Positions 1 to 64,000 of a stretch of 64,000 nt of DNA are shown here, piece after piece. The DNA comes from an uncultured Cohaesibacter sp. Its GTDB lineage: Bacteria; Pseudomonadota; Alphaproteobacteria; Rhizobiales; Cohaesibacteraceae. A model generated the notes under the pieces. The model searched no databases, had not been told where the DNA came from, and saw only the letters and a program-made list of their open reading frames with translations. The position numbers were made by a program, and so were the translations under genes. Within the stretch, counting starts at the first letter, position 1. Each line of letters opens with the position of its first letter. The DNA lies in assembly GCF_963676485.1 (NCBI RefSeq), contig NZ_OY781114.1, positions 4,604,501-4,668,500 of the forward strand, given 5' to 3'.

Positions 1-1
1 G

Positions 2-394
2 CTTCAGCCGTTCGGGCTGACCATGACGCAATCAAAGTTCTTGCGCTTTCTCAATAGCCGCAAAGGCATGGACACGTCCCAAAAGGACATCGAAGACTAT
101 TTCGACATTGCCCACTCGACCGTCATTGGCGTTTTAAAACGCCTTGAGCAAAAAGAACTGATTGGCTTTGTCGATGATCCCAAAGACCGACGCAAGAAAC
201 TGGTCATCCTCCTGCCTGCCGAACAGGAAATCCACGAACAGGTGAAAAGAGCCAAAAAGCGGATTGACGAACAGATGCTAAAAGGCATGACGCAAGATCA
301 GATTGAAGCGCTAGAGCAGACCCTAAAGCAGCTTCACAACAATATTCTGGATCTGACGCATAACAACAATAAAAACGGATCGTGCGAGATATGA
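2..394 (+). CDS. MarR-family transcriptional regulator, 5'-truncated by the window edge
   Basis: The reading frame is open to the left edge and continues upstream of the first internal ATG at 23, so the true start lies outside the window. The visible part covers the winged helix: a helix-turn-helix around YFDIAHSTVIGVLKRLEQK, then the wing with the MarR-type DPKDRRKK motif, then a C-terminal dimerisation helix. MarR proteins usually bind ligand-responsive operators next to exporters. Here the stop codon overlaps the start of a MATE exporter gene (ATGA at 391-394), so the protein probably regulates that pump and itself. The inducer cannot be read from the sequence. Confidence 0.85.
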   Translation, partial: LQPFGLTMTQSKFLRFLNSRKGMDTSQKDIEDYFDIAHSTVIGVLKRLEQKELIGFVDDPKDRRKKLVILLPAEQEIHEQVKRAKKRIDEQMLKGMTQDQIEALEQTLKQLHNNILDLTHNNNKNGSCEI

Positions 395-1791
395 AACCAC
401 AAGACCTATCCAAAGAGAATTATCTATTCGAGAGGATGCCTGTCCCCCGGGCCATTCTCATGAACGCATTGCCTACTATTGCCGGCATGGTTGTCATACT
501 TGTATATAATATCGCAGACACCTTCTTTGTCGGGCAGACCAACGACCCATTCCAGGTGGCTGCTGTGTCGCTGGCAACACCCGTCTTCTTGCTATTCATG
601 GCAACGGGCAACCTGATCGGAATTGGTGGTACGTCTGTCATTTCAAGAGCGCTCGGGGAAAAGCGCCCCGAATTTGCCAACAATGTCAGTTCCTTCTGTT
701 TCTATGCAGCATGGCTGGTGGGGATCATCTTCGCGATGGTCTTCCTATTTTTCATGCCCCAGATTTTGCAAGCCATCGGGGTGAGCGGCAACACCATAGA
801 GCCAACGCGTGATTATCTCACTTATGTCGCTCCGAGTGCGCCTTTTGTGATCATGAGCGTTGCTTTTGGCAATATCGTCCGTTCTGCGGGCAAAGCCAAA
901 GAAGCGATGTTCGGCATGATGCTGGGCACGGGCCTTAACATCATTCTCGACCCGATTTTCATTCTCTATTTCGACATGGGGGTTGGTGGCGCTGCCATTG
1001 CAACGCTGATTGGCAACATTGCTTCGGCCTACTATTTCTGGCGTCTGGTTTCGGGCGGGAAAACGTCGCTTTCCATAAGCTTTTCCGATTTCCGCATTCG
1101 CGGCGTTATTCTGCCGGTCATCTCCATCGGCATTCCGGCCGCACTCAACAATGCTCTGATGAGCACCTCGATCATCATACTCAACAATGTTCTGTCGAGC
1201 TATGGCGACATCGCGGTGGCTGCGATGGGGGTTGCGACCAAGGTCACCCTGATTGCGGTGCTACTGCAAATCGGACTTGGCGTCAGCATCCAGCCGTTGC
1301 TGGGCTATAGCTTTGGCGCCAAGAACGCTGAACGCTTTCGCTCCATCCTGCAGACAACGATCATTTATGCCTTGGTTATGGGATCTGTTTTGACCCTCCT
1401 TAGCTGGCTTGGCTCTGGCTATATCGTAAATGCTTTCATCGAAGATCAGGCGGTCTATGATCAGGGCGTACGCTTTGTCAAAGCCCTGTTGCTGACGGGC
1501 CCAATCATCGGCATCATGTTTGTTTATATCAATACCCTGCAGGCCATGGGGGCAGCCAAGGAATCCCTGATCCTGTCAATCAGCCGTCAGGGCTTCATCT
1601 TCATTCCGATGATTTTCATTCTGAACCATTTCTTCGGTCTCTCTGGCGTTGTTTATGCGCAGCCTGTTGCGGACGTCATGGCAATTCTGATTTCAATTGC
1701 TCTGGTCTATCCGCATCTGGCCAAATATTTGCCCAAAGGGGATGCGACGAGTAAATCCGACGCGGACTATGAAAGTCAGCCGGCGCACTAG
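391..1791 (+). CDS. MATE-family multidrug/Na+ antiporter
   Basis: This 466-residue polytopic inner-membrane protein has the duplicated MatE architecture: two bundles of about six helices. The early motif NALPTIAGMVVILVYNIADT and FVGQTND are typical of the DinF/NorM superfamily. MATE pumps export cationic drugs or metabolites using H+ or Na+ gradients. I chose the ATG at 391, which overlaps the upstream regulator stop as ATGA, over a GTG at 382. Translational coupling to a MarR gene supports a drug-efflux role. The C-terminal tail is charged and cytosolic. The substrate is unknown. Confidence 0.9.
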   Translation: MKPQDLSKENYLFERMPVPRAILMNALPTIAGMVVILVYNIADTFFVGQTNDPFQVAAVSLATPVFLLFMATGNLIGIGGTSVISRALGEKRPEFANNVSSFCFYAAWLVGIIFAMVFLFFMPQILQAIGVSGNTIEPTRDYLTYVAPSAPFVIMSVAFGNIVRSAGKAKEAMFGMMLGTGLNIILDPIFILYFDMGVGGAAIATLIGNIASAYYFWRLVSGGKTSLSISFSDFRIRGVILPVISIGIPAALNNALMSTSIIILNNVLSSYGDIAVAAMGVATKVTLIAVLLQIGLGVSIQPLLGYSFGAKNAERFRSILQTTIIYALVMGSVLTLLSWLGSGYIVNAFIEDQAVYDQGVRFVKALLLTGPIIGIMFVYINTLQAMGAAKESLILSISRQGFIFIPMIFILNHFFGLSGVVYAQPVADVMAILISIALVYPHLAKYLPKGDATSKSDADYESQPAH

Positions 1792-1820
1792 CTCCGGTTT
1801 AAAGATGAAGCGCAAACAAT

Positions 1821-1857
1821 AAAGCCCCCATGGAGTTTCCTTATCCATGGGGGCTTT
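1821..1857. terminator. Bidirectional intrinsic terminator
   Basis: A perfect 14-bp inverted repeat (AAAGCCCCCATGGA, 9-nt loop, TCCATGGGGGCTTT) lies between the convergent MATE and aminotransferase genes. T-rich sequence follows on the + strand, and an A-rich flank supplies a short U run on the other, so it can serve both transcripts. Confidence 0.85.
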
Positions 1858-1903
1858 GCTTTTTCCTCAGAGGCTTCTTGCCTGATCTAACGCAGGTACA
1901 GTC

Positions 1904-3079
1904 TCAGCCTTTGCTGTTGGCTTTGAGCGCCCGGAAGATGCGATCAATCAGCTCGTTCAGGATTTGCGGTGAGGTCGCATAGTTGAACCGCACAAATTGT
2001 TCATATCCCTCACCGAAATTTGCGCCATCGCCACCAACCACGCGGCCGGTATCCCGCAAATAGGAGAAAGCTGAAGACGGCAAATCAAGCTTCGAGAAAT
2101 CAGCCCATCCCAAATAGGTAGCCTCGGGTTTGATGACCCCAACCTCCGGCATTTCTCGCGTAAAGCGGTCCATGAAGAGGTTCCTGTTTGCCTCAAGCTG
2201 GGTTAACGCCTCGGAGAACCATGCATCGCCCTTCTCCCATGCAGCAATGGTCCCCAACATGCCAGTAATCCCAGGACGCCCCAAAAGCATTGGCGGCAGT
2301 TTTTGCGAGAAACGGTCCATCAAAGCCTGACTGCCGAAATACATCACAGCACAGCCCAAACCGGGAATATTGAACGTCTTGGAGGCTGATTGCAGAGTTA
2401 CCGTCTGATCGGCAAGCTCGGGGAACATCTTCAAGAAAGGCGTATGTTTGCGGCCATCAAAGTGAATGTCACAATGTATTTCATCAGAAATGACAATAAG
2501 GCCTTTTTCTTCGGCAAGCTTGGCGAGGGGCGCCAACTCTTCTTTGGAGAAGACCCTACCTGTGGGGTTCTGTGGATGGCAAAGCAGGAGGATTTTGACG
2601 TCCTTTGTTATCTGCTTTGTCAGCGCCTCCACATCCAGCTCATAGCGACCATCCTCCACTGGCATCACGTTGCAAACGGCATTTCTTCCCGTCTGCTTGA
2701 TCGCAGCAAGAAACATCGGATAGGCAGGTATCTGGACAGAGACACCTTCCCCTTTTTCACTGAAGGCGAAAATCGTTGCCGCAATTGCCTGCACAAGATT
2801 GGTGACCGGCAAGACCGTTTCCGTATCTACGCTCCAATCAAATTTGCTCTTCATGCGCGCTTGAAAGGCTTTCTTCAATTGCGCCTCAGGGCCATTCGGC
2901 CCATGGGAAGAATAGCCAAACCGCTGATGATCGACAGCCTCTTGCACAGCTTCGAGAATGACAGGGGCTACTGCAAAATCCATTTCGGCAGGATTGGAAG
3001 GTACAATATCTTCATCAAAATCAACCCATTTACCGCTAGCGCGCAATCTCAGGCTTTCTGGGCTCAGGCATTCAAGCAT
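1904..3079 (-). CDS. MalY/PatB-type PLP-dependent C-S lyase (aminotransferase class I/II fold)
   Basis: The 391-residue fold-type I PLP enzyme resembles MalY/PatB cystathionine beta-lyases, which split cysteine-S-conjugates or cystathionine into pyruvate, ammonia and a thiol. Visible motifs are CHPQNPTGRVF, ISDEIHCDI (PLP-ring Asp) and SASKTFNIPG, where Lys234 should form the Schiff base. The frame is open to 3172, but the start at 3079 has a proper AAGGA ribosome-binding site six bases upstream, and family homology begins there. It is monocistronic and convergent with the MATE gene. Aminotransferase activity remains possible. Confidence 0.85.
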   Translation of the reverse strand: MLECLSPESLRLRASGKWVDFDEDIVPSNPAEMDFAVAPVILEAVQEAVDHQRFGYSSHGPNGPEAQLKKAFQARMKSKFDWSVDTETVLPVTNLVQAIAATIFAFSEKGEGVSVQIPAYPMFLAAIKQTGRNAVCNVMPVEDGRYELDVEALTKQITKDVKILLLCHPQNPTGRVFSKEELAPLAKLAEEKGLIVISDEIHCDIHFDGRKHTPFLKMFPELADQTVTLQSASKTFNIPGLGCAVMYFGSQALMDRFSQKLPPMLLGRPGITGMLGTIAAWEKGDAWFSEALTQLEANRNLFMDRFTREMPEVGVIKPEATYLGWADFSKLDLPSSAFSYLRDTGRVVGGDGANFGEGYEQFVRFNYATSPQILNELIDRIFRALKANSKG

Positions 3080-3955
3080 GACAATCCTTTCATAATTTTT
3101 AAATCGATAATCCGGATATAGGTATGAGGAAATATGGCGAGAAACAAAGGCGCCAATCAGATCTGTCGCCATAGGAGGGATTAGGGCTTCAACAATTGGC
3201 AGAGAGGCTAGCTTATCGTATTCGGTTTTCCGGCGCTCTGTTTGGCAGGTCGATTGTCACAAGTTTTTGACTATCGACTAAAATTTCTGCAATTTCTCAA
3301 ATCTTGCCTGATATTCAGTCAATCACCCCAAAAGCCTCATTCGCATTCAGCGTAAATCCGATTATATTTCTGCCAATTGTTCAAACGTTCCAAAGAAAGA
3401 ACCAAGAGCAAAGAGTGCCCAAATTATATTCACGACTTAAGAAAACTTCCATGAGAGAGTAATCCCCAATTTCCTCAACTTGACAGAACAGTCATAAAAT
3501 AGTTCAGTATATGCATACAACATCGTTTTGATGTCTCTCAAAGCAATTAATATTTATATTACTCTCCAGCATTACACAGTCGTTGCCCGCAGTGATTTCA
3601 CAGTAACCTAATTATAGAGTAATTACATAAGCGCCGTCAAAATAACCAAATATTTTTATTTATATTTGAATTCTGTCATACCAACGACAACACCACTTTC
3701 GCATTCCATGCTCTTCAGAGTTATTGCCCCAAAAAGGCAAGCTGCGGAGGAACGATTCCCTTGCCAATAGATATAAATTTGGCGCTCAAGGAAGGGAACG
3801 ACACTACAGCTTGCCAGTTGGTTTGGTGAGGTTGGAAGCCCCCCACCATAGGAAGATCGATTGATAGAAATTCTGCCAAACTCTGTTTCGAGATAGCAAG
3901 ACGCATGGATCATTTCGGTCTCATAGAGCCCATTAATGGGACACGACAAGCCCCG
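3080..3955. other. Long AT-rich intergenic region, no convincing gene
   Basis: This 876-bp stretch holds the promoter of the C-S lyase gene and the 3' flank of galM. Its left two-thirds is AT-rich and without open frames. A frame at 3656-3949 (-) begins with TTG, has no clear ribosome-binding site and matches no family I recognise. A 12-bp palindrome, CCCATTAATGGG, sits at 3929-3940. I see no terminator with a T tract after galM. Confidence 0.6.
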
Positions 3956-5011
3956 CTAAACGGACACATTCTTGGAAAAGACAAATTTCATGCGGTTGCT
4001 ATAGGTTTCTCCGGGTTTGAGAACCACAGAGGGAAACTCCGGATGGTTTGGTGAATCCGGATAGTGCTGGGTTTCAAGCGCAAACCCCGGATAGGTTTGA
4101 TAAAGCGCCCCATCTTTCCCCTTCGTTGGCTGATCCTTGAAATGATTGGCCGTATAGAACTGAACACCGGGTTGGTTTGAATAGAGCTCGAAGCCTCGAC
4201 CGCTGGCTGGATCAACGGCCCTCGCTGTCAGGCGCATTTTCCCATCATAAAGGGCGTGGCACAGATTGTGATCATAGCCACCATCAGGCCATGCGTCAGC
4301 GATATTGTCGCCAATGGCATGGAGCGTATTGAAATCGAAAGGCGTTCCTTTGACCGGTACAATCTCGCCTGTCGGTATTTTCTCTGGCGTTACGAGAGTG
4401 TAGCGATCAGCAAGGATGCAAAGCCGTTGGTCTTCAACGCTGCCGCTGGAATGACCTGCCAAATTCCAATAGCCATGATAGATAATATTGATGATGGTGG
4501 TCTTGTCGGTCGTGGCTTCCATGGTCAGATCAAGAGCGCCCATGTAATCCACCCGATAGGTCGCCGTTACCTCGACAGTGCCAGGGTAGTTCTGATCCCC
4601 ATCAGGGCTATGCATGCGGAAGGTGACGGAATTATTGTCATGGTTTGGTTCAGCTTGCCAGATGCGCTTGCCATAGCCGGGCAAGCCCCCATGCAAATGG
4701 TGCGGACCACTGTTGGTGGGGAGTTGGATCTCTTCGCCTTCCAGCGTGAACTTACCCTGATTGATCCGGTTTGAGAAACGACCGCAAATTGCACCGGCAT
4801 TGCCCGGATTGTCGATATAGCTTGCCGGATCATCATAGCCGAGCACGATATCTTCCACCTTGCCATTGCGATCAGGCCGCAAGACGCGCCTCAGAATAGC
4901 GCCATACGTCATGACTTCGATGGTGGTTTCACCGCCAGTGATGCGATAGGCGACGACCTCCTCGCCATCGATTGAGCCAATCACGTCCTGCTCAATTGCT
5001 GCATTTGCCAA
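3956..5011 (-). CDS. galM: Aldose 1-epimerase (mutarotase)
   Basis: The enzyme interconverts alpha and beta anomers of aldoses. The galactose-mutarotase beta-sandwich is recognisable from TNSGPHHLHGG (catalytic His region), HGYWNLAGH, and ALETQHYPDSPNHPEFP near the C-terminus, which carries the catalytic Glu. The frame is open to 5233, but family similarity begins near EQDVIGS. A TTG at 5011 is preceded by a near-perfect AGGAGG seven bases upstream, giving 351 residues, the usual family size. I therefore place the start at TTG. It is the last gene of the leftward carbohydrate operon, 238 bp after the transketolase stop. Confidence 0.88.
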   Translation of the reverse strand: MANAAIEQDVIGSIDGEEVVAYRITGGETTIEVMTYGAILRRVLRPDRNGKVEDIVLGYDDPASYIDNPGNAGAICGRFSNRINQGKFTLEGEEIQLPTNSGPHHLHGGLPGYGKRIWQAEPNHDNNSVTFRMHSPDGDQNYPGTVEVTATYRVDYMGALDLTMEATTDKTTIINIIYHGYWNLAGHSSGSVEDQRLCILADRYTLVTPEKIPTGEIVPVKGTPFDFNTLHAIGDNIADAWPDGGYDHNLCHALYDGKMRLTARAVDPASGRGFELYSNQPGVQFYTANHFKDQPTKGKDGALYQTYPGFALETQHYPDSPNHPEFPSVVLKPGETYSNRMKFVFSKNVSV

Positions 5012-5249
5012 AATAGTTCCTCCTCGCCCCGATACCGCCCCCTTCAGATGATCTTTCGTTTCTTCTGATGTGAAACGAAGGCTCTGACCGCCATAGACCG
5101 GATTTTCCAGCACGGCCATACGCTTTGGCGGGATGAAAATTGATGTGCAGATTGCCTCACAAGCTGGCTTGAGGCTGGCTGTTCCTCTGGAGGCCAGCAG
5201 AATGCGCTGGTCTCCAGACGTTTTGAGTTCCAAGAGGAACGATCTGTCT

Positions 5250-7244
5250 TCAGATCACCGATTTGACGGCTTCAGCAACCGCTTTGTCCGTGATGTTGAA
5301 GAATTCATACAGGACCGCCGGAGGCGCTGACTCGCCGAACGTATCAAGCCCAACACAAGCGCCTTCCAGCCCGACATATTTGCGCCAGTAGTCGGTGTGA
5401 GCCGCCTCAACGGATACGCGCGGAATTCCGGCAGGAAGAACGTCCGCTTTGTATGCGGCATCCTGACGGTCGAACAGATAGGTTGAGGGCATGGAAACAA
5501 CACGTGCGTTGATGCCTTCCTTGGCCAACAAGGCCTGCCCCTTGAGCGCGATATCCATCTCGCCACCTGTTGCGATGATCACGGCTTGCAGATCGCCTTT
5601 TTCTTCGCTGATGACATAGCCGCCCCGTTTGATCGCATCGATCTGAGCATCATTACGCGCAAAGGCGGGGCAAATCTGCCGGCTAAGAGACATCAAGGTC
5701 GGTGTTTCTTCATGCGCCAGTGCACATTCCCAGGCAACCGCAGCTTCAGTTGCATCACATGGACGCCAGACATCAAGGTTCGGGATCATACGCAAGGAGC
5801 CCAGATGTTCGATTGGCTGATGGGTCGGGCCATCTTCGCCAACTGCGATAGAATCATGAGACAGTGCGTAGATAACGCGCTGTTTCATGAGAGCCCCCAT
5901 GCGAATGGCGTTTCTCTGATAGTCCGAGAAGGTGACATAACCACCGCCAAACGGTATCAATCCGCCATGTAAGGCGAGGCCATTCATGATTGCCCCCATG
6001 CCGAATTCGCGAATCCCGGCAAAGAGGAAATTGCCACCGCCTTCAGCAGAAATGGCTTCGCAATCGTCCCAGATGGACAGGCATGAGCAGGCAAGGTCGG
6101 CAGAAGCGCCGATCAGTTCCGGCAGTTCCTTGGCGATCATGGTGATTGCCTTATGACTGGCCATGCGAACCGGCATTTCTTCCTGCGCTTTGGCTGTATC
6201 TGCAATATAGGCCTTTAGCTTGTCTGAAAAATCGACAGGCATTTCTCCGGCCATGCGACGCTTGTAGCTTGCGGCTTCTGCGGGGAACGCTTTTTCATAG
6301 GCTGCAAAAGCATCGTTCCAGTCAGCCTCAGCAGCGGCGCCTGCATCCACGGCGCTCATTTCCTCGTAGACTTCCTGAGGAATTTCGAATGCAGGGTAGG
6401 TCCAGCCCATCAGTTTGCGTGCATTGGCGATTTCTTCGTCGCCCAGCAGGTTGCCGTGGCACGCTGCGGTTCCGCCTACGGTCGGTGCCCCCTTGCCGAT
6501 AGTGGTTTTGCAGCAAATCAGGGTCGGTTGATTGCCTTGTTTTTTTGCTTTGGCAACAGCTGCTTCAACCGCTTCGATATCATGGCCATCAATGTCACGT
6601 ATAACATGCCAGCCATAGGCTTCGAAACGCTTGGGTGTATCATCGGTAAACCAGCCTTTCACCTCGCCATCGATGGAAATGCCGTTGTCGTCATAAAGCG
6701 CGATCAGCTTGCCCAGGCCAAGGGTGCCCGCAAGAGAGCAGGCCTCATGGGAAATGCCTTCCATCATGCAGCCATCGCCGAGGAACACATAGGTGTTATG
6801 GTCGACGATGGTGTGGCCTGGGCGGTTATATTCTGCGGCCAGAACCTTTTCGGCAATGGCCATGCCAACAGCGTTGGCCACGCCCTGCCCGAGCGGACCT
6901 GTGGTGGTTTCAACGCCCGGGGTCACACCACATTCCGGATGGCCCGGAGTTTTGCTATGCAGCTGACGGAAATCCTTTATATCGTCCATGGAGACGTCAT
7001 AGCCGGTGAAATGCAGCAGGCTATAGAGCAGCATGGAACCATGACCGTTGCTAAGCACGAAGCGGTCGCGGTTGTCCCATTTGGGATTTTTCGGATTGTG
7101 TTTGAGATGACCTTTCCAAAGGGCCACCCCCATTTCGGCCATGCCCATAGGCATGCCGGGGTGACCTGATTTGGCGTTCTGAACTGCATCAGCCGAGAGG
7201 AACCTGATTGCGTTTGCGAGAATGTTTGGGGCTTTGTCTGCCAT
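5250..7244 (-). CDS. tkt: Transketolase
   Basis: This 664-residue thiamine-diphosphate enzyme transfers two-carbon units between sugar phosphates of the pentose-phosphate pathway. It shows the N-terminal SGHPGMPMG, the TPP-binding GDGCMMEGISHEA segment and DDNGISIDG, and the pyrimidine-domain GIREFGMGAIMNG and SHDSIAVGEDGPTHQPIEHL. The frame extends upstream to 7325, but ATG 7244 has GAGG at good spacing and starts at the conserved MADKAPNILANAIRFL. Its place between a Rid gene and galM in a sugar-uptake operon suggests a catabolic role, possibly as a second, inducible transketolase. Confidence 0.95.
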   Translation of the reverse strand: MADKAPNILANAIRFLSADAVQNAKSGHPGMPMGMAEMGVALWKGHLKHNPKNPKWDNRDRFVLSNGHGSMLLYSLLHFTGYDVSMDDIKDFRQLHSKTPGHPECGVTPGVETTTGPLGQGVANAVGMAIAEKVLAAEYNRPGHTIVDHNTYVFLGDGCMMEGISHEACSLAGTLGLGKLIALYDDNGISIDGEVKGWFTDDTPKRFEAYGWHVIRDIDGHDIEAVEAAVAKAKKQGNQPTLICCKTTIGKGAPTVGGTAACHGNLLGDEEIANARKLMGWTYPAFEIPQEVYEEMSAVDAGAAAEADWNDAFAAYEKAFPAEAASYKRRMAGEMPVDFSDKLKAYIADTAKAQEEMPVRMASHKAITMIAKELPELIGASADLACSCLSIWDDCEAISAEGGGNFLFAGIREFGMGAIMNGLALHGGLIPFGGGYVTFSDYQRNAIRMGALMKQRVIYALSHDSIAVGEDGPTHQPIEHLGSLRMIPNLDVWRPCDATEAAVAWECALAHEETPTLMSLSRQICPAFARNDAQIDAIKRGGYVISEEKGDLQAVIIATGGEMDIALKGQALLAKEGINARVVSMPSTYLFDRQDAAYKADVLPAGIPRVSVEAAHTDYWRKYVGLEGACVGLDTFGESAPPAVLYEFFNITDKAVAEAVKSVI

Positions 7245-7264
7245 TTTAAAACCTCGAGAAAGAC

Positions 7265-7609
7265 TTACTTGTAGGCCGTTACGAAAATTTCGATCAGGGT
7301 GTCGCCACCAAGATCCGGGGAACAAAGTGTTGCGCGTGCGGGAAGATGCTCTGCTTCAAACCATTCACCCCAGACTTCACTCATCTCCGCTTTCAGATCG
7401 AGGCTAGCGAGATAGATGTTTGCGAACAGAACCTTGTTCTTGTCCGACCCTGCTTCATGCAGATAGGCTTCCATCTTTTCGAGGGTTTCGAGGGTTTGCC
7501 CTTTGATATCCTTGCTGGTATCATCGCAAGCGGTACCGCCGACAAAGACAAATCCATCTTTCTCAACGACACGATGCAACACAGGGGTAGGAAGATATCG
7601 GTTTACCAT
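7265..7609 (-). CDS. Rid (YjgF/YER057c/UK114) family protein
   Basis: The 114-residue protein has the small trimeric Rid fold. RidA members hydrolyse reactive enamine/imine intermediates released by PLP enzymes; other subgroups act in catabolic pathways. The family signature is seen in FVFVGGTACDD, QTLETLEKMEAYLHEAGSDKNKV (split over two helices) and the C-terminal PARATLCSPDL, with the conserved Arg. The start at 7609 carries an AAGGAAAGGA site. It lies 20 bp upstream of tkt and 83 bp downstream of the dehydrogenase gene, so it is part of the sugar operon. Its substrate here is unknown. Confidence 0.85.
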   Translation of the reverse strand: MVNRYLPTPVLHRVVEKDGFVFVGGTACDDTSKDIKGQTLETLEKMEAYLHEAGSDKNKVLFANIYLASLDLKAEMSEVWGEWFEAEHLPARATLCSPDLGGDTLIEIFVTAYK

Positions 7610-7692
7610 GGTGTGTTTCCTTTCCTTGTTTGTGGGGGAATTGTCGCAATGCTTGTGGAAGGGCGCGGCAATTCCCTTGATCCTTTTTGGCG

Positions 7693-8712
7693 CTATTTCT
7701 TCTGTTTCTTGAACTCCTGCCCGATCAAAGCCGTCATATGTTCGAGAGACGCCATCGCCACGACACCATCGTGGATTTGCGGTGCGGCTGATGCCTCGCC
7801 CTTGAAGGCGGCGGCAGCATCGGCAATCAAAGCGGAATAGCCTTTGTGATCTTCGTTGGCGGCAGCGGTGAAGTTTGGCTCCCAACAGAGCGTGTCAACG
7901 CCCGGCTCGAGGGTGGCCTCACGATCATCCGCCTTGAATGGTGGATGGCGAAAATATTTCACATGAATAATGTTCTGGATTTCAAGCCGCTTGTGATCGC
8001 CCATGATGGTCATGCTTTCGGTCGGCGTCCCGCGCGATTGCATCGTGCCCATGGCAACAGAGCCGATCGACCCATTTTCGCATTCGAAGCCAAGATGAAC
8101 GAGAATATGTCCCGGCTCCGAAACATTCACGCGCACGGAAAGATCTGCAAAGGGGGAGCCTGCCAACCACGGCAGCAAATCCATATAATGCACGCAGTGA
8201 TGCAGATAGAAGCTTGAATAGTCGGCCTTCCCGGCGAAATAAGCGGGCTCATTCATATAGTAACCCGTAAGCCCCATGATCGGTCCGAATGCTTCGGATT
8301 TGAGAATGTTCCGCGCAATCCGGTTGCCGGTTGCATAGCGTTTCTGGAAGCCGATAATAACCGGCTTTTGGGCTTTGTCGGCGGCATCAGCGATCGCTTG
8401 CGTGCTTGCAAGATCCTTTGCCGGAGGCTTTTCAATAAAAACGGGTAACCCTTTGGCGAGCGCCGCAAGCGCAGCGGCTTGATGCACCTCAGGTCCTACG
8501 GCCATACCGATACCATCCAGCCCCTTGTGATTGATCAATTCACGGAAATCGCCATAGGCCGCATCTGCCCCAAAGTGCCATGCGGCTTTGGCCGCTGCCT
8601 TTTCGTTCACATCGCAAACCGCAGCGATATGCACGTCGTTTTTTGCCAATTGCGGCATCAGCATTTGAGACGCGTGGCGACCACAGCCGATCCATCCGAT
8701 ATTAAGCGTCAT
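7693..8712 (-). CDS. Gfo/Idh/MocA-family NAD(P)-dependent oxidoreductase
   Basis: This 339-residue sugar or inositol dehydrogenase-like protein has an N-terminal Rossmann fold with IGWIGCGRHASQM, then the family EKPPAKDL motif (catalytic Lys of the EKP signature) near residue 95. The C-terminal alpha/beta domain contains HHCVHYMDLLPWL, where the His aligns with the usual active-site position. The start ATG overlaps the stop of the upstream epimerase gene (ATGA), indicating translational coupling. With a TIM-barrel epimerase and an ABC importer it probably oxidises or epimerises the imported carbohydrate. The exact sugar cannot be told. Confidence 0.88.
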   Translation of the reverse strand: MTLNIGWIGCGRHASQMLMPQLAKNDVHIAAVCDVNEKAAAKAAWHFGADAAYGDFRELINHKGLDGIGMAVGPEVHQAAALAALAKGLPVFIEKPPAKDLASTQAIADAADKAQKPVIIGFQKRYATGNRIARNILKSEAFGPIMGLTGYYMNEPAYFAGKADYSSFYLHHCVHYMDLLPWLAGSPFADLSVRVNVSEPGHILVHLGFECENGSIGSVAMGTMQSRGTPTESMTIMGDHKRLEIQNIIHVKYFRHPPFKADDREATLEPGVDTLCWEPNFTAAANEDHKGYSALIADAAAAFKGEASAAPQIHDGVVAMASLEHMTALIGQEFKKQKK

Positions 8713-9596
8713 CTTTGAAACTCCGCCATGCGAGCGCATGCGCGCACCAAATCAATTGAGGCAATCAATTTCTGGCTTTCGTCTTCGTGAGGCGGACGCC
8801 ATTGGGCGATCGGCAGACCTATGCGGTCATCATTGCGCCGGAAGGGCTCAAGCGTTATGGGCCCTTGATAGTTGATGTCATAGAGGGCCTTCATGATCTC
8901 TGGCCAGTTCATGTTCCCAGTGCCGGGAAAGCCTCGGTGATTTTCATTTCCTTGAAAATAAACCAATTTATCACCAGCCATCCGTATCGCATCCGGAATG
9001 GACCGCTCTTCGATGTTGGCGTGAAAGGTATCAAACAACAGCCCGAGCGAAGGATGATCAACGGCATTGATTACACGCATGGCCTGAGAGACGGTCGAAA
9101 TCACGTCCGTTTCATAACGATTGAGCGGTTCGAGAGCGAGCAGGCAATCAGCGCCGTTGGCCAGGAGGGATAATTTGGACAAGGCCTCAATCACCCGCTG
9201 CTCTCTAGCTTTCATTTCCTCTTCAGCGACGGGCGCGGGTGCCCGTCCTGCAAATACCATGGGAGCGCCATATAATGGACCGCCAACCGAAATGGCGCCG
9301 ACTGCATGCGCCAAATCGATGCAATATTTCAGATAGTCTGAGCCCGCTTCGCAAATTGTGGGGTCTTCATCCGAAATCGAGCGTGCCAGAGACACTCTTG
9401 CTGCCAGAGCAATCGAAAGGCCAGCATCATCAAGCGCCTTTCTTATGTCGCTAGCGTCCAGACCTTCCTCAGGCTCAGGGACCAGCAGTTCCACCAGATC
9501 GAAGCCGAGCTCTTTCATCCGGGCAAACAGCCCCAGATGGTCACGCCTGAAGGGGCGGGCAAATTGCATCGAGATGATTCCGATTGGATTGTCCAT
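8709..9596 (-). CDS. Sugar phosphate isomerase/epimerase (xylose-isomerase-like TIM barrel)
   Basis: The 295-residue AP-endonuclease-2/xylose-isomerase-like barrel resembles D-psicose/tagatose 3-epimerases. Metal-ligand regions are visible: LALEPLNRYETD (Glu), GLLFDTFHANIEE (Asp, His), YFQGNENHRGFPGTGNMNW and ITLEPF (Glu). Such enzymes interconvert ketoses by C3 epimerisation using Mn2+ or Co2+. I start at ATG 9596, with GGAG eight bases upstream; another ATG lies seven codons earlier. It lies downstream of the permease pair and overlaps the dehydrogenase gene, a common arrangement in alphaproteobacterial sugar operons. Confidence 0.82.
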   Translation of the reverse strand: MDNPIGIISMQFARPFRRDHLGLFARMKELGFDLVELLVPEPEEGLDASDIRKALDDAGLSIALAARVSLARSISDEDPTICEAGSDYLKYCIDLAHAVGAISVGGPLYGAPMVFAGRAPAPVAEEEMKAREQRVIEALSKLSLLANGADCLLALEPLNRYETDVISTVSQAMRVINAVDHPSLGLLFDTFHANIEERSIPDAIRMAGDKLVYFQGNENHRGFPGTGNMNWPEIMKALYDINYQGPITLEPFRRNDDRIGLPIAQWRPPHEDESQKLIASIDLVRACARMAEFQR

Positions 9597-9624
9597 TGTC
9601 TTGTCTCCATGGGGCACAAGGCCC

Positions 9625-10455
9625 CTACCCCTTCACCGCACCTTGGGTCATGCCGCTGATCAGGCGTTTCTGAACGATCAGGAACAGGACGGTTGCAGGC
9701 AGAGCTCCAACGATGCCGCCGGAGGTCAATAGACCCCATTGCACTTCATATTCACCAATGAGCGTCTGGATGGCGACCGTGATCGGACGCACATTCGAGC
9801 CGCCAAGAGACAGCGCGTAAAGATACTCGTTCCATGCGGTGATGAAGATATAGATGCCCGTAGCCACGATACCCGGCATGCAGAGCGGCAGAACCACCCG
9901 GCGCAAGGCCCCCAGCCGAGAACACCCATCGGTCATGGCGGCTTCATCAAGGGACTTGGGAATGCCATTGATGTAGCTGGTCATCATCCAGACCGAGAAC
10001 GGAATGGCAACGGTCGAGTTCGCAATAATCAACGCCAGATGGGTGTCCAGCAGTCCAAGTACGCGCATCAGAACAAAAAGCGGCAGGATCAACAGCACGA
10101 TCGGAAACATATTGATGATCAGGAACTGCGTCAGAAGATATTTCTTGCCAAAGAACCGGAAGCGCGAAAAGGAGTAAGCCGCTGTTACACTAAGGGTAAG
10201 TCCGACCACCACCGTACCCGCGGCAACGATGAAGGACGTGATCATATTGTCCAGAAAACCGACTGTTTCAAACAGGCGGATATAATTCTCAAATGTCGCC
10301 CCGATGAGGCTTGGCCCTTGAGTGAAAAGCTTGTCCTCTTGGGTCAGGGACGTCAACATCATCCAGAGATATGGGCCCAAAGTGAAGAGCAGGATAACAA
10401 CCATGGGCAGTTCGACTGTCAGAAAGCGACGGAGTTTGCTTTTGCGGCTAACCAT
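9625..10455 (-). CDS. Carbohydrate ABC transporter permease (MalG/UgpE type)
   Basis: The 276-residue inner-membrane permease has about six transmembrane helices. The EAA loop that docks to the ATPase is clear: DEAAMTDGCSRLGALRRVVL followed by PLCMPG. MalG-type proteins form a heterodimer with a MalF-type partner, here the gene just upstream. The stop of that gene overlaps this start (TAATG), so both subunits are translated coupled. The frame extends far upstream without meaning; ATG 10455 starts at a typical MalG N-terminus (KLRRFLTVELPMVVILL). Confidence 0.93.
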   Translation of the reverse strand: MVSRKSKLRRFLTVELPMVVILLFTLGPYLWMMLTSLTQEDKLFTQGPSLIGATFENYIRLFETVGFLDNMITSFIVAAGTVVVGLTLSVTAAYSFSRFRFFGKKYLLTQFLIINMFPIVLLILPLFVLMRVLGLLDTHLALIIANSTVAIPFSVWMMTSYINGIPKSLDEAAMTDGCSRLGALRRVVLPLCMPGIVATGIYIFITAWNEYLYALSLGGSNVRPITVAIQTLIGEYEVQWGLLTSGGIVGALPATVLFLIVQKRLISGMTQGAVKG

Positions 10456-11366
10456 TATTTCGTGTCCTTTCCAACCTTGCGCAGATACACCACAACAACG
10501 CCCAGAAGCATGATCGTGAAGAGCACCGCGAGCGAAGAGCCATACCCGAAATCGAGGTTGGTGCGCGCTTTGACAAAGGCGTAAAGCGGCAGGGTATAGG
10601 TGGAATAGCCCGGGCCACCACCGGTCATGACGTAGATGACATCGATGGAGTTTGCGACCCAGATGGTTCTGAGCAACACCGCCGTAACAAGGACACCAGA
10701 AATGCCGGGAAGCGTGATGTGCCAGAACTGGCGCCATGTGCTGGCTCCATCAATCGAGGCAGCTTCATAGTAGCTTCTTGGAATGGACTGCAAACCGGCC
10801 AGGATCATCACGGCGAAGAACGGGAAACCCTGCCAGGTCAGCGTCAGGATGATGGCATAGAGGGCCGTGGCGGGATCGGCGAGCCAAGGCACTGAATCCT
10901 GAATGATGTGCATGCGGAGCAGAAAGTCATTGAGGATGCCGTAGTTGGAATCATAGATCCAGACCCACATCAGGCCGATGACGACGGATGGCAACGCCCA
11001 GGGGATAATGATGAGCGCACGCGCCAGCGGGCGCCATGGGAATTCCTGATTGAGCAGAAGCGCGGTTGCGAGCCCGAGAAGAAGTTGGCTCGGGATGGTC
11101 AAGCCAATCCAGATCACAGTGTGCTTGAGCGAGATCCAGAAAACCTCATCATTGAACGCAGTGAAGAAATTCTTCAGACCAACGAAACTGATGGCGTTTG
11201 GTTTCCACAATATATAGTCATGCAGGCTCATCCAGGCCGCTTGCAGCATTGGGAAGAAAACAATTGCCAACGTCACGATCACGGCGGGCGACAAAAGCGC
11301 GTAAGGCAGTACGCGTCTGGCGAGTGCCGCGCGGCTCGATGGCCACTCAGATGCAGTCATAGTCAT
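10455..11366 (-). CDS. Carbohydrate ABC transporter permease (MalF/UgpA type)
   Basis: The 303-residue permease has six or seven membrane segments and an EAA loop, YEAASIDGASTWRQFWHITL. The first helix PYALLSPAVIVTLAIVFFP and the AIVFF...W.S.H.Y pattern are typical of the sugar-importer (CUT1) family. It pairs with the downstream permease and, by inference, with the divergently encoded ATPase at 13842-14939. The gene follows the binding-protein gene after a 152-bp spacer that contains a strong stem-loop. Confidence 0.93.
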   Translation of the reverse strand: MTMTASEWPSSRAALARRVLPYALLSPAVIVTLAIVFFPMLQAAWMSLHDYILWKPNAISFVGLKNFFTAFNDEVFWISLKHTVIWIGLTIPSQLLLGLATALLLNQEFPWRPLARALIIIPWALPSVVIGLMWVWIYDSNYGILNDFLLRMHIIQDSVPWLADPATALYAIILTLTWQGFPFFAVMILAGLQSIPRSYYEAASIDGASTWRQFWHITLPGISGVLVTAVLLRTIWVANSIDVIYVMTGGGPGYSTYTLPLYAFVKARTNLDFGYGSSLAVLFTIMLLGVVVVYLRKVGKDTK

Positions 11367-11471
11367 AGTCTTTTCACCGGGTAGCGGGCCGGTGTCCTAT
11401 GTGCCGCCATCCTGACATCTCCATCCATGAGCAGATGTCCGACAGCGCAGAACCGGAGTCATTGGGGGATA

Positions 11472-11498
11472 GTTCGGTCGAAATGAATTCGACCGAAC
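11472..11498 (-). promoter_or_regulatory. Intercistronic stem-loop after the binding-protein gene
   Basis: An 11-bp perfect inverted repeat (GTTCGGTCGAA, 5-nt loop, TTCGACCGAAC) lies just after the binding-protein stop and before the permease genes. On the coding (-) strand it is not followed by a T tract. It is therefore more likely an mRNA-stabilising or partial-attenuation hairpin, of the kind that raises binding protein over permease in malE-malF systems, than a full terminator. Confidence 0.7.
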
Positions 11499-11518
11499 CC
11501 ATTGCATCTGTTCAATAA

Positions 11519-12739
11519 TCAGCGATTGAACAGCGCTTCGATTTTCTCGTTCATTTCTTTTGCAGTGATTTCGCCTGTCAGCGCACGCTGCATATTGACC
11601 GGCCATTCGGTGTTCACGAAATCGGACGTTTCAGGCCGGTTCGGGAGCATGTGAGCAAATGGCAAGGATGCGATGGTCGCATCAACAAAACGCTTCGGAT
11701 GCAAGGTCCAGTTTGCAGAGTCCGACTTGGTCACAGGCAGCTGGCCGGTGGACTCGTTAAACTGCTTATTGTTGCCTTCGGTGGAAAGAAAAGAAATCCA
11801 TTTCCAGGCAGCATCCTTGTTTGAAGCGGAAGAGAAAACAGCCGTGGATTCATCCCCGAAAGAGGTCCAGCGACCGCCACCACATTCAGGCACTGTGGTT
11901 GCAGACACCTTGTCACCCAAAGCGGCGACCATGTCATTTGCCGAGCCGATATGGTGAATGGTCATTGCGGTTGTGCCAGCCTTGAATGCGCCGGTCACTT
12001 CCTTGAAACCATCATTGGGGGCAGAGGGTGGGAAAACCTTGTCTTTCTGGAACAGGTCCACAACGAACTGCGTACCGGCAATCGCTGCGTCGTTGGTCAA
12101 GCCTCCCTTGTCAAAGCTCACGCCTTTGCGGGAGAGAACCATGCTACCCCAGTGGTCATGACCGCCCTTGCCACCACGGAATCCGAAGCCATAAACATCG
12201 GTGCGGCCGTCACCATTGGTGTCGCGGGTCAGCTTGATCGCTGCGTTGCGGAAGTCATCGCAGGTTTTTGGTGGTTCAAGCCCCAATTCCTCGAACATGT
12301 CTGCGCGATAGTAAAGATACAGCACAACATATTGAACCGGCAGATAATATTGTTTGCCGTCTGGGCCTTTGGTCAAATCGAAGAGATTTTGCTGAATATC
12401 GCTCGCTCCATCCCATGCGGCGATACGGTCATCAAGCGGCTCCAACGCACCCATTTCAACCAGACGAGGCTGGGCGTGCATTTTCACCATGGCGGCGTCT
12501 GGTGCGCTACCGGCTATGATAGAAGTATACAGGTTGTCGTAATAACTATTCCAGGGAATATTCTCTGCATCAATTTTGATGCCGGGATTCTTTGCCTCGA
12601 ATCTCGAAACGAGGTCCTCCATGGGGTTGTCAGCATTATCAAAATGATACCAGAATTTCACAGTATCTTCTGCGTTTGCAGCCGAGCCGCAAACGAACAT
12701 TGCCGCAGCGAGCGCTGCGACTGACAGTGATTTCTTCAT
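11519..12739 (-). CDS. Extracellular solute-binding protein of a sugar ABC transporter (family 1)
   Basis: The 406-residue periplasmic binding protein has a Sec signal peptide (MKKSLSVAALAAAMFVCGSA, cleavage after ANA). The mature part begins EDTVKFWYHFDNADN and resembles UgpB/MalE-type CUT1 binding proteins, including the DTNGDGRTDVYGF segment and the C-terminal KWISFLSTEGN. The chosen start has a GGAGGAG ribosome-binding site; ten codons of open frame lie upstream. It captures an oligo- or monosaccharide for the downstream permeases. Specificity is not deducible; the linked epimerase, dehydrogenase, mutarotase and transketolase suggest a catabolised sugar or polyol. Confidence 0.93.
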   Translation of the reverse strand: MKKSLSVAALAAAMFVCGSAANAEDTVKFWYHFDNADNPMEDLVSRFEAKNPGIKIDAENIPWNSYYDNLYTSIIAGSAPDAAMVKMHAQPRLVEMGALEPLDDRIAAWDGASDIQQNLFDLTKGPDGKQYYLPVQYVVLYLYYRADMFEELGLEPPKTCDDFRNAAIKLTRDTNGDGRTDVYGFGFRGGKGGHDHWGSMVLSRKGVSFDKGGLTNDAAIAGTQFVVDLFQKDKVFPPSAPNDGFKEVTGAFKAGTTAMTIHHIGSANDMVAALGDKVSATTVPECGGGRWTSFGDESTAVFSSASNKDAAWKWISFLSTEGNNKQFNESTGQLPVTKSDSANWTLHPKRFVDATIASLPFAHMLPNRPETSDFVNTEWPVNMQRALTGEITAKEMNEKIEALFNR

Positions 12740-12953
12740 CTTCTCCTCCGCTTTATACCGTGCATTCACGGCAAAGTGGTTTCCTCAACACCCGCAGTAT
12801 GACGAGAGAAGCCTCCCGCTCCTCCCGAGGCCGCTCGGGCTTCGGCCAACTCCTTCCCCGATCTTTCGATCTTCCTTCAAGAACAGCCCCTCTCCTGACT
12901 TGTTCCTGAATGATAAAGCCACCCTCCTTCCCTTCAGGCGGCTTGTTGGTCAA

Positions 12954-13652
12954 TCACTCCTTTTCTTCCGTGATATCTGGCCCAAATTCCTCAATCGTCG
13001 TAACGTGATGGGCCATTGCTGCTGTTGCGCCTTTGGCGTCTCCGGCTGTCAAAGCATCAAGGATCGCCTCATGCCGGACAGCCGTTTCATAAAGATCGCG
13101 CTGACTGCCGGAATTTAAAATCTTGAAACGGTGGTTATGAATGAGGCAGCGTTGCAAAACAGGGCGGATACTCGGCAAATCTGCGGCATCAAACAGATTG
13201 AGGTGAAAGGCCCGGTCATGAAGGGTCACCTGATAGACATCGTCTTGCAGTGCCGCGCTTTTCATCGCTTCGATATTGTCGACAAGCTCTTTTTTAAGAA
13301 GCGCACCAAAGCGCCGCAGAACACGCACCATGCTGCGGGATTCTATATCGCGGCGGATCCGGATGAGCTCATGCGCATCATCGGCGCGTGCGTCAGCCAC
13401 AAATGTACCGCGATGAGACCGGCGCTCTACCAGCCCGTCATTGCTTAGAGCAATAAGCGCTTCACGCACGGTACTCTGGCTGCAGGCGAAACGCTCGGCA
13501 ATTTCCATTTCCACGATCGTCGCCATTGGAGGCAATGCCCCCAGCATGATCTCCCGTTGCAAATCTTCATAGACGGTGCGACTTCGTTTCACACTGCGCT
13601 TTGGAGCGGTCTCCGCTCCACCTGCCTGCTTATTAAGATTTCCGTTCGCCAT
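12954..13652 (-). CDS. GntR-family regulator, FadR/FCD subfamily
   Basis: This 232-residue regulator has a basic, disordered N-terminus, then a GntR winged helix (YEDLQREIMLGALPPM, ERFACSQSTVREALIALSNDG, VERRSHRGTFV). An all-helical FCD effector domain follows, with DRAFHLNLFDAA and RHEAILDALTAGDAKGA carrying the usual metal-binding His and Asp positions. FCD regulators respond to small organic acids or sugars. It lies 214 bp upstream of the binding-protein gene on the same strand and divergent from the transporter ATPase, so it probably represses both units from the spacer at 13653-13841. Confidence 0.9.
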   Translation of the reverse strand: MANGNLNKQAGGAETAPKRSVKRSRTVYEDLQREIMLGALPPMATIVEMEIAERFACSQSTVREALIALSNDGLVERRSHRGTFVADARADDAHELIRIRRDIESRSMVRVLRRFGALLKKELVDNIEAMKSAALQDDVYQVTLHDRAFHLNLFDAADLPSIRPVLQRCLIHNHRFKILNSGSQRDLYETAVRHEAILDALTAGDAKGATAAMAHHVTTIEEFGPDITEEKE

Positions 13653-13682
13653 TTTGTACCCAGAGCTTGCATCTCACTTTCA

Positions 13683-13712
13683 TTATCGATAATATAGCGA
13701 TAATAAATCGAT
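13683..13712. promoter_or_regulatory. Candidate operator for the GntR-type regulator
   Basis: In the divergent spacer, the palindrome TTATCGATAA (13683-13692) is followed by GCGATAAT and by a second ATCGAT (13707-13712). The clustered, spaced repeats overlap the region where both divergent promoters must lie, 30-60 bp from the regulator start. Assignment to this regulator is inference from position. Confidence 0.45.
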
Positions 13713-13841
13713 ATGACAAGCCAGCTTTTTAAGGACCCTATCGATTGCCCCCCTCATCGGCACACATGCCGACTATGGAGCCAACTTACACGTGGAATAG
13801 CCGGAGTTTGCGAACCCCGGCAGGTCATCTGGGAGGAACTG

Positions 13842-14939
13842 ATGGCGAGTATTAAGCTTGAGCGTCTCATAAAGAACTATGGGACGTTTCGCGCGATCAA
13901 GGGTATTGATCTCGATATTGCGGATGGTGCTTTTGTGACCTTTGTCGGGCCTTCCGGCTGCGGCAAATCGACTTTGTTGCGGATGGTTGCCGGGTTGGAG
14001 GAAATCTCGGGTGGGACACTTAAAATAGACGATGAAGTGGTCAACGATTTGGAACCGCGCGACCGTGACATTGCCATGGTTTTTCAGGATTACGCGCTTT
14101 ATCCGCATATGTCAGTGGCGGAAAATATCGGGTTCGGCCTCAAAATGCGAGGCATAGATGCCAACGAAATCAACGAGAAAGTCAAAGAAGCTGCTGACAT
14201 TCTGCAAATCTCGGCGCTTTTGGAGCGCAAACCGGGGCAGCTGTCTGGCGGTCAGCGCCAACGCGTCGCCATGGGGCGCGCCATTGTCCGCCGCCCCAAA
14301 GTGTATCTGTTTGACGAGCCCCTCTCCAACCTCGATGCGAAATTGCGCGTGGATATGCGCACCCAGATCAAGCGCCTGCATAATCTGCTGGAGACCACAA
14401 CCATCTACGTGACGCACGATCAGGTTGAAGCCATGACGCTGGCCGACCACATCGTTATCCTCAAGGATGGCATGATCATGCAGCAGGGGAATCCGGTCAG
14501 TGTTTATGAGCGTCCGATCAGCCGTTTCGTCGGGGAATTTATCGGGTCTCCCAAAATGAATATCCTGTCGGCAACAGTTTCTCGCGATGGAGATAAAGTC
14601 AATTTCACCAACGACGATTTTACCTTGAGTGTATCCAGTTGTGAAAAGGCTGATGGCCAAATGATTGAAGTGGGCATCCGTCCAGAACATCTCATACCCT
14701 GCGACAAAGAAGATGCACTGATTTCGGCACGCGTCGATGTTCTTGAGCCTCTCGGCTCGGACACGCATGCCATTTGCCTGGTGGGAAAACAGGAATTAAC
14801 GGCACGCCTCGACCCCAGTCTTCAACTCACGCCCGGAGACACGCTCTATCTAGGAGCCGAACCGGAAAAAATCCACTTCTTCGATCCCGAATCCGGTGAC
14901 CGACTGGAGATCGATGTGCCACAACAGGTTGCTGCCTGA
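13842..14939 (+). CDS. Sugar ABC transporter ATP-binding protein (UgpC/MalK type)
   Basis: The 365-residue ATPase has Walker A GPSGCGKST, the Q-loop VFQDYALYPHM, signature LSGGQRQRVAMGRA, Walker B VYLFDEPLSNLDAKLR and the switch VTHDQ, followed by a C-terminal TOBE/MalK regulatory domain. It powers import through the MalF/MalG-type permeases encoded divergently. ATG 13842 has a strong GGGAGGAACTG site, and homology starts at MASIKLERL. Splitting the ATPase from the rest of the transporter is odd but occurs in Hyphomicrobiales, where one MalK-like ATPase may serve several importers. Confidence 0.95.
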   Translation: MASIKLERLIKNYGTFRAIKGIDLDIADGAFVTFVGPSGCGKSTLLRMVAGLEEISGGTLKIDDEVVNDLEPRDRDIAMVFQDYALYPHMSVAENIGFGLKMRGIDANEINEKVKEAADILQISALLERKPGQLSGGQRQRVAMGRAIVRRPKVYLFDEPLSNLDAKLRVDMRTQIKRLHNLLETTTIYVTHDQVEAMTLADHIVILKDGMIMQQGNPVSVYERPISRFVGEFIGSPKMNILSATVSRDGDKVNFTNDDFTLSVSSCEKADGQMIEVGIRPEHLIPCDKEDALISARVDVLEPLGSDTHAICLVGKQELTARLDPSLQLTPGDTLYLGAEPEKIHFFDPESGDRLEIDVPQQVAA

Positions 14940-15424
14940 TCGGCCCATAGCGCAACAAACGGTCTTTTCGACTTTTCCGTCCTCAACAGCAGCTTGAGAA
15001 GCACTTAGACCAACTTGAGGTGACTTGTTTCGGCAAGTCACTTTTTTCTTTTTTGGGCGCAGGCCTATCTTACTGAATTCAGGTTATTTTCACCTTGCAG
15101 ATCGTCTTTTCAAAAGAAACGATATATTTTCAGTTGGCACCATCCCTTGCCTTTATGACACGTCAGCGTGGATCGGCCCTTTTTTAAAATCGCAAAAACA
15201 GCCGTTTTGTTTCTGCGATTGACATCAATCAACAAAGTGAGAGAAAATAGCGCGCCTTTCCAAAGCGGATTATTTTGATCGCAATTCACCTTTCTATTTC
15301 AAATCATTGAAAAATGGTTTTCGTCCAGTTTGGGTGGAGATATCGTTTCACTCAAACAGGCGCGGCAGGGCATAAGTATGAGCAAAGAACACAAAAGCTA
15401 CGTTTGAATACTGGAGTTCAATTA
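14940..15424. other. Intergenic region between transporter ATPase and DUF3311 genes
   Basis: Apart from the terminator at 15020-15049, this 485-bp region holds AT-rich sequence that probably contains the symporter-operon promoter around 15200-15330. I find no open frame with coding character. Confidence 0.5.
15020..15049 (+). terminator. Intrinsic terminator of the ATPase gene
   Basis: The stem GTGACTTG/CAAGTCAC with a 6-nt loop is followed directly by a T-rich tract (CTTTTTTCTTTTTT). It lies 80 bp after the ATPase stop. Confidence 0.85.
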
Positions 15425-15610
15425 GTGTCCCGAAGAACCTCGCTTGTTTTGATTGGTCTTGTCGTCATCGCACTTTACGCAGTTCCCTATCTCGCCATCG
15501 GTCATATTGCAGCGTGGTATGGCAGCTTCCTGTTCTGGATTTGCGCAGCTGTGGTCATCATTTTCCTCAACCTTGCAGCAACTGCAGGCTTTAAGGGAGG
15601 TGAGCAATGA
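15425..15610 (+). CDS. DUF3311 small membrane protein, symporter partner
   Basis: The 61-residue protein with two hydrophobic segments (TSLVLIGLVVIALYAVPYL and WYGSFLFWICAAVVIIFLNL) matches the DUF3311 pattern; such proteins are commonly encoded just before SSS-family symporters. The frame is open from 15314, but no ATG fits. GTG 15425 has GGAG eight bases upstream and gives the usual length. Its stop overlaps the symporter ATG (ATGA). It probably forms a small accessory subunit; its biochemical role is not established. Confidence 0.75.
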   Translation: MSRRTSLVLIGLVVIALYAVPYLAIGHIAAWYGSFLFWICAAVVIIFLNLAATAGFKGGEQ

Positions 15611-17079
15611 GCCCTTCACTTATCTGGATCGGCATCGCCATCTATATCCTTATCGCCTGTATCGTCGCCTATCTGTCCCGCAGGAGCAACGCACCTGATA
15701 TGGCAGATTATTTTGTTGGCGGGCGCAGTTTTGGTGGCGTGATTTCGGCCCTGAGCTATTCAGCAACCACCTATTCGGCCTTTATGATGGTTGGCCTCGC
15801 AGGTCTTACCTATAAAGGTGGCGTTGGGGCGCTCGGCTTTGAAATCGTCTATTTTGCGGGCGTTTCTCTCGTTGCCATATTTGGCCCCCGCTTTTGGCTT
15901 GTTGGAAAGAAATACGGTTTTGTGACACCGTCAGAAATGCTCGGCGCGCGATATGGCTCACGCTGGGTGGCCATCGTGGTGGCATTGGCGAGTTGTTTGT
16001 TCCTTGTGCCCTACTCCGCCGTTCAGCTGGCTGGCATCGGCTATCTGCTTTCGGGTATGAGTGATGGCGCCATTTCCTTTCCGGTCGGGCTTGTCATCGC
16101 AACCTTGCTTGCGATCATCCTGTCATATATCGCTGGTATACGATCGGTCATGTGGACCGACAGCCTTCAGGCACTTCTGATGATCTCCGCTTCTGTCCTT
16201 GTTACCATCGTGGTGATCGATCAGTTGGGCGGATTCTTTGGCATGTTTGCGAGCATTGCCGAAACGAAACCGGAAATGCTGCAGGTCCCCGGATCAGGTC
16301 TCTTCAGTTTCAAGACCATGCTGGGGCTGACCATCCCGTGGTTCTTCTTTTCCATTTCCAATCCGCAAGTCAGCCAGCGCCTGTTCATGCCCAAATCGCT
16401 CGGCGCACTACGCCGCATGCTTCTTCTCTTTCTCTGTTTCGGCCTCATTTACACGATTGTAGCAGTCCTTTGGGGCTTTGCTGCGTTTGAAGCCTTTCCG
16501 GATCTGGAGAATGCCGATCTCGCCAGTGCGGCACTGCTTGGCGCAGACTTCCTGCCCCCGGCTCTCTCAATCATCGTGATGATTGGCATCCTCGCAGCCG
16601 CCATCTCAACCATAGACTCCATCCTGTTGACCCTTTCATCCATGTTGGCCCGCGACGTATATGGCGGCTTCAGTAATGGTGCCTCTGATGCTGCTCAGCT
16701 AAAAATCGGACGCATCGTGATACCGGTGATATCGTTGATCGCGCTCTCCTTTGCCTCTCTCAAGCTAAGCCTTATCTCCATTTTGTCAGTTGCAGCCTCA
16801 TCCGGCCTTGTTGTTATGGTGCCCGCCATCGTTGGCGCTTTCTTCTGGAAGAGAGGGACAGCAGCAGGAGCACTGAGCAGCATCCTCTTGGGAGGTCTGT
16901 TCGTGATCGTCATGTATATGACGGGCAACAATCTGTTTGGTCTCAATGCTGGCATACTCGGGTTGCCAGTCGCGACTGTCATTTTCGTATTGGTCAGCCT
17001 AGTTACCACCCGCAAGGGCGACTTAACCGATGTTTTCGTGGATGAAACCAGCGAGCAACTTATTCATCTTACGAAATAG
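15607..17079 (+). CDS. Sodium:solute symporter (SSS family)
   Basis: The 490-residue transporter has the 12-13 helix LeuT-type fold of the SSS family. Recognisable parts are DYFVGGRSFGG and ALSYSATTYSAFMMVG at the N-terminus, and the Na+-site helix region SIVMIGILAAAISTIDSILL, with the conserved Ser/Thr ligands. SSS proteins import sugars, proline, pantothenate, carboxylates or urea with Na+. The pairing with DUF3311 points to the subgroup often annotated as carboxylate/solute symporters, but no substrate can be assigned. Its 3' end overlaps the convergent apbE gene by 11 bp. Confidence 0.92.
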   Translation: MSPSLIWIGIAIYILIACIVAYLSRRSNAPDMADYFVGGRSFGGVISALSYSATTYSAFMMVGLAGLTYKGGVGALGFEIVYFAGVSLVAIFGPRFWLVGKKYGFVTPSEMLGARYGSRWVAIVVALASCLFLVPYSAVQLAGIGYLLSGMSDGAISFPVGLVIATLLAIILSYIAGIRSVMWTDSLQALLMISASVLVTIVVIDQLGGFFGMFASIAETKPEMLQVPGSGLFSFKTMLGLTIPWFFFSISNPQVSQRLFMPKSLGALRRMLLLFLCFGLIYTIVAVLWGFAAFEAFPDLENADLASAALLGADFLPPALSIIVMIGILAAAISTIDSILLTLSSMLARDVYGGFSNGASDAAQLKIGRIVIPVISLIALSFASLKLSLISILSVAASSGLVVMVPAIVGAFFWKRGTAAGALSSILLGGLFVIVMYMTGNNLFGLNAGILGLPVATVIFVLVSLVTTRKGDLTDVFVDETSEQLIHLTK

Positions 17080-18061
17080 ATCCGAAAACAGGCCCTGCAG
17101 AAATCTCCCGTACTTTGTTCCCGTCTCTGACGAGAAACAAAGCGTTGATCCCTTTCGCACGGGCCACATGCAATCCGGCTTCCGCGCCCATCACCATGAG
17201 CGCGGTTGCCCAAGCATCCGCTGTCATACAGCTGTCTGCAACAACGCTGACTGATGCAACGTCATTCTGTAGAGGACCACCGCTTCGCGGATCCATTGTA
17301 TGGCTAAAGGTTCGGTCGCCGACTTTCACCCAGTGGCGATAATCTCCACTGGTGGCTATGGCAGCATCGCGCAAGAGCACCATTCCAAGCGCTTCACGTA
17401 AGCTGTGATCGGGCTTTTCCAGCGCCACCGACCAAGGCATATCGCTTCCTTTTGAACCTACGGCCCGCATTTCACCATCAATGCCGACCAGGCCGCTCTT
17501 GATGCCATAAACCTTGAGCGTATCGGCCATAACATCAACACCATAGCCTTTGGCAATACCACAAAGATCGAGCGTCACCTCTTTTTTCTTTCGCACCGCA
17601 TTCCGCGCAGGATCAAGCTCCAGTCGCTCATAGGTTGGCACTCGTCTTTGGCCAAGTTGCGCACGGATTGCCTCAGCATCTGGTTCGCGAGATGAGGCAC
17701 CAAAGCCCCATGCGTCAACCATATCGCCTACGGCAGGATCGAACAGGCCACTTGAGGCCCGATTGATCGCGATGGCTTCCTTCAGAACCCTGAAGAGATC
17801 TTCGGGCACTTCGATCCAGTATCCCACCTTGGCTCTGTTCAGTCGCATGAGATCTGCGTCCGCTTTCCACGTAGACATTTGCCTGTCCACACGATCCACC
17901 GCTTCAAACAAGGCCTGCTCAAGCCCTTCGGGCGGTTGAGCGTCATCGCTCATGATGATGGCGCTGTAGCGCGTGCCCATGGTCTTGCCGTTAAAGACAT
18001 GGCGATATTGCCCTTCCGGCATCGAAATATCCTCCGGTCGATCAAAAGACATCTTCAACAT
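17069..18061 (-). CDS. apbE: FAD:protein FMN transferase (ApbE family), apparently without export signal
   Basis: ApbE enzymes transfer FMN from FAD onto a Thr or Ser of a partner protein. The 330-residue sequence has the family core: MGTRYSAIIM, RVDRQMSTWKADADLMRLNR, SGLFDPAVGDMVDAWGFG, LDLCGIAKGYGVD, GIDGEMRAVG, ATSGDYRHW and FSHTMDPRSGGP. Most bacterial ApbE proteins are exported lipoproteins. Here no signal peptide or lipobox is visible: residues 1-30 are hydrophilic. The start at 18061 has an AAGGAAGGG site and overlaps the upstream fusion gene by 20 bp. The likely target is the DUF2271 protein encoded two genes upstream. Confidence 0.92.
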   Translation of the reverse strand: MLKMSFDRPEDISMPEGQYRHVFNGKTMGTRYSAIIMSDDAQPPEGLEQALFEAVDRVDRQMSTWKADADLMRLNRAKVGYWIEVPEDLFRVLKEAIAINRASSGLFDPAVGDMVDAWGFGASSREPDAEAIRAQLGQRRVPTYERLELDPARNAVRKKKEVTLDLCGIAKGYGVDVMADTLKVYGIKSGLVGIDGEMRAVGSKGSDMPWSVALEKPDHSLREALGMVLLRDAAIATSGDYRHWVKVGDRTFSHTMDPRSGGPLQNDVASVSVVADSCMTADAWATALMVMGAEAGLHVARAKGINALFLVRDGNKVREISAGPVFGSIS

Positions 18062-20255
18062 ACCGCCCTTCCTTTCTGAGATCTGAGAGGTCTACACCGT
18101 TGGACTTGAGAATGTCAGTGAGGGTCGCCTCAATACCCTTAGCCATGCCTCGCCCCCCACAAACCATGATCTGAGCCCCATCACGAACCAGCATTGCGAG
18201 TTCTGCAGCATCCTGACGCAAGCGGTCCTGCACATAGAGACGCTGATGGGTCCGTGAAAATGCAGCTTTCACTGAGTGCAAAAAACCGACCTTGTGCCAT
18301 GCGCCCAATTCCTTGCGATAGAGGAAATCCGATTGAGGATGACGTGCCCCGAAATAGAGCCGCATCGGGCGTTTGCGGCGATTGTTTCGGATGAAACCGA
18401 CAAGCGGAGCAATCCCTGCCCCGGCTCCGATAAGGATAACCGGCGTTTTGGAAGCCTCGAGGCGAAATCCGGGATTGGCCTGAAATGCAGCTTCGATCTG
18501 GTCCCCGGGCTTGAGGCCATGGAGCTGGCCTGAGCAAAGCCCACCGGGAACATTGCGCACACAAATCTCGACAAAGCCGTTCTTACGTCCCGACGCGAGT
18601 GAATAGTACCTTGGCACACAATCACCGTCCGGAGTGATGCTAAGGAGGTCTCCGGGCTCAAAAGCTGGTAACTTTTTCCTCAGCAGGCGGGACACCCACG
18701 AATTCCCACCATTTGCGACCTCAAAACGAAACACAGAGGTCGGCGCCTGAACCTCCCGTCCATAATCACTGCGCGAAACAAGTCTCAAGGTATGGCGTTT
18801 TACGTCAACTTGAACCGGCTCCAGCTCCAAATTGGTTCCGAGATAATGAGCCAAAGCCTCACCCCAACGTGCAAATTCTTGCACTGACTGACGGTTCACG
18901 GTCGCCATCGGCATGAACTGCCGCCAACCGTTCAGCACAAAGCGGTTGCTGACCTCAGAGGCAAACTGACAGAATTGAGAAAACTGTTTGTCACCAAAGC
19001 CAAGAATAGCAACCGGCAAGGCCTTATCTCCTTCATAGGCATCAAGTTTGTCGAGGAAACAGTTGGCAGAGGCTGGCGCTTGCCCATCTCCATAGGTGGA
19101 AGTCAAAATGTAGAGGTGCTGCGCCTTTGGATAGTCCTTGGCCATGTCATTCATCTTGGCGGTGTGAACGCGCCTGTCGGCCTTGGTCAAACCATCATGC
19201 AGACTGCGTGCAAAGCTCCAGGTGCTATTGCTTTCACTCCCCACAAGGATAATCGTATCTGCATCATTGGGTTTGGCATTGTTGGCGATCTTGAGCTTGC
19301 TCTGCTTTTTCTTCCACCAGATAAAGGCACCCGTCACGCCCATGACAGGCACACCAAGCGAGGCAAACCCAAGCAACAGAGCCAGAGGAGCAAGCCCGTC
19401 GCCGGTATGCAGCATATAGATGAATTCATAAATCTGCTTGGCGCTGCTGTTGGGCGAATAAGTCAATAATGCACCGGTTGCCTGATCCACATACCCGGAG
19501 CCTTTGGCTGTCGTCAGCGTAAACGCGTCGCTGGCGTCTCCATCATAGGGGAAAGTCAGCTCACGCAATTGGGTTACCGGCACATCACGCAATCCTTCAA
19601 GGGAAACGATCGGCGCAGGTGTTCCGCCATTGACCTTGGGAAAGGCCATCTGCGAACCGGAGCCATCGGGAGCAAAACCAAATGTTGCTGCCGTCATATA
19701 GAGACCGGTTACGGCACTAAGGCTCAGGCCAATAATGGCCAGCCGTGCCACTTCGAGATGCAGCCGCTGAGACATACTGCCGCGGATGGGACCAAAAAGC
19801 AGCTTCCAGCCCCCCATGCGACGCTTAAGCATGATCAGGCCCGTACCACAGATAAACAGCATGACTGCGGCCCCCAGCCCCGCAGTCATGCGCCCGCCAT
19901 CCCCCAGAAACAGGGACCGATGCAAATCAGTCAGCCAGATGCGGGTTTGTGATGGCTTATAGGACCCAAGGCTTGCACCAGACGCCGGATCGACCAACTC
20001 TGAACCGGACTTTCCGTTTTCATAATAGTAGGCGACAATCTGCCCGGACGCGTGGCGAACGATCTGGGAGGTTCCCGGATGGTCCTGTTTTACCGTGTCC
20101 GCCAATTCAGCGACGGACAATGTTGTTGCGGCACGAGTGGTTTGGCTGGCCTCTTCCAATATGGGGAAAATGGAAAGGGCCGCCCCGCTGATGGCAATGA
20201 CCAGCACAAGGGGCATAAGGAAAAGGCCGGTAACTTTATGAATAAATGAATTCAT
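18042..20255 (-). CDS. PepSY-TM / flavodoxin / ferredoxin-NADP reductase-like fusion, transmembrane electron carrier
   Basis: This 737-residue fusion begins with a PepSY-TM membrane half. Helices lie near 8-30, 124-142, 168-190 and 288-313, with His6, His112, His166 and His283 at helix ends as candidate haem ligands. A cytosolic reductase follows: flavodoxin domain 333-475 (FMN loop TSTYGDGQAP), FAD domain with RYYSLAS (549-555), and NAD(P)H-binding GAGAGIAPLVGF (610-621). The cytosolic part resembles sulfite-reductase flavoprotein and P450-reductase modules. It should move electrons from NAD(P)H through flavins and haem to the periplasm. Neighbours apbE and DUF2271 suggest a flavinylated acceptor; ferric-siderophore reduction is the main alternative. 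Confidence 0.85.
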   Translation of the reverse strand: MNSFIHKVTGLFLMPLVLVIAISGAALSIFPILEEASQTTRAATTLSVAELADTVKQDHPGTSQIVRHASGQIVAYYYENGKSGSELVDPASGASLGSYKPSQTRIWLTDLHRSLFLGDGGRMTAGLGAAVMLFICGTGLIMLKRRMGGWKLLFGPIRGSMSQRLHLEVARLAIIGLSLSAVTGLYMTAATFGFAPDGSGSQMAFPKVNGGTPAPIVSLEGLRDVPVTQLRELTFPYDGDASDAFTLTTAKGSGYVDQATGALLTYSPNSSAKQIYEFIYMLHTGDGLAPLALLLGFASLGVPVMGVTGAFIWWKKKQSKLKIANNAKPNDADTIILVGSESNSTWSFARSLHDGLTKADRRVHTAKMNDMAKDYPKAQHLYILTSTYGDGQAPASANCFLDKLDAYEGDKALPVAILGFGDKQFSQFCQFASEVSNRFVLNGWRQFMPMATVNRQSVQEFARWGEALAHYLGTNLELEPVQVDVKRHTLRLVSRSDYGREVQAPTSVFRFEVANGGNSWVSRLLRKKLPAFEPGDLLSITPDGDCVPRYYSLASGRKNGFVEICVRNVPGGLCSGQLHGLKPGDQIEAAFQANPGFRLEASKTPVILIGAGAGIAPLVGFIRNNRRKRPMRLYFGARHPQSDFLYRKELGAWHKVGFLHSVKAAFSRTHQRLYVQDRLRQDAAELAMLVRDGAQIMVCGGRGMAKGIEATLTDILKSNGVDLSDLRKEGRYVEDVF

Positions 20256-20307
20256 GGCAGGGTATCTCTTTTGCAGGCATGGTGATCAATCTGGATATGA
20301 AACAGGC

Positions 20308-20778
20308 CTACATATCGAAGCTGAAGGTTTGAATGAAGCGGCGGCCAGCAGTTGCCTTGCCGGTGTTGCTGCTTTTGAGAGGCACAACAACCTCTGACGG
20401 TGCATCGCCCATATGTTCGACGGCTGTGTCTATATGCAGTTCATAGCCAGCATCAAACAGGGCATCGGCCAGATCCAGCGTCACATTCAATGTGCGACCG
20501 CTGCCAACGCTCGCCCCCGTGATGCCATCAACTTCAGCGGGATTGCCGCCTGTTGCGCGAGACCAATCACGTAAGTCCCGGTAATATTTGGATCGGCCAC
20601 CCGACATCCACAAAGACCCCTGATAGGCACCAGAAGAGTCGGTGACATACATCACCATATAGGCCTCCGGTCCACCATAGTTGCTCATGGTGGCCGAGAG
20701 GGTAACGGGCTTGGCCTGAGCTGCGGCAGGCAAAATAAATGCACTGGCGAGCGCTGCGGAAGCGAGATATTTATTCAT
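20308..20778 (-). CDS. DUF2271 secreted protein with ApbE-type flavinylation motif
   Basis: The 156-residue protein has a clear Sec signal (MNKYLASAALASAFILPAAA, cleavage after AQA) and a beta-rich DUF2271 body. Residues 84-90 read DGITGAS, matching the D-x-x-[S/T]-G-A-[T/S] acceptor motif of RnfG, NqrC and UrdA, in which the last Thr or Ser carries FMN. Ser90 would be the acceptor here. Encoded 52 bp upstream of the PepSY/flavodoxin fusion and in one run with apbE, it is the natural periplasmic partner. Covalent flavinylation is inference from the motif and context. Confidence 0.78.
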   Translation of the reverse strand: MNKYLASAALASAFILPAAAQAKPVTLSATMSNYGGPEAYMVMYVTDSSGAYQGSLWMSGGRSKYYRDLRDWSRATGGNPAEVDGITGASVGSGRTLNVTLDLADALFDAGYELHIDTAVEHMGDAPSEVVVPLKSSNTGKATAGRRFIQTFSFDM

Positions 20779-20878
20779 GACTGGTTTCCTTATTTTCTAG
20801 TGAGCAGCCCGCCCGATTTTTTGTCTATGGGCGGTTGCGGCTTGGTTGGCTCCAGGTGCGAGAAGCTTGATGGCGGAT

Positions 20879-21199
20879 CTAGTTCATCGTGACTTTTGGA
20901 GACGAACCCTTGCTAATGAGCTTGTTGTGGTTGATAGGGCCAGTTGGATTTTGTGGAGCTGCCTGCCCACGGCTTGCTTGATGATCGTCGTCGTCATCAT
21001 CATCCCAACCGATAGGCACCTTCCAGCCAAACAGATTCAAATGGCGGCCCCCATCATGATCCCTGTCCCGATATCCATGCTCACGTTCCCGGCTCGAATA
21101 GCCATGTCCATCATGATCACCATAACCATCGGCATATGTCGCGCCGGCTGCGAGGGTAAGGCCACTGATTATCAAGGCGCCTGCAATAAGTTTTTTCAT
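20879..21199 (-). CDS. Small secreted Asp/His-rich protein
   Basis: The 106-residue protein has a Sec signal (MKKLIAGALIISGLTLAAGA, cleavage near YADG) and a low-complexity mature part rich in Asp, His, Gly, Arg and Tyr (GDHDGHGYSSREREHGYRDR), with a run of seven Asp at 66-72 followed by His. It is not a family I can name. Composition suggests metal or cation binding in the periplasm. It is the first gene of the leftward flavin-electron-transfer group, 172 bp from the divergent two-component system, so it is probably a target of that system. Confidence 0.7.
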   Translation of the reverse strand: MKKLIAGALIISGLTLAAGATYADGYGDHDGHGYSSREREHGYRDRDHDGGRHLNLFGWKVPIGWDDDDDDDHQASRGQAAPQNPTGPINHNKLISKGSSPKVTMN

Positions 21200-21371
21200 C
21201 GGTCTGATCTCCGGTTCGTTGATTTGATAGCAGCACTATTGCCGACCAGACTGAAGGAGACCTGACCGATAATTTCTTTTTGCTTCAGCTTCCTGTAAGG
21301 TTGCATAGCGACACTGCTGAAGGCGCTAGAAGCCATATGGTGCGGAATATTCAAGAGAAGGCGTGAAAGAT
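21200..21371. promoter_or_regulatory. Divergent promoter region of the redox cluster and two-component system
   Basis: This 172-bp spacer separates the leftward redox genes from the rightward regulator genes and must contain both promoters. An A/T-rich core with TTTCTTTTTGCTTCAGCTTC lies at about 21270-21290. I could not define a convincing OmpR-type direct repeat by eye. Confidence 0.5.
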
Positions 21372-22031
21372 ATGCGGGTCTTGTTGGTCGAGGATGACAC
21401 GGTGTTGGGATCCGCAGTGCGCGATCAGATCGCAGCCGAAGGACATAGCGTGGACTGGGTGCAGAGGCTGGATGCCGCAAGTGACTATATTCACGCGGCG
21501 CCCTATGAACTGATCCTTCTGGATCTCATGCTCCCCGACGGTCTCGGCATTCCATTTTTGAAAAAATTGCGCGGCTCTGGCGATGTCACGCCAGTGATCA
21601 TTCTAACTGCACTGGATCAGATCTCTGACAGGATTGACGGATTGAATGCCGGTGCCGATGATTATCTGGTCAAACCCTTTGACCTTCAGGAATTGACCGC
21701 CCGCCTGAAAGCCGTAGCCAGACGCTACAGTGGCAACCCAAATCCGATCGTCAGGCTTGGTACGCTGGAAGTTGATATCGCCGCTCGCTCCATCATGCGT
21801 GATGGCAAACAGGTAACCCTTACCGCTCGTGAATGGGCGCTGTTTGGCGCTTTTCTGCAGCATCCGGGCAACCTGCTCTCCAAGGGCCAACTGGAAGAAA
21901 CGCTCTATGCGTTTGATGCCGAGATCGAAAGCAATACCATTGAGGTTCACATCAGTCGCATGCGCAAAAAGCTCGGCTCTGGCGTTATAGAAACCGTGCG
22001 CGGCATGGGCTACCGGCTGGAGCAGCCATGA
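21372..22031 (+). CDS. OmpR/PhoB-family response regulator
   Basis: The 219-residue regulator has a receiver domain (acidic pocket VEDD, phospho-acceptor Asp51 in ILLDLMLPDG, Thr79, Lys101 in YLVKPFD) and a C-terminal winged helix (TAREWALFGAFLQHPGNLLS, NTIEVHISRMRKKLG, ETVRGMGYRL). ATG 21372 is preferred over a GTG at 21363, which is too close to the AGAAGG site. Its stop overlaps the kinase start (ATGA). The family resemblance is to QseB/PmrA/TctD regulators, which often answer to metals or tricarboxylates. Confidence 0.93.
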   Translation: MRVLLVEDDTVLGSAVRDQIAAEGHSVDWVQRLDAASDYIHAAPYELILLDLMLPDGLGIPFLKKLRGSGDVTPVIILTALDQISDRIDGLNAGADDYLVKPFDLQELTARLKAVARRYSGNPNPIVRLGTLEVDIAARSIMRDGKQVTLTAREWALFGAFLQHPGNLLSKGQLEETLYAFDAEIESNTIEVHISRMRKKLGSGVIETVRGMGYRLEQP

Positions 22032-23566
22032 AATTGAAGTCCTTCGTAAAAAACAGTCTGCAATTGCGGCTTTCTCTCGGTCTGGCCCTTGGGGTTGGCC
22101 TCTTATGGACGGCAGCGATGAGCGTTAGCGGCGTGATTGTCAAGCATGAGCTGGATGGTGCCTTCGATCAAGCGCTTGCAGAAGCCGTCGAGCGTCTGCT
22201 GCCGCCTGTCATTCATGACATTGTTGAAGGGCGAGACAAGCGCGATGAAATGAACGACCTTACCATTGATGGCTTGCGACTGGGGCGCATTGGCAAATCG
22301 TGGCGCGAAGCGAATGGCCTGACCCGCGGAGACATAAAACGGAGTCACCATAAAAGCAAAGATGCTGAGGATCATGACGACGAAGAAGACGATGATGAGA
22401 ATAGAGCTGAACGAGAGCATGGCGAAAAACCTGTCTTTACAGCACCAGAAAGCCAGTATCTAACCTATATCGTAAGAGACGCTCAGGGCCGAATTCTGCT
22501 TCAGTCCAAAAATGCCGACGCAGACATCTTTCCGCCGATAGAGAAGTTGGGTTTCATGACACTTGATGACTATCGCATTTTCACCGGCTCAACGCTGGAT
22601 GGCAATGTGATTATCTCTGTCGCAGACCCCATGGCTAGGCGTCAACGGGCTGCCCATGATACCCTTGAGGCTCTCGCCATGCCGCTCTTTGTTCTGGTTC
22701 CTCTCAGTATGCTGGGGGGCTGGCTATTGGTGCGTATTTCAATGCGGTCCATACGCGGTTTTCGAACGGAAATAGAGGCCCGCGGCTCTGGTGACCTGTC
22801 TTCCATCAATGCGGAAAATCTACCATCAGAAATCGAGCCGGTCGCGGATTCGGTCAACAATCTGCTTGACCGCATGCGGCGCACACTGGAAGCAGAGCGC
22901 AGTTTTACGGCCAACAGCGCGCACGAATTACGAACGCCGGTTGCTGCAGCTCTGGCACAGACGCAAAGACTGATTTCGGAATCAGAAGAGGCCCCCATAA
23001 AACAGCGTGCACGTCAGATAGAAACGGCACTCAAGGCCCTCTCAAGGCTCACAGAAAAGCTGATGCAGCTGGCCCGCGCAGAGGGAGGCGCGATGCTTTC
23101 AGAACAGCCTCGAGATATTCTGCCCATCATCAATCTGGTTCTGGATGAATTCCGGGACGAAAGCGACAGATTGCAGGTTGCTATGCCTGCCCAAGCAGTG
23201 CCTCTGCTGATTGACGCCAATGTGTTCGCCATTTTGCTGCGCAATCTTATAGAGAATGCTCTCAAGCATGCTCCGCCCCATAGTGCAGTAGAGGTGGAGT
23301 TGCATCAGGATGGCAAACTTGTCGTGCGCAATGACTGCGACGCGATTCCATCCGAAACACTCTCCCGCCTCCTCCGCCCATTCGAGCGCGGCGCAACGAG
23401 AGCCAAGGGCAGCGGCGTGGGGTTGGCCATCGTCGCAGCGATCGTCAAGGGCAGCGGCGCAACGCTAACCCTCAATTCCCCACTTGCAGGTAAGACAAGA
23501 GGCTTTGAAGCCATCGTATCTTTCACAACCGGCCAACAGAAGCAGGATCACCCTATACGCTCCTGA
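22028..23566 (+). CDS. Sensor histidine kinase with acidic periplasmic loop
   Basis: The 512-residue kinase has TM1 at about 14-36, a periplasmic sensor to about residue 215, TM2 at 217-236, HAMP-like region, HisKA with SAHELRTP (His299), and the ATPase domain with the N-box NLIENALKHA (Asn410) and GSGVGLAIV. The sensor contains an Asp/Glu/His-rich stretch at 112-132 (DAEDHDDEEDDDEN, then EREHGE), a plausible cation-binding site, echoing the Asp/His-rich secreted protein encoded divergently. The loop between N- and G-boxes reads NDCDAIP rather than the usual DNGPGIP, so the ATP lid is somewhat degenerate. Confidence 0.93.
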   Translation: MKLKSFVKNSLQLRLSLGLALGVGLLWTAAMSVSGVIVKHELDGAFDQALAEAVERLLPPVIHDIVEGRDKRDEMNDLTIDGLRLGRIGKSWREANGLTRGDIKRSHHKSKDAEDHDDEEDDDENRAEREHGEKPVFTAPESQYLTYIVRDAQGRILLQSKNADADIFPPIEKLGFMTLDDYRIFTGSTLDGNVIISVADPMARRQRAAHDTLEALAMPLFVLVPLSMLGGWLLVRISMRSIRGFRTEIEARGSGDLSSINAENLPSEIEPVADSVNNLLDRMRRTLEAERSFTANSAHELRTPVAAALAQTQRLISESEEAPIKQRARQIETALKALSRLTEKLMQLARAEGGAMLSEQPRDILPIINLVLDEFRDESDRLQVAMPAQAVPLLIDANVFAILLRNLIENALKHAPPHSAVEVELHQDGKLVVRNDCDAIPSETLSRLLRPFERGATRAKGSGVGLAIVAAIVKGSGATLTLNSPLAGKTRGFEAIVSFTTGQQKQDHPIRS

Positions 23567-23777
23567 TTTGCCCGCTCAAAGCGCACAGCAAAGCTCGCAA
23601 TCTGGCGAAAGGAGAAAAGCGGATTTTCTCCTTTCCTGCGAATTCTCATCTGCGCAAATGATCAACGAAATTCCAGCAAAGCTAGATTTTTGAAGCGTTT
23701 GGCATAAAATGCTCGCCCAACTCACTTTGAAATTTATAATGCCACATCGTCTTTACTCATAAGCCCAGGATCTGTAA

Positions 23778-24743
23778 ATGCTATCGCCGCTCCAACTGGA
23801 TATTGCCCTGTCCAAACAGATTATCAAGGTCACCCGATCGCGGTATTTTCATAATCTCTGGTTGCCGATTCAGATTTCCCGCAGAGACCCACAACCCCAT
23901 TTTCCCTTGCATAATCACGACTTTGACGAAGTGGCCTATATCATGCGAGGGCATGGAATTGCCTTCATGGGTGAGCGCTTCCAGCTGTTGCTGCCCGGCA
24001 ATGTTACCTATCTGCGCGCAGAGGATATCCATGCCTATCCCATGGTTGACTCGCTGCGGTTGCTCAACATTTTCTTTTTGCATGATCGGCTAATTGAGAA
24101 TTTTCCGAAGCTGAACAGCCTTATTCAGGATTTTCACGCCCTTCAGTCGTCCAACAGCCAGTTATTTACCGACTATCGGGCATATGCGCGCCTTAAAAGC
24201 TTGGCAGATCTTTTGGATATCGAGACCTTTTGTTCCGATGATTATTCCGAATTTACAGCCATGGCTCATCTGGTTGAGTTCTTCGTGCTGGTATTACGCC
24301 AATATCAAAGGCAGGAAGAATTTACGCTTACGGATCCAGAGCAATTGGCCCGCAACAAAATCCTGAAAACCTTTGCAGATCCAGCATTGGCGCGTGCTAA
24401 AGGCCGAAAAGACCTGGAAAAGGTTGTTCAGTGCCATGCTCTCTCATGGAGAAGCTTTGAACGCATTCTGCCTGAGATGGCAGGCTTGACCCCCCATGAT
24501 CTCGCCATTTGCAACCGGTTCATTGCTTTTCTCAATCTTCTCATGGAACAACCCGAGCAGCCGCTTGAAGAAGTCGGCATAGAGGCAGGATTTTTAGACT
24601 ATCGGTCCATGTCGAGAAACTGTCGCCGGTTTCTCAATTTGTCGCCCAAACAGGTTCAGGGCAAGATCTTGCAATTTGTTTCGCACCCTCCTTCGATATC
24701 CGATCTGCAGCTTGAGCATCCAGAAGGGCATGTCGGAAGCTAA
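23778..24743 (+). CDS. AraC-family transcriptional regulator with cupin sensor domain
   Basis: The 321-residue protein has an N-terminal cupin (PHFPLHNHDFDEVAYIMRG, LLPGNVTYLRAEDIHAY) like RhaR/RhaS-type sugar regulators, and a C-terminal double helix-turn-helix: CHALSWRSFERILPEMAGLTP, then the second unit with EVGIEAGFLDYRSMSRNCRRF and LSPKQV. It probably activates a carbohydrate pathway, but no target gene sits next to it: the flanks are the two-component genes and a decayed integrase. It may therefore act in trans or have been stranded by loss of neighbours. Confidence 0.85.
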   Translation: MLSPLQLDIALSKQIIKVTRSRYFHNLWLPIQISRRDPQPHFPLHNHDFDEVAYIMRGHGIAFMGERFQLLLPGNVTYLRAEDIHAYPMVDSLRLLNIFFLHDRLIENFPKLNSLIQDFHALQSSNSQLFTDYRAYARLKSLADLLDIETFCSDDYSEFTAMAHLVEFFVLVLRQYQRQEEFTLTDPEQLARNKILKTFADPALARAKGRKDLEKVVQCHALSWRSFERILPEMAGLTPHDLAICNRFIAFLNLLMEQPEQPLEEVGIEAGFLDYRSMSRNCRRFLNLSPKQVQGKILQFVSHPPSISDLQLEHPEGHVGS

Positions 24744-25009
24744 AGCCGGATATGCTATAAGGGAGTGCCTACAGGACGAGCGCGAAGTGAAGCGCGTCCG
24801 CCTTGTTCTGCGCCTCATGAATTTGATATGGAATTAACAGCCCTCCCTCGTCCGAAAATCTGCCAAAGGCCGAAGCCTCTCTACCTGGCTATTCGAGATT
24901 TCCGCTTCCTTCATGGGAACATGAATAGCGACAAGCAAACGTGATTTTCTTGTATAAATTCCACTTTAGAAACTCTTGCAACTCATTTGAGCTGCATCAT
25001 TCAGTGGCA
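24744..25009. other. Intergenic region after the AraC-type gene
   Basis: A weak bulged hairpin (GGACGAGCGCG...GCGCGTCC, about 24774-24802) may terminate the regulator transcript. The rest is AT-rich and shows no coding frame. It is the flank of the decayed integrase and may be residual element DNA. Confidence 0.4.
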
Positions 25010-25245
25010 TTACAGATAGTCCACAACCTGCCACCTCAAAATTTTATCGGTAGAATTTTTTAAAGCACGCACCAATGGTGACCTGGCAGCTTTAGGCTGA
25101 GATTGAATGCCTGCGATCATGGCATAGGAATCTTGATCCTCACATTTCTTGCTAGAACCACGTCGCTTTTAGAACGACGCCTGCCAATCAAATCGTGCAA
25201 ATCTTCTGGAACGATCATACACACACGGTAGCTATCGCGTTTCAT
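25010..25245 (-). pseudogene. Frameshifted N-terminal remnant of a tyrosine site-specific integrase
   Basis: Reading from 25245, the frame encodes MKRDSYRVCMIVPEDLHDLI followed by GRRRSKSD and stops at 25117. The next frame continues with DSYAMIAGIQSQPKAARSPL and VRALKNSTDKI to a stop at 25010. Together these resemble the N-terminal arm domain of phage and genomic-island integrases (pattern YRVR..VPEDLR..IG+ ...SLGT.D...A...A.I...Q..L..AR). The core-binding and catalytic domains are missing. It sits 129 bp from the tRNA-Ser 3' end, the usual place of an integrase in a tRNA-targeted island. Identification is by pattern only. Confidence 0.6.
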
Positions 25246-25374
25246 AGAGGTGCGTTGAGGTAAATTTTTAGAGTGCTGAGCAATTGTCTACCCCGCACAA
25301 AGTTTAGACCACTATGGAGCACAGTGGCTTGACCTAAGCGCGCTTTCGGAAAGATCAGTATCTTAAGGAAGGAA

Positions 25375-25464
25375 TGGCGGAGAGGAAGGGATTCGAACCC
25401 TCGAGACAGTTACCCGCCTACGCCCTTAGCAGGGGCGCGCCTTCAGCCACTCGGCCACCTCTCC
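25375..25464 (-). tRNA. tRNA-Ser(GCU)
   Basis: The 90-nt gene has acceptor stem GGAGAGG/CCTCTCC, D-arm TGGCCGAGTGGCTGAAGGC, anticodon loop CTGCTAA (anticodon GCT), a long variable arm typical of class II serine tRNAs, T-arm GGTTCGAATCC, discriminator G and encoded CCA. Confidence 0.96.
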
Positions 25465-25685
25465 GCGGACCTGTTTAAAGATCATGGGGTGTTGAATCAA
25501 TGGCTATTTTGTCATGAGAATGACATTTCCACATATGCCTCAAAAAGCGCGCTTATTTTCTGGCGAGAGCGCCGTTTTTCCGCCCTTGAGAATTTTTGTT
25601 TGTTTCTTCAATAATTTGAAAATTCCGCCATTGCCCAAACAGCATAACAATATCGGCAAAATTTTATGACGATTTCTGGTGGTTT

Positions 25686-25709
25686 GGCCTTCAGGCCTTC
25701 AGGCCTTCA
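25686..25709. repeat. 8-bp tandem repeat at the 3' end of the TetR gene
   Basis: The unit GGCCTTCA occurs three times in tandem and covers the last codons and stop of the TetR-type gene. It encodes the terminal LKA-stop. Gain or loss of one unit would shift or move the stop codon, making it a possible slippage site. Confidence 0.75.
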
Positions 25710-26319
25710 GGACACTATTGAGATAGTTTTCAAATACCGGATACCCATCACGCTGAAAATCAAAGTCACCAAAAGGCAATAAAGCCATGTTGATCATGCC
25801 GATGAGAATATAGAGAAAGCCCATTGCAGCGTGATCCGGGTTGACGCTGTCTTTCAGTTTCCCCGCTTCATCAAGTGTTTTGAAAGCGCTGCAAAGCACC
25901 CGTTCATAGAGCTTGTATTTATCGGACAGGAATTCTACCAGCGCCTTGTCCTTATCAGAAATTTCCATATTGTGCATAACGATAAATACGGCGCGCCCAA
26001 CGATGCTGTCGTCTTCGAAGAGCTCAAGCAAGTTATTGATTTGTTGACGGAACGCAACAACCGGATCGTCCTTTGGCAGATTCTTCAAAACATGCTCGAT
26101 AGGTTCGAAGAATGGCATAGCCTGTTCTTCCCAAATCGCCCGAATGACATCTGACTTACTTGAAAAATGACCATAGAAGGCGCCGCGTGTAACGCCTGCA
26201 CGTTCGGCAATTTCATTGAGCGTGGTTGCCGTAAACCCCTGGCTCCTGAACAGATCAGCTGCTGCTTCTATCAGAGCCAGATAGGTTTTTTCTTTGTCAG
26301 CCTTTGTTTTTCTTGCCAC
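25699..26319 (-). CDS. TetR/AcrR-family repressor of the adjacent RND pump
   Basis: The 206-residue repressor has the TetR helix-turn-helix (AAADLFRSQGFTATTLNEIAER, split here: DLFRSQGFTATTLNEIAERA, then GVTRGAFYGHFSSKSDV) and an AcrR-like C-terminal ligand domain with EEQAMPFFEPIEHVL and DKYKLYERVL. Such proteins bind hydrophobic drugs and release the operator of the efflux genes. It is divergent from the RND adaptor gene, with a palindromic operator in the 173-bp spacer. The ligand is unknown. Confidence 0.92.
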   Translation of the reverse strand: MARKTKADKEKTYLALIEAAADLFRSQGFTATTLNEIAERAGVTRGAFYGHFSSKSDVIRAIWEEQAMPFFEPIEHVLKNLPKDDPVVAFRQQINNLLELFEDDSIVGRAVFIVMHNMEISDKDKALVEFLSDKYKLYERVLCSAFKTLDEAGKLKDSVNPDHAAMGFLYILIGMINMALLPFGDFDFQRDGYPVFENYLNSVLKA

Positions 26320-26407
26320 TTTTTCCGCCAGACATTGGAATTTGGTCGTGCTCCCTCCCCGTCGGGGAGATAGTTGGTATGTCTCAATATTTCTACTTTA
26401 CATTTAT

Positions 26408-26425
26408 ACATACACGTATGTATGT
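26408..26425. promoter_or_regulatory. Candidate AcrR-type operator
   Basis: A perfect 7-bp inverted repeat, ACATACA-CGTA-TGTATGT, lies in the spacer between the TetR-type gene and the RND operon. It closely resembles the known E. coli AcrR site (TACATACATT...AATGTATGTA). Its position 68 bp before the pump gene fits autoregulation and pump repression. Confidence 0.75.
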
Positions 26426-26492
26426 TTATCGCGATCAAGCGCACTTTATCAATGCGCAATAAGTTGCCATTCACACTTTCTCGGTTCGGCCC

Positions 26493-27590
26493 ATGTCAAA
26501 ACACTTCATGCTGATTGGCCTGATGGCTCTTTTGCTATCCGGATGTAACGAATCTTTCTTCAATTCTGCAGGCGCCAATGAAACCAGCGCTGAAGATCCT
26601 TCTGCGCGTCCGGCCAAGATAGCAACGGCGCAGCGCGTTGCCCTTAGCCTGCCAAAGGCATTTCCTGGCGTGACCAAAGCCTCTCGCAAAGCCATCCTCT
26701 CCTTTCGGGTCGATGGTCAGATAGAGGACTTCCCTGTACGTGCGGGGCAAAGCCTGAAGGAAGGCGATCTGATCGCCAGTCTCGATGATGAGCCTTACCG
26801 GACAGTGGTTGATGCGCGGCAAGCTGCCTTTGATCTGGCCAAGATCAATCTGGAGCGAACCCAGACGCTTTTCGAACAGAAACATGTGGCCAAATCTACG
26901 CTGGATTCAGCTCAGACAAACTTCACAGCAGCCCAATCTGCTCTCAAGGCAGCAAAGGATGATGTGAAATACACCAAGCTCAAAGCCCCCTTCGAAGGCG
27001 TCGTTGCCAAGACTTATGTCGAGCGTTATCAGACCGTGGCGGCAGGAACGCAGATCGCACAGTTTTTGGGTACGCAGAATATCGATGTTGAGTTCAATGT
27101 TCCGGAAAAACTGTTTTTGCGCTTCAACCCTCGCAAGTTGGCAGTGAAGCCAACCATGCAGATCGAGTTTGATGACCTTCCCGGCAAAAGCTTTGCTGCG
27201 ACCTACAAGGAAATCGATACGATTCCGGACGCTGTGACACGCTCCTACAATGTAACGGTGACCATGCCCCGCCCCGACGATTTGACGGTGTTCCCTGGCA
27301 TGAGCGTAACGGCAAGCCTCAATCTGGCGACCTTGCTATCCAATAGCGATGATGGCGGTGTTCTGGTGCCGCTTGAGTCGGTCTTTGATGAGAATGGCAA
27401 GCGCTGGATCTGGAAGCTCGACGCTCAGAATGAAGCTCACAAAACCGAAGTCAAAGTCTATGGCATTCAGGATGGCCAGTTGCGCATTTCCGAAGGCCTG
27501 AAAGACGGAGACCGCGTCATAGCCCTCGGCGTTTCTTATGTCACCGAAGGCATGAAAGTCAGAACATTCAAGAAAGAAGGCGGATTGTAA
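26493..27590 (+). CDS. RND efflux periplasmic adaptor (membrane fusion protein), lipoprotein
   Basis: The 365-residue AcrA/MexA-type adaptor starts with a lipoprotein signal (MLIGLMALLLSGC, acylated Cys18). It then shows the barrel-sandwich halves LSFRVDGQIEDFPVRAGQSL and KAPFEGVVAKTYVERYQTV around a helical hairpin (RTQTLFEQKHVAKSTLDSAQ), then beta-barrel and membrane-proximal domains. It links the inner-membrane pump encoded downstream to an outer-membrane channel. No TolC-like gene is present in the window, so the channel must come from elsewhere. Confidence 0.92.
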   Translation: MSKHFMLIGLMALLLSGCNESFFNSAGANETSAEDPSARPAKIATAQRVALSLPKAFPGVTKASRKAILSFRVDGQIEDFPVRAGQSLKEGDLIASLDDEPYRTVVDARQAAFDLAKINLERTQTLFEQKHVAKSTLDSAQTNFTAAQSALKAAKDDVKYTKLKAPFEGVVAKTYVERYQTVAAGTQIAQFLGTQNIDVEFNVPEKLFLRFNPRKLAVKPTMQIEFDDLPGKSFAATYKEIDTIPDAVTRSYNVTVTMPRPDDLTVFPGMSVTASLNLATLLSNSDDGGVLVPLESVFDENGKRWIWKLDAQNEAHKTEVKVYGIQDGQLRISEGLKDGDRVIALGVSYVTEGMKVRTFKKEGGL

Positions 27591-27712
27591 GATCCCGCAC
27601 TTTTCAATGCGAGCGGCTTTGAAAACCCATCCGCTCGGTCTGACGCATATTGGATGCAAGGCACAAGGGGAAGCCCCTTCCTATCGAGCGAATTGTTTGC
27701 AGGACGAGAGTA

Positions 27713-30700
27713 ATGAAACTCACAGACTACGCCATTGAAAATAAGGTTGTTAGCTGGATGATGACCATCCTGCTGCTCGCTGGTGGCGTTTACGCCTACA
27801 TGAATATGGGGCGTCTTGAAGACCCCGAGTTCACGATCAAGGAAGCGGTCATTGCTACGGCCTATCCAGGCGCATCTTCTTACGAGGTAGAAGACGAAAT
27901 AACGTTGCCGATTGAAACGGCCCTGCAGCAATTGCCTTATGTTGATCACATCACATCCATTTCTTCGGCGGGACTCAGCCAGGTAACTGTCCAGATGAAG
28001 GACAAGTATCGCGGCGCGGCGCTTAAGCAGATCTGGGATGAGATGCGGCGCAAGATCAACGACATGAGCGCCGATTTGCCGACTGGTTCCTACCCGCCTA
28101 TGATCAATGATGATTTCGGCGATGTCTACGGCATCTATATGGCCGTGACTGGCGACGGCTACAGCCATCAGGAACTCAGCGACTATGTTGATCTTTTGCG
28201 CCGAGAGCTTGTCTTGGTGGACGGCGTGGGCAAGGTGGCCATCGGAGGGACACTGCAGAAACAGATTATTCTGGAGATCAGCCGTTCCAAGCTCGCCGCG
28301 CATAACCTTTCCGTTTCTTCGCTGCAGGCCTTGTTGCAGAGCCAGAATGTGGTAACGAACGCTGGCAGCATAAAAGTCGGCAGCGAATATATTCGCATTA
28401 GCTCGACCGGCGATTACAGCACCGTAGATCAGGTGAAGGATATTCTGCTTGGGCAGGCCGGAGACGATGTCGTCTATCTTTCCGACATTGCCGATGTAAA
28501 GGTCGACTATGCCGACCCGCCGACCCATGTGTATCGCTTCAATGGCAAACCGGCCATGACAATCGGCATTTCCTTTGCCGAAGGTGTGAATGTGACCGAT
28601 GTGGGCGAAAATGTCTCCCAACGTCTCAGTCAGCTAGAAAGTGCCCGCCCCTTGGGGGTCGAGCTTCATATGATCTATAATCAGCCTCATCAAGTGATGA
28701 CATCGATTGATGATTTTCTCGTCAATCTGGGCATGTCGATTGTCATTGTCATCGTTGTCCTGCTTGTGACGATGGGGTTGCGCTCTGGCATTCTCATGAG
28801 CGGCATCCTGCTGCTGACGATCTGCGGGACATTGATGGTCATGGAGTTGATCGGCATGCCGTTGCACAGGGTGTCGCTGGGGTCCATGATCTTGGCTCTG
28901 GGCATGCTCGTTGACAATGCCATTGTCATTACTGACGGGATATTGGTCGGGCTCAAACAGGGTCTGAGCAAGGTCAAGGCTGCCCATCGCATCGTTACAC
29001 AAACCGTGTGGCCTCTGTTTGGTGCAACGGCCATTTCGATTGTAGCCTTTGCTCCGATTGGCCTTTCTCCCGATAACACAGGTGAATATGCAGGGTCGCT
29101 TTTCTGGGTGCTGATGATTTCGCTCACCATCTCCTGGATATTGGCTATGACGCTCACGCCGTTCCTGGCGTCGGTCATGTTTTCCGAAGCCAAGATACGG
29201 GAAGAAGGCGACGATACAGAAGAGATTGATCCCTATCAGGGCTTCGTCTACCAGATCTACAAATCCTTCTTGCTTCTATCCCTGCGCTGGCGTTGGGGTA
29301 CAATGCTTGTGATGGTCGGTTGTATGGCTGCTGCGATCTATGGCTTCGGCTTTGTCGGGCACTCATTCTTCCCGACATCCAAATTGCCCATGCTCACAGT
29401 CGACTATTGGCTACCGCAAGGATCAGACATTCGTGCCACGATCAAGGATATGGATCGGCTAGAGACGATCTTGCAAAAGAATGACAAGATCAAGCAGGTT
29501 ACAACCACCATTGGTGCCGGCGCCGAACGTTTCATGCTGACATACCGGGCAGAAAGAACCTATGCTAACTATGGCCAGTTCATCATAGAAGTGAAGGATT
29601 TCGAGCAGCTTCCGGGACTGCGCCACTGGGTCGACGAGACACTGAGGGAAAATGCCCCTTATGCCTTCATCAAAACGGGGCGCTTCGAATTGGGCATGGC
29701 GGCCGGCTCTAAAATCGAGGCGCGCATATCGGGCTCAGACCCAGCCGTGTTGCGACAGTTGGCAGACAAAGTCATCAGCATTTATCGGACTGACCCGGAT
29801 GCCGTGAATATCCGGCAGGATTGGCAAGAGCGCACGAAGGTTTTGCGGCCGCAATTCGCCGAAGCAGAAGCGCGCCGTCTGGGCATCACCAAGGCTGACA
29901 TTGACCGGGCTATTCTGATGAATGTTCACGGGCTGCCCATTGCACAGGTCCGCAATGGATCGGACACGCTTCCTGTTATTTTGCGCCTGCCGCAAAACGA
30001 GCGCAATAGCGTTGATCAGCTTGGCGACATTCAGGTTTACAGCTCCGTGCTGAAGAAATATGTCAGCATCGATCAGGTGGTCAAATCAATCGATCTGGAC
30101 TGGGAAGACCCGCTTGTCATGCGCCGCAATCGCAAGCGTACCATTCAGGTCTGGGCCGATGCAGATCCCGATTCAAACACTTCCAGTCTTGATTTGTTCA
30201 GCCGCTTGCGAGGCAAAGTTGAAGCCATTGAGATGCCACAGGGATATGAGCTGACTTGGGGTGGCGAATATGAAAACCAGTCCAAGGCAACCAGTGCTGT
30301 ATTTGCCAATGTCCCGCTTGGTGTATTGGTGATGTTTGCCATTACGGTGATGCTGTTCAATTCATTCAAGCAGACGCTTGTGGTTTGGCTTACCGTGCCG
30401 CTCGCCATCATCGGGGTGACCGCCGGTCTCCTGATCTTCAATCTTCCCTTCAGCTTTACGGCCCTCATCGGGTTTCTGTCCCTTTCGGGTATGTTACTCA
30501 AGAATGGAATTGTGCTGATTGAAGAGATCAAGCGATTGAATGAAGAAGATGAAGTCAGCATCCATGATGCCATAACCCGCGCCGCTGTTTCGCGTCTGCG
30601 GCCTGTAACCATGGCGGCTCTTACCACCGTTCTTGGCCTCATTCCGCTGGTTACCGATATCTTCTTCAACTCGCTTGCCGTAACGATCATGTTTGGTTTG

Positions 30701-30790
30701 GCAACGGCGACCGTATTGACCTTGATTGTCGTCCCCGTGCTCTTTGCCATCTTCTACGGCATCAAGTTCAAGCGCGGCGACACCATCTAG
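27713..30790 (+). CDS. RND multidrug efflux pump, inner-membrane permease
   Basis: The 1025-residue permease has the duplicated RND layout: 12 transmembrane helices and two large periplasmic loops. TM4 carries LGSMILALGMLVDNAIVITDG, with the proton-relay Asp, and the second half has LLKNGIVLIEEI. The N-terminus MKLTDYAIENKVVSWMMT is typical of HAE-type pumps. ATG 27713 is preferred over the earlier frame start because homology begins there; it follows AGGACGAGAG. The gene lies 122 bp after the adaptor gene and forms the pump with it under TetR control. Confidence 0.94.
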   Translation: MKLTDYAIENKVVSWMMTILLLAGGVYAYMNMGRLEDPEFTIKEAVIATAYPGASSYEVEDEITLPIETALQQLPYVDHITSISSAGLSQVTVQMKDKYRGAALKQIWDEMRRKINDMSADLPTGSYPPMINDDFGDVYGIYMAVTGDGYSHQELSDYVDLLRRELVLVDGVGKVAIGGTLQKQIILEISRSKLAAHNLSVSSLQALLQSQNVVTNAGSIKVGSEYIRISSTGDYSTVDQVKDILLGQAGDDVVYLSDIADVKVDYADPPTHVYRFNGKPAMTIGISFAEGVNVTDVGENVSQRLSQLESARPLGVELHMIYNQPHQVMTSIDDFLVNLGMSIVIVIVVLLVTMGLRSGILMSGILLLTICGTLMVMELIGMPLHRVSLGSMILALGMLVDNAIVITDGILVGLKQGLSKVKAAHRIVTQTVWPLFGATAISIVAFAPIGLSPDNTGEYAGSLFWVLMISLTISWILAMTLTPFLASVMFSEAKIREEGDDTEEIDPYQGFVYQIYKSFLLLSLRWRWGTMLVMVGCMAAAIYGFGFVGHSFFPTSKLPMLTVDYWLPQGSDIRATIKDMDRLETILQKNDKIKQVTTTIGAGAERFMLTYRAERTYANYGQFIIEVKDFEQLPGLRHWVDETLRENAPYAFIKTGRFELGMAAGSKIEARISGSDPAVLRQLADKVISIYRTDPDAVNIRQDWQERTKVLRPQFAEAEARRLGITKADIDRAILMNVHGLPIAQVRNGSDTLPVILRLPQNERNSVDQLGDIQVYSSVLKKYVSIDQVVKSIDLDWEDPLVMRRNRKRTIQVWADADPDSNTSSLDLFSRLRGKVEAIEMPQGYELTWGGEYENQSKATSAVFANVPLGVLVMFAITVMLFNSFKQTLVVWLTVPLAIIGVTAGLLIFNLPFSFTALIGFLSLSGMLLKNGIVLIEEIKRLNEEDEVSIHDAITRAAVSRLRPVTMAALTTVLGLIPLVTDIFFNSLAVTIMFGLATATVLTLIVVPVLFAIFYGIKFKRGDTI

Positions 30791-31280
30791 GGTTCAGACA
30801 GCTACGCTTTCTGATCAATCAAGCGTTCCAAGGGCGGTTTCTTCCGCCCTTGGAATGTCTTTGCACCCACTCGCCCCCCCCATATTGCCGAACTCTGATC
30901 TAAGCAGCTCCCAATCCGGGTAAACTCACCCCTATTTCGACATGCCTTCGCTATGGCACGGTGCTGTCTACGGACCCAATTTCCCAAAACTTCAATGCTC
31001 GCCACCCAAGCCATGCAAATTTGCATAAGCTGGTGAAGCAACTATCCCGGTGCATTTTCGTTGCACTATAGGGTAGTGAGGAGCCATCCTTGCCAAGCAC
31101 CATGATGTGATACAGTGTGAGGATAGATAAACCGGATGGGTTTATGCGGCTTCAGAGTGATATGAAAAGGACTGTTGAGCCCTTAACAGCATAAAGCTGG
31201 ACCAACTGAACTGAAGGCTGAGGACCAACCCATCTGTCGCATTTTGAGCAGCAAAACAGGCTTTAGGCAGAGACCAAGAC
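30791..31280. other. Intergenic region between RND pump and ThrE genes
   Basis: This 490-bp region contains the hairpin at 30826-30855 and presumably the promoter of the exporter gene. No frame in it shows coding character, and I recognise no RNA element. Confidence 0.5.
30826..30855 (+). terminator. Hairpin terminator of the RND operon
   Basis: A perfect 12-bp stem (TTCCAAGGGCGG / CCGCCCTTGGAA) with a TTTCTT loop lies 36 bp after the pump stop. The following T tract is weak (TGTCTTTG), so termination may be partial. Confidence 0.65.
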
Positions 31281-32582
31281 ATGATTGACAGCGCGACCTC
31301 ACAGGACCATATACGGCTCAGACACCGGCATCTGGAAAAAATCGCAATGGCAGCACTCAATGTTGGCTGCATGCTCATGGAATCAGGAGCAAAAGCCGAA
31401 GTTGTACGCAACGGCATAGAGATGGTGGTCAAGGGATTGAGGGCCGAAACCATTGCTGTACGCATTGGATATGCCTCCATCAGTCTGACGGTTCGCGATG
31501 GCGGCGATGTGGGCAACACCATTTCGCGCCTTTTGCAGGTCGGCCCTCACGGCGTTAACTTGCAGCTCAACAATGCAGCCCGTGCCCTCGCCGTTCGCGC
31601 ATCCCAAGGGTCTCTCACCCCCGAAGCAATCGTTGAAGAGGTCTCCGGCCTCAGGAAAAAGACCCCCAAGCATCACTGGTTGACAGTTGCGCTGGCCACT
31701 GGACTTGCCTGCGCCTCATTCGGACAATTGCTCGGAACGGATGCCATGGCCTTCATTCCAATCTGGTTTGCGGGCTTCCTTGGCCAGACTGTCCGGCATT
31801 TCATGGTCATGAACAAACAAAATCTCTTTGCCATGGTCGCAATCGTCGCCTTTGTATCCTCGGCAATCGGCGGCCTGCTCTCGCAACTGGTCGGCAGCGT
31901 CACGCCTGAAATGGCGATGTTCGCTTCTGTGCTTCTGCTTGTGCCTGGCGTTCCGTCCATGAATGCCCAAACCGATATCATGGAAGGCTCCCCTACGCTG
32001 GGCAGTGCGCGCGCCCTCACCGTCTTCATGATTCTCATTTTTCTAACGGTCGGCGTTGCCCTCTCCCGCTATATCCTCATGCGGTTTGGTGCCCATGACC
32101 AGTTGCTCAATCATGGTATCCTGCATCATGTTCTTTTTGGCGGTATCGCGGCGGCCGGCTTTGGCATTCTGTTCAACTTCAGCTGGCGCACTGTTGGCTG
32201 GACAGCAATCGGCGGCGGCGTAGCCCTTGCCGTACGCACCTTGGGCATGGAGGCGCAATGGGGACTGGCCATGTCCTCCACGATGGCTGCAGCGGCCGTT
32301 ACGGTCTATGTGCGCCTGCTCTATCTGTTGCCGGTCTTTGTGCCCACAGGCGGCAGCATGCTCGCCATTGCGGGATGCATTCCGATGATTCCAGGCAGTG
32401 GCGCGGCCCATGGCCTTGTTGGATTGATGACCTTTGCCAGCCAGCATGGCAATTATGATGTGGCCCTGCTTGGCAGTTCTGTTGCATCGATGCTGAGCGT
32501 GGTCTTCACGATCGGAGGCATTGCCGCAGCGATCACATTGATCAACGAGATCATCAAGCGCCCAAGCTTCCCAACCCTTTAA
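31281..32582 (+). CDS. Threonine/serine exporter family protein (ThrE, fused YjjP-YjjB type)
   Basis: The 433-residue membrane protein joins the ThrE N-terminal domain (AALNVGCMLMESGAKAEVVR, the hydrolase-like cytosolic start typical of the family, and VNLQLNNAARALAV) to about ten membrane helices ending in the ThrE_2 part (PVFVPTGGSMLAIAGCIPMIPGSGA). In Corynebacterium ThrE exports threonine and serine; in E. coli the two halves are separate proteins (YjjP/YjjB) that export succinate. The substrate here is open. It stands alone. Confidence 0.85.
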   Translation: MIDSATSQDHIRLRHRHLEKIAMAALNVGCMLMESGAKAEVVRNGIEMVVKGLRAETIAVRIGYASISLTVRDGGDVGNTISRLLQVGPHGVNLQLNNAARALAVRASQGSLTPEAIVEEVSGLRKKTPKHHWLTVALATGLACASFGQLLGTDAMAFIPIWFAGFLGQTVRHFMVMNKQNLFAMVAIVAFVSSAIGGLLSQLVGSVTPEMAMFASVLLLVPGVPSMNAQTDIMEGSPTLGSARALTVFMILIFLTVGVALSRYILMRFGAHDQLLNHGILHHVLFGGIAAAGFGILFNFSWRTVGWTAIGGGVALAVRTLGMEAQWGLAMSSTMAAAAVTVYVRLLYLLPVFVPTGGSMLAIAGCIPMIPGSGAAHGLVGLMTFASQHGNYDVALLGSSVASMLSVVFTIGGIAAAITLINEIIKRPSFPTL

Positions 32583-32757
32583 AACAAGAGGATGGTGCGG
32601 CCTCTTTTAGAGGGCCTGCCCCATTTGCTCAGCAGAGATCAAATGCCGTGAAGCGCTAGCAAGCGCGGTGCCTCTTTCTATATCCGGCGCTGTGCATTTG
32701 CTTTGGAATGGAAACTCATTCTTGCCTCAAGGAACAGGCACCCGAGGCGACCACAAA

Positions 32758-32783
32758 AAAAGGCCCGCAGAAGCGGGCCTTTT
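32758..32783 (-). terminator. Terminator of the rplM-rpsI operon
   Basis: The stem AAGGCCCGC/GCGGGCCTT with an AGAA loop is followed on the minus strand by seven T. It lies 24 bp after the rpsI stop. Confidence 0.92.
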
Positions 32784-32807
32784 CGAATAGCAAACCGAAA
32801 CGCTGTA

Positions 32808-33290
32808 TTAGCGTTTGGAGAACTGGAAGGAACGGCGAGCTTTTGCACGACCGTATTTCTTACGTTCAACAACACGGGAGTCACGGGTAAGGAAGCCACC
32901 CTTTTTCAGCACGCCGCGCAGCTCTGGTTCGTAGTAGGTCAGAGCTTTGGAGATGCCGTGACGGATAGCGCCAGCCTGACCGGACAGTCCACCACCGGAA
33001 ACGGTGCAAACGATGTCATACTGACCATCGCGGTCAGCAGCAACGATTGGCTGTTTCAGAACCATCTGCAGAACCGGACGACCAAAATAGACGTTGAAGT
33101 CTTTTTTGTTCACGGTGATTTTGCCAGAGCCTGGTTTAACCCAAACACGAGCAACTGCATCTTTACGTTTACCGGTAGCATAGGCACGGCCATGAGCATC
33201 GAGCTTCTGGACATGAACCGGAGCAGTTTCTTCAGCTTCTACGCCAACAGCGGAGCCGAGGTCTTCAAGAGACTGTACTGTATCGCTCAT
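32808..33290 (-). CDS. rpsI: 30S ribosomal protein S9
   Basis: The 160-residue protein has the S9 core beginning at [37 protein letters not shown], and the C-terminal tail RRSFQFSKR that reaches the P-site tRNA. A 35-residue N-terminal extension ([15 protein letters not shown]...) is usual in alphaproteobacteria. Its start overlaps the rplM stop by four bases (ATGA), so the pair is co-translated. Confidence 0.98.
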
Positions 33291-33754
33291 TTATGGACCC
33301 TCACATTCTTGGCGCTCAGTGCTTTAACATCCAGCACTTCTGGAGACTGGGCTTCATGGGGATGTTTTGCCCCTGCATAGACGCGCAGGTTTGACAACTG
33401 TACGCGAGACAGCGGGCCACCTGGCAGCATGCGCTGAACGGCTTTCTGAAGAACACGCTCAGGGAATTTCCCCTCGATGATCTGACGAGCCGTGCGCTCT
33501 TTGATGCCACCCGGATGACCGGTGTGCCAGTAGTATTTTTTGTTTTCGTATTTACGACCGGTCAGCTTGACCTTCTCGGCGTTGATTACGATAACATTGT
33601 CGCCGCAGTCCATGTGCGGGGTGAAGGTAGCTTTGTGCTTACCGCGCAGACGCATTGCGATCAGCGCTGCAAGGCGACCAAGCACCAGATCTTCCGCATC
33701 GATCAGAATCCATTTCTTTTCGATGTTGGAAGGATTTGCAGAAAAAGTTTTCAT
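33287..33754 (-). CDS. rplM: 50S ribosomal protein L13
   Basis: The 155-residue protein shows the L13 signature ([60 protein letters not shown]). ATG 33754 begins the conserved [16 protein letters not shown] hexamer at 33853-33858 (complement) could be the -35 box of the operon promoter, but a TATAAA follows only 14 bases later, so the exact promoter is uncertain. Confidence 0.98.
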
Positions 33755-34081
33755 TGCACTTCCGTATTTCGGTGTCATGTGACAACGTGAAACGGCGACC
33801 ATTCTCAGGCCGCCGCAATGTCTGGCGCTCCTTTTATAGGAACCCATGCTTTTGTCAAGCCAATTTGTTTGAAATAGTCAAGCGAAAACAGCACCTTAAT
33901 TTTGCGGTATTTAATTACCACAAAAAACGACACATTTTCAGGTCAATTTTCAGCTTCAGGGTATGATTACTGCTTTCAATAGGCAGGCCAAGCAAAACCG
34001 CCCAACAAAGCCAATTGCGGGCGGTTTACGGATCACAGCTTATCAAGCGACCGACTTCAAGCCAAGAAATGCCTTTTTGCG
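33755..34081. other. Upstream region of the rplM-rpsI operon
   Basis: This 327-bp AT-rich region holds the ribosomal-operon promoter and 5' leader. I see no further gene. No T-tract terminator for the small WYL-like gene is evident on the minus strand. Confidence 0.5.
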
Positions 34082-34375
34082 CTATAGGGCGCAAGCATAA
34101 TCATGCAGGCCGGTATCTTCATGATGATAGTCTGGCCGCGGTGTCTTGGCAGCGCCATTGATGGTTCCAACGAATTTTGCGTCGGCGACTTTCATGCGCT
34201 TCCAGCCAAGATCGCCAGACCGGGATCCCCCAGCTGTCTGATAGACATACATCAGTTCATTGCCGCGCAAGGTTTTGCCAACAGCATGCACTTCAACATC
34301 TCTGTCATAGCCATGATAGTTGATCTTGAGGACATCGTGATTCTTGAGGGCTTCGCATGCATATTTGCTTTCCAT
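34082..34375 (-). CDS. Small WYL-like hypothetical protein
   Basis: The 97-residue protein has a single-domain pattern recalling a minimal WYL-type SH3 barrel: VLKINYHGYDRDVEVHAVGK, then ELMYVYQTAGGSRSGDLGWK and KVADAKFVG. WYL domains often bind nucleotide ligands in regulators, but no DNA-binding domain is present. It is flanked by a promoter-like spacer and is monocistronic. The start at 34375 has an AGGAGG-like site upstream. The function is unknown. Confidence 0.65.
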   Translation of the reverse strand: MESKYACEALKNHDVLKINYHGYDRDVEVHAVGKTLRGNELMYVYQTAGGSRSGDLGWKRMKVADAKFVGTINGAAKTPRPDYHHEDTGLHDYACAL

Positions 34376-34668
34376 AACGTACCTCCTCGCTGACCATTGC
34401 GTTACCCCTTCATTATCCCGAACTCAGGAAATCCTGTAAATTCTCAAATAGTTCGTTATTTAATTCGCTATTGAACTTGCCCGTTAGCTCTACCTGTCTT
34501 GTCATCTTTTACGGCCAAAAGCGTTGGGAATGTGCAAGATCCGGTATCTCCCTACATCCATTGGTTTTATTCAAAAGCCTCATCAAGGCCTCTAGCTTGA
34601 CTTGCCATTCCAATAACAGGCATGGTCGCTAGATCCTTACGAAATCCAGTGAGTCTATGGAGGCCAGA

Positions 34669-35484
34669 ATGACCACAGGTGTCACCCATCAGGAACATAC
34701 GCTATTGACCGAACAGGTTGGCCCTGTGCGACGCCTGATCATGAACCGCCCCAAGAGCCGCAACGCACTTTCTGAAGAGATGATCAACGCCTTGAGCACG
34801 GCGATTGACCAAGCCGAAGCAGACCAGGAAACACGCGTAATCGTCCTTGCTGCCAACGGGACCGTATTCTCGGCCGGGCACGATCTTAAGGAACTGAATT
34901 CCCATCGTAACGATGCAGACAAGGGCGAAGCATTTTTCAATCGCATTTTCACAGCATGCTCTGAGCTGATGCAGAAAATCCAGACAATTTCTAAAATTGT
35001 CATTGCGGAAATTCAGGGCACCGCGACGGCGGCAGGCTGCCAGCTGGTTGCCAGTTGTGATCTTGCGATTGCAGTCAATGAAGCTGACTTCGGCACGCCC
35101 GGTGTGAATATCGGGCTATTCTGCACCGGACCGGGAGTCGCCCTCACCCGCTCGGTTCCGCGCAAACAGGCGCTGGAACTTCTTGTGACCGGAGAGATGA
35201 TTGACGCACATACTGCCAAAGCCTATGGCATCGTCAATCGGGTTGTGCCGAAGGATTATCTGCGTATTGTCGTTGACAAATATGCAATTGAGATCGCGGG
35301 CAAATCGGCCCAGGCGCTGACATTCGGCAAACAAGCCATCTATCGGCAGGACGAAATGCCTCTGGCCGATGCTTACGCTTTGGCGACGGACGTCATGAAG
35401 AACAATCTGCTTGCAGATGACGCTATTGAGGGCGTCAATGCCTTCATTGAAAAACGGAAACCCGACTGGCCCAGCCTCAAATAG
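34669..35484 (+). CDS. Enoyl-CoA hydratase/isomerase family protein
   Basis: The 271-residue crotonase-fold protein shows the oxyanion-hole segments FSAGHDLKEL and EIQGTATAAGCQLVASCDLA, and a C-terminal helix ending FIEKRKPDW. It resembles the ECHDC3-like group, for which hydratase activity is not certain because the second catalytic Glu region (FGTPGVNIGLFCTGPG) differs from classic enoyl-CoA hydratases. ATG 34669 has GGAGG five bases upstream; an ATG 12 bp earlier is less well placed. It precedes a CoA-binding-domain gene by 9 bp, so the two are an operon. Confidence 0.85.
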   Translation: MTTGVTHQEHTLLTEQVGPVRRLIMNRPKSRNALSEEMINALSTAIDQAEADQETRVIVLAANGTVFSAGHDLKELNSHRNDADKGEAFFNRIFTACSELMQKIQTISKIVIAEIQGTATAAGCQLVASCDLAIAVNEADFGTPGVNIGLFCTGPGVALTRSVPRKQALELLVTGEMIDAHTAKAYGIVNRVVPKDYLRIVVDKYAIEIAGKSAQALTFGKQAIYRQDEMPLADAYALATDVMKNNLLADDAIEGVNAFIEKRKPDWPSLK

Positions 35485-35493
35485 GAAATATCC

Positions 35494-35919
35494 ATGGACC
35501 ATAGCGACTATAGCGCAGACTATCTCAAAGATATTCTTTCTTCGGTCAAACGCATTGCTCTTGTTGGCGCAAGCGACAAGCCGGAACGAGCCAGCCATCG
35601 GGTGATGGGCTTTCTTCTTGAGCATGGCTATGAGGTTATTCCGGTCAATCCGGGCAAGGAAGGCAAGGCTATATTGGGGCAAAAGGTGGTGGCTCGCCTC
35701 GCCGATATCGAAGGCCCGGTGGACATGGTGGATATTTTCCGCAATTCCGAAGCCGCTGGCGGGGTAACAGATGAAGCCATTGCCATCGGCGCAAAAGTGG
35801 TCTGGATGCAGCTCAATGTGTCCCATGCCGAGGCTGCCAAGCGAGCAGAAAAAGCAGGGCTCAAAGTGGTCATGGACCGCTGCCCCAAGATCGAATATCC
35901 AAGTGTTATGTTCGACTAA
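35494..35919 (+). CDS. CoA-binding-domain protein (YccU-like)
   Basis: The 141-residue protein is a stand-alone Rossmann-type CoA-binding domain as in succinyl-CoA synthetase: RIALVGASDKPERASHRVMG, YEVIPVNPGKEGKAILGQKV, VDMVDIFRNSEAAGGVTDEA and VVMDRCPKIEY. It probably binds acyl-CoA or a nucleotide; no catalytic domain is attached. It follows the enoyl-CoA hydratase-like gene directly, a conserved pairing in related bacteria, next to metY. Confidence 0.88.
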   Translation: MDHSDYSADYLKDILSSVKRIALVGASDKPERASHRVMGFLLEHGYEVIPVNPGKEGKAILGQKVVARLADIEGPVDMVDIFRNSEAAGGVTDEAIAIGAKVVWMQLNVSHAEAAKRAEKAGLKVVMDRCPKIEYPSVMFD

Positions 35920-36285
35920 CTTACTTGGCAAAGACCGCAAAAGACTCTGGCGGCGGAGAGCTCTGCCGCTTTTCCTGCGCCTTCGCACATCATCCTGTCA
36001 TCTGAGCGCTTAAAATCACATCCCTGAATTAGCCAATTAAATCAGGCATATAAAATCCCTAATTGGTTCCTTTTCATATTTCGCTTTTCCCCTCATCGTT
36101 AGAAACCGCGTTCAACAATCACGCAAAATTTAAAACGATATTTTCCACTTTCAAATGGCGCGTCGGGTTGCTCTGGTCTAGAGTCGCCCCACCCTTCACT
36201 GATGAAGATATATTGACATTTTACTGGCAAAGCACGTCGCGAGATAAGCCCGCACGCTCTGCACTAATTTATGAAGAGGACGATT
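35920..36285. other. Leader region of metY
   Basis: I searched this 366-bp AT-rich spacer for a SAM-II-type riboswitch, common before alphaproteobacterial methionine genes. I did not find its conserved AU-rich loop and GCTAAA element. The promoter of metY must lie here. Confidence 0.4.
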
Positions 36286-37566
36286 ATGAGCGAAGAAACA
36301 GCCCACGGCTTTTCCACTCTGGCCATCCACGCTGGCTCTCAAGCCGACCCGACGACAGGCGCACGGACAACCCCGATCTATCAGACGACGTCTTATCAGT
36401 TCCGTGATACCGAACATGCTGCCAATCTGTTCGCGCTCAAGGAATTCGGCAATATCTACACGCGGCTGACCAACCCGACGACAGCTGTTCTTGATGAACG
36501 CATTGCTGCGCTGGAAGGCGGCTCTGCCGGTGTTTCCGTTGCGTCTGGCCATGCAGCGCAGTTCGTAACCTTCCATTCCTTGATGGGACCGGGCGACAAT
36601 ATCGTAGCAGCCAACAAACTCTATGGCGGCACCTTCAACCAGTTCAACCACACTTTCAAAAGCTTTGACTGGCATGTCAAATGGTCTGATGCGCTTGATC
36701 CTGAAGCTGCGCGCAGCCTGATTGACGAGAAGACCAAGGCCATCTATATCGAGAGCCTGGCAAACCCGGGCGGTGTCATCTGCGATATCGAGGGCTTTGC
36801 CAAGGTTGCCAAGGATGCCGGCATTCCGCTGATTGTCGACAACACGATGGCCACACCTTATTTGTGCCGTCCTATTGAACATGGCGCCAACATCGTTCTG
36901 CATTCCATGACAAAGTTCATCGGCGGCCATGGCAACTCCATGGGCGGTGTGATCGTGGATGGCGGCAACTTCGACTGGTCCCAGTCTGACAAGTTCCCGA
37001 TGGTCAACACACCACGTGCCGAATATAACGGCGTCAATTTCACTGAGACATTCGGTCCGATGGCCTTTGCAATCACCTGCCGCACTCTTGGCTTGCGCGA
37101 TCTTGGCCCGTCCCTTTCGCCATTCAACGCTTTCCAGATCCTGACAGGCGTTGAAACTCTGCCTCTGCGTATGGATCGCCACTGCGAAAACGCTCTGGCC
37201 GTCGCCAAATGGCTCGAGAGCAATGAAAAGGTAAGCTGGGTTTCCTATGCTGGCCTTGAATCAAGCCCTCACAAGGCAGCGCAAGAAAAATATCTGCCAA
37301 AGGGCGCCGGATCAGTCTTCACCTTCGGTCTCAAGGGCGGCTATGACGCAGGCGTGAAATTCATCACCAGCCTCAAGCTGCTCAGCCATGTTGCCAATAT
37401 CGGCGACACACGCTCGCTGGCGATCCACCCAGCTTCCACGACCCACAGCCAGCTGACGGATGAGCAGAAAACCGCAGCGGGTGCCGCTCCAGATACTGTA
37501 CGCCTGTCTATCGGCATTGAAGATGTCAAAGACATTATCGCCGACCTTGAGCAGGCAATGGCCTGA
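36286..37566 (+). CDS. metY: O-acetylhomoserine aminocarboxypropyltransferase (sulfhydrylase)
   Basis: The 426-residue Cys/Met-metabolism PLP enzyme makes homocysteine (or methionine) from O-acetylhomoserine and sulfide (or methanethiol). Family marks are GFSTLAIHAGSQADPTTGAR, the Tyr in IYTRLTNPTTAVLDERIAAL, and SMTKFIGGHGNSMGG with Lys210 as PLP lysine. The long segment after the Lys (about residues 220-260) marks MetY rather than MetB/MetZ. ATG 36286 has GAGG six bases upstream. It is monocistronic with a strong terminator. Confidence 0.93.
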   Translation: MSEETAHGFSTLAIHAGSQADPTTGARTTPIYQTTSYQFRDTEHAANLFALKEFGNIYTRLTNPTTAVLDERIAALEGGSAGVSVASGHAAQFVTFHSLMGPGDNIVAANKLYGGTFNQFNHTFKSFDWHVKWSDALDPEAARSLIDEKTKAIYIESLANPGGVICDIEGFAKVAKDAGIPLIVDNTMATPYLCRPIEHGANIVLHSMTKFIGGHGNSMGGVIVDGGNFDWSQSDKFPMVNTPRAEYNGVNFTETFGPMAFAITCRTLGLRDLGPSLSPFNAFQILTGVETLPLRMDRHCENALAVAKWLESNEKVSWVSYAGLESSPHKAAQEKYLPKGAGSVFTFGLKGGYDAGVKFITSLKLLSHVANIGDTRSLAIHPASTTHSQLTDEQKTAAGAAPDTVRLSIGIEDVKDIIADLEQAMA

Positions 37567-37586
37567 TTCTTTAGCGAAATTGCATG

Positions 37587-37616
37587 AAAAGGCCGGGAAC
37601 ATTCCCGGCCTTTTTT
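37587..37616 (+). terminator. Terminator of metY
   Basis: AAAAGGCCGGGA and TCCCGGCCTTTTTT form a perfect stem with a short loop followed by a T tract, 20 bp after the metY stop. Confidence 0.93.
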
Positions 37617-37734
37617 ATATCTGCCATGCTCTGACCACACCCAACCGTTTATGCTCATTGTTTGCCCCCTTGTCAGCACACGAGGGTGTGCATAGGTTTG
37701 ATGATTGAAGAGCATCCGTTGCAAGGTCAGACGC

Positions 37735-38160
37735 ATGAATTTTGATGAACACTATAATCTCGCCATTGCCGAACTCAAACGCACGACCATTGTGGAAGGA
37801 AACTATGCCCCACCGCTGCATCGTTTTCTGCGTGGCCGAGGCGTCAAGCTCAAGCCGCCACACTATAACACGATCGGCATGAATATCCTGATCACCGGCA
37901 TCCCCTTTGCTGTGCTATGGGGCGCGATCATGTGGTTCATTCTCTGGCAAAGCCAGAAGCTAACCCCCTTCATGGCTATCGGCGCAGCGCTTGTTGCAGG
38001 CGCCATTTTCGGGATTTTCATGTCGCTCTATTATCGCTGGTCTTTCAACAGGAATGATCTGACCAAATGGGAAAAGCTGGAACCTGAAGCAGAACAAACG
38101 CACGGCCAGACTGAAGAAGATGGCTCAATTTCCAAGCCTTCAACCAAGGTAAGTTCCTGA
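37735..38160 (+). CDS. DUF6404-like membrane protein
   Basis: The 141-residue protein has an N-terminal soluble part with NYAPPLHRFLRGRGVKLKPP, then two transmembrane helices (NILITGIPFAVLWGAIMWFI and FMAIGAALVAGAIFGIFMSL) and a short charged tail. The pattern matches what I know as DUF6404. The function is unknown. ATG 37735 begins the conserved MNFDEHYN and has AAGG upstream. It is convergent with ctaA. Confidence 0.72.
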   Translation: MNFDEHYNLAIAELKRTTIVEGNYAPPLHRFLRGRGVKLKPPHYNTIGMNILITGIPFAVLWGAIMWFILWQSQKLTPFMAIGAALVAGAIFGIFMSLYYRWSFNRNDLTKWEKLEPEAEQTHGQTEEDGSISKPSTKVSS

Positions 38161-38216
38161 AAAAGCGGAACCAAATCACTTCGCCAAATTTGTTTCAAGT
38201 CCAACGATCTGCTTTG

Positions 38217-39314
38217 TCAGTATTTTCTGGCATTGTCGTAGAGGTCTCGCATCATGAGTGTCGCTGCGGCCAGGACGAGCATGGCACCTGCCTGATGCAA
38301 CAGAGCCAGAGAGAAAGGCACAGCAAACAGCAAGGTGGCGATGCCGATCGCAACCTGAAAGCCTATCAGGCCAACCAGTAGGTTGGCCGGAAACGCCATA
38401 TCACCCTTGAATGGATCACGCCGGATGCGGAACCAAAGCAAGAAGCAGATGGCTACGACCAGATAAGCCATCATGCGGTGGTTAAATTGAATGGTCGCAT
38501 GATCCTCGAATATGGAATGCCAGACGGAGCTGCCATCATAGATCCGCTCGGGGATGATCCCGCCATCCATCAAGGGCCATGTGTTGAAGATGAGGCCGGC
38601 ATGGGTTCCGGCCACAAGGGCACCAAGGAAGATCTGCACAAAGATGCAAAGGGTCAGCAATCCCATCAACCAGACATGTCGATCCGCGCTAACGCATTCA
38701 CGCATCTTCTGACCGGTTCGATAGCCACGGGCAACCCAAAGCAGCGCAAAGAATATGATCGAGGCCAGTATCAAGTGGGTAGCAAGGCGATATTGGCTGA
38801 CATCAACACGCCCCACCAATCCGGATGCGACCATCCACCAGCCGACAGCTCCTTGCAGCCCCCCAAGGCCTAGCAGCACCAACAATCGCGGCTTTAATGA
38901 TGAGGTCACACGACCAGAAAGCCAGAAATAGAGCATTGGAACAAAGAAGGCGACACCAATGAACCGCCCTAGCTGCCTATGCCCCCATTCCCACCAGAAT
39001 ATGGTTTTGAATTCTTCCAGCGTCATCCCCTTGTTGACCCGCTCATATTCAGGGATTTGCTGGTATTTGACAAATTCTTCCTGCCATTCCTCGACGGATA
39101 GCGGAGGAATCGCGCCATGGATAGGCTTCCACTCCGTGATTGAAAGCCCTGAATCTGTCAGTCGGGTAATGCCGCCCACGACCACCATCAGGAAAACGAG
39201 AAAAGCAATGGAATAAAGCCAAAAGCGCACCATAGGACGAGATCTGTTGGCTTTGTCTTCGCCCTTTTCGACATAATAGATCGCGCTTTCCAAAGCAGCT
39301 TCATTCCTCGCCAT
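38217..39314 (-). CDS. ctaA: Heme A synthase (COX15/CtaA type 2)
   Basis: The 365-residue inner-membrane protein oxidises the C8 methyl of haem O to a formyl group for cytochrome aa3 oxidase. Eight helices and the conserved histidines are visible: WEWGHRQLGRFIG, LATHLILAS, FNHRMMAYLV and LALLHQAGAMLVLA. GGITRLTDSGLSITEWKPIHG is the family signature. No other oxidase gene is in the window. The gene lies next to DUF2842, the usual order in Hyphomicrobiales. Confidence 0.97.
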   Translation of the reverse strand: MARNEAALESAIYYVEKGEDKANRSRPMVRFWLYSIAFLVFLMVVVGGITRLTDSGLSITEWKPIHGAIPPLSVEEWQEEFVKYQQIPEYERVNKGMTLEEFKTIFWWEWGHRQLGRFIGVAFFVPMLYFWLSGRVTSSLKPRLLVLLGLGGLQGAVGWWMVASGLVGRVDVSQYRLATHLILASIIFFALLWVARGYRTGQKMRECVSADRHVWLMGLLTLCIFVQIFLGALVAGTHAGLIFNTWPLMDGGIIPERIYDGSSVWHSIFEDHATIQFNHRMMAYLVVAICFLLWFRIRRDPFKGDMAFPANLLVGLIGFQVAIGIATLLFAVPFSLALLHQAGAMLVLAAATLMMRDLYDNARKY

Positions 39315-39540
39315 TCTAAGCCCCTATCCGTTTCAAAGCCCCAACCTCTTTACGCAAGCATCCCTGCTTGCGCACGTCGGGTCAAGGCGACTGAGGGCTA
39401 AAATGTTCGAAAACCGCGCATATCTGCCAAGATAGGGCCAGATCTAATTCCTTTGTCGGATCAAGGAGATGCCTTTTTTGCTTTTCACAGCCCAATTGCT
39501 AAGCTATTAGGACCGGGAACCGCAGACCACTGGAGCCGTT

Positions 39541-39744
39541 ATGAGCCAACGCACACGCAAATTCTTCGGCATGATCATGCTCGTTTCATGGGTCGTCATT
39601 TATGCAGCAGTGGGCATGACGATCGGCGCGGCGGTCGTTGCCAACGCAAGCCCGCTGGCGCAGATCCTTTTCTTCCTGATTACCGGCCTTATATGGATCG
39701 TGCCCGCCGGGCTGATCATTCGCTGGATGGAAAAACAGGCCTAA
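39541..39744 (+). CDS. DUF2842 small membrane protein
   Basis: The 67-residue protein has two transmembrane helices (MIMLVSWVVIYAAVGMTIGA and LFFLITGLIWIVPAGLIIRW) and the conserved end RWMEKQ. It matches DUF2842, a family restricted to alphaproteobacteria and often beside ctaA. The function is unknown; a link to oxidase assembly is only suggested by the neighbourhood. Confidence 0.85.
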   Translation: MSQRTRKFFGMIMLVSWVVIYAAVGMTIGAAVVANASPLAQILFFLITGLIWIVPAGLIIRWMEKQA

Positions 39745-39761
39745 TCATTGGTCGCCTTGCC

Positions 39762-41555
39762 TTATTCAGCGGCTTGCAGCAAAGAAGCCTGCTCTTCATC
39801 AACCTTGTCTGAAGTGTCGCCAAACTCCAGATCTGTCACGATCAAGCTGTCTGCGAATCCGAGATGTCCAACCGCTTCATGCAATTGAGCAACCTCGGCA
39901 TCTGCGATTTCAGGCACAATGACGAAGGCGATTGCATCAGGAACAGAAGCAAACCCGCGCAGGATGCTCACATCTTCGCATGAGGTTCCCAAATCAAGCA
40001 TTACGATATCGTAGGCGGCTTCCAGGGCTATCAGCAATGCGTGAAACTCAGCGGAGAGCAAATCACTGCGGTTAAGCTGTCGGCTACCTGCACTGATAAA
40101 TTTAACCTTACCGTTCCATTCTTCGTCGATGAAGTCTGAAAAGCTGCCATTGCCATCCAACAGGTCGGCGATACCATAAGGTGCCTGCCCGTCGCTATCC
40201 GACTTGCCAAGGCTATCGGATATCAAATTGACATAAGCAACCGAGCGTTCTCTTACAAAACGATTGGCCAGAGCATGCCCCCTCGCCCCCCAGGCTTTGT
40301 CTTGGGCCATCAGCACAATGCGCGCATGGGTAACATCGCTAAGCTGCTCAGCAACCAGGTCAAAGAAGACGTCCGCACGGCTATTGCTTTTCTGCTCCAA
40401 GGGCAATGCGGCATGACTATTGGCCGCTTGTCGGGTCGGAACCATCTGAATGTCAGCACTCGGCATTGCGGGCAGCTCAACCGGACGAGGAAATTTCAGG
40501 CGCACTTCTTGTGGCAATGTCGGTTCATTCGTTTGCCGAGTGCTTCTCTCTGTCGCCTTACTCTTCATGCGCAAGAGGCCAGCATGCCAGATCAACCCCA
40601 GCAGAAACACCATGCCAAAGCTCATAAAGGCCCATAGATAAGAAGCCTTTGAAATGGGCGTGTAGGCAGCTGTGGCCCTTACAAGCAAGCGCGCGGCTGG
40701 TGGCAGCAAATCAAGCGTCGACAGGGTTCTGAGCTCGGCTTGCCTCACGCGAAGCCGCTCAACCATCTGCGCACGGCCTTTTTCTTGCGCCTCGATCAAG
40801 CCGGGTTTCTCAGCACTCTCTAGGGCCCCTTTTTTCAACGAAATACTCCGAACCGCACCAGGCAGAGCTTGGTCAGCGCCTGCATCGCCACCTCGTTTCA
40901 ATTGAGATGAAAGGGACTGGATCTGACCATTCAATTTGTCGATTGAAACATTCAGATCCTTGCGGCGCGTTTGTGAGAGCAAATCGATATAGGCCTCGGC
41001 AAGGCTATTGGCTATCTTGGCAGCCGCATCGGCTTTTGGCGCTTTCATCGAGATCGTGATGACGCGCCTCGGGGCCAAGCGCTCGATGCTGAGAGATTGT
41101 TGCACACGGTCAATCACAGCCTCTCTGGTGGTAACCGAAAGAGAGCCAAGGCGGATCATGGTTCCAATCGTCTGCAAGGCTCCATTAGATGCGAAGCTTT
41201 TATCTTGTGTCAGGTGCAACTGATCAACAATGTTCGACAGGACCTTCGGGCTTTTCAGATCTTCAATAAGCTTGTCAGCCAATTCTGTTTGGCTTTCAAC
41301 GCTCTGATCCAACGAGGCAGTCCCTGCGACTGACGGGAGATACTGCTCCTGTGGGGCCAACAGAAGAATGCGCGCTTCGGATTGGTAATCATCTGCCTGA
41401 TAGCTCTTGCAAGCAAATGAAGACGCGCCAACGATCAGCGACAAGAGCGCCAACCGTACGATCTTTCGTGGAAATATATTCAAGGCTGCGAGTGAATGAT
41501 GCGTCTGTTTGCCTTCGCCTTTTTCGCTCATGCGGTTCTCAATCTTTGCTGCCAT
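39762..41555 (-). CDS. Wzz/BY-kinase-like exopolysaccharide protein with degenerate nucleotide site
   Basis: The 597-residue protein combines a Wzz/GumC-type chain-length domain (TM1 about 31-49, periplasmic coiled coil 190-280, TM2 about 303-325) with a cytosolic domain at 395-575 shaped like a bacterial tyrosine kinase. Where the Walker A motif should be (about 414-430) the sequence reads VLMAQDKAWGARGHALANRF, lacking GK[S/T]; a Walker B-like IVMLDLG remains near residue 535. No tyrosine cluster is present at the C-terminus. The kinase half is probably inactive or regulatory. It is divergent from the Wza-type gene and belongs to the same polysaccharide module. Confidence 0.82.
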   Translation of the reverse strand: MAAKIENRMSEKGEGKQTHHSLAALNIFPRKIVRLALLSLIVGASSFACKSYQADDYQSEARILLLAPQEQYLPSVAGTASLDQSVESQTELADKLIEDLKSPKVLSNIVDQLHLTQDKSFASNGALQTIGTMIRLGSLSVTTREAVIDRVQQSLSIERLAPRRVITISMKAPKADAAAKIANSLAEAYIDLLSQTRRKDLNVSIDKLNGQIQSLSSQLKRGGDAGADQALPGAVRSISLKKGALESAEKPGLIEAQEKGRAQMVERLRVRQAELRTLSTLDLLPPAARLLVRATAAYTPISKASYLWAFMSFGMVFLLGLIWHAGLLRMKSKATERSTRQTNEPTLPQEVRLKFPRPVELPAMPSADIQMVPTRQAANSHAALPLEQKSNSRADVFFDLVAEQLSDVTHARIVLMAQDKAWGARGHALANRFVRERSVAYVNLISDSLGKSDSDGQAPYGIADLLDGNGSFSDFIDEEWNGKVKFISAGSRQLNRSDLLSAEFHALLIALEAAYDIVMLDLGTSCEDVSILRGFASVPDAIAFVIVPEIADAEVAQLHEAVGHLGFADSLIVTDLEFGDTSDKVDEEQASLLQAAE

Positions 41556-41747
41556 GCCACTCCCCTTGTGCTTAGGCTATTGAGCGCAAAGTATGGTAAC
41601 CACTTTATTAACAAGAGAGCATTTACTCGCCCCAGCAGTGCAAAATGAAACAGAACCGATAAATAAAGGACAGATCCTTGCAAAATTTACTCAACATTAA
41701 CCACGATATAGCTTGAGTATTAGTGAGTTAATCTAGCGAGTCGATCC

Positions 41748-42302
41748 ATGTTTCGTTTTTTGATCATTATGGTTTTAGCCTTCGCGGTCAGCAGCTGTTC
41801 CAGCTATCGCCCTGCGGGAGATGCATTTCATAAGTCCCTCGTTGCGCCTTATGAGCTGGATGCTGGAGATCGCGTGCGTGTCACGGTTTTCAATCAGGAT
41901 GATCTAAACAAGGATTATCTCGTTGATCAGGCTGGCTACGTTTCCATTCCGCTGATCGGCAATGTGCCTGCACGCGGCAAGCAAACCAGCGAGTTGGCCA
42001 AGGACATCGCACAGAAGCTGAGCAACGGCTATGTGCGCAATCCCGATGTTTCTGTCGAAATTGCACAATACAGGCCCTTTTTCATAATGGGAGAAGTGAA
42101 TTCGGCCGGCCAGTATTCTTATGTAAGCGGAATGACGGTGCAGACCGCCATTGCCATCGCAGGCGGATTTACGCCGCGCGCCCAGCAGCGCTATGTTGAT
42201 ATAACACGCCAATTGAACGGCAAGATCCTAACGGGACATGTTCGCCTTACCTCTCCGGTTCGTCCGGGAGACACCATTTATATTCGCGAACGACTATTCT
42301 GA
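41748..42302 (+). CDS. Polysaccharide export lipoprotein (Wza/GumB-like)
   Basis: The 184-residue outer-membrane polysaccharide exporter has a lipoprotein signal (MVLAFAVSSCSSY, Cys17), the Poly_export domain (YELDAGDRVRVTVFNQDDLN, GYVSIPLIGNVPARG) and a SLBB-type beta-grasp (ALEVQ-like region FFIMGEVNSAGQYSYVSGMT). At 184 residues it is the short form, without the C-terminal helix that crosses the outer membrane in Wza. It works with the Wzz-like protein and the priming transferase on both sides. Confidence 0.92.
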   Translation: MFRFLIIMVLAFAVSSCSSYRPAGDAFHKSLVAPYELDAGDRVRVTVFNQDDLNKDYLVDQAGYVSIPLIGNVPARGKQTSELAKDIAQKLSNGYVRNPDVSVEIAQYRPFFIMGEVNSAGQYSYVSGMTVQTAIAIAGGFTPRAQQRYVDITRQLNGKILTGHVRLTSPVRPGDTIYIRERLF

Positions 42303-42479
42303 AAAAATCTTGAGTTCAAAGCTTGATTACATCGCATTGCTGCGCATAAGACTTCATTAACCAACATATCCAATGCCAACCAACTTTGCGTTTTGTGATC
42401 AAGCAATTAAAACTTAATCAGACTTTGTTTGCTATATCTCTGGTTGGGACAATAATTTTTTGAATGTGGGTGATCCAGA

Positions 42480-44027
42480 ATGCAGCCTCTTGATCCGATT
42501 GATCCGAGGACAGCCTTCACTTCGCGCGCCGTATTAGATGCCAATGAGCCAACTGTCGATAAGAACAAGGATGCTCATATTACGGATCTGGCGAGAGAAG
42601 TGGCTGCCGAGTTTTCCGAAACCACCTATGCACCGGGTATCGTGCGGGGGTTATTTCAGCTATTTGATTTTGTCGTGTTGGCTCTTTTGGGGTTTATATC
42701 CGCCAAAATGATGGGTGGAGCCTTAATCGCAGGCATGCACCTCCCTCTTCTACTTTCCATAGCAGGCGCAGCTCTGTTCGGCTTGTTTCTCCTTTCTGTC
42801 GATGGATATTCGATCCTCGACATGAACCATCTTGCGCCACAAATCGGCCGGACAATCGGCGCGTGGACTATGGTAATTGGCCTGTTTCTGCTTGTCTTTT
42901 ACCTTTCCCAAACGCCAATCAGTGCCAATCGTAGCTGGCTGGGCATTTGGTTCCTCTCTGGAATCCTTACGGTTTCTATCATTCGTGCAATAGAATCTTT
43001 TCTGGTACGCATTTGGCAGCAGAATGGCCGACTTGAACGTCGTGCCGTGATTGTTGGTGGGGGCGACCCGGCCGCGCAAATCATCACATCTCTTGAGGCT
43101 CAGGAAAATAACGATATTCGTATCTGCGGTATCTTCGATGATCGTGATGATGAACGCTCACCACCAGTCGTCGCGGGCTACCCAAAGCTGGGCACAGTGG
43201 ACGACCTTGTCGAATTCTCTCGCCTTTGCAAGATCGACATGCTGATCGTGACCATCCCGGTATCTGCCGAGAAACGCGTTTTGCAGATGCTACACAAATT
43301 ATGGATTCTGCCGCTCGATATCCATCTCAGCGCCCATATGAACAAGATGCAGTTTCGCAGACGCACTTATTCCTATGTGGGCAATCTGCCTACTGTTCCG
43401 GTTTTTGCAAAGCCCATCGCCAACTGGGGTGGCCTGCTGAAAAGAGTGGTCGATATTACGGTTGCCAGCCTGTCCGTTGTCGCTCTTTCCCCTCTTCTGA
43501 TCGGAACAGCGATTGCCATCAAGCTTAATAGCAAGGGCCCGGTTATTTTCCGGCAGAAGCGCCTCGGCTTTAACAATGAAGAAGTCGTGATCTACAAGTT
43601 CCGCTCACTTTATCATTCCCAAAGCGATCAGACCGCGCAAAAATCTGTAACCAAGAATGACAGCCGTGTCACCAAGGTTGGGCGCTTCATACGCAAAACA
43701 TCCATTGATGAACTCCCTCAATTGTTCAACGTCATTTTGGGCTCTTTGTCGTTGGTGGGGCCGCGTCCGCATGTTCCGCGGCAGCAAACCAACGAGCGCT
43801 TGTTTGAGGAAGTTGCCGATGGCTACATGGCCAGACACAAGGTTAAACCCGGAATCACCGGCTGGGCCCAGATCCATGGCTGGCGTGGCGAAATTGACGA
43901 TGATGACAAGCTGAAACAGCGTGTTCAGCACGATATCTACTATATCGAGAACTGGTCTCTTGCACTCGACCTTTACATTCTGATTGTCACACCGTTCAAA
44001 CTGTTCAGTCAGGATGGCGCCTATTAG
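42480..44027 (+). CDS. Undecaprenyl-phosphate sugar phosphotransferase (full-length PNPT/WcaJ type)
   Basis: The 515-residue enzyme starts polysaccharide repeat units by moving a hexose-1-phosphate onto undecaprenyl phosphate. It has an N-terminal four-helix membrane part, a Rossmann-like CoA-binding-type domain (RRAVIVGGGDPAAQII), a further membrane segment (VDITVASLSVVALSPLLIGT) and the catalytic domain with KGPVIFRQKRLGFN, FRSL, TSIDELPQLFNVILG and LVGPRPHVP. The catalytic Asp-Glu pair in SIDELPQ is intact. The sugar (glucose or galactose) is not determinable. Confidence 0.93.
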   Translation: MQPLDPIDPRTAFTSRAVLDANEPTVDKNKDAHITDLAREVAAEFSETTYAPGIVRGLFQLFDFVVLALLGFISAKMMGGALIAGMHLPLLLSIAGAALFGLFLLSVDGYSILDMNHLAPQIGRTIGAWTMVIGLFLLVFYLSQTPISANRSWLGIWFLSGILTVSIIRAIESFLVRIWQQNGRLERRAVIVGGGDPAAQIITSLEAQENNDIRICGIFDDRDDERSPPVVAGYPKLGTVDDLVEFSRLCKIDMLIVTIPVSAEKRVLQMLHKLWILPLDIHLSAHMNKMQFRRRTYSYVGNLPTVPVFAKPIANWGGLLKRVVDITVASLSVVALSPLLIGTAIAIKLNSKGPVIFRQKRLGFNNEEVVIYKFRSLYHSQSDQTAQKSVTKNDSRVTKVGRFIRKTSIDELPQLFNVILGSLSLVGPRPHVPRQQTNERLFEEVADGYMARHKVKPGITGWAQIHGWRGEIDDDDKLKQRVQHDIYYIENWSLALDLYILIVTPFKLFSQDGAY

Positions 44028-44102
44028 AGAGTCGAAGGATTTCACAGCCATAACCACGACCGGCTAAGGCGATAATCTGTCGACAATTCAGAACCTTATC
44101 AA

Positions 44103-44133
44103 CACGCCATACATCCATTTGATGTATGGCGTG
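44103..44133 (+). terminator. Hairpin after the sugar phosphotransferase gene
   Basis: A perfect 13-bp stem (CACGCCATACATC / GATGTATGGCGTG) with a 5-nt loop is followed by the weakly T-rich CATTCTTTTCC. It lies 76 bp after the stop, before tRNA-Pro. Confidence 0.7.
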
Positions 44134-44222
44134 CATTCTTTTCCAGAAAGCTTGAGGATAATGTGCATCTGGCGATCTCAAACATTGCAAGATGATGACA
44201 TAGCCATTATAAAGCCTCTTGT

Positions 44223-44299
<77 letters not shown>

Positions 44300-44728
44300 A
44301 TTTTCCTTCCCCGCAGTAGTCCCCAAAAGCAAAATCATCAAACTCGATATATTGATGTATGTCGCGCAAGCACTTGCGTTGTTCGCACTCGCGAGAGCCT
44401 TTGCCCATAAGGCTTCGCCTTGGCATGTGCATGTCATAAAGATGCAACACGACCTTTATAGAAATTCCCCTAGTAGACATCCAAAAGATCCCCCCCCTTG
44501 TGTCGATCATGACGACGCAGCATGGGGAGCGCGATTTCGTGTCGCGCACGAAGATTATTGAATGAAATACACCAGAACGTCGTGACCACTGACCGTGCAT
44601 GACGTATTTGATGGCCCTGTCGGATGGTGGGGCCATCTTTTTTGTATCGGCTGCCTCTCGGCTCGATTCGCTAAAATTTTAGGGGATCCAGTAGCAAGAC
44701 GTTAAAAGCTGACCAATATAATCACTTT
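44300..44728. other. Region between tRNA-Pro and the rod-like gene, with an orphan terminator
   Basis: This 429-bp stretch has no recognised protein gene. A 68-codon frame from ATG 44355 (+) lacks a ribosome-binding site and resembles nothing known. The region contains a C8 run at about 44491-44498 and ends in the strong terminator at 44610-44643. It could be the long 3' trailer of the tRNA-Pro transcript or an independent small RNA. Confidence 0.5.
44610..44643 (+). terminator. Strong intrinsic terminator with no obvious gene upstream
   Basis: GATGGCCC and GGGCCATC form an 8-bp stem followed by TTTTTT. The nearest upstream gene on this strand is tRNA-Pro, 310 bp away. Confidence 0.8.
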
Positions 44729-45022
44729 ATGATTTCAGCTTTGTCCATATCAACAGCCGGCATGATTGCCGCATCCGACCGCCTTGAGGATATCGCATCA
44801 GGGATAGCCAATCCTGTTGCTGATAATGCGGCTCAACCGGCGACCTCTACGAGTCGGCAAATCAGGCCAGAGGAGTCCATCGCTCCGGTCTCTGCTGCGC
44901 CGGATCTGGACCCGTCTCGCCTTATCGAACTGATAGAAACGGAAGCTGCTTTCAACGCCAGTGCTTTGGCCACAAAGACCGTTGCCAGCGCTTCGCAAGA
45001 GCTGATGGACGCTTTAAGCTAA
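44729..45022 (+). CDS. Miniature flagellar-rod-like protein
   Basis: The 97-residue protein looks like the two ends of a flagellar rod/hook protein joined without the middle. The start MISALSISTAGMIAASDRLE followed by DIASGIANP follows the FlgC/FlgG N-terminal pattern (A...SGL.A...RLD..A.NIAN). The end LIELIETEAAFNASALATKT then VASASQELMDAL follows the C-terminal helix pattern (..MI..Q.AYEAN...I...DEM...L). The linker is Ala/Pro/Ser-rich. No other flagellar gene is near. It may be a conserved small family rather than a decayed gene. Confidence 0.6.
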   Translation: MISALSISTAGMIAASDRLEDIASGIANPVADNAAQPATSTSRQIRPEESIAPVSAAPDLDPSRLIELIETEAAFNASALATKTVASASQELMDALS

Positions 45023-45056
45023 TTTTCCCGAAAATAGATCAACGTTACCAGAACGG

Positions 45057-46199
45057 TCAGTCTGCCAAAGCCTGATCGAGAATGCGCTTGCATTCGAGCA
45101 GTTCGAAAAGGGTCGACTGCAGACGTCTTATTTCATCGCGGGATAAGGACTGATGCGTCATCGTAGCCAAATCCTGTTCAGAAGCCTCTGTTCTCCCCCC
45201 AATAAAGCGCGAGAAAAAGCCGGATTTCTGCTCTTCTTGCAACGCGTGTAAACGCGCTTCCTCGATAGACAAGCTCGCACTTCTTCCTCCTTGAAGAAAT
45301 TGCGGGTCGCCTGACCGAAGATCCGGGGGCAATGGCTGATTGTCTTCGGAGAGATTTTGATCATGCCTCATGGCGTGTGACGGCTGCGACGCCGCCTGCC
45401 CCTGAATTCCGTTGGGTGCTGCGTTGCCGCCATAGGCAGGGTCTTGAGGAGCGCTTGCTCCACCATTGCCTTGTGCATGTTTGATTGCTTGGGGAGCGAC
45501 AGGCTGAGGAGCATCAGTCATCGTGGGATGCGCTGCCGTGTGGCCCTGACCGGTAACATCAAAATTCACATCGCCCACGTGAGCGCGTGGCGCTGCCTCA
45601 GGGGCTGGAACTGGCGATGGCGCAGGGGCAGACTGAGCAAAGGGTTGGCCCACTTGCTGAGGGGGCATCTGATGGTCGGTTGGAGCAGCATATGCATTCT
45701 GATGAGAAGGCTGGGCCTTAGGGGCTTGAACCGGCGTGGGTGCAAGATTTTGTGTCGGAATGCGGGTTTCAGTATGGGGCTGTTGATACACGTCCTGAAC
45801 CGGTCGAGCACTATTCCGCTCCACCGAAGCAGATGCTCTGGTGGCTTCCTGAGAAGGTGAAGCAGGTGCGCTGGGCTCTTGTGACGGAGTACCATTCTGC
45901 TGTGTATCTTCTTCAGCAGATTCGTTGACGGTATCAATGACATGGCGCACCCCCTGCTCTTTGAGGATTTTTTGCACGCCCTTGATGGTATAGCCCTCAT
46001 CATAAAGCAGATGGCGAATACCACGAAGCAGGTCAATGTCATCAGGGCGGTAGTATCTACGTCCACCACCGCGTTTCATGGGTTTTATCTGGGAAAAACG
46101 CGTTTCCCAAAAGCGCAAGACATGCTGAGGCAAGTCGAGGTCTTGCGCAACCTCGCTAATTGTTCTGAAAGCATCAGCACTCTTTCGCAAGACACCCAC
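45057..46199 (-). CDS. MerR-family regulator with long Pro/Gln/Ala-rich tail
   Basis: The 380-residue protein has an N-terminal MerR winged helix ([53 protein letters not shown]). A roughly 220-residue low-complexity segment follows, rich in Pro, Gln, Ala and Ser, then a helical C-terminus ending [17 protein letters not shown]. Such MerR proteins sit downstream of ihfA in most Hyphomicrobiales. No effector domain is recognisable. ihfA lies 142 bp upstream on the same strand. Confidence 0.88.
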
Positions 46200-46341
46200 C
46201 TGTCAAAAAACTTCGCCTCGGCCTGAGGAAATGGGCAAACCCTACCCTGCCCGAATGCATTCAAGCATCGAGCCTTTTCCGTCAGCACAGTGCCGAGACG
46301 ACTTTACCCGCTATAGAATTGCTCCCAGAAGAGACGATCCG

Positions 46342-46653
46342 TCAAGATGCCTCGGGAGCCAGAGAGTCGTTGATTTTCTTTTTCAGAACGTTGGATGGCT
46401 TGAAGACCATAACGCGCCTAGGAGAAATCGGGACTTCCTGTCCGGTCTTTGGATTACGCCCAATGCGCTCGTTCTTGTCTCTTACGAAGAAGGTTCCGAA
46501 AGAAGAAAGCTTGACCTGTTGTCCTTCGACAAGACAATTGCTCATTTCATCCAGCACCATCTCGACAAGCTCAGCAGATTCCGTGCGCGACAATCCTACC
46601 TTTTGATAGACTGCTTCGCACAAATCAGCGCGCGTTACCGTTTTGCCCCCCAT
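46342..46653 (-). CDS. ihfA: Integration host factor subunit alpha
   Basis: The 103-residue DNA-bending protein has the HU/IHF fold with [40 protein letters not shown] and the DNA-intercalating arm [20 protein letters not shown]. It forms a heterodimer with IhfB. Position between fabH and the MerR gene is the standard alphaproteobacterial order. Confidence 0.96.
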
Positions 46654-47017
46654 GTCGCAAACCTCTCTCTGAAAAGATCAATATGACTCATATCGTTAAA
46701 GTAGGGTATTTCCGTAAGTGACTTCCGTCAACTGCAAGACAGCGCATTAATCTGCTCATATTTCGAGCAAATCGAGCCAACCTTGCAGAATCATAAGTCA
46801 AAGCCCCTTTGAAGCAACTGAATATCAAAGCTATCTACAAAAAACCGCCCCTAACATAGTCTAGTTATTGTAAAATTCGCTAATAAGACGTTGTCCCTTA
46901 GTAAAACAAGGACAGAAAGTAAAAAGACAGAAACCAGTCACCCGCGAAAAGCGAGAGACGGAATTATCAACCCAAAGGCTGATAATTCCACGCAAGAAAT
47001 GATGGCATCTATAGAAG
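46654..47017. other. Spacer between fabH and ihfA
   Basis: This 364-bp AT-rich region carries the ihfA promoter. A perfect 10-bp inverted repeat (GGAATTATCA / TGATAATTCC, 46960-46989) lies 28 bp after the fabH stop; it has no adjacent T tract, so it may stabilise or only partly terminate the plsX-fabH transcript. I find no small gene. Confidence 0.5.
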
Positions 47018-47995
47018 TTACCAGCGCAGGAGCGCAGAGCCCCAGGTAAAGCCTCCGCCCATTGCTTCGAGCAAGACGATATCGCCTTTCTTGATCCGTC
47101 CATCTTTAGATGCGGCATCAAGCGCAAGAGGAATCGAGGCCGCTGATGTATTGCCATGCAGATTGACTGTCATCACCACCTTTTCAGGTGCGATATTCAT
47201 TTTTCTGGCGCTGGCATCAATGATACGTTTGTTTGCCTGATGAGGCACAAACCAGTCCAGATCATCAGCAGACAGTCCGGTCGCCTCAAAAGCATCCGTG
47301 ATGACGTCTGTGATCATGCCAACAGCATGCTTGAAGACTTCCTTGCCTTCCATGCGCAAATGACCCGCTGTCTGGGTGGTCGACGGGCCACCATCGACAT
47401 AAAGCTTTTCCTTGTGACGTCCGTCAGAGCGTAGATGGGTAGTCAGAATGCCGCGATCGGAGATTTCGCCTTCCCCCTCTTCGGCCTTCAGGATGACAGC
47501 GCCAGCACCGTCACCAAACAGCACGCAGGTCGTGCGATCCTCAAAATCCAGAATGCGGGAGAAAGTCTCGGCACCAATCACCAGAGCCGTTTTGGCCTTG
47601 CCACAGCGCAGATACATGTCGGCAGTGGAGAGCGCAAAAACAAAGCCCGAACACACAGCCTGCAGATCGAAGGCAGCGCCATGATGAATATCCAGCATAT
47701 TCTGGATAGAGACCGATGTCGCCGGGAAGGTGTTGTCTGGGGTGGCAGTCGCACAAATGATCAGGTCGATTTCCTGAGCGTCAATACCAGCGCTCTTGAT
47801 CGCTTCGACAGCGGCCTTATACCCCAATTCGGAGGTAAATTCGCCATCTTCAGCGATATGACGCTGCTCAATGCCTGTCCTTTGCCGAATCCATTCGTCA
47901 GACGTATCAACGAACTTGGTCAGATCTTCATTTGTTACGATTTTCTTGGGCAGATAGGATCCGGATCCTACAATAACAGACCTTGTGACGCTCAC
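47018..47995 (-). CDS. fabH: Beta-ketoacyl-ACP synthase III
   Basis: The 325-residue enzyme condenses acetyl-CoA with malonyl-ACP to start fatty-acid synthesis. The Cys-His-Asn triad is seen as Cys115 ([12 protein letters not shown]), His252 ([10 protein letters not shown]) and Asn282 ([12 protein letters not shown]). The family GDGAGAVIL glycine loop is present. The gene starts immediately after the plsX stop, so both are co-translated. Confidence 0.97.
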
Positions 47996-49048
47996 TTATG
48001 CGTTCTCCTCGTCAGGCACTACTCGGTTTTTGTGATAAACAGACAGATCCTGTTCGATTTTTTCGGTCAAACCATTTTTGACCATGTCATAGCCAAGGCT
48101 GATAGCGGACGCGAACCCTTCGCCATCCGTCCCACCGTGGCTTTTGATGACAATGCCATTGAGCCCGAGAAAAACGCCCCCGTTGACCTTGCGCGGATCC
48201 ATTTTCTCACGCAAGCGCCGAAAAGCGGAGCGAGCAAAAAGATAGCCGATCTTGGCCATCAGGGTACGGCTCATGGCTGAATGCAAATATTCAGCCAGCT
48301 GTTTGGCAGTGCCTTCGGCAGTTTTCAGGGCAATATTGCCAGCGAACCCTTCGGTCACGACCACATCCACAGCGCCGGTCCCGAGGTGGTTGCCTTCAAC
48401 AAACCCCTTATATTTGAATTGCGGAAATTCGAAGTCACGCAACATGCGACCGGCTTCCTTGACTTCATCAAGGCCTTTGACATCTTCTTCGCCGATATTG
48501 AGCAGACCGATAGTCGGTTGCTCTATACCAAAAAGGGCACGAGCCATGGCCCCACCCAACAGGGCAAAGTCCACCAGTTGCTGTGCATCAGCGCCTATTG
48601 TGGCGCCGACATCAAGCACGACGCTTTCGCCGCGCAATGTCGGCCAGATAGCCGCAATCGCCGGACGCTCGATATCCGCCATCGTGCGCAGACAGAATTT
48701 GGACATCGCCATCAGCGCCCCAGTGTTGCCCGCAGAAATGCAAACTTGTGACTGTTTGTCACGCGCAGCCTCGATAGACCGCCACATGCTTGATTTTCCA
48801 CGGCCTCGGCGCAAGGCTTGGCTGGGGCGTTCATCCATCTGAATGACCACCTCGCAATGGTGCAACGTGCTGGCTTGCTTCACGCGCGGATACTCATCCA
48901 GCAGGCTTTCCATGATTTCCTGATCACCATATAGATGATAGCGCACGTCTGGATGGCGCACCAATGCAAGGTCTGCACCTTCAAGGATGACAGCGGGGCC
49001 ATTGTCCCCGCCCATGACATCCAGCGAAATGTTAATGACTTCAGACAT
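47996..49048 (-). CDS. plsX: Phosphate acyltransferase PlsX
   Basis: The 350-residue soluble enzyme makes acyl-phosphate from acyl-ACP for the PlsY step of phospholipid synthesis. The N-terminal [55 protein letters not shown] and [18 protein letters not shown] segments are diagnostic. It lies with fabH downstream and a DUF177 gene 176 bp upstream; an rpmF gene, often between these in other bacteria, is absent. Confidence 0.97.
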
Positions 49049-49224
49049 TCCAGATATCTCTATCCCGCCTTCTTCTCAATCCGGACAGTTTGCTTCCGCC
49101 CGGATTTGTTGCTGCCCCACAAGGGCTGCAAGGTTTGGCTCGACTATTATTGTTGATGGGACAATATCCAAATTCTGCCAAGAAACAACCGCCTTATTTG
49201 GAAATCGCCCCCATCAACCCTGCT

Positions 49225-49821
49225 CTACTCGTCTTTTGGCTTAGGTTCTTTAAGAACAGCCAGGGCTGCGAAAGGGTTTTCAGATCCATCAAAAGCGGCT
49301 TTGTCCTCTATATGCCCGGAAAATTCGGCACCGGGCGCTCGGGGATAGTCGTCCAGACTCAGCGCAAAAAACTCCTCGGCATATTGGCCGACATCAATTT
49401 CTTCGCCTTCAAATTCCTCTGGCGGATCTTCTCCTTCAGGATCGATCACCATTTCACTCATCGTAGCATTTTCGATTGCGCGTTTGGCAAATTCTGAACC
49501 TTTTGGAACAAGCGTGATTCTGAAGGGCTCATCAATCTGTTCCACGACGGGCGCGAGCGTTACGACACAGGACTGCGCAACCTCGCCCCTCACATAACCA
49601 TCAATCTGTACGCCACGCTTTTTCCAAGGAGAAACCTTTGCTTCGATGGAAAAGGCGTTCACAGCCAGAACGTCGAGACGTTCGCACAATTCCTTCAGGG
49701 CTTCCTCGTCGGCAGATCCCTTGACCATTTCGCCAAGGCTTTTCAACCGAGCGACATTTATCGGCAGAGAAATCACGGGTGCGCGGGGAGCAACTACGGG
49801 CTCGGAGGATTTTTTCGACAT
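49225..49821 (-). CDS. DUF177/YceD-family protein
   Basis: The 198-residue protein matches the YceD family linked in bacteria to 23S rRNA and L32 biogenesis. Recognisable are VDGYVRGEVAQSCVVTLAP-like text (IDGYVRGEVAQSCVVTLAPV), with its single Cys, and the acidic segment EEIDVGQYAEEFFALSLDDY followed by PRAPG. Its place before plsX is the common genomic position. A second Cys pair for zinc is missing, as usual in alphaproteobacterial members. Confidence 0.88.
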   Translation of the reverse strand: MSKKSSEPVVAPRAPVISLPINVARLKSLGEMVKGSADEEALKELCERLDVLAVNAFSIEAKVSPWKKRGVQIDGYVRGEVAQSCVVTLAPVVEQIDEPFRITLVPKGSEFAKRAIENATMSEMVIDPEGEDPPEEFEGEEIDVGQYAEEFFALSLDDYPRAPGAEFSGHIEDKAAFDGSENPFAALAVLKEPKPKDE

Positions 49822-49971
49822 ATCGGCGTTTACTTCTATAAGGTCGAGCGCAATGAAATACGTTCGATTGAATGTGCTTGGAGCCGTCGCTTAACATCAT
49901 GAACCAGGATGTCCAGATATACGAAATGCTCCGTCCAGGTCCGGCACGAAACCGCTTGCAAACCGGACTAT

Positions 49972-50523
49972 TCAGTCAGCTTGAAAAGGCCCGACTTCGG
50001 GAAAATGCAGCTCACCTTTACTGAAATCTTCTACGGTCTGCAATTTTAATTTTTCTTCACATAAAAGGATATAGCGCGCCAATCCGGCAGCTTCTGGGCA
50101 AACTGTGTTTTCTTCACCGTATATGTTGCGTGAAAGCGCAATTGCAAGAGCCTCTCCGCCTTGCTCTCGCGCCTGATCATACGCTTCGACATGGCCATAG
50201 AAGGACTGAGCCATCTTCTTGATCTTCTTTGGCACTGATAGATCGCCCACGCCCTGCTCCCTCAGAGAATCATCCATATCCTGAAAGAAACGGCCGAAAA
50301 CAGCCTGGGAAAGCTCCCTGTCCTTTGCCGTTTCGCTCTTCATGCGATAGAAAAATACATAGGCGTGCAAGACGATCATCTCAAAGCGGCCCGTGACAGA
50401 ATCTTCGACGGCATAACTGAGATAGAATTCAGGCTGCCTCGCCGCCGCCACGATTTGCCTATAAAGCTCATCGGCGATTTCTTCTCTCTTTTGGGCTTTG
50501 CTTTTGAACAGGTTGAAGATCAT
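49972..50523 (-). CDS. Ubiquinol-cytochrome c chaperone (CBP3/UQCC1) family protein
   Basis: The 183-residue helical protein resembles mitochondrial CBP3/UQCC1, which helps cytochrome b assemble into complex III. Signature regions are ADELYRQIVAAARQPEFYLS, MIVLHAYVFFYRMK, FQDMDDSLREQGVGDLSVPK and FYGHVEAYDQA. The frame begins at 50568, but MIFNLFKSKAQKREEIA at 50523 is the usual family N-terminus. It is divergent from bamE, 301 bp away, the conserved order in the order Hyphomicrobiales. Confidence 0.9.
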   Translation of the reverse strand: MIFNLFKSKAQKREEIADELYRQIVAAARQPEFYLSYAVEDSVTGRFEMIVLHAYVFFYRMKSETAKDRELSQAVFGRFFQDMDDSLREQGVGDLSVPKKIKKMAQSFYGHVEAYDQAREQGGEALAIALSRNIYGEENTVCPEAAGLARYILLCEEKLKLQTVEDFSKGELHFPEVGPFQAD

Positions 50524-50824
50524 CAGGTCATTTCCATTGGCGGTTTTGCGATCGGCGAGATGAAGCATTCTATCAGCGCAAGCAAGTTATCCTTGCAAAT
50601 CGACTGATAGACTGTTTGCACAATGCTTTAAATCACTCTTGAGCATTTCACAATGATTGCATTTTTTGTGTAAACGAGATACCGACTAAAGGAAATATGG
50701 TTGAAAAGTCAGAGATACTTTCGTGTGGTTTGAAATGTATCCCTGTCTGGTTCTGTTGGTGCCGCGCGGGCGATTAGGCCCGCAGCAGTGTGTGGACCAG
50801 TAATTACGAGGAGTAGCACCTTCA

Positions 50825-51322
50825 ATGCGCAATGATCGCCCAGTTTCATATGGCCGCAATACTCATCTGGTTAAGACCCTGCTTTCGCCGGCAAGAGCTG
50901 CAGGAATGGCTGCTTGCCTCTCTACGCTCCTGCTGTCGGGTTGCTTTACTGAAACAACCTCTATTCACGGCTTTGTGCCCTCTGAATATACGCTTGACCA
51001 GATAGTAGAGGGAGCCAGCCGTGAGCAGGTTCTGTTGACTCTGGGCACACCATCCACCACTGCGGATTTCGGCGGCGAGGTATTCTACTATATCTCCCAG
51101 ACGCGCAAACAGCCGGTCGCCTTCATGCGCTCCCGGCCAGTTGATCAAACCGTGGTTGCCGTTTATTTCGACGATGAACAGCGCGTTGCCCGCACGGCCC
51201 GCTATGGCCTCAAAGATGGCAAATTGTTTGACTTCTCCCGCCAGGTTACGCCGACAGGTGGCAAGGACACCCAGTTCCTCAGCCGTCTTGTTGAAGGCAT
51301 CGGCGCAGGCTTTGGCGAATAA
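50825..51322 (+). CDS. bamE: Outer membrane assembly lipoprotein BamE (SmpA/OmlA)
   Basis: The 165-residue lipoprotein of the BAM complex helps insert beta-barrel proteins. It has an unusually long n-region before the lipobox (CLSTLLLSGC, Cys40), then the BamE fold: IVEGASREQVLLTLGTPSTT, FYYISQTRK and VAVYFDDEQRVARTARYGLK. The start at 50825 is preceded by GAGGAG. It stands alone with a terminator at 51353-51384. Confidence 0.92.
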   Translation: MRNDRPVSYGRNTHLVKTLLSPARAAGMAACLSTLLLSGCFTETTSIHGFVPSEYTLDQIVEGASREQVLLTLGTPSTTADFGGEVFYYISQTRKQPVAFMRSRPVDQTVVAVYFDDEQRVARTARYGLKDGKLFDFSRQVTPTGGKDTQFLSRLVEGIGAGFGE

Positions 51323-51352
51323 CACAGCTGAGTTTTTCGCGAGCATCATTGC

Positions 51353-51384
51353 AAAAGGTCTGACTTTGAAAGGTCAGGCCTTTT
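51353..51384 (+). terminator. Terminator of bamE
   Basis: AAAAGGTCTGAC and GTCAGGCCTTTT form a 12-bp stem (one G-T pair) with an 8-nt loop, followed by a T-rich stretch, 30 bp after bamE. The A-rich left arm lets it also act on the convergent thiL transcript. Confidence 0.85.
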
Positions 51385-51423
51385 CTTTTGCCCTCTTGGC
51401 GTTTGCTCTTTTGGGAAGGAACT

Positions 51424-52428
51424 TTAAAAATGCTCGTAGGAGACACCCTTGGAGAGAGGCAATTCTCGCCCGCTCCCATCAAGCAAGCATACGCCCTTGC
51501 CCTTGGCTACGCGCCCAATTCTGCTGATCGGGACATCAAGCGCGGCAGCAGCCTTTAGAATGTCGGCGCGATCTTGTGGCCGCGCGCAGAATAAAAGCTC
51601 ATAATCGTCGCCGCCTGTCAGAGCAACATCTCTGGAAACGGCAGTATCATCCAACATGGCTTGTGCAGACGCGGAGAGTGGCACAGCGGTGTCATCCAGA
51701 TGCAGCGCGCAGTTGGCCGCAGAAGCCATCTTGGCCGCATCTCCCATCAAACCATCTGAAATATCCATGGAAGCTGTTGCAAACTGTCGTATCAGGGAAC
51801 GGCATTGTAGACGCGGTAGGGGCAAAAGGAAGCGATCGATAAGGACATCCCCGTCCTTAGCACCAAAATCTGGATAATCCGCTGGCTCACGACGCAGCAA
51901 CAGCCCCAATGCGCTATCCCCGATGGTGCCAGTGACATAGACATCGTCATCCGGACTGGCATTGCGGCGCAGGATCGTTAGATCTTTGGGCACCTTGCCA
52001 AAGGCGGTGATGGAAAGCGTCAGCCGTTCCGGGCTTTTCACCGTATCACCACCAATCAGAGGGAAGTTGAAGACCTGCTGATCCTCAGAGAGCCCCGCGC
52101 AAAAGCACTTGAGCCAGCTTTCAGTCCAATCCAGGGGCAATCCGAGCCCCAGCAAATAGCCTACCGGCTCCGCCCCTTTGGAGGCGAGATCGGACAGATT
52201 GACCCTCAACGCCTTTTTGGCAATCAGTTCAGGGGCATCGTCGGCAAAGAAATGCACATCGGCAACCAGCATGTCCTTTGTGAGAACGAGCTGATGGTCA
52301 GATTCAAGATTCAGAAAAGCAGCATCGTCACTCAGGCCGAAAGACATATCCGGGTGACACAAAGGCGCAAGATACTGCTTGATCAGCGCGCTTTCGCCAA
52401 GGCGCGGCTGTTCTTTGGCATCAGCCAT
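51424..52428 (-). CDS. thiL: Thiamine-monophosphate kinase
   Basis: The 334-residue PurM-like kinase makes thiamine diphosphate. Motifs include GLSDDAAFL, LVLTKDMLVADVHF, KKALRVNLSDLASKGAEPVG, IGGDTVKSPERLTLSITAFG, MDISDGLMGD and LTGGDDYELLF. The product is the cofactor of the transketolase encoded elsewhere in this window. It is the distal gene of the ribH-nusB-thiL group, 18 bp after nusB. Confidence 0.95.
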   Translation of the reverse strand: MADAKEQPRLGESALIKQYLAPLCHPDMSFGLSDDAAFLNLESDHQLVLTKDMLVADVHFFADDAPELIAKKALRVNLSDLASKGAEPVGYLLGLGLPLDWTESWLKCFCAGLSEDQQVFNFPLIGGDTVKSPERLTLSITAFGKVPKDLTILRRNASPDDDVYVTGTIGDSALGLLLRREPADYPDFGAKDGDVLIDRFLLPLPRLQCRSLIRQFATASMDISDGLMGDAAKMASAANCALHLDDTAVPLSASAQAMLDDTAVSRDVALTGGDDYELLFCARPQDRADILKAAAALDVPISRIGRVAKGKGVCLLDGSGRELPLSKGVSYEHF

Positions 52429-52446
52429 TGAACACTCCCGGAATGC

Positions 52447-52935
52447 TTACTGGGTTTTTGCCTTGACTTCATCCTTGCGGATATTGCGCGCCAAAGCATC
52501 GAGCACGCCGTTGACCATGCGCGGCTCGTCGCCTTCAAAGAAGGCCTTTGCTACATCGATATACTCAGACAAGATCACGGGCGCAGGCACATCCTTGCGG
52601 AACATGATCTCATAAAGACCACAGCGTAAAATGGCACGCATGGTCTGATCGATACGCGCCAAGGGCCAACCCTTTTGCAGGGCGTTATTGACGAGCGGGT
52701 CGAGCGTTCTCTGCTCGCGCACAACACCGCTCACGATATCTCTGAAATAGGCATAATCTGCAGGTAGATAGAGCTCTTCGTCCACTTCTTTACCGAGACG
52801 ATAGAGCTCAAACTCCTGCAAAACTTCGGTCAAAGGTGTCCCACCCACATCCATCTGGTAGAGGGCCTGAACAGCCCCCAGCCTGGCAGAGCCGCGCTTG
52901 TTTGCGGTACGGACAGATTTTTCCTGTTCACTCAT
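52447..52935 (-). CDS. nusB: Transcription antitermination factor NusB
   Basis: The 162-residue all-helical protein binds boxA RNA with NusE to prevent termination in rRNA operons. The core is seen in [20 protein letters not shown], the middle [15 protein letters not shown] and [20 protein letters not shown], and the C-terminal FVNGVLD-like [10 protein letters not shown]. Its start overlaps the ribH stop by four bases (ATGA). Confidence 0.96.
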
Positions 52936-53390
52936 TCTTCTATTCCGAATTTCTCGCGTAGCTCAATCATGGTCAATGCGGCGCGAGCGGCCGCTCCGCC
53001 TTTATCTTTTTCTTCGACACGTGCGCGCGCCCAAGCCTGCTGACTATTTTCGACGGTCTGGATTCCGTTGCCGACTGCAACACAGCCCTCAACCGCCAAA
53101 TTCATGATGGCGCGAGCACTTTCGTTGGCAACGATGTCATAGTGGGTCGTTTCACCACGGATCACGACCCCCAGAACGACATAGCCGTCATAGTCGGAGA
53201 AGCCATCCTCAACGGCTGCCATAGCCATCGACAATGCAGCAGGAATTTCCAGCACGCCGGGAACTGCAACACGCTCGTAGGTCGCGCCAACTTCCTCGAG
53301 TGCTTCAACAGCACCGCGAACGAGTTCATCGGCAAGATCTTCGTAAAACCGGGCCTCGATGATTAGAATATTGGGAATTTCCTTAGTCAT
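52932..53390 (-). CDS. ribH: 6,7-dimethyl-8-ribityllumazine synthase
   Basis: The 152-residue enzyme catalyses the penultimate riboflavin step. Conserved pieces are [51 protein letters not shown] (with the catalytic His in the HYD region) and [11 protein letters not shown]-like [17 protein letters not shown] start at ATG 53390 (MTKEIPN), which has a GGA site; an ATG three codons earlier lacks one. It overlaps nusB. The gene is cut off from ribE/ribD by a FAD oxidoreductase gene. Confidence 0.95.
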
Positions 53391-53611
53391 GATTTCCATC
53401 CGAAGTCTTGAGACATGGGTCGGCGTAAGCCGAAGGGTTGCTTGTCAAACCATGTCCACTCGCTGTTGTCCAGCACTTTGTGTAAAATTCACTGGTGAAC
53501 ATCGGACCACATGTCTGATGCGTCAAGCCTATATCGTATGGACCTTGATTTTTTTTCGAAAATTGCCGAAAGAGCAAAATAGAGAATGCGGTTTTCCCTG
53601 ACTTGAAGCTA

Positions 53612-54958
53612 TTACAGTGCAGGTCCCAGCACCATGGGCGACCCGTCACTGAATCGCTCGAACCGAAAACGGGAGATGTCATGGGCAGGCTTGTTGCCAA
53701 GCACCAGATCCTTGACAATCATGGCAGCCCCCGGCCCGAAGCCGAATCCATGGCCACTGAAGCCTGTAGCGATCACAAGACCGGGTAGCCTGTCGACACT
53801 ATCAATCAAGGGCACGACATCAGGCAACGCGTCCACCATGCCCGCCCAGGCATCGATGATTTGCGGCGTCCCGACCCCGGGAAACCGGTTTACAAAGGCC
53901 CGAACGGCCTTTTGGACATATTTCGTGTTGGGTTCAGGCTCAAGCACGCGGCATCTTTCAAAGGGCGTCTGTTGATCTTCTGACCATGATCGTTTGGTGG
54001 ACCATGCATCAGGAAAGCCCTTGGGTGCCCATAGATTGAGGGATGTATGGCCCCAACTTTCATTTAGGAGCGGAACAAATTTGAAAAAGCTCGTAAAGGC
54101 ATTCGGGCCAATGAAGAAGTCATTGCCATCGCAAACAGCCAAAGTGTAACCACCATCCTTGCGGCGACGCAGGGCGAAATCTTCATCAGCACTGTTGTGA
54201 TCGGTGAAATTCGGCATCGGAGCCGTTTGCATGGCAGTAAGGCAAACCGATAGCTGCGGGATTTTAACACCGTGATTGCCCGCAAACAGGCGAGACCATG
54301 CTCCGGCGGCCAAAACAACATGGTCGCATTTGATAAGGCCCTGCTCGGTGAAGAGTCCCGTCACCCGCCCGGCTTCAATCTCAAGAGAACGCGCCGCGCA
54401 ATTCTCGACAATTGCGCCCCCTTCCTGATGGGCCAGCCTTGCAATGGCCGGAATGGCCTCCCAAGGCTCTGCACGGGCATCATCCAGCGTGGAAGTGCCA
54501 CCCACCCATTGGTTGTTGGATACACCACCAAAGAGGTTTGAAATCTCTTTGCTGCCAAGCCGCACCGAATTGACGCCATATTTCTCGGCGATTGCCATCC
54601 AGTCTTCCAGCCCCTTCAATTCATCCTGACTGGAAGCGAGATAGTTGATCGGAGTCGTGACAAAACCGGTGGCGCCATTCACCTCGGCATCAGCCTCTTT
54701 CCAGAGCCGCAGTGCCTCCATTGCGATTGGTACTTCGGCCTCATCGCGTTCGTGCTGACGAATCCAGCCCCAGTTGCGGGAGGATTGCTCTCCTGAAATG
54801 CGCCCCTTTTCCAAAACGCAGACTTTCTTGCCAGCGCGCGCCAGATAGAGCGCCGCAAAGATACCCACAACGCCTGCCCCGATAATGGCAACATCGACAG
54901 CTTCAGGCAGCGGATCGGAAAAGAGAATTGGTGTGGTGATGCTGATTTTCTCGACCAT
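53612..54958 (-). CDS. FAD-dependent oxidoreductase (DAO family)
   Basis: The 448-residue flavoenzyme has the dinucleotide site VDVAIIGAGVVGIFAALYLA, then KVCVLEKGRISGEQSSRNWG, VVLAAGAWSRLFAGN and the C-terminal FAD-closing GLVIATGFSGHGFGFGPGA. DAO-family members oxidise amino acids, N-methyl amines or related amines. The SSRNWGWIRQHERDEAEVP segment is shared by a subgroup often annotated as D-amino-acid or opine-type oxidases. It lies between ribH and ribE, 212 bp and 74 bp away, behind a terminator-like hairpin, so it is probably a separate unit inserted into the riboflavin locus. Confidence 0.85.
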   Translation of the reverse strand: MVEKISITTPILFSDPLPEAVDVAIIGAGVVGIFAALYLARAGKKVCVLEKGRISGEQSSRNWGWIRQHERDEAEVPIAMEALRLWKEADAEVNGATGFVTTPINYLASSQDELKGLEDWMAIAEKYGVNSVRLGSKEISNLFGGVSNNQWVGGTSTLDDARAEPWEAIPAIARLAHQEGGAIVENCAARSLEIEAGRVTGLFTEQGLIKCDHVVLAAGAWSRLFAGNHGVKIPQLSVCLTAMQTAPMPNFTDHNSADEDFALRRRKDGGYTLAVCDGNDFFIGPNAFTSFFKFVPLLNESWGHTSLNLWAPKGFPDAWSTKRSWSEDQQTPFERCRVLEPEPNTKYVQKAVRAFVNRFPGVGTPQIIDAWAGMVDALPDVVPLIDSVDRLPGLVIATGFSGHGFGFGPGAAMIVKDLVLGNKPAHDISRFRFERFSDGSPMVLGPAL

Positions 54959-54980
54959 GTTTTTCCCTTATGTGGCGAGA

Positions 54981-55002
54981 AAGGAGCCTTGGCAGGCTCC
55001 TT
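54981..55002 (-). terminator. Hairpin after ribE
   Basis: An 8-bp stem (AAGGAGCC / GGCTCCTT) with a TTGGCA loop lies between ribE and the FAD oxidoreductase gene. On the minus strand it is followed by TTTCTCG, a weak T tract. It likely ends the ribD-ribE transcript. Confidence 0.6.
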
Positions 55003-55032
55003 AATAAGACTCAGCAATCTAATATCAGAATT

Positions 55033-55644
55033 CTAGGAAGGGGTATATTCATTCAATCGTGCGACATAACGAGCCATCATATCCACTTCGAGATTGATCT
55101 TGTCGCCAACCTTCTTTTCTTTCCATGCGGTGTTGGAAAGCGTATGCGGAATAAGGAAGATCGTGAAATCATCGCCGCTCACATCGTTGACAGTAAGCGA
55201 TGTTCCATCAAGGCAGACAGAGCCCTTTGGCGGGATGAAACGCGCCAGTTGCCCGGGCGCCCTGAGCTTGAAGAAAACGCTGTCAGGATGATCTTCCCTT
55301 TCAACGACTTCAGCTACACCATCTACATGCCCAAGCACCAAATGGCCGCCCAGTTCGTCTCCCATTTTGAGGGATCTTTCCAGATTGATCGAAGAGCCTT
55401 CGGTCCAGTGGGACGCATTGGTCAGATCAAGAGTTTCACGAGCGGATTCTACCGAGAAGTAATTGCGGTTTTTGTCCAGAGTACCAGCCTCGACGACTGT
55501 GTGGCATACGCCGTTGCAGGCGATCGACGCACCCAGCGCGATTGTTTCAGGATCAAAATTCGTCGCGATCCTCACCCGCTGCCCTGCAGGAATCGCCTCC
55601 TGCTTGAGCACTTCGCCAACGTCCGTGATAATGCCGGTAAACAT
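55033..55644 (-). CDS. ribE: Riboflavin synthase, alpha subunit type
   Basis: The 203-residue enzyme dismutates two lumazine molecules to riboflavin. The two tandem lumazine-binding barrels are visible: MFTGIITDVGEV, GASIACNGVCHTVVEAG in the first, and GHLVLGHVDGVAEVV, GSVCLDGTSLTVNDV in the second. It follows ribD after 5 bp. Confidence 0.96.
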   Translation of the reverse strand: MFTGIITDVGEVLKQEAIPAGQRVRIATNFDPETIALGASIACNGVCHTVVEAGTLDKNRNYFSVESARETLDLTNASHWTEGSSINLERSLKMGDELGGHLVLGHVDGVAEVVEREDHPDSVFFKLRAPGQLARFIPPKGSVCLDGTSLTVNDVSGDDFTIFLIPHTLSNTAWKEKKVGDKINLEVDMMARYVARLNEYTPS

Positions 55645-55649
55645 AGCTG

Positions 55650-56801
55650 CTAATCTCCGTATAAAGCTTCCAAACTTTCAGGACGGACAAATCTCTTGAG
55701 CCTGTCCGTGCCCATTTTGCAATTCTCTTCCAGAATGAATCCACCGGCTGCCAATGCTGCTTCCGGCTGCCCACCAAGCGCCAACAAGCCTTTGGCTCCG
55801 ATTTTGCCCGCCCCTTGATAGAGGAAAAACGCATCAACCAGCCCAGACTGTAACAGCTCGGAGCCCAGCTTGGCGCCGCATTCTGCAAAAACGGCATTGA
55901 TGCCGCGCTCGGCCAACGATTCAAGGGCTGCCTTAAGGTCTATATGTCCGGATGCTGTCGCGTTAAGACACAAGAGCGTGCAGCCATATTCCTGAAGCTT
56001 GAGCGCTTTATCTGCTGGCATTTGCTCGGACGTCACGATCCAGACAGGAATGTCGCGAGCCGTTTGAACGAGATTGGACGCAACAGGAATCCTCCCCTTG
56101 CTATCGAGCACGACGCGTGTGGGGGAGCGCCGCTCCAGACCGGGCAACCGCACAGTTAAAGCGGGGTCATCAATCAGAACGGTATCACAGCCAACCAAAA
56201 TTGCATCGGCCTGCAGGCGCAAAGCATAGGTGCGAGATTTGGCCAGAGCGCCCGTGACAGGGTAATTGCCTACTCCCTCAAGGCCAATCATACCATCAGA
56301 AGAAAAGGCCATCTTGACCTGCAGCCAGGGCCTTTTGCGAACGGTCCGGGAGAGGAAGCCGGCAAGCTCTTGACGAGCCCGCTTCCCCATGAGGCCCACA
56401 TCCACAGAGACGCCCGCATTGCGGAGTTTTTCAAAACCGCGACCAGCGACACGGTGATCAGGATCTGGATGCGCGCACACAACCCGCGTTATGCCAGCCT
56501 CAACCAAGGCATCGGCACAAGGGCTGGATTGTCCGGTGTGCGAACAGGGCTCAAGCGTCACATAGGCTGTTGCTTCGCGTGCTCTTGTGCCAGCTTCAGC
56601 CAAAGCCACCCGCTCTGCATGAGGTCGCCCCCCCTCCTGCGTCCAGCCTCGCCCGACAATCTCCATGCGCCCAGCATTGTTACGAGCGATAACACAGCCT
56701 ACAGCCGGATTCTCGGCTGTGGCTCCGGCGCCTCTACGCCCAAGGCGCAAGGCCAAATCCATGAGTTGTTCATCGGAGAAACTGCGCGAGAAATCGTTCA
56801 T
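55650..56801 (-). CDS. ribD: Bifunctional riboflavin deaminase/reductase RibD
   Basis: The 383-residue fusion first deaminates, then reduces the pyrimidine intermediate of riboflavin synthesis. The zinc deaminase domain shows GRPHAERVALAEAG and TLEPCSHTGQSSPCADALVE; the C-terminal reductase has RPWLQVKMAFSSDGMIG, SDADAILVG-like LQADAILVGCDTVLIDDPAL and NAVFAECGAKLGSELLQSG. The gene lies 59 bp after nrdR. I see no FMN riboswitch in front of the group. Confidence 0.95.
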   Translation of the reverse strand: MNDFSRSFSDEQLMDLALRLGRRGAGATAENPAVGCVIARNNAGRMEIVGRGWTQEGGRPHAERVALAEAGTRAREATAYVTLEPCSHTGQSSPCADALVEAGITRVVCAHPDPDHRVAGRGFEKLRNAGVSVDVGLMGKRARQELAGFLSRTVRKRPWLQVKMAFSSDGMIGLEGVGNYPVTGALAKSRTYALRLQADAILVGCDTVLIDDPALTVRLPGLERRSPTRVVLDSKGRIPVASNLVQTARDIPVWIVTSEQMPADKALKLQEYGCTLLCLNATASGHIDLKAALESLAERGINAVFAECGAKLGSELLQSGLVDAFFLYQGAGKIGAKGLLALGGQPEAALAAGGFILEENCKMGTDRLKRFVRPESLEALYGD

Positions 56802-56860
56802 TCAAGGCCGATCGAGTTGAAATGGAGCAAACACATCGAAACGCATCCCCCACCAGCCCG

Positions 56861-57340
56861 TTATTCTGAAAGACCATCCTCTTCCGGACGAGCGGAGGAC
56901 ATTTCGGTCAGCATATCAGAAAAGTCTTTTGCTTCACGGAAATTCTTATAGACAGAAGCGAAGCGGATATAGGCGATTTCGTCCAGCCCCTTGAGGCCTT
57001 CCATCACCAGATTACCGATATGCTCGGCAGGCACTTCAGCATCGCCTGCGCTTTCCAGTTGCCGCACGATGCCCGAGACCATTCGCTCGACTTTTTCTTC
57101 ATCAACGGGGCGCTTACGCAGGGAAACCTGAACGGAGCGCATGAGCTTGTCACGATCAAAGGGCACTTTGCGCCCAGTGCGTTTAACAACCGACAGCTCG
57201 CGGAGCTGGATACGCTCAAAGGTCGTAAAGCGCCCGCCGCAGCCTGCGCAAAAGCGTCGGCGGCGGATCGCCGTATTGTCTTCTGTAGGACGAGAATCCT
57301 TGACCTGGGTATCTTCATAACCGCAATAGGGACATTTCAT
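56861..57340 (-). CDS. nrdR: Transcriptional repressor NrdR
   Basis: The 159-residue ATP-cone regulator represses ribonucleotide reductase genes. It has the N-terminal zinc ribbon [20 protein letters not shown] with the second pair in [20 protein letters not shown], then the ATP-cone ([20 protein letters not shown]). The C-terminal tail ends in acidic residues. It lies between glyA and ribD, as in most relatives. Confidence 0.97.
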
Positions 57341-57414
57341 ATCTCGACCTCACAATTCAGTTATGGGATCACGGCGGGCAGCCGATGACTTTCCAGACTG
57401 CCCGGCCAATATGA

Positions 57415-58728
57415 TCAAAGGTCAGGGTAGATCGGGAAGCGATCGGTCAGAGCGATGACCTTTTCCTTCACGGCCGATTCTACGGCGCTATTGCCTTCTT
57501 CCCCATTTGCAACGAGACCGTCAAGCACTTCGATAATCAATTTACCGATTTCCTTGAACTCTTCGGTGCCGAAGCCACGGGATGTACCAGCAGGCGTCCC
57601 CAGACGGATACCGGAGGTAATTGCCGGTTTTTCCGGGTCAAACGGCACGCCATTTTTGTTGCAGGTGATATAGGCACGGCCAAGAGCGGCTTCAACAACC
57701 TTACCGGTCAGACCTTTCGGACGCAGATCAACGAGCAGTAGGTGGTTATCCGTACCACCAGCAGCCAGCTCGACACCACCTTCATAAAGGGTATCAGCCA
57801 AAGCCTGCGCATTGTCCTTGACAGCCTTGGCATAGACCTTGAAATCATCGGTCAGTGCTTCACCGAAAGCCACGGCCTTGGCCGCAATCACATGCATCAA
57901 AGGACCACCCTGCAAACCAGGGAAGACGGCTGAATTGACCTTCTTGGCGATATCGGCATCGTTGGTCAGGATAAGACCACCGCGCGGACCGCGCAGGGTT
58001 TTATGCGTCGTAGAGGTCACGATATGGGCATGCGGGAATGGGTTTTCATGCAAGCCAGCGGCGACCAGACCTGCAAAGTGGGCCATATCCACCATGAGGT
58101 AAGCGCCAACGGAATCAGCGATTTCGCGGAATTTCTTGAAATCAAATTCGCGACTATAGGCAGACCCACCTGCGATGATCAGTTTAGGCTGATGCTCTTT
58201 TGCCAGCTCTTCGATCTGGTCAAAGTCAATGCGGCCATCCTGCTTGCGCACGCCATACTGGATGGAATTGAACCATTTGCCAGACTGGTTCGGCTTGGCA
58301 CCATGGGTCAGGTGTCCACCGGCATCAAGGCTCATTCCGAGGATGGTATCACCCGGCTTGATGAGCGACATGAACGCTGCCTGGTTGGCCTGAGACCCGG
58401 AATTCGGCTGAACGTTGGCGAACTCACAACCAAACAGTTTGGTTACGCGCTCGATCGCGAGATTTTCGGCCACGTCAACATGCTGGCAACCGCCATAGTA
58501 ACGACGGCCAGAATAACCTTCCGCATATTTGTTGGTCATGACGGAGCCCTGCGCCTGCAGGACTGCTTTGGAGACGATATTCTCAGAAGCGATCAATTCA
58601 ATCTCGTGTTTTTGACGACCAAGCTCGCTGTCAATTGCAGCGGCAACTGCCGGATCGGACTTTTCGAGATCGCGGGTGAAGAATTCTGGGAAAATCGCTC
58701 CCGAATTGGCACCTTCGTTTGCTGACAT
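57415..58728 (-). CDS. glyA: Serine hydroxymethyltransferase
   Basis: The 437-residue PLP enzyme converts serine and tetrahydrofolate to glycine and methylene-THF. The signature is clear: [55 protein letters not shown] and [14 protein letters not shown] with Lys243 as the PLP lysine. ATG 58728 ([10 protein letters not shown]) has AAGGGG upstream; the frame extends 18 codons further without homology. It heads the glyA-nrdR-ribD-ribE run. Confidence 0.97.
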
Positions 58729-58996
58729 GGAACAATACCCCTTCGCGTTTGTTGGGCGATCATGGATCAGAACTGGAGGCAATTGGCTATCACAAATGCC
58801 CCTTAGAGTCTGCCTTTAATATCTGCCTGAAGGCCACAACATTGTGCGCATTTCGGCAACACTATGTACACCAAATTGCGCCACCATAGTTTTCGTGCCG
58901 TCGATTTAGCACACTAGACACCCAAACCCAAGATGGATTTGCAGCTCTTACATGTAGTTCTTGAAAGGATTGTGTGCGCAAGAGGCAGAACGCCCC

Positions 58997-59191
58997 TCAC
59001 CCTTTGCCCAATTGCTCAAGCCTGCGCTTCAACTTTCGGATCGCGAGATTTTGCAAATCCTGTTTGGAAACGCTGGCCGGTCCGAAAACACTGACCTCAA
59101 CGCCCGTAGTCGCATCGACAGCGACGGCCTTCAACTGCTGACCTATCGCCGTAAATTCGATATAGATTTCACCGGGTTTGGGCTGGCTCAT
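58997..59191 (-). CDS. Small conserved protein (DUF6898-like)
   Basis: The 64-residue protein begins PKPGEIYIEFTAIGQQLKAV and continues AVDATTGVEVSVFGPASVSK, ending in a basic helix (NLAIRKLKRRLEQLGKG). This matches a short alphaproteobacterial family, DUF6898 as I recall, that is found between the L,D-transpeptidase and glyA and is sometimes misannotated as serine hydroxymethyltransferase. The function is unknown. The gap to the ldtP stop is 6 bp, so it is co-transcribed with it. Confidence 0.75.
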   Translation of the reverse strand: MSQPKPGEIYIEFTAIGQQLKAVAVDATTGVEVSVFGPASVSKQDLQNLAIRKLKRRLEQLGKG

Positions 59192-59197
59192 GCGTGA

Positions 59198-60517
59198 TTA
59201 TCCCTGAACAGGTTTGCTAACCGGCCCCATGGCACTAAGGCCATCGCGGTCATAAATATCTTCGCGGAAATGAACCATGCCTTCGCTGGTTGCCCAAGCG
59301 GTGATGTAGGTCATGTAAATCGGCACTTTACCGCGGACTTTCACGTCTTCGCGCTCACCAGAGCGGATCACCTCGTCAATGGCAAACCGATCCCAACCCG
59401 GCGTATCTTCAAGTACCCAGACAACAAATTCACGCACATTCTGAACGCGCACACAGCCCGAAGAATGAAACCGGTAGCTATTGCCAAACAGGGTTTTTGA
59501 CGGTGTATCGTGCAGATAAACCGCATATTTGTTGTGGAAGTTAATCTTGATGGACCCCATCGAGTTTTTGGCACCCGGCTCCTGACGGAACTGATAATTC
59601 AGTGCATCATCGGTTGTCCAATCCACCTGCGAGGCATCAAGCTCGACATTGTTTTTCAGATCTCTGATATGGATCTTGTTGTCCCGCAAATAGTTGGGGT
59701 CCTTGAGCATTTTCGGGATAAGATCCTTGCGGATAATACTTGCAGGGACATGCCAATAGGGGTTGAAGTTGATTTCGTGAATCGTGCTTTTCAGAACCGG
59801 AGTCTGTCGGTCGATCTTACCCACGACAGCCGTGTGGCGCGAATGCACCAAGCCATCTTCAACGGTCTCGATTTCAGCGGCCGGAATATTGACCATGACA
59901 TAGCGTTTGCCAAGGAACCCCGACATGGAGCGCACGCGCACAAGGTTGGTTTCCAGCTGGCGCAAACGCACCTGCACCGGCACATTCATGGCGGCAAAGG
60001 TATCCTTGCCGATTACGCCATCAGGATGAATACCATGTCGCGACTGGAAGCGGCGCACGGCCGCATCGACATAAGAATCGAATACATCATTCACGCCGAT
60101 ATTCTGCATCAGGTCGCCAGACATATTCAGGCGCTCGCGCAGAATGACCACTGCAGGTGATTTGTGACCAAGGCGCATCACCTGGTCATCAGGCACAATC
60201 GGCCAACCACCGCGCTGAACGATGCCATAATAGATCTGCATCGCATTTTCGATATTGGAAACGGTTGATGGCGAAAGGGTTGGCTCTGCGGTGCGCACTG
60301 CGGCGACTGTCTGGCCCGGAGTATCAAAGCGATCCCCCCACTCGACCGGGCTCTGATTGAGCACCTCGTCGATCGGGTTGACAGCTTGAGCAAAAGCCGG
60401 GGTTGAAAGAGCGGTCGCAAAAGCGGCCATCATTTGAGACCCAGAAGTCAGAAATGTACGGCGATTGATCTTTTGCTTGGTCACGATTTCACTATATCCC
60501 GGTTTTGAATTTTTCAT
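59198..60517 (-). CDS. ldtP: L,D-transpeptidase (YkuD domain) with twin-arginine-like signal
   Basis: The 439-residue envelope enzyme forms 3-3 peptidoglycan crosslinks or anchors proteins. It starts with a Tat-like signal (INRRTFLTSGSQMMAAFATA, cleavage near AFA), then a PG-binding-1 domain (YVDAAVRRFQSRHGIHPDGV, IGKDTF) and the YkuD catalytic domain ending SYRFHSSGCVRVQNVREF, with the catalytic Cys intact. The TTG-initiated frame is longer, but ATG 60517 places the signal correctly. The neighbour ldtR supports the name: in Liberibacter and Sinorhizobium LdtR controls an adjacent transpeptidase gene, ldtP. Confidence 0.85.
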   Translation of the reverse strand: MKNSKPGYSEIVTKQKINRRTFLTSGSQMMAAFATALSTPAFAQAVNPIDEVLNQSPVEWGDRFDTPGQTVAAVRTAEPTLSPSTVSNIENAMQIYYGIVQRGGWPIVPDDQVMRLGHKSPAVVILRERLNMSGDLMQNIGVNDVFDSYVDAAVRRFQSRHGIHPDGVIGKDTFAAMNVPVQVRLRQLETNLVRVRSMSGFLGKRYVMVNIPAAEIETVEDGLVHSRHTAVVGKIDRQTPVLKSTIHEINFNPYWHVPASIIRKDLIPKMLKDPNYLRDNKIHIRDLKNNVELDASQVDWTTDDALNYQFRQEPGAKNSMGSIKINFHNKYAVYLHDTPSKTLFGNSYRFHSSGCVRVQNVREFVVWVLEDTPGWDRFAIDEVIRSGEREDVKVRGKVPIYMTYITAWATSEGMVHFREDIYDRDGLSAMGPVSKPVQG

Positions 60518-60729
60518 GGTCACTTTCGCCAATATTTTCGCAGAATCCAACTGTGCCAACAGGTTGTATCACATATCCAATTATATAGATGCCCAAATAG
60601 ATAAGGCTGCTCAGAATCACCTTTAGCAGGAATATTTTCCCAATTGCGAACAGTCTAGAGCTCTGTCTCGCATGTTTGAAGACCCTAAAGACTCATGCTG
60701 GGCACTTTTTACGGCATTCTTAATGAATA

Positions 60730-60744
60730 CTTGTTGGCAACAAG
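60730..60744. promoter_or_regulatory. Palindrome, candidate regulator site upstream of ldtP
   Basis: CTTGTTGGCAACAAG is a 7-bp inverted repeat around one central base, 213 bp before the ldtP start. MarR proteins bind such palindromes, so LdtR binding is possible. No footprint knowledge for this exact sequence is claimed. Confidence 0.35.
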
Positions 60745-60837
60745 AAAGCACTTGGCAATAGAATGTGGCAAATTCTGGATAGAATGGTCAGGTTTTTGAA
60801 AACTGTTGCAGGAATATCAGACAGAACAAACAAAAAT

Positions 60838-60862
60838 CCCCGCAAGAACAAAGCTTGCGGGG
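60838..60862 (-). terminator. Terminator of ldtR
   Basis: CCCCGCAAG and CTTGCGGGG form a 9-bp stem with a 7-nt loop, followed on the minus strand by ATTTTTGTTTG. It lies 158 bp after the ldtR stop. Confidence 0.85.
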
Positions 60863-61020
60863 GAAACTGATACTGGTCAGATTATGAACATCATTGAAAC
60901 GAGCAGGGTTTGTCGCTTTCGCCCGTTTTGGCCAACGTTTCAGAAGGAACAGTGCACACAAGGCTCACTGCAAACGCCCTTTTCTGCCGCTTCTTCGGGG
61001 CGGCATGACAAGGCATGCCG

Positions 61021-61533
61021 TTAAAGACGATATAGGATCTGGTCGGTCCAGAAGCGCTCAAGACGCTGCAGGGATTTGTTCAGAAGAGCAAAATCTTCCG
61101 TTGCGATCCCGCCAACCTGCTCGATTGTTGCTATGTGACGCTCATAGAGTTCGCTCACAATATGCCTTACTTCCAGACCCTTTTCAGAAAGGGAAATCCG
61201 CACGGAGCGACGGTCAACGCGAGAGCGTTCGTGATTAACATATCCCATATCAACCAGTTTTTTCAGGTTGTAGGAGACGTTTGATCCCTGATAGTAGCCG
61301 CGAGAACGCAGCTCACCAGCAGTCACTTCAGAATCACCGATATTGAACAAAAGCAAAGCTTGCACGCTATTAACATCGGTTCTGCCGCGACGTTCGAATT
61401 CATCCTTGATAACATCCAGGAGTCTGCGGTGCAGGCGTTCTACGAGCCTGAGTGCGTCCATGTAGAGTGGTTTGAGCTCTACGTCGCCCTCAGCTTCACT
61501 GACTGTTTCCACTGCGCGTTGTGACGTAATCAT
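61021..61533 (-). CDS. ldtR: MarR-family regulator LdtR
   Basis: The 170-residue MarR protein has an N-terminal dimerisation helix (LYMDALRLVERLHRRLLDVI), the helix-turn-helix around ELRSRGYYQGSNVSYNLKKL and the wing HERSRVDRRSVRISLSEKG. The GYYQGSNVSYNLKKLV recognition helix and the position upstream of an L,D-transpeptidase gene match LdtR, described in Candidatus Liberibacter asiaticus and Sinorhizobium meliloti as an osmotic-stress-linked activator of ldtP. Assignment rests on context and pattern. Confidence 0.82.
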   Translation of the reverse strand: MITSQRAVETVSEAEGDVELKPLYMDALRLVERLHRRLLDVIKDEFERRGRTDVNSVQALLLFNIGDSEVTAGELRSRGYYQGSNVSYNLKKLVDMGYVNHERSRVDRRSVRISLSEKGLEVRHIVSELYERHIATIEQVGGIATEDFALLNKSLQRLERFWTDQILYRL

Positions 61534-61930
61534 GTGTCTGAGCCTCGTTTTGTTTTGACTTGAGCGACGGTTTGTCCGCCTTTGAACTCACACTAGCCCT
61601 CGCTAAATAAAATCTGCTTAAGCAACAGCCTTAACAAAGCCCTAATCGCGCTAATTCTACATAATTTGCTTCGAGTTCTGCATCCGTGGTAAATAACCGG
61701 TTATTATTTTAATTAAACACTGAGAAAACTGCCTAGATTTACTTCCAAACTCATCCACACCCCATTCCTAAACATACAAATATGGTGATTTATCGATTTC
61801 ACTCGACGAATTCACTAACAAAACCTTTCCCGACAGCTTCGTTGCTTATTCAGAATTGGGACACAAAGCCTGCGTTTCCCATCAGAACCGTTTTGAAAAG
61901 GAGAGACTGAAGCGACAAAAATGAAGGGTT
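61534..61930. other. Upstream region of ldtR
   Basis: This 397-bp AT-rich spacer holds the ldtR promoter. A perfect 10-bp palindrome, TGCTTAAGCA, at 61615-61624 lies 82 bp before the start and could be an autoregulatory site. I see no gene. Confidence 0.4.
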
Positions 61931-62353
61931 TCAGCTTTCCTGCTGTTTTGTAGAGCGATAGACAAGCCAGCCACAACAAATCGCTAGTGCGATCAAGCCT
62001 ATCGTGTGCACGATGGTGAGCAGACCGGAATCAAAGGTGAATTCATCTATCAGCATAATCGCCAGGGCTTGCGGCACAGCACTCAGCACCCACATGACCA
62101 CGCCCCAGAATGCCAGTTGCCACACGCCAACGGAAGCAATGAGGAACGAACAGGCCAAGAAAACCCGACCGACGGGTGCAAGCCAAACGCCGCGCTGCAA
62201 TCCGCTCTCGCCAAATACACCCAGAATATCAACCCAATAGAACAAGCCGGTTAGCATCAAGACGATGCTGCCTATGCGTGCCATCACGATCAGCCAGTAA
62301 GGCAAATTTTCACCCCAGTATTTCGGGGAAGCATCAGTCAGTCTGAGAGTCAT
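61931..62353 (-). CDS. Small four-helix membrane protein (DUF6163-like)
   Basis: The 140-residue protein has four transmembrane segments: VMARIGSIVLMLTGLFYWVD, GRVFLACSFLIASVGVWQLA, WGVVMWVLSAVPQALAIML and LTIVHTIGLIALAICCGWLV. It matches a Hyphomicrobiales family I know as DUF6163, located near hemB and the ldtR-type gene. The function is unknown. It lies 122 bp after the HIBCH-like gene on the same strand. Confidence 0.72.
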   Translation of the reverse strand: MTLRLTDASPKYWGENLPYWLIVMARIGSIVLMLTGLFYWVDILGVFGESGLQRGVWLAPVGRVFLACSFLIASVGVWQLAFWGVVMWVLSAVPQALAIMLIDEFTFDSGLLTIVHTIGLIALAICCGWLVYRSTKQQES

Positions 62354-62475
62354 GACAGGGTCTATTCAGTTCAGTCTTTGCGCAAGAGGACGCATAATCG
62401 CGCCCTCATATGATTGGGTCAGCCCTTGAAGCCTTATATAGTATGGGCTCCGGATGGCAAGGCAAGCATATGCCC

Positions 62476-63507
62476 TTATGAGGCATTGAACAATTCGCGA
62501 TCCGGATCAAGGGGAAGAAAATATGCCTGCAGTTTATCCTCTGAAACCTCATCAAAAGAAGCCGGCTGCCATTTCGGAGCTCCATCCTTGTCGACAAGTG
62601 TGGCCCGAACGCCCTCATAATAATCATTGTCTTTGAGAATACGTTCAAGAACCCGATATTCCATCGCCATGCAGTCTTCAAACGACAACGTCGCACCGCG
62701 ACGCATTTGTTCGAAAGCAATATGCACTGACATTGGCGACCGGGACAGCATCAATTCGAGCGTCTCTTTGGCAAAGGAATGCGGATTGGCCTTGAGCCGT
62801 GCAATGATTTCGGAAACAGAGCCGCCAGCGAACGCATCTTCAATAACACACAGCTTTTCTTCCTCAAGCCCTTGCCCTTGTGCTGCTCCGGCATATTTGG
62901 CCAACACAGCTTCCGGCTCGTCCCCTTCAGAAATCTCTTTGACTATCGCATCAAAATTATCCGGCTCGACGGCATGCATTACCAGCCCGAACTTCAGGCA
63001 GTCCCCCTGCCCCAGCCGTGCGCCCGTCATACCGCAATAGAGCCCCACATTGCGCGGCACCCTGGGCAGAAAATATGCCCCGCCCGCATCAGGAAAGAAT
63101 CCGATCCCGGTTTCGGGCATGGCAAACAAGGTCTTGCTCCCTGCCGCGATGTAACGACCATGGAAGGACAGCCCTACGCCACCGCCCATGACGATGCCCT
63201 CCACCAGTGAGATATAGGGCTTGGAATAACGGAAGATCGCGCAATTCATCAGATATTCAACCCGGAAGAAATCATATGGCGGATTGGTCCGGTTGTCATA
63301 GACAAAGCGGATATCGGCTCCGGCAGAAAAGGCCCGCTCACTGGCCGATGTGAGGATAACGGCCTTGATAGTATCATCCATTTCCCACCGTTTGAGTTGG
63401 TGGGAGAGATTGTTGATCATGTCGACGGTCAGCGCATTAAGGGCTTTTGTCCTGTTGAGCGTTACAAGCCCCACGCAGCCGCGTTTTTCAAATAATATGT
63501 CGCTCAT
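62476..63507 (-). CDS. 3-hydroxyisobutyryl-CoA hydrolase-like enoyl-CoA hydratase/isomerase protein
   Basis: The 343-residue crotonase-family protein is of the longer HIBCH type. It shows RTKALNALTVDMINNLSHQL, RAFSAGADIRFVYDN, LVEGIVMGGGVGLSFHGRYI, PETGIGFFPDAGGAYFLPRV (with the Glu and Asp used by HIBCH) and the C-terminal FEDCMAMEYRV plus EGVRATLVDKDGAPKWQPAS tail. HIBCH frees 3-hydroxyisobutyrate in valine breakdown. Other valine genes are not in the window. The start at 63507 is ATG, and the gene is divergent from hemB. Confidence 0.87.
   Translation of the reverse strand: MSDILFEKRGCVGLVTLNRTKALNALTVDMINNLSHQLKRWEMDDTIKAVILTSASERAFSAGADIRFVYDNRTNPPYDFFRVEYLMNCAIFRYSKPYISLVEGIVMGGGVGLSFHGRYIAAGSKTLFAMPETGIGFFPDAGGAYFLPRVPRNVGLYCGMTGARLGQGDCLKFGLVMHAVEPDNFDAIVKEISEGDEPEAVLAKYAGAAQGQGLEEEKLCVIEDAFAGGSVSEIIARLKANPHSFAKETLELMLSRSPMSVHIAFEQMRRGATLSFEDCMAMEYRVLERILKDNDYYEGVRATLVDKDGAPKWQPASFDEVSEDKLQAYFLPLDPDRELFNAS

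Positions 63508-64000
<493 letters not shown>

Follow-up and report, generated by a model that had tools for sequence, protein, structure and literature searches.

The analysed DNA is a 64,000-nt window from an uncultured Cohaesibacter sp. (GCF_963676485.1, contig NZ_OY781114.1, positions 4,604,501–4,668,500 of the forward strand). The gene cluster at 17069..23566 consists of four genes on the minus strand and a divergent two-component pair on the plus strand. All six open reading frames lie where the initial annotation placed them, and Pfam agrees with the identities proposed there for the flavin transferase ApbE, the PepSY fusion, the DUF2271 protein, the OmpR-type regulator, and the kinase. 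A search for an RNA element near the cluster detected only two tRNAs in the window at the gathering threshold.

The gene at 18042..20255 (minus strand) encodes a single 737-residue protein in which Pfam identifies PepSY_TM, Flavodoxin_1, FAD_binding_6, and NAD_binding_1 domains; it is predicted to be a transmembrane NADPH-driven haem reductase. Its four helix-end histidines (H6, H112, H166, and H283), the membrane sides of which were assigned by hydropathy and model helices, are invariant in 37/37 aligned fusions. Residues 331–737 align with P450 reductase and CysJ, the diflavin module of which is here joined to a membrane haem domain. Because the diflavin half accounted for the 50 structure-search matches shown, the membrane half was compared by sequence instead; the absence of FoxB from those 50 is uninformative. 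Its similarity to the FoxB structure 7abw has an E-value of 1.7e-8 for the whole sequence, built from three weak stretches; H6, H112, and H283 align to histidines of 7abw, and H166 is positioned outside the aligned stretches. The fusion and FoxB-type PepSY haem reductases thus have homologous membrane domains with three of the four invariant histidines matched. In contrast, the FoxB chain of 382 residues lacks the diflavin half, and no linked DUF2271 was found in the available parts of the FoxB literature. The electron route of the initial annotation, from NAD(P)H through flavins and haem across the membrane, fits the domains and the haem-ligand evidence, and electrons would flow in that order. 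Within the fusion's PepSY loop, the sequence DPASGAS resembles a second flavinylation site; it is not kept in relatives, indicating an ordinary PepSY turn.

The DUF2271 protein (20308..20778, minus strand; PF10029, 6.3e-33) has a signal peptide and is the predicted flavinylated carrier. The previously noticed DGITGAS motif forms its residues 84–90 (20509–20529). The strict seven-residue flavinylation motif occurs in 112/118 DUF2271 proteins, and four of the other six contain [S/T]GAS; the window protein has TGAS. By a crude hydropathy measure, an N-terminal hydrophobic segment is present in 118/118. From the motif we infer that the window DUF2271 carries covalent FMN. The best match by sequence to a solved structure has an E-value of 0.43, which was counted as none.

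The fusion, DUF2271, ApbE, and both two-component genes occur together in 34/40 DUF2271 loci from 39 Hyphomicrobiales genomes, indicating that the arrangement has not arisen by chance. The linkage of DUF2271 with apbE and the fusion, which the initial annotation had named as the point on which it could fail, survives this comparison. Among 80 named loci picked via the fusion (the best 80 of 562), DUF2271 is present in 80, the two-component pair in 69, and an adjacent ApbE in 57. The 116 relatives of the window cluster (type-B loci) used below are not all independent, because L053 and L073 are one locus and several further pairs are near identical.

PepSY-type flavinylation systems are a published kind, with a core of ApbE, a DUF2271 carrier, and a PepSY haem reductase (eLife 2021, PMC8238504, available in part). 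The window cluster belongs among them, since its PepSY_TM protein is clustered with ApbE and a flavinylation substrate, and its exported component is DUF2271 rather than ApbE. Shared features are ApbE, DUF2271 with [S/T]GA[S/T], PepSY_TM, and an NAD-binding domain, together with the outward electron transfer and metal reduction proposed in that paper. Because the paper already describes ApbE with DUF2271 and PepSY, and PepSY with an NAD-binding domain, the novelty claimed for the combination is not upheld for its core. However, the window cluster and its relatives differ from the systems in the available text in the diflavin fusion, the cluster's own two-component pair with a conserved operator, and acidic or PepSY_2 secreted proteins, and their DUF2271 and ApbE form a separate clade. 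The window cluster belongs to a distinct sub-type, in which a PepSY/NADPH-diflavin-reductase fusion adjoins its own two-component pair, and which occurs in alpha-, beta-, and gammaproteobacteria. The sub-type, its operator, the peptide family, and the leaderless ApbE of the sub-type, described below, were not found in print; the supplementary tables of the eLife paper may list such clusters.

The apbE gene (17069..18061, minus strand; PF02424, 1.3e-82) shares 20 nt with the fusion gene, an overlap also seen in 62/95 relatives. Its product has no hydrophobic leader and neither a lipoprotein nor a Tat export signal, whereas the other ApbE of the same genome does carry an export signal. The missing signal peptide was not remarked on in the initial annotation. 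The 100 ApbE proteins from clusters are leaderless, with the outliers L044 (broken open reading frame) and L071 (fused), and differ in this from 22 other copies with p 1e-12, a rough guide only because the genomes are related. The 22 copies represent 21 distinct genes, since L159 and L200 are the same. Leaders were called from Kyte-Doolittle hydropathy and reading, not SignalP, with N-termini placed by profile position. Outside the clusters, L185 and L187 likewise seem to lack a leader, so that there may be a cytosolic substrate besides DUF2271. In classical clusters, 18/21 ApbE proteins have no evident leader and 3/21 have one.

Since ApbE is leaderless and DUF2271 has a signal peptide, FMN is probably attached to DUF2271 by its cognate ApbE in the cytosol before Sec export. 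In E. coli, DUF2271 and ApbE that both lacked signal peptides yielded flavinylated DUF2271 (PMC8238504), and a seven-residue tag suffices for labelling by ApbE according to review passages. In the available text of the eLife paper no remark on leaderless ApbE was found, and the phrase "cytosolic flavinylation" is absent from the main text as available. It is unlikely that flavinylation is instead of the standard periplasmic type, with ApbE reaching the periplasm by an unrecognised route. Characterised ApbE proteins are mostly secreted (review PMC12052999, available in part), and in the eLife experiment the cognate ApbE carried a signal peptide. Furthermore, in gammaproteobacterial relatives without adjacent apbE, the genome has a leadered ApbE elsewhere in 15/15 cases tested of 23 named loci (20/22 ApbE matches read, 19 with a leader), and the carrier can therefore probably be loaded outside too. 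However, the annotated ApbE starts on two plasmids agree with the leaderless reading, locus L071 encodes PepSY, flavodoxin, and ApbE in one chain with ApbE behind the flavodoxin domain, and ApbE proteins encoded outside the clusters in the same genomes carry lipoprotein or Tat leaders.

The cluster-type ApbE is the sole ApbE in 16/37 genomes, counted among 37 of the 41 over the cut-off (G088, G151, G176, and G199 left out); for G004, G027, and G155, the lack of a leadered copy was judged by matches that were fragmentary or fused rather than by reading N-termini. An FMN_bind substrate occurs in 0/16 of these sole-ApbE genomes. All 17 genomes with FMN_bind have a leadered ApbE 1.7–7.6 kb from one FMN_bind gene; a second FMN_bind gene, distant from every ApbE, is present in four Cohaesibacter genomes, and a single genome (G182) has a Tat-type ApbE without FMN_bind. 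The ApbE of Klebsiella pneumoniae also lacks a signal peptide, but its target, fumarate reductase, is cytosolic, whereas the apparent target of the window ApbE is exported (PMC12052999). That the leaderless ApbE serves a cytosolic protein as in K. pneumoniae, and not DUF2271, appears distinctly improbable given the retained DUF2271 motif, the overlapping or adjoining genes, the lack of [ST]GA[ST] in the window fusion's cytosolic portion, and the FMN_bind count, although motif-less substrates fall outside such a search. The way in which FAD reaches ApbE is still obscure according to the 2025 review (PMC12052999). If cytosolic loading is true, no FAD needs to cross the membrane, and the pairing of leaderless ApbE with an exported substrate sidesteps this supply problem.

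The divergent pair comprises an OmpR-family response regulator (21363..22031, plus strand; PF00072 and PF00486) and a sensor histidine kinase (22028..23566, plus strand; HATPase PF02518 and HisKA PF00512), with PmrA and QseC as the best NCBIfam scores, both below cut-offs. A putative operator, CTGA[AC]-N6-CTGA[AC], is present as the exact box CTGAAGGAGACCTGAC (21251..21266, plus strand) and as the variant CTTACAGGAAGCTGAA (21284..21299, minus strand), which faces the peptide-DUF2271 operon and has its first half-site off consensus. The box occurs upstream of the regulator in 90/98 loci, being absent or altered in 8/98, and upstream of the peptide or DUF2271 in 68/113. It was found in 0/98 coding controls, 0.2 after shuffling, and 0/30 classical clusters, and in only 4/8 type-B loci of a phylum sample. 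This conservation supports the proposed two-component control of the cluster, and the operator offers a handle on what turns such systems on. A wide regulon of the box was rejected, as 43 matches in the genome compare with 34 for the reversed control. The iron-responsive pairs BqsRS and PmrAB (PMC4682146 and PMC12666569, each available in part) likewise use tandem pentamers separated by a 6-bp gap. However, the BqsR half-sites, TTAAG-N6-TTAAG, differ from CTGAM, and the ExxE motif (EAVE in the window kinase) occurs at the membrane-near helix in 25/104 kinases. The acidic and His-rich kinase loop (22340–22429, plus strand), regarded in the initial annotation as a cation sensor, is an insertion in 7/104 aligned kinases, all from Cohaesibacter and two of them the same locus. 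It was rejected as a conserved sensor, and together with the ExxE count this leaves its cation-sensing role unsupported. The linkage, electron route, and two-component control put forward in that annotation are supported, whereas the novelty of the core and the sensing loop are not.

The remaining minus-strand gene (20879..21199) encodes a secreted Asp/His-rich peptide of 106 residues with a signal peptide, an Asp run (20981–21004), and a C-terminal tail common to relatives (20882–20950). The peptide matches no Pfam or NCBIfam family; it belongs to a conserved secreted family that is often fused to PepSY_2. PepSY_2 is found in 98/116 type-B loci, and 12/116 have neither PepSY_2 nor the tail peptide. 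DbfQRS-like modules (Nat Commun 2025, PMC12714742, available in part) also have a small secreted PepSY-type protein adjoining a two-component pair, as do the relatives of the window cluster. In contrast, the window peptide has no PepSY match in Pfam, and the two-component genes here are linked with an operon for electron transfer. DbfQRS-like pairs respond to outer-membrane damage, and the metal-sensing ExxE is not conserved among the kinases, which favours a response to envelope or redox stress in which the electrons would repair oxidised periplasmic proteins rather than reduce metals. Such a role is doubtful, because no repair enzyme recurs among the 12 neighbourhood families found in at least 12 loci, whereas metal transport genes do.

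Of the 116 type-B loci, 29 have a VIT transporter, 28 a metal ATPase, and 25 a ferric-reductase-like protein encoded nearby, although no such gene lies beside the window cluster itself. Metal reduction is likely the job of the module. The metal could be copper, with Cu(II) reduced for export or oxidase assembly: the PepSY_TM protein CrpH is linked to copper in the available literature, and heavy-metal P-type ATPases adjoin some clusters. However, the nearby genes for VIT and ferric-reductase-like proteins favour iron or manganese, and one neighbouring ATPase scores 468 bits with a cadmium model and 337 bits, below the cut-off, with a copper model, making copper a somewhat unlikely choice.

Together, these observations suggest, with a probability of roughly 0.55, a PepSY sub-type under two-component control. 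The fusion would pass electrons from NADPH through FAD and then FMN, and over two haems, to secreted DUF2271 with covalent FMN, which in turn would reduce a metal beyond the inner membrane, with iron as the likeliest candidate. ApbE would probably load DUF2271 in the cytosol, and the FMN-bearing precursor would have to pass SecYEG. The kinase and regulator may act through the CTGAM-N6-CTGAM boxes to control their own operon as well as the one comprising the peptide, DUF2271, fusion, and apbE genes, with the small acidic or PepSY_2 proteins probably tuning the kinase or holding metal.

The broader reading, of a mobile electron-export island under two-component control with pre-export loading by a cytosolic ApbE, and of two ApbE classes, one leaderless and serving DUF2271, the other secreted and serving FMN_bind proteins, is tentative, at slightly under even odds. 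The module moves horizontally and is often plasmid-borne: a relative of the fusion is encoded on 99 plasmid records, 70 of them predicted to be conjugative. Some plasmid copies adjoin a heavy-metal ATPase and a VIT transporter, suggesting a selectable advantage, perhaps in metal stress.

The initial annotation had claimed a block of six open reading frames at positions 17069 to 23566, and all six are present there. Pfam assigns one to the ApbE family, identifies a DUF2271 domain in the carrier, and resolves a 737-residue fusion protein into PepSY_TM, Flavodoxin_1, FAD_binding_6 and NAD_binding_1 domains. Two more frames encode an OmpR-type regulator and a histidine kinase, and the remaining one, a 106-residue peptide, has no Pfam family match. 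Among the best 80 of 562 named relatives, the fusion is closest to that of Cohaesibacter marisflavi (80% identity). DUF2271 is patchy inside the genus: of 11 genomes listed, 6 have it. The central part of DUF2271 is weakly matched elsewhere in the window genome (locus L002, contig C1, 2855915-2856034), inside a 224-residue frame, and the match recurs in several relatives. Rfam matches across the window at the gathering threshold are limited to tRNA-Ser (gct) at 25375-25464 and tRNA-Pro (ggg) at 44223-44299.

The combination of ApbE, DUF2271 and PepSY proteins is not new, because such sets are described in the eLife 2021 census (PMC8238504). The census counts 3220 PepSY-like flavinylation clusters, of which 2833 contain DUF2271, as well as 1077 PepSY genes that carry an NAD-binding domain; it demonstrates flavinylation of one DUF2271 protein by coexpression and proposes iron reduction. 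A PepSY/DUF2271/DUF4198 locus of Caulobacter is described as Fur-controlled and important in EDTA. No linked two-component pair, acidic peptide or leaderless ApbE was found in the literature searched, which excluded most subscription journals.

Clusters in which the fusion is accompanied by its own two-component pair form a distinct sub-type, with hosts among the alpha-, beta- and gammaproteobacteria. Among 297 Hyphomicrobiales genomes, 41 have DUF2271 above the cut-off; of 40 loci taken from 39 of these, 34 unite the fusion with DUF2271, ApbE and the complete two-component pair, and 23 of the 34 also encode the secreted tail peptide (E < 1e-3). The best 80 of 562 named loci, ranked by the fusion and including contigs that end early, hold DUF2271 in 80, the pair in 69, an adjacent ApbE in 57 and the tail peptide in 37. 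FastTree separates the sub-type from classical PepSY-type clusters for both DUF2271 (support 0.86, 3/149 misplaced) and ApbE (0.88, 1/117). In locus L044 (8437-10622) the fusion gene is broken across several frames and ApbE is short, reflecting decay or assembly error.

In 90 of 98 distinct loci, the 300 nt preceding the regulator gene contain the box CTGA[AC]-N6-CTGA[AC], compared with 0/98 coding controls and 0.2 after shuffling; half-sites at other spacings occur in 0-4 loci. It also precedes the peptide or DUF2271 gene in 68/113 cases, and is present in 4/8 sub-type loci of the phylum sample and 0/30 classical clusters. The window has one exact and one variant box, in blocks largely conserved across six Cohaesibacter sequences. 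The layout is that reported for BqsR (TTAAG-N6-TTAAG). Across the genome, matches to the pattern are not clearly in excess (43 versus 34 for the reversed control), and the switch may therefore be local.

Members of the peptide family have a signal peptide, an Asp/Glu/His stretch and a tail resembling NGLF..G..P.V.VN, which in many relatives follows a PepSY_2 domain. In a scan of cluster neighbourhoods, none of the 60 tail matches is more than 4 kb from a fusion gene, and PepSY_2 or tail proteins occur in 104 of 116 sub-type loci. By analogy with DbfQ, which is reported to bind its kinase (Nat Commun 2025, PMC12714742), these proteins may tune the kinase. An acidic kinase loop of 78-84 residues (against a median of 25) is found in 7/104 kinases, all from Cohaesibacter, and is absent from another Cohaesibacter genome, G256.

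Of 95 sub-type apbE copies, 62 begin 20 nt before the end of the fusion gene and 16 more begin 17 or 11 nt before it; starts annotated on two plasmids match these. Sub-type ApbE lacks a hydrophobic leader (Kyte-Doolittle medians 0.01 for 100 cluster copies versus 2.2 for 22 others, 21 distinct since L159 and L200 are one gene; p 1e-12), the exceptions being L044, the fused L071, and L185 and L187, which are extra leaderless copies outside the cluster, one in each of two genomes. The second ApbE of the window genome is a lipoprotein. Leaderless ApbE extends to classical clusters, where 18/21 copies have no evident leader and two of the three leadered ones are ApbE-DUF2271 single chains. In L230 (3945-5438) and L232 (3954-5432), such a chain has a leader at its N-terminus, the reverse arrangement with export.

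Flavinylation of DUF2271 before export is the favoured reading. The cluster ApbE is the sole ApbE in 16 of 37 DUF2271 genomes tested (14 sub-type, 2 classical; completeness 83% in one and 93% in another), and none of the 16 encodes an FMN_bind protein. FMN_bind occurs in 17 genomes, and in each of them a leadered ApbE lies at a distance of 1.7-7.6 kb from one FMN_bind gene; of the 20 genomes lacking FMN_bind, 1 has a leadered ApbE (Fisher p 1e-9, with genomes that are not independent). A second FMN_bind gene is located elsewhere in four Cohaesibacter genomes. In L071 (5570-8014), PepSY_TM, flavodoxin and ApbE form one chain beside a DUF2271 gene, with ApbE replacing the reductase half, which would place ApbE inside the cell. 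According to an ApbE review, a seven-residue tag suffices as substrate, and a folded substrate may therefore not be needed. Against flavinylation before export, all 15 gammaproteobacterial genomes tested without adjacent apbE have a leadered ApbE elsewhere, and external loading of the carrier is therefore probably feasible too.

The neighbours in 116 sub-type loci include VIT (29), ferric-reductase-like (25) and cytochrome b561 (18) proteins and a heavy-metal P-type ATPase (28, of which 15 lie within 10 nt of apbE); among the window frames, none of these four adjoins the cluster. Four locus pairs from different genera (L083/L084, L089/L090, L112/L116 and L104/L119) are 98.4-99.9% identical over 9.6-13.9 kb, a sign of recent horizontal transfer; one spans Vibrio and Pseudomonas, and two have ends within both loci. 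A relative of the fusion is encoded on 99 plasmid records at E <= 1e-60; conjugation is predicted for 70, and 38 of them belong to one genus. Judged from gene content, the metal-gene neighbours, near-identical clusters and plasmid copies would fit a transferable metal-handling island, with iron as a first guess; copper is the rival metal, on account of CrpH, a PepSY_TM protein linked to copper. Of three plasmid stretches read, that of Thioclava carries the complete set with the ATPase and VIT, that of Cupriavidus the set close to a metal ATPase gene, and that of Citrobacter the pair, a ferric-reductase-like protein, PepSY proteins, DUF2271 and VIT, without apbE.
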